This document shows positions 1-33,362 of a stretch of DNA of 33,362 nt, piece after piece. Position 1 is the stretch's first letter; each line of letters starts with the position of its first letter. The DNA is from Rhodocyclaceae bacterium. Lineage in GTDB: Bacteria; Pseudomonadota; Gammaproteobacteria; Burkholderiales; Rhodocyclaceae. Made by a program: the position numbers and the translations under genes. Location: the NCBI GenBank assembly GCA_905339315.1, contig CAJPFL010000153.1:1-33362 (forward strand), read 5' to 3'. Below the pieces are notes generated by a model, which was not told the DNA's origin, made no database searches, and saw only the letters and a program-made list of their open reading frames with translations.

Positions 1-473
1 TGGGCGCGGCGCAGGCCGAAATCGACCAGCAGTTTCCCCGGCGCAGCCAGCCGTACGCGCGCCGCCTTGGAGGCGATCATGGTCTGGAACTGCAGCAGAT
101 TGATGATGCGCGTCTCGACCAGTTGCGCCTGCGGCAGCGGCGCGACGACGCGCAGGATCGGCTCGTCCGGAAAGAATGGCGTGCCTTCGGGCACCGCGGC
201 GACCTCGCCGGTGAAGCGCAGCGCCGCCAGGGAATCGACGAAGTCCCGTCCGAAGCGGCCGCAGCCCGCCAGCCACGCAAGCTCCTCTTCGGTGAAATGG
301 AGGGCTTCAAGATAGTCGAGCACCTGCTCCAGTCCGGCGGCAACGAGGAAATTGCGGTGCTCCGGCATCTTGCGGACGAAGAACTCGAATGCCGCCGTGC
401 CGCTCATGCCGCGGTCGTGATAGACCTGCAGCATGGTGAGCTGGTAAAGATCCGTGAGCAGCGCCGAAGGCAT
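1..473 (-). CDS. pncB: Nicotinate phosphoribosyltransferase, N-terminal part (runs off the left edge)
   Basis: Joins nicotinate to PRPP to make nicotinate mononucleotide, the entry step of the Preiss-Handler NAD salvage route in the cytoplasm. About 157 codons are visible, beginning MPSALLTDLYQLTM, the TDLYQLTM signature found at the start of NAPRTases; FEFFVRKMPEHRNFLVAAGLEQ follows the family pattern and the visible end (KLLVDFGLRRA) leads into the core barrel, which lies outside the window. The ATG comes one base after the TGA of the nicotinamidase gene (TGACATG), so the two are translationally coupled and catalyse consecutive steps. The short spacing and the shared pathway fix the start. 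The C-terminal part cannot be judged. Confidence 0.93.
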   Translation of the reverse strand, partial: MPSALLTDLYQLTMLQVYHDRGMSGTAAFEFFVRKMPEHRNFLVAAGLEQVLDYLEALHFTEEELAWLAGCGRFGRDFVDSLAALRFTGEVAAVPEGTPFFPDEPILRVVAPLPQAQLVETRIINLLQFQTMIASKAARVRLAAPGKLLVDFGLRRA

Positions 474-474
474 G

Positions 475-1059
475 TCAGGCGGCAATCTGCCCGAACTCGA
501 TGGCTACCGCACCCAGACGGCGCATTTCGGCAATGGCGCGCTCGCCATCCCCTGCCTGCGCATCGACAGCACGCACCGCATCAGCGAGCAGAAAGGTGGC
601 GTAGCCAATCCGCAACGCATCGCGCACGGTGTTCAGCACGCAGTAGTCGGTGGCCAGCCCGCCGACGAAGACGCGGGAAACGCCGGCGCGCTGCAGCCAT
701 TCGTCAAGGTCGGTGCCTTCGAAGCCGGAGTAGGCGTCCCTGTCGCGGGTCGTCGCCTTGGAGGCGATGCGCGCCTCGCAGGGCAGGTCGAGCAATGGAG
801 CGAAGCGCGCACCGTCGGAACCGGCGACGCAATGCGGCGGCCAGGGGCCGCCCTGCGCCTGAAACGAGCAGTGGTCGGGCGGATGCCAGTCGCGCGTCGC
901 AACCACCGGCAGAGTCAGTCTCCGGAAGACGGCGATGTAGCGGTTGAGCGCCGGCACGACCTCATCCCCGTGTGACACGGCGAGACTGCCGCCGGGCAGA
1001 AAGTCCAGCTGGACATCGACGAGGATCAGGGCATCCCCCGCCTGCAACCGAGCCGCCAT
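475..1059 (-). CDS. pncA: Nicotinamidase (isochorismatase-like fold)
   Basis: Hydrolyses nicotinamide to nicotinate and ammonia, feeding the phosphoribosyltransferase encoded directly downstream. The 194-residue protein has the complete catalytic set: Asp15 in LVDVQLDF, metal ligands Asp57, His59 and His63 in DWHPPDHCSF, Lys101 and the nucleophile Cys140 in GLATDYCVLNT. The family is usually about 180-215 residues. The start MAARLQAGD was chosen because its ATG lies one base after the TAG of the Lon-related gene; an upstream in-frame start would run 48 bases into that gene. Gene order protease-pncA-pncB with one-base gaps implies one transcript. Confidence 0.95.
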   Translation of the reverse strand: MAARLQAGDALILVDVQLDFLPGGSLAVSHGDEVVPALNRYIAVFRRLTLPVVATRDWHPPDHCSFQAQGGPWPPHCVAGSDGARFAPLLDLPCEARIASKATTRDRDAYSGFEGTDLDEWLQRAGVSRVFVGGLATDYCVLNTVRDALRIGYATFLLADAVRAVDAQAGDGERAIAEMRRLGAVAIEFGQIAA

Positions 1060-1060
1060 C

Positions 1061-3484
1061 CTATTCCTTGTCCTTCTTCCCGCCACGCCTTTTGCCAGCG
1101 GCGGCATAAGCCTGGCGCAGCGCCGTCAGCTCGGCAAGCTGCGTTGCGACCAGGTAGTTGATCGTGCCCTCCGGCACCAGCCCCTGAGCGTCCGGTTCTC
1201 CGGCCAGCACGCCGGTGAGCAATTCGACGGCCTGGTCGACATCCTCGACGGCGTATACGTGGAATCTCCCCTCGATGCAGGCGGCGACGACATCCTCGCG
1301 CAACATCAGGTGCTTGACGTTGGACTGCGGAATGACGACCCCTTGCTCGCCGGTCAGGCCGCGCGCCTTGCAGATGTCGAAGAAGCCCTCGATCTTCTCG
1401 TTGACACCGCCAATCGGCTGCACGCGGCCATACTGGTTCACCGAGCCGGTGATGGCGAGCGACTGGCGGATCGGCACGGAGGCCAACGCCGAGAGCAGCG
1501 CACACAGTTCCGCCAGCGAGGCACTGTCCCCTTCCACCGGCCCATAGGATTGCTCGAACACCAGGCTCGCCGAGAGCGACAGCGGCAGGCTGCGCGCATA
1601 ACGCGCGGCGAGGAAGGCCGACAGGATCATCACGCCCTTGGAGTGGATCGCACCGCCCAGTTCCGATTCGCGTTCGATGTCGATGACGTCGCCCTCGCCG
1701 ATGCGCGCCGTGGCGGTGATGCGCACCGGGTGGGCGAACATGAAGTCGCCCAGGTCGATCACCGCCAGGCCGTTCACCTGCCCGACATGGCCGCCGCTGG
1801 AATCGATCAGCAGGTTGTCGCGCAGGATCTGCTCCTGCAAGGTCTCGTGCAGGCGGCTGGCGCGGTGGCGCTGCGCCTCGAGGGCGGCCTCGACATCCGC
1901 GCGCCCGACGACCGCACTGGCGGCCTGGCCGGCATGATGGCTGGCCTCCTGCATCAGGTCGGAAAGGCGGCGCGTGCTGGCGGAGAGCTTTTCCGAGTCG
2001 CCTGCCAGGCGTGCGCTATGCTCGATCATGCGCGCCACGGCGAAGCGGTCGAAAGGCCGCAGGCCGTAGTGGCGCGCCAGCATGCCGAGAAAGCGGCCGT
2101 AGCTGCGCGTGTTCGGCTCGTTGCGCGCAACGTCGCTTTCGAAGTCCGCACCGACCTTGAACAGCTCCTCGAATTCCGGATCGTATTCCTTGAGCAGGTA
2201 GTAGAGGATTCGCTCGCCCACCAGCACTACCTTGACGTTGAGCGGCATCGCTTCCGGCTCCAGTGGCAGCGTGCTGGCAAAGCCGAAGACCTGGCCGAGC
2301 GACTCGATGCGCAACTGGGCGGAGCGCAGCGCGCGCTTCAGGCCCTCCCAGGCGTAGGGCTGGGTCAGCACCTTGGCGGCGTCGAGCACCAGGTAGCCGC
2401 CGTTGGCGTGCTGCAGGGCGCCCGGCTTGATCATGGTGAAGTTGGTCACCAGCGTGCCCATGTGGGCGACGCTGTCGACGCGGCCGACCAGGTTCGGGTA
2501 GATCGGATTGTCCTCGAACACCACCGGCGCCGCCTTGGCCGCACCGTTGTCGACCAGCAGGTTCACCTGGTAGCGGGCCAGCGAGATGCTGCCGCTGACG
2601 ATGACGCCGCTCATGTCGCCCTCGGTCTTCGGCTGCTCGCGCAGCTCCTCGCTGCTTTCGATGACGTCGCGCATCACCTCATCGAGGAATTCCAGGATAT
2701 TGAGCAGATCGGTGTAACGTTCCTTCAGCTCCTCGATGAGATGGCCGACGGCCAGACCCATGGTCTCGCGGCTGGCCTCCTTGACGCGTGCCTGCATCTC
2801 GCGCCGCCACTGCGGAAACTGGTGCATCAGCTTGTGCAGGCGCTCGCCGTATTCCTCGATCAGCTTGCCGATTCGCGCCTTCTCGTCGTCGGGGAGCTTC
2901 TCGAACTCGTCCGGCCCCATCGTCTCCTCACCCTTGACGGGGGCGAAGACGAAGCCGTGCGGCGTGCGCAGCAGGGCGATGCCCTTCTCGCCGGATTCCT
3001 GTCCCAGCGCGCGCAGGGCATTCTCCTCGCGCTGCTTGAATTCCTCCTGGATGGATTCGATGCGGACGCGGTATTCCTCGCTCTCGAAGGCCGAGCCGAT
3101 GGCCTTGGCCAGCTCGGCGACGAACTGCTGCATGTCATGCTTCAGCTGACCGCCGCGACCGGGCGGCAAGCGCAGCAGGCGCGGCTTGTTCGGATCGGAA
3201 AAGTTATTGACGTAGCACCAGTCGCTCGGCGCCGGCTCGCCGGCGGCCTTCGCCTCCAGCAGGCGCCGCACCGCGGCATGGCGGCCGCTGCCCGGATCGC
3301 CGAGCACGAAGAGGTTGAAGCCGGGCTGCTTGATGTCGATGCCGAACCTGACCGCATCGAGCGCCCGCGACTGGCCGACGATATCGGCCGAGTCGGTCAG
3401 TTCGGCGGTGGTTTCGAAGTCCAGCAGGGCGGGGTCGCAGCGCCGCAGGAGCGACTGCGCATCGAGGGGGGGAATCTGTGGCAT
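1061..3484 (-). CDS. Lon-related ATP-dependent protease (AAA_32/LonB-like family, E. coli YcbZ type)
   Basis: An 807-residue cytoplasmic AAA+ protease-like protein. The nucleotide-binding region near the N-terminus has a Walker A-like loop at residues 62-69 (GDPGSGRH) in which the usual Lys-Ser/Thr is Arg-His, so it departs from classic GxxxxGK[ST]. A long charged helical insert (about 115-285) follows, then the second half of the ATPase (KPGALQHANGGYLVLDAA and a VVLVGERILYYLL strand). The C-terminal Lon protease domain carries the Ser-Lys dyad: Ser654 in EGDSASL and Lys697 in GGVNEKIEG. It lacks the Lon N-terminal substrate domain, matching the LonB-like/YcbZ group rather than LonA. It heads the operon with pncA and pncB. 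The ribosome site before ATG is weak. Substrates are unknown. Confidence 0.9.
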   Translation of the reverse strand: MPQIPPLDAQSLLRRCDPALLDFETTAELTDSADIVGQSRALDAVRFGIDIKQPGFNLFVLGDPGSGRHAAVRRLLEAKAAGEPAPSDWCYVNNFSDPNKPRLLRLPPGRGGQLKHDMQQFVAELAKAIGSAFESEEYRVRIESIQEEFKQREENALRALGQESGEKGIALLRTPHGFVFAPVKGEETMGPDEFEKLPDDEKARIGKLIEEYGERLHKLMHQFPQWRREMQARVKEASRETMGLAVGHLIEELKERYTDLLNILEFLDEVMRDVIESSEELREQPKTEGDMSGVIVSGSISLARYQVNLLVDNGAAKAAPVVFEDNPIYPNLVGRVDSVAHMGTLVTNFTMIKPGALQHANGGYLVLDAAKVLTQPYAWEGLKRALRSAQLRIESLGQVFGFASTLPLEPEAMPLNVKVVLVGERILYYLLKEYDPEFEELFKVGADFESDVARNEPNTRSYGRFLGMLARHYGLRPFDRFAVARMIEHSARLAGDSEKLSASTRRLSDLMQEASHHAGQAASAVVGRADVEAALEAQRHRASRLHETLQEQILRDNLLIDSSGGHVGQVNGLAVIDLGDFMFAHPVRITATARIGEGDVIDIERESELGGAIHSKGVMILSAFLAARYARSLPLSLSASLVFEQSYGPVEGDSASLAELCALLSALASVPIRQSLAITGSVNQYGRVQPIGGVNEKIEGFFDICKARGLTGEQGVVIPQSNVKHLMLREDVVAACIEGRFHVYAVEDVDQAVELLTGVLAGEPDAQGLVPEGTINYLVATQLAELTALRQAYAAAGKRRGGKKDKE

Positions 3485-3689
3485 TCAGGCTTTTTCTATA
3501 TTCGAATTTTCCCAACAACTATAGCGCCCGGAAACGGTGCGCACAAGGATTCGGATATCCGCGCCGGGGGCCTTGGCGGCATTCAGGCCGGCCCCTTTGA
3601 CTCCGGTCAACGAGCCGGCCGACGAATCGCCGTAGCTTTTCAGATAAAAATGGTTCAAGATAATCCAAGCGAGAAGGAAGGAGATCGCC

Positions 3690-3971
3690 ATGCCAAAGAC
3701 TGTACCCGCCACACCGCCAGGTTACGACCGCGCACGCGTCATTGAAAGACCGGACGGTTTCTACTGGCAGGACAAGGACAGCGGCGAGGAGTACGGGCCC
3801 TTCCCGACGCTGCTCGAGGCAGCCGAGGATATGGAATACAGCGACGAGTCCGACTATGAGCCGGGAGAAACCCTGGCCGAGGCCGAGAACGAGCTCGGCA
3901 TTTCAGACTGGATCGATCCTGACACCGGCGCACCGGCTGAAGAGGGCGCGCCGCATATCGAGGATCACTGA
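3690..3971 (+). CDS. Small acidic hypothetical protein
   Basis: A 93-residue soluble protein with a strong ribosome-binding site (AAGGAAGGAG, 7 bases before ATG). The N-terminal half contains aromatic/charged sequence (RPDGFYWQDKDSGEEYGPFPTLLEAAEDM) resembling the small conserved proteins in which a predicted beta strand is followed by a helix. The C-terminal half is highly acidic (SDESDYEPGE, AEAENELG) and ends with a proline/glutamate tail. No signal peptide, membrane helix or metal motif is seen. I do not recognise a named family and assign no function. It is followed after 20 bases by the PEBP-like gene and may share its transcript. The good SD, GC-rich codon pattern and clean context make it a real gene. 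Confidence 0.8.
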   Translation: MPKTVPATPPGYDRARVIERPDGFYWQDKDSGEEYGPFPTLLEAAEDMEYSDESDYEPGETLAEAENELGISDWIDPDTGAPAEEGAPHIEDH

Positions 3972-3991
3972 AGCCGCGCACGTAGCCGTTC

Positions 3992-4465
3992 ATGCCGCTG
4001 AAGCTGTCTTCCTCCGCATTTTCCACAGGCGGCAACATCCCCGTTGAGCACACCTGCGAAGGTGCGGATCTCTCGCCACCGCTTTCCTGGAGCGGCATTC
4101 CTGCCGGAACGAAAAGCCTGGCATTGATCGTCGACGACCCCGACGCCCCCGATCCTGCCGCGCCGCGCATGACCTGGGTGCACTGGCTGCTCTACAACCT
4201 CCCGCCTGCTGCTGCCGGCCTGCCCGAAGGCGTTGTGCCTGCCGCGCTGCCCGCCGGCACGCGCGAAGGCATCAACGACTGGAAGCGTACCGGCTATGGC
4301 GGTCCCTGCCCGCCCATCGGGCGCCACCGCTACTTCCACAAGCTCTACGCCCTCGACACGCTGCTGCCGGACCTGGAGCGACCGACCAAGAACCAGCTGG
4401 AAAAGGCCATGCAGGGCCACGTGCTGGCGCAGGCCGAACTGATCGGCACCTACCAGAAGAAGTGA
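3992..4465 (+). CDS. YbhB/YbcL family Raf-kinase-inhibitor-like (PEBP) protein
   Basis: A 157-residue member of the phosphatidylethanolamine-binding-protein fold, bacterial YbhB/YbcL branch. Hallmarks are the N-terminal SSAFSTGGNIPVEHTCEG, the anion-pocket loop VDDPDAPDP, WVHWLLYNLP, and the second conserved stretch GGPCPPIGRHRYFHKLYAL. There is no signal peptide, so it is probably cytoplasmic like YbhB. The biochemical role of bacterial members is poorly known; a ligand-binding pocket is implied but no substrate can be read. Its TGA overlaps the GTG start of the next gene (GTGA), giving translational coupling with the phosphatase-superfamily enzyme. Confidence 0.93.
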   Translation: MPLKLSSSAFSTGGNIPVEHTCEGADLSPPLSWSGIPAGTKSLALIVDDPDAPDPAAPRMTWVHWLLYNLPPAAAGLPEGVVPAALPAGTREGINDWKRTGYGGPCPPIGRHRYFHKLYALDTLLPDLERPTKNQLEKAMQGHVLAQAELIGTYQKK

Positions 4466-5631
4466 TTTTCCCGGACTACGAGGGCGGCAGCCTCGTCAAC
4501 CTGATGCGCTCGCTCGGCGACGCCTGCGGCGCCAGGGCGCCGCTGCCCTACGCGCCCTTGCGCGACACAAAAGTCAGTCTCCGTGACACGGCGCGAAACA
4601 TCGTTCTGCTCGTCATCGACGGCCTTGGCTTCCACTATCTGCAGCGCCACGGCGCGGGCGGACACCTGCATCGGCACCTCCGCGCCCGCCTCACCTCGGT
4701 CTTTCCCTCCACCACCGCCAGCGCCGTTACCACCTTGCTCAGCGGCCTGGCGCCGCAACAGCACGCCCTGACAGGCTGGCACATGTACTTTTCCGAGCTC
4801 GACGCCATCGCCGCCGTGCTGCCACTCAGGCCGCGCGGCGCCGGCGCGTTCGACGCGCCGCCCGGAACCCTGTCGCGGCGGCTGTTCGGCCATGCACCCT
4901 TCAGCGATCGCATCCCGCGGCGCAGCGTCTTCATCTCGCCGCAGGCCATCGCCCAATCGGAATTCAATCTCTATCACAGCGGCCGCGCGATAGTGCGCGG
5001 CTACAGGACACTGGCCGAGCTGTTCGAACAGACGAACACGGCGATCCGTGAATCCGGCGAACCTTTGTATATCCACGCCTACTATTCGGAACTCGACGCA
5101 CTGACCCATCTCCACGGCGTCGGCAGCCCGCAGGTCGCCGCTCAGTTCGCCGCCCTCGACGAGGCCTTCGGCACCTTCCTCGCCGCCATCGCCGGCAGCG
5201 ACACCATGGTTATCGCCTGCGCCGATCACGGCTTCATCGATTCCCCGCCCGGGCGCCAGATCGATCTGGCGCAGCACCCGGATCTCGCGGCGACACTGGC
5301 CCGCCCGCTGTGCGGCGAGCGCCGCGTTGCCTACTGCTATCTCAAGCCCGGACAGACGCCACGCTTCGAAGACTACGTGGCCGAACACTTCGGCCATTGC
5401 ATGGAGGCTTTCCCGAGCCGGACCCTGGTCGAGCAGGGCTGGTTTGGCCCGGGCGCAGCTGACCCGCGCCTGGCTTCGCGCATCGGCGACTTCGTACTGG
5501 TGATGCGCGAGGACTGGACGCTGCTGGACTGGGTCGAAGGCGAAAAGCGCTATCGCCAGCTCGGCGTGCATGGCGGGGTCAGCGCCGACGAGATGTTCGT
5601 GCCGCTGGTGGTCGCGCATTGCGGCCGATGA
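4462..5631 (+). CDS. Alkaline phosphatase superfamily protein (nucleotide pyrophosphatase/phosphodiesterase type)
   Basis: A 389-residue metalloenzyme of the type I phosphodiesterase/nucleotide pyrophosphatase group. The first metal-binding Asp is Asp53 in LLVIDGLG. The Thr nucleophile lies at about residues 84-85 in [15 protein letters not shown], the family pattern. A later [13 protein letters not shown] and CADHGFID supply the other Asp/His metal ligands. No signal peptide is visible, which suggests a cytoplasmic enzyme hydrolysing a soluble phosphodiester; the substrate is not readable. The GTG start overlapping the upstream TGA is chosen because translation in this frame begins there and the next Met lies inside the sequence after NL. 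Its own TGA overlaps the ATG of endonuclease V. Confidence 0.87.
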
Positions 5632-6305
5632 TAATTCATCAGCGCCACGCCTGGGATCTGACACCGAAGGAGGCCATGGCGTTGCAATCGCGCCTGGCCG
5701 CGGAAATCGTCTGCCGTGACGACTTCGGCCCGGTCGCCCGCGTCGCCGGCGTGGATGTCGGCTTCGAGGACAATGGCGCAACGACGCGCGCTGCCGTCGC
5801 GGTGCTCGCATTTCCTTCGCTGCGGCTGGAAACCTCGGCCATCGCTCGCCTGCCGACCCGCTTCCCCTATGTGCCGGGGCTGCTTTCCTTCCGCGAAATC
5901 CCGGCCGTGCTGGCGGCGATGGAACGGCTCAACGTCCGGCCGGACCTGCTGCTCTGCGACGGTCAGGGAATCGCCCACCCGCGCCGATTCGGCATAGCCA
6001 GCCACCTCGGCCTGTTGCTCGACATTCCCGCCATCGGCGTGGCCAAGACACGCCTGACCGGCAGGCACGAGGAAGTGCCGGACGAGCGCGGCGCCTGGGT
6101 ACCGCTTATAGCAGGCAGCGAGACGATCGGAGCGGTGTTGCGCACCCGGCGCTGCGTCAAGCCGCTGTATGTCTCACCCGGCCACCGCATCGGCCTAGAA
6201 TCGTCGATTGCCTGGGTGATGGCCTGCCTGACGCGCTACCGCCTGCCTGAAACGACACGCTGGGCGCACCGCCTTGCCTCGGAGAAACCCGAAAGGCCGC
6301 TATAG
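5628..6305 (+). CDS. nfi: Endonuclease V (deoxyinosine 3' endonuclease)
   Basis: Repair endonuclease that cuts the second phosphodiester bond 3' of deoxyinosine produced by adenine deamination. The 225-residue protein matches the E. coli enzyme in length and catalytic geometry: Asp43 (GVDVGFE), Glu90 in [11 protein letters not shown], Asp111 in [15 protein letters not shown], and the Tyr wedge motif PYVPG at 80-84. The ATG at 5628 overlaps the preceding TGA (ATGA); an earlier in-frame TTG is possible but would add only three residues. The 3' end overlaps the convergent GNAT gene by six bases. A deoxyinosine repair enzyme coupled to a possible nucleotide phosphodiesterase hints at a common nucleotide-damage theme, which is inference. 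Confidence 0.96.
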
Positions 6306-6827
6306 CGTCTTGACGACGTTGACGGTGTCTCCCTCGCCCATGTCGCGGTGGAACTCGAAGCCGAGCTGCCGGCAGAATTTCAGCATCTTGTGGTTGCTCG
6401 CCAGCACGAAGCCGACCATGGCCTTCAGCCCCTTGCCCCGCGCCGCCTCGATCAGGTCCAGCATCAGGATGCCGGCCACGCCGGTGCCCTGCCAGGCATC
6501 GTCCACCACGATGGCGAACTCGCAGCTCTCGCTGCCGGGCGTGACGACATAGCGGGCGACGCCGATCTCGACCTCATGGCCGTCGCGCATCACCGTGGCG
6601 ATCAGCGCCATGTGCTGGTCATAGTCGATCGTCGTCATGTACTGCAGCTTGCGCGGTGCCAGCTCGCGCAGCTGGCCCATGAAACGGTTGTAGCGGGAGT
6701 CGTCCGACAGCCCGCGCACGAAATCCTGCTCGAGGGCGGCGTCTTCCGTCCGGATCGGTCGGATGACGACCTCGGTGCCGTCGAACAGGCGATGCGGGTG
6801 AACCAGGTGCTGCGGGTAGTCGGCCAT
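6300..6827 (-). CDS. GNAT family N-acetyltransferase
   Basis: A 175-residue acetyl-CoA-dependent acyltransferase. The core GNAT motif A is seen as [27 protein letters not shown] (the Q-x-x-G-x-G/A coenzyme A loop), followed by motif B in [16 protein letters not shown]. The N-terminal segment [16 protein letters not shown] is typical of the standalone domain that also occurs at the C-terminus of protein-lysine acetyltransferases of the Pat type, but no ATP-grasp part is present. The substrate is unknown. The start MADYPQHLV was preferred over an upstream ATG at 6899, because that one would overlap the start of the divergent kinase gene and remove the shared promoter region. Confidence 0.88.
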
Positions 6828-6897
6828 CGTCGTTGGTCTTGTTCCGGGCGTCGCGTGGCGCAATGATAACGCGCCGGGGAGAACGTACAATGCCGTC

Positions 6898-7884
6898 ATG
6901 GATTCAGGCGAGCATCCCTATTCCGGCCTCACACCCGATGTCGTCCTGAACGCCCTGGAAGGCATCGGCCTGCCCTGCGACGGCGCCCTGCTGGCCCTCA
7001 ACAGCTACGAAAACCGCGTTTACCAGCTTGGCCTCGCCGATGCGCCGCCGGTGGTGGCCAAGTTCTACCGGCCGGGACGCTGGAGCGATGCCGCTATCCT
7101 GGAGGAACATGCCTTCACACTCGAACTGCAGGCGCGGGAGATTCCCGTCGTGGCGCCCCTGTCGCTGGCCGGCGGCAAGACCCTGCATGCGGCGGAAGGA
7201 TTCCGCTTCGCGGTTTTCCCGCGTCGCGGCGGCCGCGCCCCCGAACTGGACCGGCCGGACACCCTGCAATGGATGGGGCGCTTCCTCGGGCGCATCCATG
7301 CCGTCGGCGCGGTAACGCCTTTTCGCGAACGCCCCACGCTGAACATCGCCAGCTTCGGCGAGGATTCGCGCGCTTACCTTCTTGCACACGGCTTCCTGCC
7401 GGCTGACCTGCTGGACGCCTGGCGCAGTGTGGCCGACCAGGCACTTGACGGCGTGCGCCGCTGCTATGAGCGTGCCGGCGCAATTCCATCAATCCGCCTG
7501 CACGGCGACTGCCACGCGGGCAACGTGCTGTGGACGGAGGCAGGTCCGCATTTCGTGGATTTCGACGACTGCCGCATGGGGCCGTCCGTCCAGGACCTGT
7601 GGATGCTGCTGTCGGGGGAGCGCGCCGACATGACACGCCAGCTGGGGGACGTGCTGACGGGCTACGAGGATTTCTGCGCGTTCGATGCGCGGGAACTCCA
7701 CCTGGTGGAGGCGTTGCGCACCCTGCGCCTGCTGCATTACTCGGCCTGGCTGGCCCGGCGCTGGGAAGACCCGGCCTTTCCGGCCGCATTCCCCTGGTTC
7801 AATAGCCAGCGCTACTGGCAGGATCGCATCCTCGAACTGCGCGAGCAGATCGCGCTGATGCAGGAACCGCCCCTGCAGGCCTGA
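6898..7884 (+). CDS. srkA: Stress response Ser/Thr kinase (SrkA/YihE/RdoA type)
   Basis: A 328-residue aminoglycoside-phosphotransferase-fold kinase. In E. coli SrkA phosphorylates Ser/Thr and protects stressed cells from death. Sequence support: VAKFYRPGRWSDAAILEEHAF holds the ATP-contacting Lys and Glu; the catalytic loop is LHGDCHAGNVLW with Asp204 and Asn209; the metal-binding DFDD is at 221-224; and the C-terminal PWFNSQRYWQDRILELREQ is the conserved tail of this family. The length equals that of E. coli SrkA (328). Here it lacks the dsbA neighbour found in E. coli. It starts about 70 bases from the divergent GNAT gene and ends three bases from the convergent SYLF gene. Confidence 0.93.
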   Translation: MDSGEHPYSGLTPDVVLNALEGIGLPCDGALLALNSYENRVYQLGLADAPPVVAKFYRPGRWSDAAILEEHAFTLELQAREIPVVAPLSLAGGKTLHAAEGFRFAVFPRRGGRAPELDRPDTLQWMGRFLGRIHAVGAVTPFRERPTLNIASFGEDSRAYLLAHGFLPADLLDAWRSVADQALDGVRRCYERAGAIPSIRLHGDCHAGNVLWTEAGPHFVDFDDCRMGPSVQDLWMLLSGERADMTRQLGDVLTGYEDFCAFDARELHLVEALRTLRLLHYSAWLARRWEDPAFPAAFPWFNSQRYWQDRILELREQIALMQEPPLQA

Positions 7885-7887
7885 TCG

Positions 7888-8433
7888 CTAGCGGTCGATC
7901 TTGGTGATCTTCGAGCCCTCGAAGGTCAGGTTGTACATCAGCCCCTTGTTCGAGAAAATGAAGCCGATGATCGGCTTCTTCGCCGTTTCGGTGTCGATCG
8001 CACCGCCCGCCCCCAGCGTAGCCAGTGCCACGCTGCCGTCGACGCCGGCCTTCCAGCCCTCGCTCGCACGGAATTTCGACAAGGCGCTCTCGGTCATGAA
8101 CAGGATGATCTGGCTGCGCGCCTGGGCGCCAAGCTGGAAACCAATGGAGGCAGCGGCGATGTTGTAATAGGCCACCGGCTTGCCGCCGACGAGGAGCGAT
8201 CCCTCGCCGTACTCGCCGCCAACGCCGATGCCGGCCTTGACGACGCTGGGGAATACCAGCATGCCGGCGGCCTTCTGTGAGAGTTCCTTGCCGGCGCTGG
8301 TGTGCTTGTAGAACTCCTGCACCGTCTGCCGCACCTCGGCATTGATTTCCTCACGCGATGCAGCCCAGGCATTCGCCGCGGCAAACAGCACCAGCGCACA
8401 TCCCCATTTCAACCAGGCTTGTCTCGTTTTCAT
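7888..8433 (-). CDS. Secreted SYLF/YSC84-domain lipid-binding protein
   Basis: A 181-residue exported protein. A Sec signal peptide is evident (MKTRQAWLKWGCALVLFAAANAWA, probable cleavage after AWA). The mature part is a SYLF (YSC84/DUF500-type) domain: GMLVFPSVVKAGIGVGGEYGEGSLLV, YYNIAAASIGFQLGAQARSQIILFMTE, and the closing FIFSNKGLMYNLTFEGSKI. Proteins of this family bind phosphoinositides in eukaryotes; the bacterial role is unsettled. The start was set by the GAGGGG ribosome site just upstream of the ATG at 8433; longer readings of this frame run through tRNA-Arg and are false. No lipobox is present, so it should be periplasmic. Confidence 0.92.
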   Translation of the reverse strand: MKTRQAWLKWGCALVLFAAANAWAASREEINAEVRQTVQEFYKHTSAGKELSQKAAGMLVFPSVVKAGIGVGGEYGEGSLLVGGKPVAYYNIAAASIGFQLGAQARSQIILFMTESALSKFRASEGWKAGVDGSVALATLGAGGAIDTETAKKPIIGFIFSNKGLMYNLTFEGSKITKIDR

Positions 8434-8500
8434 GATCCCCTCGCTTTCAGTCGCCCCGGAACGCATCGTATAGCATATGCATGACAGACAGCGCAGCGCC

Positions 8501-8532
8501 AAAGAAAAGGGGCTGGCCTGAGCCAACCCCTT
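8501..8532 (-). terminator. Intrinsic terminator downstream of tRNA-Arg
   Basis: On the minus strand an 11-bp arm (AAGGGGTTGGC) pairs with GCCAGCCCCTT across a 4-base loop, with one mismatch, and runs into TTTTCTTT. It sits eight bases after the tRNA-Arg CCA end and separates the tRNA transcript from the SYLF gene. Confidence 0.75.
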
Positions 8533-8540
8533 GATGATAC

Positions 8541-8617
8541 TGGCGCGCCCGAAGAGATTCGAACTCCTGACCCCTTGGTTCGTAGCCAAGTACTCTATCC
8601 AGCTGAGCTACGGGCGC
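8541..8617 (-). tRNA. tRNA-Arg (anticodon ACG)
   Basis: A full cloverleaf on the minus strand: acceptor GCGCCCG paired with CGGGCGC, D-arm AGCTCAGCTGGATAGAGT, anticodon arm CTTGG-CTACGAA-CCAAG with ACG, and T-arm containing GTTCGAATC. The discriminator is G and CCA is encoded, 77 bases in total. The ACG anticodon (read as ICG) decodes CGU, CGC and CGA. Confidence 0.97.
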
Positions 8618-8642
8618 GTTGAGACAAAATTATATCAAACTG

Positions 8643-8736
8643 TGGCGGAGAGAGAGGGATTCGAACCCTCGATACGAGTTTAAGCCCATATACTCCCTTA
8701 GCAGGGGAGCGCCTTCGACCACTCGGCCATCTCTCC
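8643..8736 (-). tRNA. tRNA-Ser (anticodon GCT)
   Basis: Class II tRNA with a long variable arm. Acceptor GGAGAGA pairs with TCTCTCC, the anticodon arm is CTCCC-CTGCTAA-GGGAG (GCT), the variable arm spans about 18 bases, the T-arm has GTTCGAATC, and CCA is encoded. It is 25 bases upstream of tRNA-Arg on the same strand and probably cotranscribed with it, downstream of lysC. Confidence 0.97.
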
Positions 8737-8839
8737 GAAATAGTTTCTGTGCAGTCATCCCTGCCTAGCAGATGACGCCGGAACTAAAAAGGCTCGCGAT
8801 ATTACCGTTTTCGCCCTTCCCGGTCAAACCGGTTCCTCA

Positions 8840-10078
8840 TCAAGCCGGCACCTGATCCAGCTCAAACGCCTTGTGCAGCACGCGCACAGCAAGTTCCAGG
8901 TACTTCTCGTCGATCACCACCGAGATCTTGATTTCCGAGGTGGAGATCATCTGGATGTTGATGCCTTCCTCGGCCAGCGTGCGGAACATTTTGCTGGCAA
9001 TGCCAACATGGGAACGCATGCCGACGCCGACCACGGATACCTTGGCTATCCTGTTGTCACCGGTGATTTCACGCGCACCGATGTGGCCCTTGACCTGTGC
9101 GAGGAGGGCTGTGGCTTTCGCATATTCGCCGCGCGGCACGGTAAAGGAAAAGTCCGTCGAACCGTCGTGACCGACGTTCTGGATGATCATGTCGACGTCG
9201 ATGTTGGACTCGGCCACCGGGCCAAGGATCTGGTAGGCGATGCCGGGACGATCTGGCACGCCGAGGACGGTCAGCTTGGCTTCATCGCGATTGAAAGCGA
9301 TACCTGAAATGATCGGTTGTTCCATCTTGATGTCTTCCTCGAAAGTGATCAGCGTCCCCGGGCCTTCCTGGCCCAGTTCTTCCAGGCTGGAGAGGACGCG
9401 CAGCTTGACCTTGTACTTGCCGGCAAACTCGACCGAACGGATCTGCAGCACCTTGGAGCCGAGGCTGGCCATTTCCAGCATTTCCTCGAAGGTGACCGTC
9501 TCCAGTCGGCGCGCTTCCGGCACGATGCGCGGATCGGTGGTATAGACACCGTCAACATCGGTGTAAATCTGGCACTCGTCCGCCTTCAGCGCCGCGGCAA
9601 TCGCCACAGCCGAGGTGTCGGAGCCGCCCCGGCCGAGCGTCGTGATGTTGCCGGCTTCGTCAACGCCCTGGAAGCCCGCCACGACCACCACGGAACCATT
9701 ACCCAGATCGCGCTTGATATCGGCCTCGTCGATGCTGAGAATTCGCGCCTTGGTGAAGGCGCTGTCGGTAAGAATGCGGACCTGTGCGCCGGTATAGCTC
9801 CGGGCCTTGACGCCGATATCCATCAGCGCCATCGACAGCAGGCCGATCGTCACCTGCTCGCCGGTTGACGCGATGACATCGAGTTCGCGTGAATCGGGAT
9901 GGGCCTGAACCTCCTTCGCAAGCGCGATCAGGCGGTTGGTCTCTCCACTCATGGCTGAAACCACGACCACTACTTGGTGTCCCCTGGCCTGCCAACTGGA
10001 GACGCGCCTGGCGACATTCTTGATCCGTTCTGGCGAACCGACCGATGTGCCACCGTATTTTTGAACTATGAGTGCCAT
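8840..10078 (-). CDS. lysC: Aspartate kinase
   Basis: Phosphorylates aspartate, the first step to lysine, threonine, methionine and diaminopimelate. The 412-residue length is typical for the monofunctional class with two C-terminal ACT domains. The N-terminal [23 protein letters not shown] is the kinase signature, followed by [15 protein letters not shown], the [16 protein letters not shown] loop and [15 protein letters not shown]. The ACT domains (about 265-335 and 345-405) include [20 protein letters not shown] and [19 protein letters not shown], which suggest feedback control by lysine and/or threonine. The ATG at 10078 gives the standard N-terminus; no SD is obvious. tRNA-Ser and tRNA-Arg follow on the same strand. 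Confidence 0.97.
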
Positions 10079-10350
10079 CGCGTGCTGCTTATAGTGCGTT
10101 GAAAAACGACGAATTTTACCTGAATTCGCGGCCCGGGCGTAGCGTTCGCCACAAACCGCCCAACACAAAGCCCCCTATGCGAACACTGGGTTTGCCAGAT
10201 TTATATGTTGATAGGATCATATATGTACTTTATTCTTAAACTAAGCGTTGCTATCATGAATAAAGGGCAATTGGATGTCGGTGCAAGGGTGTTTGAACTT
10301 TTTTGCAGGGCTCACGTCTCATTTATATTCAAAAGTCATAGGACGGCAAA
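10079..10350. promoter_or_regulatory. AT-rich divergent intergenic region between lysC and the HTH gene
   Basis: About 270 bases without a gene. The part from 10190 to 10340 is much richer in A/T than the surrounding DNA (for example ATTTATATGTTGATAGGATC). A weak candidate promoter for the HTH gene is TTGCAG at 10303 with TATTCA 17 bases later. No hairpin followed by a T-run is seen. It must carry the lysC promoter on the other strand. Confidence 0.45.
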
Positions 10351-10644
10351 ATGAAAAACGAATCCATTGATGCACGCGAGATTCGGCGCAAGCTCGGGCT
10401 CAACCAGCAGCAGTTCTGGTCCAGGATCGGTGTGACGCAGAGCGGCGGCTCCCGCTATGAAAGCGGGCGCAACATGCCACGACCCGTGCAGCAGTTGCTG
10501 CGCCTGGTGCATGTCGAACAGATCGACATCAGCAAGATAAAACGCGACGATTGGGAAGTGGTGGAGTACCTGAAATCCAGCGACCCGGATCTGTTCAAGT
10601 CGCTCAAGAAGGCCGCCAAGGCCAAGACCAAGAAAAACAACTGA
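10351..10644 (+). CDS. Small helix-turn-helix DNA-binding protein
   Basis: A 97-residue protein with an XRE/MqsA-like HTH: residues 10-50 read EIRRKLGLNQQQFWSRIGVTQSGGSRYESGRNMPRPVQQLLRL, the pattern in which the recognition helix follows VTQSGGSRYE. A Lys-rich C-terminus (KKAAKAKTKKNN) could contact DNA non-specifically. An AGGACG ribosome site precedes the ATG. No partner toxin gene adjoins it: the upstream neighbour is divergent lysC and the downstream one a convergent radical SAM gene, so this is a solitary regulator. Its target is unknown; the AT-rich region upstream is a natural candidate for autoregulation. Confidence 0.85.
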   Translation: MKNESIDAREIRRKLGLNQQQFWSRIGVTQSGGSRYESGRNMPRPVQQLLRLVHVEQIDISKIKRDDWEVVEYLKSSDPDLFKSLKKAAKAKTKKNN

Positions 10645-10655
10645 AGGCCAGCGCC

Positions 10656-11510
10656 TCAGACACTGACGCTCACGGCCAGCCCGAGCGCACGGATGCGCAC
10701 GGCGATCGCCTCCAGCGTGTCCTGCGGCAGGCTCGAAAGCCGTTCGGCCTCCGGTTGCAGTGAGGGGCGCGCCAGGCCATAGAGATGCACCCCGGGCAGA
10801 TTGGCGCACCCTGCTCTTTCGAGCACATCCAGGTAGGCCTGCACTTCCTCATCCCCCGGGATCGCCCCATCAAGGGCGAAAAGACAGGTTTGCACCCAGG
10901 TCGGACATAACTGTGCGCAGCGATGCAGATTGCGCGCGACCGATTCCGGCGAGATTTCCACGCCATTGATGCGGCGATAGCCATCGGCCGACCCCGCATC
11001 GACCTTGAACCAGGCTTCCCCGCCCAGCTCGCCCAGCCGCCGCAAACCCTGCTGCACACGCTTGCGTCCGAGGAGGCTGCCATTGGTGATGACCCGGATC
11101 TTCACCTTGCCATCCAGACCGGTGTCGCGCAGCACCCTGCCGGCCAGGTCGATGGCATCGGGAAATTCCCGTGCCGAAGTCGGTTCGCCATTGCCGGAGA
11201 AGGCGATATCGACGATGCGCCGAGCATCCTCAGGAACATGCTTGCGCATGAAGTCACCGTGCAGCAGGGTATCGATGAAGCCGCGCAGTTCGCGCTCCAG
11301 TAGCGCCAGGTCGATTGGCGGGGCCGTTCCCCGCTTGAGACCCGGCACTTGGCAGTAGATGCAGCGCCAATTGCAGGCGTTGTTGGAATTCAGATTGATG
11401 CCGACCGAGACGCCGCCTGCACGGCGCGAGACTACCGGATAGACATAGGTCAGGCCGGCGCTGTCACGGCTATGGTCGGTCACCCCTAGCTGCTTTGCCT
11501 CTCCGCTCAT
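10656..11510 (-). CDS. Radical SAM protein of unknown substrate
   Basis: A 284-residue radical S-adenosylmethionine enzyme. The 4Fe-4S cluster motif CX3CX2C is at residues 46-53 (CNWRCIYC) after GVSVGINLNSNN; FSGNGEPT and ITNGSLL supply the glycine-rich SAM-binding strands. It lacks the compact QueE layout and has no SPASM or B12 extension. The product cannot be named. It is divergent from queD with 65 bases between start codons and overlapping promoter elements, so the two are probably co-controlled and may share a tRNA-modification role; this is inference. A GGAG ribosome site lies about 10 bases before the ATG. Confidence 0.88.
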   Translation of the reverse strand: MSGEAKQLGVTDHSRDSAGLTYVYPVVSRRAGGVSVGINLNSNNACNWRCIYCQVPGLKRGTAPPIDLALLERELRGFIDTLLHGDFMRKHVPEDARRIVDIAFSGNGEPTSAREFPDAIDLAGRVLRDTGLDGKVKIRVITNGSLLGRKRVQQGLRRLGELGGEAWFKVDAGSADGYRRINGVEISPESVARNLHRCAQLCPTWVQTCLFALDGAIPGDEEVQAYLDVLERAGCANLPGVHLYGLARPSLQPEAERLSSLPQDTLEAIAVRIRALGLAVSVSV

Positions 11511-11529
11511 CTCCAGTTTCTCCAGGGCC

Positions 11530-11545
11530 GGGTGCTATAATTCGC
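11530..11545 (+). promoter_or_regulatory. Extended -10 promoter for queD
   Basis: TGCTATAAT gives an extended -10 (TG-n-TATAAT) with a perfect TATAAT at 11536-11541, about 35 bases before the queD ATG. The -35 region is poor, as allowed for extended -10 promoters. The opposite-strand promoter for the radical SAM gene must overlap this region. Confidence 0.65.
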
Positions 11546-11575
11546 ACTCGTATCAGATCAATGTCCAGAGGCACC

Positions 11576-12034
11576 ATGCGCATCACCCGCCGCCTCGAGT
11601 TCGATTCCGGCCACCGCATCCCCGACCATCAGAGCCAGTGCCGCCACCTGCACGGCCACCGTTATGCCATCGAGATCACTCTGCAGGGAGACATCATTCG
11701 CCAGGCGGGATCGCCCCTGAACGGCATGGTGATGGATTTCTCGGACATCAAGACGCTGGCCAAGCAAAACCTCGTCGATGCCTGGGATCATGCTTTTCTC
11801 GTCTGGCGCGGCGACAGCGACCTGTTGAGTTTCCTTGAAAGCCTGCCGGGACACAAGACCATAGTCCTGGAGGTGGTGCCAACGGCCGAAAACCTGGCAG
11901 CCCTGGCGTTTGACCTGCTCGACCGGGTATATCGGGATTCCTACGGCAATCATTTGCGGCTGGAACAAGTGCGGCTCTACGAGACGCCGAACTGCTGGGC
12001 CGATGCCGTGCGGGGCGAACTGGGACCGGGTTGA
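11576..12034 (+). CDS. queD: 6-carboxy-5,6,7,8-tetrahydropterin synthase
   Basis: Converts 7,8-dihydroneopterin triphosphate to 6-carboxytetrahydropterin on the queuosine/7-deazaguanine pathway. The 152-residue protein keeps the catalytic Cys22 and the zinc histidines His13, His26 and His28 (SGHRIP and CRHLHGHRY), MVMDFSDIK, the WDHAFL motif with Asp71-His72, and the closing VRLYETPNCWA with a substrate-binding Glu. The ATG at 11576 gives the normal N-terminus MRITRRLEFDSGHR and follows an AGAGG element; an in-frame ATG at 11561 is an alternative. The stop codon is immediately followed by the CCA end of the opposing tRNA-Ser. Confidence 0.95.
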   Translation: MRITRRLEFDSGHRIPDHQSQCRHLHGHRYAIEITLQGDIIRQAGSPLNGMVMDFSDIKTLAKQNLVDAWDHAFLVWRGDSDLLSFLESLPGHKTIVLEVVPTAENLAALAFDLLDRVYRDSYGNHLRLEQVRLYETPNCWADAVRGELGPG

Positions 12035-12124
12035 TGGCGGAAGGTGTGAGATTCGAACTCACGGTGCCCTTGCGAGCACGCCGGTTTTCAAGACCGGTGC
12101 ATTCAACCGCTCTGCCAACCTTCC
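12035..12124 (-). tRNA. tRNA-Ser (anticodon TGA)
   Basis: Class II tRNA on the minus strand, 90 bases with encoded CCA. Acceptor GGAAGGT pairs with ACCTTCC, the anticodon arm is CCGGT-CTTGAAA-ACCGG (TGA), there is a long variable arm, and the T-arm has GTTCGAATC. Its CCA end abuts the queD stop codon with no spacer. Confidence 0.97.
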
Positions 12125-12277
12125 GAACACCCCTTGCAGCCGGTTTTGACTACGGCATTACCTGACGGTTAGCCTGTGTCGCAAGGAGCCTGTAGTCGAT
12201 GATTTTATCATGGCGACCTGAATGGCTTCGGCTGGCATCCCTTGAAGCATGGGGATACCTCAACCTCCGCATCCGGC

Positions 12278-13579
12278 TTACGCTTTCCGCTCAAAGAGGA
12301 CAATGGACTCGACATGGGAGGTCTGCGGAAACATGTTGGCGATGCCGGCCCCCCGCAGCCTGTATCCCTTATCGTGCACCAGAACGGCAGCATCACGCGC
12401 CAGCGTGGCCGGATTGCAGGACACGTAGACAATGCGGCCCGGGCCCTGCTCTCCAATTGCCTTGACCAACTCGATCGCCCCTTCGCGCGGCGGATCGATC
12501 AGCCACTTGTCCAACCGTCCCCATCCGTCCAGCAGTGCCGGCGTGGCATCGAAGAGGTTTGCGACGGCAAACGCCGTCAGGCCGGAAAGTCCGTTCAGGG
12601 CGGCATTTTCCTCTGCCCGGCGCACCAGGGCCTGACTGCCCTCCACCCCAAAGGCAAAGGCGCCGCTGCGCGCGATGGGTAATGTGAAATTGCCCAGACC
12701 GCAGAACAGGTCGCCGATGCGCTCGCCGGTCTCGGGCTGCAGCAGATGCATGGCACGGCGCAACAGCATGCGGTTGATGCCATGGTTGACCTGGGTGAAT
12801 TCGTTGGGCCGAAATTCCAGCCGCAAGCCGAAATCCGGCAGGGCATAGCTGAGCGTCGGCGCTTCGACCGGATGAAACGGCTGGGCCGTCTCGGGACCAC
12901 CCGGCTGCAGCCAGAACTGCACGCCCTGCGCCTCGGCGAAATCGCGCAGTAACGATTCGTCCTCCGGCGTCAGCCGCTGCAGGATGCGCAACACAAGAAC
13001 CGTCACCCCGTCGCCCACGGCAACTTCGATCTGCGGCAGGCGGTCGGAGATGGACAGGGCGCCAATCAGACTCCGCAACAGGGGCAGCAGGGCTGAAACC
13101 GACAACGGCAGTACCTCGCAGCTGTCCATGTCGGCGATGAAACTGCTGCGTTTCTCGTGGAAGCCCACCAGCACGCCGCCCTTTTTCGGCACCCGCCGTA
13201 CCGACAACCTTGCACGGGTGCGGTAAGCCCATGACGGGCCGTGGATGGCCGGAAAGATCACCTCCGGCCGCATGCGCCCGATGTGCCAGAGGTTGTCCTC
13301 CAGGACACGCTGCTTGGCCGCCGCCTGCCCGGGCCCGCCAAGATGCTGCATGCTGCAGCCGCCGCATATGCCGAAGTGTCTGCAGCGAGGTTCGACTCGC
13401 AGGGCGTTCGCTGCCAGGATCCGGCCTGCGGTGGCCAATTCATAGTTCGGCTTCCGGCGATAGCTGGAAAAGACCACCCGTTCCTGCGGCAGGGCACCTT
13501 CGATGAAGATGGCCTTGCCATCATGTCGGGCCACCCCCCGGCCTTCGTTGTCGAGCGATTCAATAATGGTTTCGGGCAT
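12278..13579 (-). CDS. rlmD: 23S rRNA (uracil-1939-C5)-methyltransferase
   Basis: Methylates U1939 of 23S rRNA. The 433 residues equal the length of E. coli RlmD. An N-terminal TRAM domain ([25 protein letters not shown]) is followed by the 4Fe-4S cysteines Cys66, Cys72 and Cys75 ([10 protein letters not shown]) and a fourth in DMDSCEVLP. The Rossmann domain shows [16 protein letters not shown] for [12 protein letters not shown], and the catalytic loop [11 protein letters not shown]. The start MPETIIESL was chosen for length and alignment; an upstream TTG would add 19 residues unlike the family. It is transcribed toward tRNA-Ser, with about 150 featureless bases between. Confidence 0.95.
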
Positions 13580-13688
13580 TTCCGCTGGGATCGGGAACGG
13601 GAGGCGCAATTGTATGCATGGCCACGGGATTTGCAACGATCCCGGCCTTGGCCTAGGATGACGGCGAAGTATTCAGGCCTGAGACCCC

Positions 13689-14174
13689 ATGCCGGACAGC
13701 CTTGAGGAATTGTTCGATACTCGCGCCGCCTTTCAACGGGCGGTAGACACCGTTCTGCCACTGGCGAAAAAGGAAATCTGCGTCTTTGATGCGGACCTCA
13801 GAAACCTAGAATTCGACACCCGGGTGCGAGCAGACATGATTTCTGCGTTTCTCGCGGGAGGGCGTGACCGCAGCGTGCGCATGGTCCTGCACGAACTCGA
13901 TCACGTGACTCGCTACTCGCCCCGCCTCGTGGGACTGCTGAAACGCTACAGTCATTGTTTTTCCATTCGCCAGACCCCGGAATCGCTGCGCAACCTGGCT
14001 GACGCTTTCGTGCTGGCCGACGGGGTCAGCGGCGTAATCCGCTTTCATGCCGACCACTTTCGCGGCAAGCTGCTGCTGGAGCAGGCGGTGGCGGTCCATG
14101 ATTGGCAGCAGCGATTCGAGGGGCTCTGGGTGGAAGCGATACCGGGGTTTTCGGTAACGCAGCTCGGGTTATAG
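13689..14174 (+). CDS. Conserved hypothetical protein (possible DUF7931-like)
   Basis: A 161-residue soluble protein of unknown function. The sequence EICVFDADLRNLEFDTR and the later FHADHFRGKLLLEQAVAVHDWQQRFEGLW are reminiscent of small phospholipase-D-like fold proteins, and I believe it belongs to the DUF7931 group, but the HKD catalytic motif is absent, so no enzymatic activity is claimed. No signal peptide or membrane segment. It is divergent from rlmD, with about 110 bases between the starts. Confidence 0.75.
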   Translation: MPDSLEELFDTRAAFQRAVDTVLPLAKKEICVFDADLRNLEFDTRVRADMISAFLAGGRDRSVRMVLHELDHVTRYSPRLVGLLKRYSHCFSIRQTPESLRNLADAFVLADGVSGVIRFHADHFRGKLLLEQAVAVHDWQQRFEGLWVEAIPGFSVTQLGL

Positions 14175-14307
14175 CCTTAATCCGTATCTGAGGAGAGGAG
14201 TGGTTTTTTTATGTGGTTTTGTTAAACTGGCAATTGGCTTGAACGCGTTCTCGCCAAACTCAACATCCTGTATATACAAAATTTCTTTTATCGATAAGGG
14301 AATTCAC

Positions 14308-14646
14308 ATGAAACAATCTCTCCTCGTTGCCGCCCTCGTTGCCGTGGCCCTGACCGCCTGTGGCAAGAAAGAAGAAGCCAAGCCCGCCGCTGCTCCCGCT
14401 CCGGCTGCCGCTCCCGCTGCCGCCCCCGCTCAGCCTGCTGGCATGGGTGGTATGTCCGGCATGGAAGCTCAGAAGGGCATGGAAGGCATGGGTGGCATGG
14501 CTGGTGCCCCGGCTGCCGCTCCCGCTGCCGCTCCCGCTGCCGCTCCGGCTGCCGCCCCGGCACAGCCTGCCGGCATGGAAGGCCAAGTCAAGGAAATGGC
14601 CAAGGAAGCCGCCAAGGAAGTCGCCAAGGACGCCGTCAAGAAGTAA
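14308..14646 (+). CDS. Ala/Pro/Met-rich low-complexity lipoprotein
   Basis: A 112-residue predicted outer- or inner-membrane lipoprotein. The signal peptide MKQSLLVAALVAVALTAC ends in the lipobox LTAC, with Cys18 as lipidation site and KK following. The mature part is built of repeats: two copies of an APAAAPAQPAGM block (about residues 34-46 and 77-90) flank a Gly-Met segment (GMGGMSGMEAQKGMEGMGGM). The C-terminus is an amphipathic Lys/Glu/Ala helix (KEMAKEAAKEVAKDAVKK). The start is fixed by the signal peptide and an AAGGG site. A strong terminator follows, so it is a single-gene transcript. The function is unknown; a cell-envelope spacer or metal-binding role through Met is only a guess. 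Confidence 0.87.
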   Translation: MKQSLLVAALVAVALTACGKKEEAKPAAAPAPAAAPAAAPAQPAGMGGMSGMEAQKGMEGMGGMAGAPAAAPAAAPAAAPAAAPAQPAGMEGQVKEMAKEAAKEVAKDAVKK

Positions 14647-14664
14647 CGATTGCTTCCGCTGTAG

Positions 14665-14695
14665 AAAGCCGGCCTGCGGGCCGGCTTTTTTTTTT
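14665..14695 (+). terminator. Strong intrinsic terminator after the lipoprotein gene
   Basis: A GC-rich perfect stem (AGCCGGCC / GGCCGGCT) with a short TGCG-type loop is followed by ten T residues. It is partly palindromic with an A-rich left side, so it may also stop transcription of the opposing MBL gene that ends at 14699. Confidence 0.93.
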
Positions 14696-14698
14696 GTC

Positions 14699-15466
14699 TT
14701 AAATCAGCGCACGCCAGCTGAATCCTGTGTCCTGGTCCGCAACGCCTACCCATTGCTCGGCACAACCCAGCACCTCCGCCATTGCGGATCGCGCCAAGGC
14801 TGGCAAATTATTCTGCTGGCTCAAGTGGGCGGCAATGAGGTGCTGCAGCCTGGAAGTATCCAGACCGGCAAGCAGCGCGGCGGCGGCGGCATTGTCGAGA
14901 TGGCCGAAGCGGCCGGCAATGCGCCGCTTCAGGTGCGGCGGATACCCCCCTCGCTGCAGCATGCCTGCGTCGTGGTTGCATTCCAGCACCAGCGCATCGC
15001 ATCCAGTCAACATCCGCTCCACATGGGGTGTCGAGCTGCCCAGGTCGGTTACCACCCCGAGGCGATGCCTGCCATCGGAAAAAACGAACTGCACCGGCTC
15101 GCGTGCGTCGTGGGGTACTGGAAAGGGATGAATTTCCAGGTCGCCAACCTGGAAGGGCTGCTGGCCATCTATCAATTCCACCCGAGGCGATTCACCGCAC
15201 CCCGCTGACGACGCCATCAAGGTGCCGTGCGTCATCCAGACTGCCAGCCGATGGCGTGCCGCCAGCTTGAAGGCGCCGGCGACATGATCGCTGTGTTCGT
15301 GGGTAACGAGGATGCCGGACAGAGCCTCCGGCGACAGGCCAAGACGGTCCAGCTTGAATGCGATCTCGCGCGGACCGAAGCCGCAGTCGAGAAGGAGGCA
15401 GGTTGCCCCCGCCTCGACAACCAGCGCGTTGCCACGGCTGCCGCTGCCCAGCGAAGCAAAGCGCAT
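14699..15466 (-). CDS. MBL-fold metallo-hydrolase (YycJ/WalJ-like)
   Basis: A 255-residue cytoplasmic metallo-beta-lactamase-fold hydrolase. The start MRFASLGSGSRGNALVVEAG and the zinc motif THEHSDHVAG are typical of the YycJ/WalJ group; further ligands are in VPHDAREP, VVTDLGS, ECNHD and AAHLSQQNN. The family has been suggested to act as 5'-3' DNA exonucleases or similar phosphodiesterases; the substrate here is not known. Its ATG overlaps the bamC stop (TAATG), making it the third gene of dapA-bamC-MBL. Confidence 0.92.
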   Translation of the reverse strand: MRFASLGSGSRGNALVVEAGATCLLLDCGFGPREIAFKLDRLGLSPEALSGILVTHEHSDHVAGAFKLAARHRLAVWMTHGTLMASSAGCGESPRVELIDGQQPFQVGDLEIHPFPVPHDAREPVQFVFSDGRHRLGVVTDLGSSTPHVERMLTGCDALVLECNHDAGMLQRGGYPPHLKRRIAGRFGHLDNAAAAALLAGLDTSRLQHLIAAHLSQQNNLPALARSAMAEVLGCAEQWVGVADQDTGFSWRALI

Positions 15467-16596
15467 TACTTCAACTGGTCGTAGAGCAGGCCAAGTATCT
15501 TCTTCGCGGTTTCGGAATTGTCCACCCCGCCTTCGCGGGTCAGGATTTGCACGGTGCTCTCGCCGCCATCCCCCTTGACGAGGATGCGAAACTGCTGATT
15601 GGCGGCAGGCTTGCCGCTGTCCCAGAACTTCAGCTTGCTGAGGAATCCGCCATCCGATTTCTTGCCGTCCCCGGATTCCGGATCGACATAACGAACGAAA
15701 TACAAGCCGTTGGCACGATCTCTATCCTCCACCGTGAAGCCAACGCGATCCAACGCCAGTCCGACGCGGCGCCAGGAACGATCGAAGGCTTCCATGAGCT
15801 GTAGCGATCCGACGCCGCTCGTGGCACGCACCAGCTTGGCACGCTCCTCCTTCCCGGACTCGGCAGCCATCATCGTTTTCGATCGGTTCTCCTCGGTGCC
15901 AAGGCGCACCATCAGCCGGCGCAGCATTTCCGCTTCAAGCTCGGGATCTGCCGGGCGGGGTTGCCACACGGTTCGGTCTTTGCCCTCGTTGGCATACACC
16001 TCGTACATGCCGCGATGGCTGATGTAGATTTCAGTGGTGCCTGCCTCAGCCCCCTTCTCGAGGCGGGTGCGGAACTTGTCGCGCTCCGGCGTCGAATAGA
16101 TCTGGTCGAGGAACTTGCCCAGGGTGGCACGAAGCATGTCCTGGGGCAGCTTGGCACGATTCTCGGCCCAGTCCGTTTCCATGATGCCGACATCAGGCAA
16201 ATCAAGATTGACGATAAAGCCCAGCTCCTGCCAGAACTCCTTGAGCGTCGGCCAGATCTTGTCCGGCGTGCCTGCCACCACCAGCCAACGCTGGCTGCCG
16301 GAACGCTCGACGCGCATCTTATCCATCTGCGGCAGGACTTCCTGCGCTGCGGCATTCTTGGTGCCCGTTCGCTCGGAACTGTAGGCGGAGAAAGTGGCCG
16401 TGCCACGCGGAGAAATGTCCGGCACGGTATAACGCTCGTCGCGGTTGGGCGAAGTCAGATCCGGCGGGATTTCCAGCGGCGGCAATTTCCCAGCCGACTT
16501 GTAGTCGACTTTCTTAGTTTCAATCGACATGCTGGAACAACCTGCCAGCACCACGGCAATGGCAAACACTAACTGTCTCGACCACATGCGGATCAT
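15466..16596 (-). CDS. bamC: Outer membrane assembly lipoprotein BamC
   Basis: Lipoprotein of the BAM complex that inserts beta-barrel proteins into the outer membrane. The signal peptide ends in the lipobox LAGC with Cys20. An unstructured N-terminal stretch, which in E. coli binds BamD (PPLEIPPDLTSPNRDERYTVPD), is followed by two helix-grip domains (about 100-210 and 240-376), the first starting RVERSGSQRWLVVAGTPDKIWPTLKEFW. Length 376 versus 344 in E. coli. The start at 16596 is supported by an AGGCGGGG site; an ATG at 16587 is also possible. It follows dapA by 83 bases, the order often seen in this class. Confidence 0.95.
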   Translation of the reverse strand: MIRMWSRQLVFAIAVVLAGCSSMSIETKKVDYKSAGKLPPLEIPPDLTSPNRDERYTVPDISPRGTATFSAYSSERTGTKNAAAQEVLPQMDKMRVERSGSQRWLVVAGTPDKIWPTLKEFWQELGFIVNLDLPDVGIMETDWAENRAKLPQDMLRATLGKFLDQIYSTPERDKFRTRLEKGAEAGTTEIYISHRGMYEVYANEGKDRTVWQPRPADPELEAEMLRRLMVRLGTEENRSKTMMAAESGKEERAKLVRATSGVGSLQLMEAFDRSWRRVGLALDRVGFTVEDRDRANGLYFVRYVDPESGDGKKSDGGFLSKLKFWDSGKPAANQQFRILVKGDGGESTVQILTREGGVDNSETAKKILGLLYDQLK

Positions 16597-16679
16597 GCCC
16601 CGCCTTTCAGTAGACTTTGGATTCGTATCCGGCCTGACGACCCCTGCTACAGGGATCAGCCTTGCCCGAAACTTTGTTT

Positions 16680-17558
16680 TCAAACGGCTATGCCGGCTTC
16701 GCGCATGGCCTGAAGCACACGCTCGCGATGTTCGGATGACAGCGGCGTCAGCGGCAGACGGATGCCCTCCTCCATCAAGCCCATCCTGCTGACTGCCCAT
16801 TTCACGGGAATGGGATTGGCCTCGACAAAAAGATGGCGATGCAGGCCAAGCAGCCGGGAGTTGATCTCGCGCGCCTTGGCCAGATCGCCGGCAAGGGCGG
16901 CGGAACACATTTCATGCATCAGACGCGGCGCCACGTTTGCAGTCACCGAGATCGTGCCATGACCGCCCAGCAGGATGAACGCCAGTGCGCTGGCGTCATC
17001 GCCGCTGTACAGGGCAAATCCCCTGGGCACGCGCTTGATGAGATCCGCGCCGCGCTCCATATTGCCGGTGGCATCCTTGATGCCGACGATGCCAGGCACC
17101 TGTGACAGGCGCAGCGTCGTGTCGTTGCCCATATCGGCGACGGTGCGCCCGGGAACGTTGTAGAGAATCATCGGCAGATCCACCGCCTCGGCTATCGCCT
17201 TGAAATGGCGGTACAGCCCCTCCTGCGTCGGCTTGTTGTAATAGGGCACGACGTTGAGGGATGCGGCAGCGCCGGCCTGCTTCGCAAAGGCCGTGAGTTC
17301 GATCGCCTCGGAGGTGGAATTGCCGCCCGTACCGGCGATGACCGGTATGCGGCCGGCCGCATATTCGACGGCCGCGCGGATCAGCTCGCAATGTTCATCA
17401 ACATCGACGGTGGGCGATTCGCCGGTCGTGCCGACGATGACGATGCCGTCGGTCCCCTCGGCGACGTGGAAATCCACCAGGGACTTCAGCCGGGGATAGT
17501 CCAGACTGCCATCGGCCCGCATGGGCGTGACAATGGCGACAATTGAGCCTTGGATCAT
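16680..17558 (-). CDS. dapA: 4-hydroxy-tetrahydrodipicolinate synthase
   Basis: Condenses pyruvate with aspartate semialdehyde, the committed step to diaminopimelate and lysine. The 292-residue protein has the Schiff-base Lys161 (GIKDATGN), the proton-relay residues Thr44 (GTTGESPT), Tyr107 (PYYNKP) and Tyr133 (ILYNVPGRT), and Arg138. All occur at the same numbers as in the E. coli enzyme. It starts a three-gene unit with bamC and the MBL hydrolase; the lysC gene for the preceding step is elsewhere in this window. Confidence 0.98.
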
Positions 17559-17585
17559 GAAATCACGCGTGCAATAAAACTCTGG

Positions 17586-17614
17586 ATTTTACTTGACGAA
17601 GCACAGTTCCGCAA
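17586..17614 (-). promoter_or_regulatory. Candidate sigma-70 promoter for dapA-bamC-MBL
   Basis: On the minus strand TTGCGG (17609-17614) is separated by exactly 17 bases from TAAAAT (17586-17591), about 28 bases before the dapA ATG. It resembles the consensus at four of six and five of six positions. Confidence 0.55.
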
Positions 17615-17671
17615 AGAAATGAACGGGTTGGCCTAAAGTTGACCTCCCAGAGAGGTTACAGTTCCCCTCGC

Positions 17672-18595
17672 TTACAAATCTGCCAGAACCTTGATGTGGG
17701 TCGTCACGCTCCGCCCCAGGGCTGACAAGGCATAGCCGCCCTCGAGCATCGAGACGATTCGCCCCTGCGCCGAATCGGCAGCAACCGCCTTGAGTTGCTG
17801 GGTCACCCAGGCATAATCGGACTCGACAAGGCCCAGCGAAGCCATGTCGTCCTCGTAATGCGCATCGAAGCCGGCGGAAATGAAGATCGCTTCCGGGGCG
17901 AAGCGCCGCAGCGCCGGCAGCCAGGCGCTCTCCACTGCCGCACGAAAGCCATCGCTGCGCGTTCCTGCAGGCACCGGCACGTTCACCATGTTCCCCGCCG
18001 GCGCCTCAGTTCCGCTGTACGGATAGAAGGGGTGCTGGAAGGTGCTGACCATGAGGACACGCGGATCGTTTGCGAAGATATCCTCGGTGCCGTTGCCGTG
18101 ATGAACGTCGAAGTCGACCACCGCCACCCGTTCGAGTCCATGCGCCTCTAGCGCATGGGTAGCGGCAATGGCAATGTTGTTGAAGAAGCAGAAACCCATC
18201 GCCTTGGCGCGCTCGGCATGATGCCCAGGCGGCCGCACGCTGCAAAAGGCATTCTCCACCTCGCCACTCATAACCAGATCCGTTGCCAGAATGCCCGCGC
18301 CCGCCGAACGCAGCGCTGCCTGCCAGGTGCCCGCGCTCATGGCGGTATCCGGGTCGAGATGTACGATGCCGTTCTGCGGCGCACTCTCGGCGATGCCTCG
18401 CACATACTCGGGCGGATGCACCCGCGCAATCTGCTCCAGCGTCGCCAGCGGCGCGTCATAAAATGAAAGATACATGTCCAGGCCGGCAGCAATCAGCCGG
18501 TCGCTGATGGCAGAAAGGCGTTCCGGGCATTCCGGATGATGGGCGCCCATGTCGTGCAGCCAGCAGTCGCGATGGGTGATGAAGGCGGTGGCCAT
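17672..18595 (-). CDS. Histone deacetylase family protein (class II-like amidohydrolase)
   Basis: A 307-residue zinc-dependent deacetylase of the arginase/HDAC fold. Active-site sequences are RPPGHHAERAKAMGFCFFNN with His125-His126, and VVDFDVHHGNGTEDIF with zinc ligands Asp163 and His165; the third ligand Asp is in FISAGFDAHYEDD and the catalytic Tyr context in LEGGYALSALG. Bacterial relatives deacetylate polyamines, acetylated small molecules or proteins; the actual substrate is unknown. The start MATAFITHRDC gives the standard N-terminus; an upstream Met would add 15 odd residues. It is divergent from moxR, with 124 bases between. Confidence 0.93.
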   Translation of the reverse strand: MATAFITHRDCWLHDMGAHHPECPERLSAISDRLIAAGLDMYLSFYDAPLATLEQIARVHPPEYVRGIAESAPQNGIVHLDPDTAMSAGTWQAALRSAGAGILATDLVMSGEVENAFCSVRPPGHHAERAKAMGFCFFNNIAIAATHALEAHGLERVAVVDFDVHHGNGTEDIFANDPRVLMVSTFQHPFYPYSGTEAPAGNMVNVPVPAGTRSDGFRAAVESAWLPALRRFAPEAIFISAGFDAHYEDDMASLGLVESDYAWVTQQLKAVAADSAQGRIVSMLEGGYALSALGRSVTTHIKVLADL

Positions 18596-18719
18596 TTGAA
18601 ACCCCGATCCTCGCCGGGTCTTTTCGAGATGAAATTGCAATAGAATGTCTGCTTGGTTTTAACATTATCCACCGATTGCAGCATCTGCCTCAAGTCAAGT
18701 TTTTTCCATCTCCTCCCCC

Positions 18720-19640
18720 ATGCCTATTTCCCCGACAGACGAAGCCATCCGCCAGGCCGGCCGTATCGTGCTGGGCAAGGAACGCCAGATTCGCCTGGCA
18801 CTGGTCTGCATTCTGGCGCGAGGACATCTGCTCATCGAGGACCTGCCTGGCGTAGGCAAGACCATCCTGGCCCATGTCCTGGCGAAACTGCTCGGGTTGA
18901 ACTTCCACCGTATCCAATGCACCGCCGACATGCTGCCGGCGGACATCATCGGCGTATCGATTTACGATCGCAACTCGGGCGGCTTCCAGTTCCATCCCGG
19001 CCCGATCTTCGCCCAGATGATTCTGGTGGATGAAATCAATCGCGCCACGCCGAAGTCGCAAAGCGCCCTGCTCGAGGCGATGGAGGAACACCAGGTGACT
19101 TGCGAAGGCGAAACGCGCGTCCTGCCCGATCCCTTCTTCGTGATCGCCACCCAGAACCCCTATCACCAGATCGGCACATTCCCGCTGCCGGAATCGCAGC
19201 TTGACCGGTTCCTGATGCGCATCGAGATGGGCTATCCGGACCGGGCAGCCGAGCGTGAACTCCTGGCTGGTGCCGACCGGCGCGACATGGTCGCCTCCCT
19301 TGCCCCCTGCATGGAGCCCGGCGAACTGATCGAACTCCAGCGGGCAGCCCGGGAGGTGCATGTCTCCGAGGCGCTGGTCGCCTACGCGCAGGCGATTGCC
19401 GAACACACACGCCTCTCGCCGGATTACGAGACCGGGCTCAGCCCGCGCGCCGCCCTGGCCTTGCTCCGCGCGGCGCGCGCCTGGGCCCTGATTGACCATC
19501 GCGATCTGGTTTTGCCGGAGGACATCCAGGCGGTGTTGCCAGCCGTGGCAGGACATCGCCTCCATCCAGCCAGCGGCGCGCCGGCCTCTTCCTCCACCGA
19601 TCTTGCCGCGGCGTTGATCAGCGAAGTGCCGATCCCATAG
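18720..19640 (+). CDS. MoxR family AAA+ ATPase
   Basis: A 306-residue chaperone-like ATPase. Walker A is DLPGVGKT (41-48), Walker B MILVDEINRATP, sensor 1 ATQNPYHQIGTFPLPESQLDRF, and the C-terminal lid LSPRAALALLRAARAWA. MoxR proteins typically act with DUF58/VWA partners to mature or activate other proteins. The next genes are exactly that partner set (DUF58, transglutaminase). No Shine-Dalgarno sequence is visible: the bases before the ATG are CTCCTCCCCC, the complement of an SD, so initiation may be leaderless or weak. MoxR-DUF58-TgpA is a recognised conserved cluster; the substrate here is unknown. Confidence 0.95.
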   Translation: MPISPTDEAIRQAGRIVLGKERQIRLALVCILARGHLLIEDLPGVGKTILAHVLAKLLGLNFHRIQCTADMLPADIIGVSIYDRNSGGFQFHPGPIFAQMILVDEINRATPKSQSALLEAMEEHQVTCEGETRVLPDPFFVIATQNPYHQIGTFPLPESQLDRFLMRIEMGYPDRAAERELLAGADRRDMVASLAPCMEPGELIELQRAAREVHVSEALVAYAQAIAEHTRLSPDYETGLSPRAALALLRAARAWALIDHRDLVLPEDIQAVLPAVAGHRLHPASGAPASSSTDLAAALISEVPIP

Positions 19641-19644
19641 GGAC

Positions 19645-20592
19645 ATGCAGGCCGTTGCATCGTTCAAGCGCTGGCTGTTCCGACTGCATGGCCCGGAGCC
19701 CGCGCCGATCGTTCTGACCCAGCGCCGTGTCTATGTCCTGCCCACCGGAGCGGGGTTGGCCTATGCTGCCGTGCTTGGTCTCATGTTGATCGGCGCCATC
19801 AATTACAACCTGAGCCTCGGCTATGCCCTGATCTTCCTGCTCGCGGGTCTCGGTCTGGTGGCGCTTCTGCACACCTTCCGCAACCTCGTGCAGATCGAGT
19901 TGTCCCCGGGCCGTGTCGAACCTGTCTTCGCCGGAGATCTTGCGCATTTCGGCCTGCAATTGCATAACCGGCGCAGTCAAGGCCGCAGCGCCATCGGTCT
20001 GCATTTCGACGGCCAGGAGGCGATCATCAGCGATTTGGCTGCAGAGGCTACCACCTCGATCGGCCTGCCGATCCACGCCCGGAAACGTGGCTGGTTTCGC
20101 CCTGGCCGCATCACGCTGGAAACGCATTACCCCCTGTGCCTGGTTCGCGCCTGGAGCTATGTCGAGCCGGATATGCGCTGTCTCGTCTATCCCCGGCCGG
20201 AATCATCCGCGCCGCCCCTTCCGCTATTGGCAACCGGCGATTCGGATGGTGCACGCGCCGGCCGGGGCACCGAGGACTTTTCCGGGCTGCGGACGCACCA
20301 GCCGGCCGATTCGTCGCGCCACGTCGCCTGGAAGGCAGTGGCGCGGGAGCAGCCCCTGCTCACCAAGCAATTCACCGGTGCCAGCACAATGCAGGTCTGG
20401 CTCGACTGGGACGCATTGCCGACGGGGCTTGGCGTCGAGGCGCGCCTGTCGCGTCTGACGCGGTGGCTCCTGGATGCCCATGCCCAAGGCCTGGCATTCG
20501 GACTGAGCCTGCCGGGCAAGGCGATTCCGCTGGGCCAGGGCGCACGACAGTTGCAGGATTGCCTGGAGGCGCTGGCCCTGCATGGCAGCTAG
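19645..20592 (+). CDS. DUF58 domain-containing membrane protein
   Basis: A 315-residue protein with two membrane helices near the N-terminus (about 32-52 and 53-72) followed by a cytosolic DUF58 domain. The conserved core is SGLRTHQPADSSRHVAWKAVAREQPLLTKQF, corresponding to the family's Y-x-P-G-D-x-x-R-x-I-x-W motif. DUF58 proteins accompany MoxR ATPases and are thought to form a VWA-like adaptor. The ATG is four bases after the moxR stop and the 3' end overlaps the transglutaminase gene by 11 bases, so the three are coupled. Confidence 0.93.
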   Translation: MQAVASFKRWLFRLHGPEPAPIVLTQRRVYVLPTGAGLAYAAVLGLMLIGAINYNLSLGYALIFLLAGLGLVALLHTFRNLVQIELSPGRVEPVFAGDLAHFGLQLHNRRSQGRSAIGLHFDGQEAIISDLAAEATTSIGLPIHARKRGWFRPGRITLETHYPLCLVRAWSYVEPDMRCLVYPRPESSAPPLPLLATGDSDGARAGRGTEDFSGLRTHQPADSSRHVAWKAVAREQPLLTKQFTGASTMQVWLDWDALPTGLGVEARLSRLTRWLLDAHAQGLAFGLSLPGKAIPLGQGARQLQDCLEALALHGS

Positions 20593-22543
20593 GCGCAAAA
20601 GTCTCCCGCTGGCCCGCAACCAGGAGCTATGGCTGCTTGCCTGCGCCGTCCTGACGCTTGCGCCGGATGTCGAACATGCCCCGACCTGGCTGGCTGCGGT
20701 CGCCGGCATGGCGCTCGCCTGGCGGGCGACAATCTGGTGGCGTCGCGCCGCACTGCCGCCGCGCTGGATTCTGAGTTTTCTCGTGGTGGCCGGCTCAGCC
20801 GGTGTTTTCCTCACCTATCGCCAGTTTTTCGGCAAGGATCCGGGCATCGCACTGCTCATCCTATTTCTCGTTCTCAAACTGCTGGAGATGGGCCGGGTGC
20901 GCGACGGCCTGGCTGTCGTCTTCCTGTGCTATTTCCTGCTTCTCACCCACTTCCTCAACGCGCAGGGGCTCGATGTCGCCGGCTTCACCCTGGCCGCACT
21001 GGTTGCCATCACCGCTGCGCTGGCCAGCCTGGCGAACGCCGGCCTATCCGCCACGGCGAATTTGCGGCTGTCCGCACTCATGCTGGCGCAGGCCGCGCCA
21101 TTCATGCTCGTGCTGTTCCTGCTCTTTCCGCGCGTGCAAGGCCCCCTCTGGGGAATGCCGATCGATGCCTACAGCGGCATGAGCGGTCTCTCGGACACCA
21201 TGTCGCCGGGTTCCATCAGCAACCTGAGCCTGTCCGGCGAAATCGCCTTCCGCGCCAAGTTCGAGGGGGAACTTCCGCCAAAGCACATGCTGTACTGGCG
21301 CGGACCGGTGCTGGGCTTCTACGACGGGAGCACCTGGCGCGCCGGCCCGCGACAGGCAAAAGTCAGTCTCCCCGATACGGCGCCCGGCCCGGCCTTCCGC
21401 TATTCGGTCACCCTCGAACCGCACAACAAGCCCTGGCTGTTCGTCCTGGAAATGCCCGGCTCGCTGCCGCCTGGCGCAATCCTCTCGCACGAATACCAGG
21501 TCCTGTCGAAAACGCCGGTGCGCAGCCGCATCCGCTACGAGTTGAAGTCCTATCCCGAACTTGTGCAGGGCATCGATGAAGCGGCTGCCAGCATCGACAG
21601 CCACCTCCGGCTGCCCGCCAACAATCCCCGTACGCGAGCACTCGCCGGACAATGGCGGCGCGAGTCGGGAGACGGCGAAGCCGTCGTCCATCGCATGCTC
21701 GACCACATCCGCCAGGAGCGCTTCTTCTATACATTGACCCCGCCCCTGCTCGGCGAAAACAGCATCGACCAGTTCCTGTTCGAGACCCGGCGCGGCTTTT
21801 GCGAACACTTCGCGTCGGCTTTCGTCTTTGCCATGCGTGCGGCAGGCGTACCGGCGCGCGTCGTCACCGGCTACCAGGGAGGCGAACGCAACCCGGTCGA
21901 CGGCTACCTTATCGTGCGCCAATCCGATGCCCACGCCTGGGCGGAAGTCTGGCTGGAAGGCAGGGGCTGGTTGCGGATCGACCCGACGGCAGCCGTCGCG
22001 CCGAACCGCATCGAAGCCGGGCTGGCCTCGGCCGTACCGGTTGGCGAACCCCTGCCATTTATCGTTCGGGCCGATCTTTCCTGGCTCAGACAAATGCGTT
22101 TCCGCTGGGAAGCCGTAACCAACACCTGGAACCAATGGGTGCTGGGTTACGATCCGCAGCGCCAGCGCGAAGTGCTTTCACGCCTCGGCTTGCGCGAGCC
22201 CGACTGGAAAGCCATGACGGCGATCATGGCTGTGCTCTGCGGCCTTCTGCTCCTTGGGCTGACCGCCTGGGCGCTGCACAAGCGGGCCCGCCACGATCCG
22301 ACACTGGGCGCCTGGAACCGGCTCAGCCGCAAGCTGGCGCGCGTCGGCCTGGCGCGCAAGGACTGGGAAGGGCCGGAGGATTACGCCCGTCGGGTAGCGC
22401 TTGCCCGTCCGGAACTGGGACACGGCCTGGCGGCGATCGCAGCCCTCTATATCGACCTGCGCTATGGCAGACTGAGCGGTACCGAAGCCCGCCGGAAACT
22501 GCGAAGATTGGTTGCCGACCTGAATATCCCCTCCCGCAGATGA
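20582..22543 (+). CDS. tgpA: TgpA-type membrane transglutaminase-like protein
   Basis: A 653-residue inner-membrane protein. Seven hydrophobic helices lie in about residues 15-182 and one near 552-572; between them is a periplasmic transglutaminase core with the complete triad Cys407 (RRGFCEHFASAF), His451 (SDAHAWAEVWL) and Asp467 (WLRIDPTAA). A cytoplasmic tail after the last helix (DUF4129-like region) ends LRRLVADLNIPSRR. In Pseudomonas the TgpA homologue is essential and membrane-bound. The start codon overlaps the DUF58 gene, and its stop overlaps the mltB ATG (ATGA). It probably works with MoxR and DUF58 in envelope biogenesis; no substrate is readable. Confidence 0.93.
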   Translation: MAARRKSLPLARNQELWLLACAVLTLAPDVEHAPTWLAAVAGMALAWRATIWWRRAALPPRWILSFLVVAGSAGVFLTYRQFFGKDPGIALLILFLVLKLLEMGRVRDGLAVVFLCYFLLLTHFLNAQGLDVAGFTLAALVAITAALASLANAGLSATANLRLSALMLAQAAPFMLVLFLLFPRVQGPLWGMPIDAYSGMSGLSDTMSPGSISNLSLSGEIAFRAKFEGELPPKHMLYWRGPVLGFYDGSTWRAGPRQAKVSLPDTAPGPAFRYSVTLEPHNKPWLFVLEMPGSLPPGAILSHEYQVLSKTPVRSRIRYELKSYPELVQGIDEAAASIDSHLRLPANNPRTRALAGQWRRESGDGEAVVHRMLDHIRQERFFYTLTPPLLGENSIDQFLFETRRGFCEHFASAFVFAMRAAGVPARVVTGYQGGERNPVDGYLIVRQSDAHAWAEVWLEGRGWLRIDPTAAVAPNRIEAGLASAVPVGEPLPFIVRADLSWLRQMRFRWEAVTNTWNQWVLGYDPQRQREVLSRLGLREPDWKAMTAIMAVLCGLLLLGLTAWALHKRARHDPTLGAWNRLSRKLARVGLARKDWEGPEDYARRVALARPELGHGLAAIAALYIDLRYGRLSGTEARRKLRRLVADLNIPSRR

Positions 22544-23547
22544 ACCGAATCCTGACGCATGCTGTCCTCCTAGCCCTTGCCATGACGCTACCCACCGCCG
22601 TCAAGGCCGGCGGTTTCGCCCAACGCGAGGATGTGCGGGAGTTCATCGAGGAGATGCGCGAGAAGCACGGCTTCGATTCCGGCCGTCTGGCGCGTCTTTT
22701 CAGCCAGGCACAGCCGCAGCCGAAAGCGATCAAGGCCATTATGCCGCCGGCAGACCCATCGGTACGCTCCTGGCAGGCCTACCGCGCGCGGTTTATCGAG
22801 CCATCCCGCATCGAGGGCGGATTGCGCTTCTGGGAGGCAAACAGCCAGGCGCTCGATGCCGCGCAGAGTCGCTATGGCGTGCCGGGAGAAATCATCGTCG
22901 CCATCATCGGCATCGAAACGATCTACGGGCGCAATGCCGGAAAGTTTCCGGCGTTCGCCACGCTCGCCACCCTGGCCTTCGACTATCCGCCGCGGGCCGA
23001 ACTATTTCGCAGCGAGCTGGAAGCCCTCCTGTTGCTGGCCCGCGAGTCGCGCCGAAATCCTCTTGCCTATACGGGCTCATATGCGGGAGCGCTCGGCATC
23101 CCCCAGTTCCTGCCAAGCAGCATACGCAACTGGGGGGTGGATTTCGATGGCGACGGCCAGGTGGATCTGGCGGCGAGCACTCTCGATGCGATTGGCAGCG
23201 TAGCCAATTTCCTTGCCAGCCATGGCTGGGAAACAGGCAGCCCGATCGCCGCGCCCGCCAGCGTGACGGGCGATAGGTTTGTCGAACTCATCAACGCCGG
23301 CATCCTGCCCCGCTTCCTGCCCGAGGAAATGACCGCCTATGGGGTCAGTCCGGCTGCTGATGCACCGCAACTGCCTTGCGCCCTGATCGACCTCGGCACC
23401 CCGAGCGGGACGACTGAATACTGGCTGGGATACCGCAACTTCTACGTCATCACGCGCTACAACCGCTCAAGCTTTTATGCGATGGCGGTATATACGCTGT
23501 CTCGGGATTTGAGGACGGAACGCGAGGCGCGCCTGGCAAAACGCTGA
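22540..23547 (+). CDS. mltB: Lytic murein transglycosylase B-like
   Basis: Cleaves the glycan strand of peptidoglycan between MurNAc and GlcNAc, forming 1,6-anhydro ends. The 335-residue protein belongs to the MltB/SLT2 family: the catalytic Glu126 is in IIGIETIYGRNAGKF; AGALGIPQFLPSSIRNWGVDFDGDGQVDL and the closing YRNFYVITRYNRSSFYAMAVY are signatures of the fold. The signal peptide ends TAVKA without a lipobox Cys, so unlike E. coli MltB it is predicted to be soluble in the periplasm. The ATG overlaps the transglutaminase stop codon. Confidence 0.95.
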   Translation: MNRILTHAVLLALAMTLPTAVKAGGFAQREDVREFIEEMREKHGFDSGRLARLFSQAQPQPKAIKAIMPPADPSVRSWQAYRARFIEPSRIEGGLRFWEANSQALDAAQSRYGVPGEIIVAIIGIETIYGRNAGKFPAFATLATLAFDYPPRAELFRSELEALLLLARESRRNPLAYTGSYAGALGIPQFLPSSIRNWGVDFDGDGQVDLAASTLDAIGSVANFLASHGWETGSPIAAPASVTGDRFVELINAGILPRFLPEEMTAYGVSPAADAPQLPCALIDLGTPSGTTEYWLGYRNFYVITRYNRSSFYAMAVYTLSRDLRTEREARLAKR

Positions 23548-23554
23548 GCGTTTG
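23538..23554. terminator. Short hairpin between mltB and rpoS
   Basis: AAACGC-TGA-GCGTTT forms a six-base-pair stem with the mltB stop codon in its loop. No long T-run follows on either strand, so termination activity is only possible. Confidence 0.3.
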
Positions 23555-23556
23555 CG

Positions 23557-24468
23557 TTAGAGCAGAACGTCCTTGGAAACGCCGTGCCGTTTGAGGATGC
23601 GACGCAACTGGGCCAGCGCCTCGATCTGGATCTGCCGCACCCGCTCGCGCGTCAGCGAAAGACGCTCGGCCAACTCCTCCAATGTTGCCACCTCGCAGGC
23701 GTTTAGTCCGTAGCGGTATTCGATGACCTGCCGCTGCTTGTCGCTAAGCATGCCAATCCACTCTGCGATGAGATGTTCGACCTCGACGGTGTGGATCTGC
23801 ATCTCCGGCGTTTCGGCGGCATTATCCGCCAGCGATTCGCCGATGGACAGGCTCGGATCGATCTCCAGCGGGGCGTCAAGCGAAGCCACATGCTCGTTCA
23901 ACGCCAGCACCTGGCGCACTTCCTCCACGGGCTTGTCGAGCAGTTGGGCGATCTCCTCGATGCCGGTTTCTCGCGCGCTGGCCGCTTCCAGGTGGCGCAT
24001 GGCACGCAGCACCGAGTTGAGTTCCTTTACCACATGCACCGGCAGGCGGATCGTGCGCGACTGGTTCATGATCGCCCGCTCGATGTTCTGGCGGATCCAC
24101 CAAGTGGCATAGGTCGAGAAGCGGAAGCCGCGCTCAGGATCGAACTTGTCGAGCGCATGGATCAAGCCGAGGTTGCCTTCCTCGACCAGATCAAGCAGTG
24201 GCATGCCGCGATTGAGATAGTGCTTGGCGATATTCACAACCAGGCGCAGGTTGTGCTCGATCATCTTCTGCCTGGCCGTTTCGTCGCCCTGTCGGGCGCG
24301 CCGGGAGAAAGCCAGCTCCTGTTCCGGTGTCAGCAGGGGATTGGCGCCGATCTCGTTAAGGTAGATCTGGGTAACGTCATTGAGGAATTCCGGTTCGGCA
24401 ACCGGTGCAAGTTCGGGCGCTGCCGGCTCGGCGAAATCCCCCTCTTCGGGCATGGCTTCATCGCGCAT
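23557..24468 (-). CDS. rpoS: RNA polymerase sigma factor RpoS
   Basis: Stationary-phase and general-stress sigma factor. The 303-residue protein has region 1.2 (FLNDVTQIYLNEIGANPLLTPEQE), region 2 with the core-binding and -10 recognition helices (NLRLVVNIAKHYLNRGMPLLDLVEEGNLGLIHALDKF, RGFRFSTYATWWIRQNIERAI), region 3 (KELNSVLRAMRHLE), and region 4 with the -35 HTH (LSLTRERVRQIQIEAL). E. coli RpoS has 330 residues; this one has a shorter N-terminus. The ATG follows the nlpD stop by three bases with GAGGTAA as ribosome site inside the end of nlpD. As in E. coli, rpoS transcription may also start within nlpD. Confidence 0.96.
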   Translation of the reverse strand: MRDEAMPEEGDFAEPAAPELAPVAEPEFLNDVTQIYLNEIGANPLLTPEQELAFSRRARQGDETARQKMIEHNLRLVVNIAKHYLNRGMPLLDLVEEGNLGLIHALDKFDPERGFRFSTYATWWIRQNIERAIMNQSRTIRLPVHVVKELNSVLRAMRHLEAASARETGIEEIAQLLDKPVEEVRQVLALNEHVASLDAPLEIDPSLSIGESLADNAAETPEMQIHTVEVEHLIAEWIGMLSDKQRQVIEYRYGLNACEVATLEELAERLSLTRERVRQIQIEALAQLRRILKRHGVSKDVLL

Positions 24469-24471
24469 GAA

Positions 24472-25377
24472 TTACCTCGGCGGCAACAGCTTGATGGGAT
24501 CGAGCGGCTTGCCCTGACGACGAATCTCGAAGTGGAGCTTGGCCTGATCCGCGTCGCTATTGCCGAGTTCGGCAATTCTCTGGCCTCTGGCCACCTGCTG
24601 GCCTTCCTTGGCCAGCAGTCTGCTGTTATGGGCGTACACGCTGGACAGGCTGTTGGCATGCTGGATGATCAGCAGATTGCCGTAGCCGCGTATCCCGCTT
24701 CCGGCATACGTCACCTTGCCCGCCTCGGCAGCCAGAACCGGCTCGCCGATCCTGCCTTCAATGTCGACACCCTTGCTGCTGCCTTCGACATAGGGAGCGA
24801 TCACCCTGCCTCCGCTCGGCCAGGTCCAGTTCAGCTCACCATCCGCAGCGTACTCCGCAGGTCTGGGCTCGGTCTTGGCCGGCACGGCGGGCTGTGGCGG
24901 ACGTATTTCCTCCGGCTTCTGCGCGGCCGCCATGGCCTGTTCCGTGTAGGGCTGCTTGCCCCCTTTCGGCTCCCGCTTCAGCGTATCGGTATTCAGCACG
25001 CCGCCTGCGGCAAGCGGGCGTGTCTCGACCGCAGCCGGAGCGGCAATCGGCTTCGCCACGGCCACCCCCTCCGGGGCAGCAACACGCAACTGCTGGCCGA
25101 CGCGGATTACACTGGGATTGTCGATGTTGTTCCAGGCAGCGACATCGCGGTAGGACTGGCCATACTCGAGCGCGATGCTGTAGAGGGTATCGCCTTTCCT
25201 GACGGTGTGATACTCGCCCTGCCTGGCGGGTGTCGCAGCGGGTGCCGTTCCCCTGGCTGGCGGAGCGCCACGCTCGATCACCGGGGCAGGCGTCCTCGAC
25301 GCACAGCCCCCGAGAAAGGTGGCAGCGAATGCGGCAAGCAGAAACGCGTATCGGAGAACTGAGGTCACTATGCTCAT
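24472..25377 (-). CDS. nlpD: NlpD-type lipoprotein (LysM + degenerate M23 domain), amidase activator
   Basis: Activates periplasmic murein amidases during cell separation in E. coli. The 301-residue lipoprotein has a signal peptide with lipobox LGGC and Cys25, a LysM domain ([21 protein letters not shown] and IRVGQQLRV), a Pro/Ala-rich linker, and a C-terminal M23/LytM domain ([41 protein letters not shown]). The HxxxD and HxH active-site histidines of true endopeptidases are partly missing, as in E. coli NlpD, so it should be a non-catalytic activator. The ATG overlaps the pcm stop codon. Confidence 0.95.
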
Positions 25378-26030
25378 TCGACTCCAGCAACAAGGGGCAC
25401 GAAGCGCACCGGTTCGAGGCGGGTTTCCGTATAGCCACGCGTGCCGCGCTCGATCAGACAGAGCGCCTGTTCGACTCCGCCCAGGGGCAGGATCATGCGC
25501 CCACCTACTGCCAGCTGGCCAAATAATGGCTGGGGCACGCACCCGGTGGCAGCGGCAAGGATGATTGTATCGAAAGGCGCGGCATCCGCCAGCCCCAGAT
25601 TGCCGTCTGCGTGTTTCAGCCGGACATTGGGCAAACGCAGGTGGCGCAAATTGGCGCGTGCCTTGTCGAGCAATTGCGCGATCCGCTCGACGGCATAAAC
25701 CTCCTTTGCGAGTTGCGCGAGCACGGCCGCCTGATAGCCGCAACCGGCACCTATCTCCAGGGTCTTTCCCAGTTCCCGCCCCGCTGCCAGCAACTCGATC
25801 ATGCGCGCCACGATGTACGGCTGTGAAATCGTCTGCTTCAAGCCGATCGGCAGGGCCATGTCCTCGTAGGCGCGCGAGGCCAGTGCCTCCTCGACGAAGA
25901 TGTGGCGCGGGACGGCGGCCATCGCTGCCAGCACCCGCTCGTCGCGAATGCCGTCGGCCCGCAGTCGTTCGATCATGCGCGCGCGGGTGCGCTGCGACGT
26001 CATGCCAATGCCGGACAACTCGCGCTTCAT
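25374..26030 (-). CDS. pcm: Protein-L-isoaspartate O-methyltransferase
   Basis: Repairs isoaspartyl residues in aged proteins by methylation with SAM. The 218-residue protein has the substrate motif [15 protein letters not shown] and the SAM-binding motif [17 protein letters not shown], then VYAVERI and DTIILAAAT. The ATG at 26030 overlaps the surE stop (ATGA), and its own stop overlaps the nlpD ATG. The four-gene order surE-pcm-nlpD-rpoS is as in many proteobacteria. Extending upstream to other starts would put it inside surE. Confidence 0.97.
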
Positions 26031-26770
26031 GCCTCGAGCCAGCCCCTGACCGGGTCGATCTGCGTCGCGTGGGTCAAATCGATCTGCAGGGGGGTAACCG
26101 AGGCGAAGCCGTTCTCCACGGCATGGAAATCGGTTCCTTCCCCGGCATCCTGGGCGGCGCCGGCCGCGCCGACCCAATACACCGTTTCGCCGCGCGGATT
26201 GACCTGCCGGACCACGCCTTCGGCCTTGTGCCGCTTGCCCAGCCGTGTTACCCGTACGCCCTTGAGCATTCCGGGCGGCATATCCGGCACATTGACATTC
26301 AGCAGCAGCGGCTCGTTGAGCGGTTCTTGCAGGCAGCGCTCGACCATGCGCCGCACCACCAGCGCCGCGGTTTCGAAGTGAGCAGCCTTGTGGCTGGTCA
26401 GTGAAACGGCAATCGAAGGAACGCCCAAGAGGTGACCTTCGGTCGCCGCTGCGACAGTGCCGGAATAGATGGTGTCGTCACCCATGTTCGCACCCAGATT
26501 GATGCCGGAAATCACCATGTCCGGCAGATGTTCCAGCATGCCGGTCACGGCAAGGTGCACGCAATCCGTCGGGGTGCCGTTGACGAAATAGAAGCCATTG
26601 GCGGCCTGCCGCAATCTCAAGGGCCGATCGAGTGTCAGTGAATTGCTGGCGCCGCTTCGGTCGCGCTCGGGGGCGACGACCGTTATTTCTGCAAGATCGG
26701 AAAGCGTTCTGGCGAGAACCTCGATGCCTGGCGCAAAGTAGCCGTCGTCGTTGGATAGGAGGATGCGCAT
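26027..26770 (-). CDS. surE: 5'/3'-nucleotidase SurE
   Basis: Metal-dependent nucleotidase active on nucleoside 5'- and 3'-monophosphates and on short polyphosphates. The 247 residues start [20 protein letters not shown] with the metal-binding Asp8-Asp9; Ser and Asn ligands lie in RSGASNSLT and [22 protein letters not shown]. It leads the operon with pcm, nlpD and rpoS. Between its start and the tRNA-Pro fragment there are only 37 bases, so the ancestral promoter may have included DNA now displaced by the integrated element. Confidence 0.97.
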
Positions 26771-26807
26771 AGTGTGCCGCGCGGCGAAGGCTGCCTCAGG
26801 GATGGAA

Positions 26808-26857
26808 TGGTCGGGGCGGCGGGATTCGAACTCGCGACCCCTTGCACCCCATAACTA
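26808..26857 (-). other. 3' fragment of tRNA-Pro(GGG): attachment-site remnant
   Basis: Reading on the minus strand, sequence from the anticodon loop (ATGGGGT) through the 3' anticodon stem (GCAAG), T-arm (GTTCGAATC), acceptor CGCCCCG, discriminator A and CCA matches a tRNA-Pro. The 5' half is absent: the expected CTTGC stem before the loop is replaced by unrelated bases and no D-arm or 5' acceptor is found. One T-stem pair is an A-C mismatch, consistent with decay after loss of function. This is the usual footprint of tyrosine-recombinase integration in a tRNA anticodon loop. Confidence 0.8.
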
Positions 26858-26980
26858 CCTATGCAGGTTTCACGCGATTTCAGGCCGTTTCGCCCTTCGT
26901 CTAAAATACTTTACTGCTCAGCAAGTTAGGTATAAATTCGGTTTCAGCCTGTTCCACCGTTTTTCACCCCTTGCCGCCGC

Positions 26981-27004
26981 CAAACCGTACCGCAAACCGT
27001 ACCG
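26981..27004 (+). repeat. Tandem 12-bp direct repeat before the integrase
   Basis: Two adjacent exact copies of CAAACCGTACCG, followed by CAAATT. They lie between the tRNA-Pro fragment and the integrase start, the position of arm-type integrase sites or an integrase operator. The role is inferred from position only. Confidence 0.6.
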
Positions 27005-27064
27005 CAAATTCGATTTTATTGGCTCGATTCAAGGGCAACGACAGCATTATACCGGCTTGCCGCC

Positions 27065-28324
27065 ATGGCAGAGAACAAACTCACCGACAAGCACCTGCGC
27101 AACCTCAAGCCCGCGGATGCCGAGCAAACTATCGGCGACGGCGGCGGCCTCTGGATTCGCGTCCTGCCCGCGGCCAAAGGCGGCGCCATCAACTTCTACT
27201 ACCGCTACACCTTCAACGGCAAGGAGCGCCGCTACAACTGCGGCACCTACCCCGACACCTCACTATCCCAGGCACGGAATCGCCGCAACGAGGCGCGAAA
27301 GCTCGTGAAGTCAGGTATAGACCCGACCCAGCACGAAGAAACCGCCAAGGCAAACCGCTCGGCCGCGCAGGCCCTGGAAAGAATGGAAAAAACGGTCGAG
27401 GGGCTGCTCGACGACTGGAAGCGGGTCTACCTCTCCGCGCACCGCAAGGATGGCGGCGCCGAGGTCGAGGCGGCCATGCGGCGCGACGTGATCCCTCTGC
27501 TCGGCAAGATGAGGGCGCGGGACGTCAAGCTGGCTCACGTCAATCAGGTCATCGACAGGGTGCTGGAGCGCGGCGTCAGGCGCACCGCGAATGTCTTGCT
27601 CTCCCTCATGCGCCAGATGTTCCGCCACGGGCTGGGCAGGAGCATCGTGGATACCGACCCCACCCTGGCCCTGTCGAAGAAGCAGGCCGGCGGCAAGGAA
27701 ACCCCGGTTGACCGCAATCTCTCCTTCGACGAGATCGCCGAACTCAGCGCCAAGCTGGCTGCCTCCGATCTGCACGAAAAGATGCGGGCCGCCATCTGGA
27801 TCCTGCTTGCCACAGGCGCCCGCATCGGCGAGTTGCTCAAGGCGCGCTGGGCCGACATCAACGAGCGCGAGAAAACCTGGACGATCCCGGCAGAGAATTC
27901 CAAGAACGGCCGCCCTCACCTCATTCATCTCTCGGCCTTCGCCATGAAGCAGCTGAAGACGATGAAGGAATACAAGGACGGCCCCTTCCTGCTGAGCGGC
28001 CGCGACCCTGACACGGGAATGTCCGACAAGACGGTATCCAAAGCCATCCGCGACCGCATTCGCAAGGAACCACTAAAAAAGCGCACCCCGCGGAGCGGCA
28101 CCCTGCTGCTCGCGGGCGGCGAATGGAGCCCGCACGACCTGCGCCGCACCATGGCCTCGCGCATGGGTGACGTCGGCATCGAGCCGCACGTGATCGAGCG
28201 CTGCCTCAACCACGTGCAACAGGGCATCGTCGGCGTCTATCAGCGGCAGGAATACATGAAGGAGCGCAAGGCTGCGTTCGAAACATGGGGCCGCAAGCTT
28301 GCAAGTCTGACCAAGCGCAAGTAA
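27065..28324 (+). CDS. int: P4-type tyrosine integrase
   Basis: Site-specific recombinase that integrates and excises the element at the tRNA gene. The 419 residues comprise an N-terminal DUF4102/arm-binding domain (LTDKHLRNLKPADAEQTIGDGGGLWIRV), a SAM-like core-binding domain (about 110-200) and the catalytic domain with all active-site residues: Arg253 (GARIGEL), Lys280 (SKNGRPH), His357 and Arg360 (HDLRRT), His383 (CLNHVQQ) and the nucleophile Tyr392 (GVYQRQEY). Nothing appears truncated. Its start is about 207 bases inside the tRNA-Pro fragment and it points away from it. A 185-residue reading through the tRNA remnant upstream is spurious. Confidence 0.96.
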   Translation: MAENKLTDKHLRNLKPADAEQTIGDGGGLWIRVLPAAKGGAINFYYRYTFNGKERRYNCGTYPDTSLSQARNRRNEARKLVKSGIDPTQHEETAKANRSAAQALERMEKTVEGLLDDWKRVYLSAHRKDGGAEVEAAMRRDVIPLLGKMRARDVKLAHVNQVIDRVLERGVRRTANVLLSLMRQMFRHGLGRSIVDTDPTLALSKKQAGGKETPVDRNLSFDEIAELSAKLAASDLHEKMRAAIWILLATGARIGELLKARWADINEREKTWTIPAENSKNGRPHLIHLSAFAMKQLKTMKEYKDGPFLLSGRDPDTGMSDKTVSKAIRDRIRKEPLKKRTPRSGTLLLAGGEWSPHDLRRTMASRMGDVGIEPHVIERCLNHVQQGIVGVYQRQEYMKERKAAFETWGRKLASLTKRK

Positions 28325-28333
28325 GAGGCGGGG

Positions 28334-29080
28334 ATGCAAAAACCAGCGCGAAACACATTTCCTCCTTTTCTTCCGGACTGGCTTAGGGAATGGGCTATTG
28401 ACTGCACCACCGTCAGCAAGGAATCAGTGCCTTCCGATGATCCGCGCTATTACCCAGCTTGCGAGAATGAGGCATTCCTTCGCGCCTTGCGCGACCCTGA
28501 TGTGGCAGCAGACCTTCACGCACTTGATAGCCCCCCGGGTGACGCCGCGGCGAAGGAACGCATCAAATCCTTCCTTTCAGGTGCCTGCTACTTCCTTTCC
28601 CATTCAAGGACAATGTACTCAGCCACGCCGAGTACAGAAATAAAGGAACTGCGAGCACTCGCAAAAGCTGCCGACAAGCTTGCGGCGACGATCAGCGCGA
28701 AGAAAAAGCTCCTGGGACCGACCACCAATATTCGCTATTTGGCTGAGAGAGCCACAAGCGAAAATCCCCGTGGCTTCATGCCCAGGCGTCGTGCAGGCCT
28801 TCGCGCAGGACGCTACATCACGGATCGGAAGCTCCCCGGTCTCGTCGAGATTCTCGAAGCGTTCTCCGAAGACATCAAAGAAGAACTGGCGCTGTTCCCG
28901 AAGCGCATCAGTGCGCTTGACGGTAGCAACGACGCATGCATTCGCTTTCAAATTCGGCAGGTGGTCAAAGCTTATCAAAATCTGTTCGGCAGGATGAACT
29001 TCGAAGCCATCGCTCGACTGCTGACCTGTCTAAACGACGCCTGCATTTCACCTGACAGAATCAGGAAATTGAAATCCTGA
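28334..29080 (+). CDS. Hypothetical protein encoded directly behind the integrase
   Basis: A 248-residue soluble protein that I cannot assign to a family. A GAGGCGGGG ribosome site precedes the ATG, nine bases after the integrase stop, so it is probably cotranscribed. The first half contains several short charged helices (FLRALRDPDVAADLHALDS, ELRALAKAADKLAATISAKKK), followed by a Gly/Arg-rich loop (RGFMPRRRAGLRAGRY) and a second helical half (LPGLVEILEAFSEDIKEELALFPKRI). No signal peptide, membrane helix, zinc motif or nuclease signature is seen. The gene is less GC-rich than the chromosome, typical of recently acquired DNA. Position suggests a role in regulation, excision or cargo, but no function is claimed. 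Confidence 0.8.
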   Translation: MQKPARNTFPPFLPDWLREWAIDCTTVSKESVPSDDPRYYPACENEAFLRALRDPDVAADLHALDSPPGDAAAKERIKSFLSGACYFLSHSRTMYSATPSTEIKELRALAKAADKLAATISAKKKLLGPTTNIRYLAERATSENPRGFMPRRRAGLRAGRYITDRKLPGLVEILEAFSEDIKEELALFPKRISALDGSNDACIRFQIRQVVKAYQNLFGRMNFEAIARLLTCLNDACISPDRIRKLKS

Positions 29081-29120
29081 TCCGGAAAAAACTGGAATTT
29101 TCAGACCAGGTTTTTCCGGA
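29081..29120. repeat. Inverted repeat upstream of alpA-like gene
   Basis: TCCGGAAAAAACTGG and CCAGGTTTTTCCGGA pair over 15 bases with one mismatch across a 10-base centre. The left arm starts at the base after the stop of the hypothetical gene. It lies 57 bases before the regulator start. It could be a terminator of the integrase transcript, although no T-run follows, or an operator for the regulator. Confidence 0.6.
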
Positions 29121-29176
29121 AGCCGTTCTGCGGGTTCTATAGAGTGCGTGCTGTCTAACCCGTTACAGGAGACAGC

Positions 29177-29398
29177 ATGATCACGCCAGAAATACTCCGC
29201 TTCGCCGCCGTCAAGCAAGCCACGGGTCTCAGCAGGACGACCGTCTGGCGCCTTGAGCGCACCGGCCTCTTTCCCCGTCGCCGTCAAATCACACCAAACA
29301 CAGTTGGCTGGCTACGCCAGGAAATTTCAGACTGGATCGCCTCTAGAGAACCCATCGATTCGAAAATTCTAGCAGTGCAGAAGACACAAAGGGCCTGA
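29177..29398 (+). CDS. AlpA-family transcriptional regulator
   Basis: A 73-residue DNA-binding protein of the MerR-like AlpA/excisionase superfamily. The winged helix core is EILRFAAVKQATGLSRTTVWRLERTGLFPRRRQITPNTVGWLRQEISDWI, the AlpA pattern in which VKQATGLSRTTVWRLE is the HTH and the Arg-rich segment is the wing. In phage P4-type elements AlpA relatives control the integrase, so it may act on integrase or replication genes. A CAGGAGA ribosome site is present. It precedes the next gene by two bases. Confidence 0.92.
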   Translation: MITPEILRFAAVKQATGLSRTTVWRLERTGLFPRRRQITPNTVGWLRQEISDWIASREPIDSKILAVQKTQRA

Positions 29399-29400
29399 TC

Positions 29401-29700
29401 ATGAAAGAAATCAAAAAAAACGGAACTGCGATTAACTTAAAATCACCGAGTGAAATCTGCACTGAACCGCTTGCTATCGACCAGAATGGCCATGTTTTTC
29501 CTTCAAGGTGGTTGGCGGACGGATACACATCACGCGGAGAGATGGAATTGCCCCTGCTGGCTGCTACCTTCTTTGGTGGCCAGACCACCGCGTTCTACTT
29601 GTTGAAGAGCTTCCCGAGTTTTCTGCTCAGTTGCGGCAATCTACGATCGCGCGCGGCAAATACGTGCTGTAGAAATAGAATTCTGAGGAAGATGTCATGA
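29401..29700 (+). CDS. Small hypothetical protein, possible frameshift near the C-terminus
   Basis: A 99-residue unknown protein beginning MKEIKKNGTAINLKSPSEIC after an AAAGGG site. Its first two thirds look normal (LAIDQNGHVFPSRWLADGYTSRGEMELPLLAATFFGGQTT), but the end is unusually Cys- and Arg-rich (SCGNLRSRAANTCCRN). A different frame from about 29592 gives LLVEELPEFSAQLRQSTIARGKYVL ending at a TAG at 29670-29672, which has a more protein-like composition. A one-base indel around 29585-29595 would join the two. The current frame overlaps the next gene by four bases (ATGA), so either reading is possible. No function is known. Confidence 0.5.
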   Translation: MKEIKKNGTAINLKSPSEICTEPLAIDQNGHVFPSRWLADGYTSRGEMELPLLAATFFGGQTTAFYLLKSFPSFLLSCGNLRSRAANTCCRNRILRKMS

Positions 29701-30071
29701 AGCTCTACTCAAGAATCCGCTACGCACCGTTCAAGGAGCAGTTCGCAGGGAAAAAAACCGCCTTCGCAACAAAAAATAGCTGCTGTCGGCGTTTCATTGC
29801 TCATGAGGAATTCCCTAAAGAGCTTCCTACCGCCGACGACTTCTATGCTGCTGAAATCGACGGCCTCAAGGAGTACCGCAACGGCTGGGCCTGGGGCCAC
29901 TGCCCTTTCCACGCAGACTCGAACCCGTCTTTCACGGTGAACCTGGACACGGGCGCCTTCCGCTGTATGTCTTCCTGTTGCGGTGTCTCTGGCTCGAATA
30001 TTGTCAGTTTTGTCAGTCAGCGCGACGGGCTCAGTTACCGCGAAGCCCGCCGCTTCCTGGAGGACTGGTGA
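29697..30071 (+). CDS. CHC2 zinc-finger primase-like protein
   Basis: A 124-residue protein with a C-terminal DnaG-type CHC2 zinc-binding domain: Cys69 and His72 in GHCPFHADSNPSFTV, Cys90 and Cys94/95 in FRCMSSCC, and the typical end GSNIVSFVSQRDGLSYREARRFLE. The TOPRIM and helicase parts of a full primase are absent. The zinc domain probably recognises template ssDNA and acts together with the following prim-pol domain. The stop overlaps the next ATG (TGATG). Two TTGTCAG repeats lie inside the coding sequence at 30001-30016. Confidence 0.9.
   Translation: MKLYSRIRYAPFKEQFAGKKTAFATKNSCCRRFIAHEEFPKELPTADDFYAAEIDGLKEYRNGWAWGHCPFHADSNPSFTVNLDTGAFRCMSSCCGVSGSNIVSFVSQRDGLSYREARRFLEDW
30001..30020 (+). 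repeat. TTGTCAG direct repeat pair inside the CHC2 gene
   Basis: TTGTCAG occurs at 30001 and again at 30010, a spacing of nine bases, followed by TCAG. The same pair with the same spacing appears in the palindrome at 32266-32306. Confidence 0.7.
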
Positions 30072-30703
30072 TGAATTCGCGCCGCCATGCCAGAACATCT
30101 GAACATGAGGAGGCAGCTGCTGACCTGAAGAAGTTCGACAAGTCGATCCGTGAAACCGCGCTCAGGCTGTGCAAGCTGGGTTTCGCCGTTCATTGGCTTC
30201 GCCTAGGTTCGAAGGCGCCCGTGGAAGCGGGCTGGCCGGATCTCCCGGTTAAAACTGCCGAGGAACTCATGCGGACACATCAACCGGCTTTCAACCTTGG
30301 TTTCCGTGCCGGGGAGCCGTCCATCGTCGACGGCCTGGCGTTGGTCGTCCTTGATGTTGACATCAAGCACCCGGACTTCGCCGAGGAGGCATATGCCGCC
30401 GCGAAATCCCTGATGGGAGGCAACTTCAGGCCCACCGTGATATCGGGCTCTGGTGTCGGCCGCCACCAGTTTCTGCGGGTTCCTCTGGAAAAGGTGCCCC
30501 ACAAGGCGGCACTAACGTTGCGTAGTGCCGACGTTGCCGTGCTGAATGACGAGCCGCGTATCGTTCGCCTCGGTACGCCCAAGAGCAAGCCGGTCTGGAC
30601 GATCGAGCTGCTCTCCACCGGCAAGAACGTCGTTCTGCCACCCTCGATTCACCCTGACACCGGCCGCCAGTACGAGTGGGCCGATGCGGAGTTCGTGTCA
30701 TGA
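30071..30703 (+). CDS. Prim-pol domain protein (bifunctional DNA primase/polymerase)
   Basis: A 210-residue single-domain archaeo-eukaryotic-type primase/polymerase. The metal-binding Asp95 and Asp97 are in LVVLDVDIKHPDF, the nucleotide-binding motif is ISGSGVGRHQFLRV, and the third motif is ELLSTGKNVVLPPSIHPDTGRQYEW. Such domains prime and copy DNA on plasmids, phages and integrated elements. The ATG overlaps the CHC2 stop, and the stop overlaps the next ATG (ATGA). In many relatives prim-pol and helicase are fused; here they are separate genes. Confidence 0.93.
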   Translation: MNSRRHARTSEHEEAAADLKKFDKSIRETALRLCKLGFAVHWLRLGSKAPVEAGWPDLPVKTAEELMRTHQPAFNLGFRAGEPSIVDGLALVVLDVDIKHPDFAEEAYAAAKSLMGGNFRPTVISGSGVGRHQFLRVPLEKVPHKAALTLRSADVAVLNDEPRIVRLGTPKSKPVWTIELLSTGKNVVLPPSIHPDTGRQYEWADAEFVS

Positions 30704-32241
30704 ATATCATGGAAATTCCCCTTTCCCTACTGGATCAGATCGACGAGTTCGATGGTGCCGATTGGCCCGAGCCGGAACCGCTCTCATTCAAACTGCTGCC
30801 CGTCGAGCCCTTTTCCGACAGCCTTCTCCCCGCAGAGCTGCTTCCATATGTGAACGACGTTACCGAGCGCATGCAATGCCCACCTGATTTCGTCGCCATC
30901 CCTGTGGTTGTCATGCTCGGCGCCTTGATCGGCAACGGCTGCTGCGTGCGCCCAAAGCAGCACGACGACTGGTCTGAATTCCCGAACATGTGGGGCGGCA
31001 TTATTGGTCGGCCTGGCCGACTCAAAAGTCCAGCGATGAGGGCTGGACTGGAGCCGTTGCGCTGGCTGGAAGGCGAGGCGCAGCTGGCTTTCGAAGCCGC
31101 GCAGCAGGCTCATGCCAGGGCGTTGGTCGAGCGCGAGATGGAGATCCAGCTGCTCAAGAGCACCAAAGCGAACAAGCGTAGCTGCGACCAGCAGAACAGG
31201 CTGACTGATCTGCTCATGAACGAGCCTGCCGAGCCGACATTGCTTCGCTATTCGAGCAATGATGCCACTGTCGAAAAGCTGGCGTTGCTCATGAAGGAAA
31301 ATACGCGCGGCCTCCTGGTCATGCGGGACGAGCTGGTCGGGCTTCTGGCGAACTGTGAGAAGCAGGGACATGAGGGTGACCGGGCGTTCTATCTTGAAGC
31401 CTGGGCGGGCAACTCCCGTTATGCCGTCGACCGCGTCGGACGCGGCACGACGATTGTCGAACATCTGACATTGTCCCTGTTCGGCGGCATTCAGCCGGCG
31501 AAGCTGCAGAGTTACTTGTACGAATCGCAATATGGCTTGGGCAACGACGGCCTGCTCCAGCGCTTTCAGTTGGTGGTCTACCCTGACGACGAACCGGCTT
31601 GGCGCATCGTGGACCGCGCGCCTGACAGAAAGGCGCTCGACAAGCTCATTGCCCTGTGCAGGAAGATTGCCGAAGGAAATTTCGACGCCTTGGGCGCCCA
31701 GCGCGATGAACACCGCTCAACACCTTTCTTCCGCTTCAGCCCTGAAGGACAGGAAGTCTTCAACGCGTGGTTCCTTGATTTGGGACGAAAGGTGGCGGCC
31801 GAAGAGCATCCCATCATCGCCGAGCATCTAGGTAAATATCGCAAGCTCGTGCCTGCGCTGTCGCTGATCTTCCATCTTGTCGCCCTCATTAGTGGCGGCG
31901 TACAGATTGGCTCATCGATCACGGTGGAGGCGTTGCGGAGGGCTTTGGCGTGGGCGAGGTATCTCGAAAGCCACTCACGCCGAATCTACAACATGGCGCT
32001 CGATGTCCACCAGGATGCCGTGCAGGCTCTGGCGGCGAAACTTAAATCTGGAGAGCTTGAGAACGGCTTCACGGAGCGGGATGCTTATCGCAAGGGCTGG
32101 GCGAATCTGACGGAGCCGGAAATCGTAGGCGCCGCCTGCCGCGAACTGGAGCAGGCCGGCTGGCTGCGCAGGTTGCCTCAGGAGCGTGCCGGCGGTCGCC
32201 CCACCGTACGCTACGAGATCAACCCGGCCGTGACAGTTTGA
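30700..32241 (+). CDS. DUF3987 P-loop protein of the replication module
   Basis: A 513-residue protein of the DUF3987 family, which commonly follows prim-pol domains in phage, plasmid and island replication modules. A P-loop-like segment at about 103-110 (GRPGRLKS) and a Walker B-like LLVMRDELVGLL near residue 200 suggest an ATPase, probably helicase-like. The loop departs from GxxxxGK[ST] by lacking the second Gly before Lys. The C-terminus (TERDAYRKGWANLTEPEIVGAACRELEQAGWLRRL) resembles a winged helix for DNA binding. The start at 30700 is fixed by ATGA overlap; a GTG 24 bases earlier is less likely. It ends 25 bases before a palindrome. Confidence 0.9.
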   Translation: MNIMEIPLSLLDQIDEFDGADWPEPEPLSFKLLPVEPFSDSLLPAELLPYVNDVTERMQCPPDFVAIPVVVMLGALIGNGCCVRPKQHDDWSEFPNMWGGIIGRPGRLKSPAMRAGLEPLRWLEGEAQLAFEAAQQAHARALVEREMEIQLLKSTKANKRSCDQQNRLTDLLMNEPAEPTLLRYSSNDATVEKLALLMKENTRGLLVMRDELVGLLANCEKQGHEGDRAFYLEAWAGNSRYAVDRVGRGTTIVEHLTLSLFGGIQPAKLQSYLYESQYGLGNDGLLQRFQLVVYPDDEPAWRIVDRAPDRKALDKLIALCRKIAEGNFDALGAQRDEHRSTPFFRFSPEGQEVFNAWFLDLGRKVAAEEHPIIAEHLGKYRKLVPALSLIFHLVALISGGVQIGSSITVEALRRALAWARYLESHSRRIYNMALDVHQDAVQALAAKLKSGELENGFTERDAYRKGWANLTEPEIVGAACRELEQAGWLRRLPQERAGGRPTVRYEINPAVTV

Positions 32242-32265
32242 TTGAAAACGGAAGTAGGGTAAGGG

Positions 32266-32306
32266 CTGACAAAACTGACAGAACCTGGTTTTGTCAGTAT
32301 TGTCAG
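32266..32306. repeat. 41-bp palindrome built from 9-bp TGACA repeats
   Basis: Two 20-base arms (32266-32285 and 32287-32306) match inversely at 18 of 20 positions around a single base. Each arm is made of two 9-base units (TGACAAAAC, TGACAGAAC; inverted GTTTTGTCA, GTATTGTCA). There is no T-run on either side. The SRAP stop codon lies inside the right arm. A related pair occurs at 30001-30016. It may be a binding site or origin for the element's replication proteins or a bidirectional stop between convergent genes. Confidence 0.8.
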
Positions 32307-32998
32307 CGCATCCCCTCTGATACTTCCTTGATCAGCCCCTCGCCCTCCGCCCCTGCCCTATTGACCGCCGTCCCTACCGCGTAGGCCGTCATCCCCTCGG
32401 GCGGCGCCGGCCCCAGCAAGGCCCTCAGCGCCGCGGTGGAGGCGTTTTCAGCCCCCAGCCAGGCGTCCCATGCTCCTGGCGCCAGGATCGCCGGCATGCG
32501 GTCGTGGATCGGCGCCATCAGGGCGTTGGCCTCGGTGGTGATGATGCAGGCCGTGACGAGGTCTTCCCCGGTGCCCGACCGCCACCTTGCCAACAGCCCG
32601 GCAAACGCGAACAGCCCATCGCCCTCTGCTGGACGCACATAGTACGGCTGGCGGCGTACCTTGCCGTTCTCGCTCACCACCTTCCACTCATAGAAGCCGC
32701 TGGCCGGGATCAGGCAGCGGTGCCGGGCGAAGCTGCTGCGAAAAGAGGGCTTGGTTTCGACCGTCTCGGCGCGGGCGTTGATGAGCTTAGCCCCGATGCT
32801 CGGGTCTTTCGCCCAGGCGGGCACCAGCCCCCAGCGCACCAACTGCCCGATCCGCCCAACTTCCGGCCGGTGCCGGACAACCAGGATGTCGCTCGTCGGG
32901 GCGATGTTGTAGCGGGGTGCGAGCAGAGGGCAGTCCGCCAGGCTGAACTTCTCGGCTACGCGGGTGGAAGGGGCATCGAGGGCAAAACGGCCGCACAT
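32303..32998 (-). CDS. SRAP-family protein (YedK/HMCES-like, SOS response-associated)
   Basis: Forms a DNA-protein crosslink with abasic sites in single-stranded DNA, shielding them from cleavage. The 231-residue protein has the catalytic Cys2 exposed after Met removal (MCGRF), Asn74 (INARAETV), Glu104 (SGFYEW) and His165 (APIHDRMP), the same set and nearly the same numbering as E. coli YedK. The start at 32998 is dictated by Cys2, since an upstream in-frame Met would bury it. It is convergent with the DUF3987 gene, the stop lying in the palindrome. It may belong to the element or to the host. Confidence 0.95.
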   Translation of the reverse strand: MCGRFALDAPSTRVAEKFSLADCPLLAPRYNIAPTSDILVVRHRPEVGRIGQLVRWGLVPAWAKDPSIGAKLINARAETVETKPSFRSSFARHRCLIPASGFYEWKVVSENGKVRRQPYYVRPAEGDGLFAFAGLLARWRSGTGEDLVTACIITTEANALMAPIHDRMPAILAPGAWDAWLGAENASTAALRALLGPAPPEGMTAYAVGTAVNRAGAEGEGLIKEVSEGMR

Positions 32999-33063
32999 GG
33001 GCGAATTATCCGCCGAACTAGAGCCAACCATGCCCTGCAGGCTGAAGGTGATAATCGGCCATT

Positions 33064-33105
33064 GCGGACTGTCAGAGTTTCTGAAGTAGCCGTCCGTCAG
33101 TCCGC
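33064..33105. repeat. 8-bp inverted repeat upstream of SRAP
   Basis: GCGGACTG at 33064 and CAGTCCGC at 33098 are exact inverse copies, with a 26-base spacer. They lie in the 150-base gap between the SRAP and Sel1-repeat genes. A role is not assignable. Confidence 0.35.
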
Positions 33106-33151
33106 TATTGGTCTCGACGGTAATCTCGGTTGTGACGAGAATGGCCGTCGC

Positions 33152-33362
33152 CTACCGTAAGCGATTTCTCTTGCCAGTTGCGAACATGCCCTCCCCTTTG
33201 TCTATCATGGAAAGCATGCGTGAGGACTGTTCATCACCATGTTTGGCAGCTTGCTGCATCAAATAAACCGCGCGCTCCATGTCCCGGGTAACACCTCCCT
33301 TCCCGGTAGCCAACAACATGCCGAGCGTGCCCATCGCCCCAATATGCCCTGTCTGGGCTGCC
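33152..33362 (-). CDS. Sel1-like repeat protein, C-terminal part (runs off the right edge)
   Basis: About 70 codons are visible. A Sel1-like (SEL1/TPR-type) repeat is clear: GHIGAMGTLGMLLATGKGGV followed by DMERAVYLMQQAAKHGDEQSSRML, which matches the family's helix-turn-helix spacing with conserved A, G and L positions. A short basic tail follows and the TAG is at 33152-33154. The frame stays open to the window end, so the true start is outside. Such repeats mediate protein-protein contacts. Whether the gene is part of the element is unknown. Confidence 0.75.
   Translation of the reverse strand, partial: AAQTGHIGAMGTLGMLLATGKGGVTRDMERAVYLMQQAAKHGDEQSSRMLSMIDKGEGMFATGKRNRLR

Follow-up and report, generated by a model that had tools for sequence, protein, structure and literature searches.

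A palindrome of 9-bp repeats beside a DUF3987 helicase gene, a probable replication origin of an integrative element

The element and its palindrome

The window (the whole stretch of DNA analysed, 33,362 nucleotides) is a single contig, the right end of which is occupied by an integrative element. A tyrosine integrase gene is followed by two frames without a family match, by overlapping genes for a CHC2 zinc-finger protein, a Prim-Pol primase and a DUF3987 protein, and then by a palindrome (Table 1). The ATG of the DUF3987 gene overlaps the Prim-Pol stop codon. The DUF3987 protein matched PF13148 with 263.9 bits, compared to a gathering score of 27, which places it in this family. DUF3987 was its sole domain: neither DUF927 nor Primase_Cterm/D5 was found in a Pfam scan at E 0.001. 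On the other side of the palindrome lies a convergent gene for an SOS-response associated peptidase (SRAP), a protein also present in 3 of 15 other genomes of the same genus.

Table 1. Positions of the features discussed, numbered from the first letter of the window
Feature	Positions	Strand	Description
Tyrosine integrase of the element	27065..28324	+	Pfam PF13356, PF00589, PF22022
CHC2 zinc-finger gene, 124 aa	29697..30071	+	Pfam PF01807, E 8.5e-12
Echo half-site	30002..30016	-	within the CHC2 gene; codes for IVSFVS
Prim-Pol primase gene, 210 aa	30071..30703	+	Pfam PF09250, E 2.3e-15 (scanned from upstream start 29978)
DUF3987 gene, 513 aa	30700..32241	+	Pfam PF13148, E 3.3e-78 (scanned from upstream start 30676)
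Codons of covarying helix 459-464 (Arg460, Arg464)	32074..32091	+	AlphaFold helix and covariation
Extended imperfect palindrome	32250..32327	none	outer inverted repeat GGAAGTA (32250-32256) / TACTTCC (32321-32327)
Left arm	32266..32280	+	units CTGACAAAA (32266-32274) and CTGACAGAA (32275-32283, 3 bases past the 15-bp arm)
Right arm	32292..32306	-	minus-strand units CTGACAATA (32306-32298) and CTGACAAAA (32297-32289), reading towards the centre
SRAP (SOS-response associated peptidase) gene	32303-33031	-	converges on the palindrome; stop codon inside the right arm

The contig stops at position 33362, and the element ends beyond view. No attachment repeat was found between the integrase flank and the right end, where the longest match was a G+C-rich one of 14 bp. 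Just upstream of the integrase, on the minus strand at 26808-26852, lies a T-arm-like stretch, GGGTCGCGAGTTCGAATCCCGCC. It resembles the 3' end of a gene for a tRNA or a tmRNA, and is a possible attachment site of the element. Rfam gave a sub-threshold tmRNA match at 26808-26894 (E 2.1e-4), and ARAGORN calls no gene there.

The palindrome at 32266-32306 reads CTGACAAAACTGACAGAACCTGGTTTTGTCAGTATTGTCAG. Its centre is a single base (32286), around which 18 of 20 arm positions match. This is the top odd-centre palindrome of that arm length in the whole window, and when the window was shuffled 30 times with dinucleotides preserved, the best score per shuffle was 13 to 15. A preliminary description had noticed this 41-bp palindrome and the two direct 9-bp units in each arm, and the sequence bears out both; the boundaries of the units were defined by comparison with relatives. 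The arms are separated by an 11-bp spacer, GAACCTGGTTT, that has no A/T-rich stretch. The outer inverted repeat lengthens the symmetry, and the predicted RNA fold is strong (-42.2 kcal/mol, z -7.5). No T-run was found at the palindrome, as the preliminary description had stated, so that it does not qualify as an intrinsic terminator, that is, a G+C-rich hairpin followed by a T-run.

Only three CTGAC-N4-CTGAC pairs exist in the window: the left arm, the right arm, and an echo inside the CHC2 gene. In the assembly to which the contig belongs (2.28 Mb, 77% complete), the same three sites are the only matches to the 15-mer at up to 1 mismatch, with one more at 2 mismatches. A lone 15-mer is unspecific, being found at 1 mismatch in 30 of 199 genomes of the family, compared to 13 (a manual count) for a reversed control pattern. 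The paired palindrome was found in the element's own genome and in three of the genomes with the lone 15-mer. A search of phage and plasmid DNA gave no match, and a search for related loci returned no relatives.

Period-9 repeats downstream of DUF3987 genes

DUF3987 genes above the family cut-off are present in 57 of 398 genomes of the phylum. The association between the palindrome and these genes was analysed from both sides, starting either from the DNA pattern or from the protein.

For the first search, the pattern CTGACARNACTGACA-N(5-25)-TGTCAGTNYTGTCAG was scanned over about 85,000 genomes plus viral contigs. This yielded 46 loci in genome contigs of several phyla (a single Dactylosporangium genome accounts for three of them, a single Aquidulcibacter assembly for two) and 3 loci in viral contigs, and a profile built from DUF3987 proteins was run on all 49. 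In 30 of the 46 genome loci and 1 of the 3 viral loci, the palindrome lies downstream of a DUF3987 match and starts 16 to 176 bp past its end, which amounts to 31 of 49 loci and 32 of 51 palindromes. The hosts include Bosea (L145), a Planctomycetaceae MAG (L146), Prosthecobacter (L156), Candidatus Kurthia (L161), Dactylosporangium (L163), Zoogloea (L178) and Marinobacter (L186). At L152, the DUF3987 gene is adjoined by a near-perfect palindrome of its own; at L159 and L160, DUF3987 is present in a different geometry, and at L177 an N-terminal part of DUF3987 lies on the opposite side. No DUF3987 match was found in 12 of the 46 genome loci, five of these palindromes being less than 230 bp from the end of the locus.

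The neighbours of pattern loci without DUF3987 were sampled by scanning 10 proteins from 8 loci (L150, L151, L154, L157, L162 and L179 were left out). Those in L155, L173 and L192 were transketolase/GAPDH, an X-Pro peptidase and DNA methylases, while no clear family was found among the proteins scanned from L165, L171, L174 and L191. At L175 (7945-7995), a palindrome of the same type lies 270 bp past a gene for an AAA_25 helicase-like protein that has a C-terminal HTH, a hint that a second class of initiators may use repeats of this kind. In Emergencia and Eubacterium (L150, L154, L173 and L171, L179), the pattern occurs several times per genome with no DUF3987 match; in these two Bacillota genomes it may represent another dispersed palindrome.

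For the second search, DUF3987 genes were collected by protein or Pfam search, independently of the palindrome, and each 350-bp downstream stretch was scored, period by period, for a pair of direct and a pair of inverted 6-mers, with a threshold of at least 32 of 36. At period 9, this threshold was reached by 39 of 65 DUF3987 loci (a few near-duplicates being kept), while control segments reached it in 2 of 370 cases. The other periods tried, 7, 8 and 10 to 14, gave only 0 to 2 of the same 65 loci. In an enlarged set taken outside the pattern loci, with identical C-termini removed, 76 of 167 distinct genes had such repeats at period 9, compared to 0 to 9 when the period was changed; none of the 167 had them once the sequence was shuffled (one mononucleotide shuffle per gene). 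Enrichment around such modules, which the preliminary description had named as a check, was therefore positive in both directions. The remaining 91 of the 167 genes were below threshold; among those listed, some have direct 9-bp repeats only, and in others nothing was recognised. No 9-bp palindrome was found for E. coli K-12 yfjI (CP4-57) in the 350 bp starting 30 bp before the gene end.

The spelling of the unit differs from element to element, with CTGACAAAA, CTGCCAAAA, CCTACAAAA, CCATCAAAA, CCTTCAAAA, GCGACTTCT, GCTAATCCT, TCGACAAAC and TTCGCATAA among others. Since the spelling varies while the geometry is fixed and the gene adjacent, the repeats look as expected of the cognate site of a diversifying DNA-binding protein. 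The distance between the best-scoring arms exceeds 100 bp in several relatives (for example 147 in L138 and 159 in L111). The Bartonella plasmid pBT01 carries such repeats and was considered as proof that the module is autonomous; this was rejected because the plasmid also encodes RepC, and it is thus no demonstration of the module replicating alone.

In many relatives (L108, L109 and L041, for example), the repeats are located inside a small open frame that begins near the DUF3987 stop (MSLL... or MSWL...), in which the 9-bp period is read as three-residue repeats such as TPATSAT. Hypothetical proteins deduced from such frames may be by-products of iterons.

The echo inside CHC2 (30001-30016, TTGTCAGTTTTGTCAG) was noticed in the preliminary description, and its existence, its distance of 2.27 kb from the palindrome and its likeness to the right arm (15 of 16 bases) all stand; bases 30002-30016 are the exact reverse complement of the 15 bases of the left arm. 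As a conserved part of the module, the echo was rejected on the basis of 28 relatives, which are without an own-arm half-site of that quality away from the array. Own-arm matches upstream were no better than those of foreign arms, save two hits beside the palindrome itself: the best match had 2 to 5 mismatches in 26 of the 28, compared to means of 3.1 to 5.7 for the arms of other elements (L035, L051 and L065 had little upstream sequence), and in the other two (L038, L077) an exact hit was found no more than about 50 bp from the DUF3987 stop codon, either within the array or next to it. Among the pattern loci, 11 single-arm half-sites with at most 2 mismatches were found more than 200 bp from the palindrome, where we estimate that about 0.7 would be expected in 360 kb. 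The two in L152 are its own palindrome, L146, L185 and L193 have theirs within the module, and the remaining six belong to L156, L162 and L174. An exact 15-mer within CHC2 is unlikely to be a product of chance, and we take it for a secondary binding site that occurs occasionally, with helicase handcuffing or auxiliary loading as conjectural roles. The Verrucomicrobia loci L156, L162 and L174 contain three-unit tandem arrays of the same repeat, 0.9 to 3.2 kb from the palindrome, and L162 and L174 have no DUF3987 match.

Covariation between DUF3987 residues and unit bases

An AlphaFold model of the DUF3987 protein, built with 22 sequences, had a mean pLDDT of 88.8. Its predicted layout consists of an MCM-like AAA+ core (residues 45-428) and a C-terminal winged helix (437-507), the latter made up of helix 437-450, strand 456-458, helices 459-464 and 473-485, and strands 489-494 and 502-507. 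The best 50 Foldseek matches of the model were all entries of MCM complexes (top E 1.1e-5). VIA-align to an MCM-DNA structure gave a Z of 18.1 and an rmsd of 3.6 over 271 residues, with 12-16% sequence identity among the matches listed. The winged helix alone gave weak Foldseek matches to MarR-, GntR- and Fur-type regulators (best E 0.011), and a sequence-profile search against solved structures yielded nothing significant (best E 0.084). The protein is predicted to be an AAA+ helicase of the MCM type that ends in a winged helix.

Covariation was analysed on the 98 distinct elements scoring at least 32 (76 non-pattern, 22 pattern-chosen), which were split by winged-helix motif. Subfamily 1 comprised 44 elements, 19 of them pattern-chosen, and subfamily 2 comprised 29; the other 25 fell outside both, and were neither registered nor counted. 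Units were registered within each subfamily with base 3 ignored. An MI scan was then run between the C-terminal 330 DUF3987 residues and the 9 unit positions, about 2,800 pairs, with near-duplicates dropped and, in subfamily 1, pattern-chosen loci dropped as well (n=23; n=28 for subfamily 2).

The pair formed by residue 464 and unit base 3 ranked first in both subfamilies (of 2826 pairs, z 14.0, in subfamily 1; of 2745 pairs, z 9.5, in subfamily 2). Next in subfamily 2 came residue 460 with base 5 (z 7.9). Subfamily 1 had (464, 2) in second place, because residue 460 and base 5 are invariant there (Arg with C in 44 of 44, hence no contrast). The tables for residue 464 were as follows. In subfamily 1, Arg was found with G in 38 of 38 elements, 19 of which had been selected by a pattern containing G, and Gln or Val with T or A in 6 of 6 (Q-T 2, Q-A 1, V-T 2, V-A 1). 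In subfamily 2, Arg was found with G in 10 of 11 elements (R-T in the other) and Gln with a base other than G in 15 of 15 (Q-T 13, Q-C 2), with single cases of H-G, K-T and N-T. For residue 460 in subfamily 2, Arg or Lys was found with C in 13 of 13 elements (R 10, K 3); the other residues were found with A or T in 15 of 16, the remaining one being N-C.

The two switches also occur in combination: R460/R464 is found with G3 C5, and S or T460/Q464 with T3 and A5 or T5. Mixed combinations exist, such as K460/Q464 with T3 C5 (L121) and A460/H464 with G3 A5 (L268). Exceptions to the rule are L269 (R with T), L270 (K with T), and L138 and L144 (Q with C); the last two look orientation-flipped, and were counted as they stood. 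The preliminary description had suggested iteron-like repeats and, as an inference, a replication origin or recognition site for prim-pol/DUF3987; this proposal is supported, and of the two proteins it is DUF3987 to which the covariation, scanned over DUF3987 columns, points. Residues 460 and 464 are one turn apart on the predicted helix 459-464, and the paired bases are two apart in the unit, which would be consistent with this helix being seated in the major groove. An Arg-G pairing is a usual contact; in the textbook winged helix, the usual DNA reader is the next helix, after the one bearing 460 and 464.

In some elements of subfamily 1, a loose A/T block of the TTTTC-N-GAAAA type lies outside the arms. 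TTTC-N1-3-GAAA was found within 60 bp of the arms in 5 of 44 elements, compared to 5 of 589 control pieces, and a stricter form in 3 of 44 compared to 3 of 589. The block is possibly a melting site or a site for a second protein.

Relatedness is ignored by the Fisher value given below, and is partly taken into account by nearest-relative pairs. In disjoint nearest-relative pairs where base 3 changes, residue 464 changes in 16 of 18, compared to 5 of 24 same-base pairs; where base 5 changes, residue 460 changes in 13 of 13, compared to 7 of 25. As the remaining winged-helix residues differ at a rate of 0.49-0.65 in the same base-change pairs, the excess at 464 and 460 is clear, not enormous. 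Two of the 16 changes at 464 and two of the 13 at 460 are of kinds that the rule does not cover (for example K-R in L270/L265, N-S in L062/L120 and S-T in L057/L117), and in L138/L291 and L269/L123 the base differs with the residue unchanged. The closest rule-following pairs share 0.78-0.90 of aligned residues before the winged helix; examples are L062/L060, L267/L273, L061/L063 and L289/L290 at 464, and L268/L263 at 460. L269/L123 (identity 0.77) breaks the rule at 464.

The rule was first seen on 53 elements, and the idea was recorded before loci L200-L316 were fetched. In these, R or K was found with G in 9 and with another base in 2 (L269, L270), and Q or V with a base other than G in 6 of 6 (Fisher p 0.0023). 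Test locus L293 is almost identical to L120, which belongs to the training set, and L268 (H with G) and L274 (N with T) are outside the rule. The first, global registration, in which base 3 was ignored, gave for residue 464 R with A 2, C 5, G 50 and T 8, Q with A 13 and T 5, V with A 1 and T 2, and K with G 6. It misplaced several units, and was replaced by registration within subfamilies, with fixed orientation and then with both orientations allowed. Since this change followed a table already holding test loci, the test was not fully blind. In both the global and the within-subfamily registration, Q or V at 464 was never found with G. Finally, a partial Mantel test gave r 0.24 for unit versus winged helix given the core (0 of 1000 permutations) and r 0.15 for unit versus core given the winged helix (5 of 1000), which is suggestive only.

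Interpretation and comparison with known systems

To judge from the covariation, the DUF3987 helicase itself very probably reads the repeats. Cognate iterons of a self-recognising initiator helicase would most likely be the replication origin of the element, as in SaPI and SCCmec. We thus consider it likely that the palindrome consists of 2+2 inverted 9-bp iterons cognate to the adjoining DUF3987 initiator helicase, and that the excised element starts its replication there, next to the helicase gene. Each arm would be occupied by a set of DUF3987 subunits bound through their winged helices, the two sets face to face, with residue 464 reading unit base 3 and residue 460 reading unit base 5. The facing sets would assemble or load the ring helicase, which would melt the DNA, and Prim-Pol, perhaps guided by the CHC2 protein, would prime synthesis. 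Physical binding, ring formation and loading, origin firing and the role of the primase genes are steps that we infer. With somewhat less confidence, we favour a broader view in which mobile elements of several phyla carry MCM-like initiators from one large family, DUF3987, that recognise their own sites; every member would have a 9-bp iteron palindrome to itself, and at least two unit bases could be read from two winged-helix residues (at 464, Arg for G and Gln or Val for T or A; at 460, Arg or Lys for C and small residues for A or T).

The DUF3987 protein could bind this site for a purpose other than initiation, such as regulation of a downstream gene, partition or copy control, or marking a landing site for integration or packaging. 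The covariation supports binding specificity only, not function, and in many relatives the repeats are within the small open frame or beside another gene. Such a role appears improbable, however, given that the site lies downstream of the helicase gene, like SaPI origins and the putative SCCmec origin in the account of PMC7581432, and that DUF3987 has a predicted replicative-helicase fold and is accompanied by two primase genes. It is much less probable still that the Prim-Pol or CHC2 protein reads the repeats, the DUF3987 covariation being inherited linkage only: the primase genes do share the module and relatedness does inflate covariation, but the same DUF3987 pair tops two subfamilies (in a scan made of DUF3987 columns), and relatives at 0.78-0.90 identity switch residue and base together. 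The region between the DUF3987 and SRAP genes might instead form a bidirectional terminator or an RNA hairpin, for which the strong predicted fold and the convergence of the two genes would speak. This is disfavoured to a similar degree, because the T-run is absent, a terminator has no need for a 9-bp internal period (other periods being rare), the arms are more than 100 bp apart in several relatives, and the unit bases co-vary with protein residues.

With a helicase-read iteron origin probable in this window, DUF3987, whose function has so far been a prediction only (helicase, in the account of PMC5862659), can be assigned a binding site and an origin, both probable, as well as a rule from residue to base that lends itself to testing. 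It is now possible to find such origins from sequence, in plasmids as well as integrative elements and across several phyla. The paired changes suggest that, between close relatives, an initiator and its origin change specificity in concert. If true, such co-switching would split the elements into separate replication-specificity groups, and the origins would be predictable from the protein alone.

Our literature search, with subscription papers mostly outside its scope, found no paper on DUF3987 together with iterons, and the consulted passages of PMC5862659 and PMC10803314 make no mention of repeats of this kind. The former predicts a helicase function for DUF3987 and, as a speculation, has the PolpTN2 primase locate its plasmid's origin by means of its winged helix. 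The latter describes the PICMI satellites of Vibrionaceae, which share with the present element an integrase and a gene of the DUF3987 type, in their case a primase gene that takes part in replication; its passages on DUF3987, origin, repeats, iterons and primase name no origin repeats. PICMIs carry AlpA and insert next to fis (PMC10803314), whereas no AlpA match was found among the 8 window proteins scanned. The likeness to MCM replicative helicases lies in the predicted AAA+ core fold with a winged helix after it, at the low sequence identity given above.

In one Gram-negative PICI, a rep-ori segment maintains a plasmid, and in PICI origins of this type two sets of iterons lie immediately 3' of the rep gene, much as the two arms lie here (PMC6092414). 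The PICI sets flank an A/T-rich region, whereas those of the window are 11 bp apart with no A/T-rich core. Another parallel comes from SaPI Rep and SCCmec Cch2, which recognise repeats directly downstream of their own genes through a C-terminal domain; such helicase-adjacent repeats are described as the initiation site for SaPI Rep and proposed as such for Cch2 (PMC7581432). The window likewise has short repeats directly downstream of the putative initiator helicase gene, 24 bp past its stop codon, a predicted helicase with a putative C-terminal DNA-binding domain (here the predicted winged helix), and priming genes nearby. SaPI and Cch2 repeats are specific for the cognate protein, and here residue-base covariation points indirectly to cognate recognition. 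The families differ, Cch having DUF927 and Cch2 and SaPI5 Rep having Primase_Cterm/D5 (PMC7581432), compared to DUF3987 only in the present protein. Unlike the SaPI and SCCmec repeats, as described there, those adjoining DUF3987 genes are 9-bp units at a fixed 9-bp spacing, arranged as a 2+2 palindrome, and they come in many spellings with a readable residue-base pairing.
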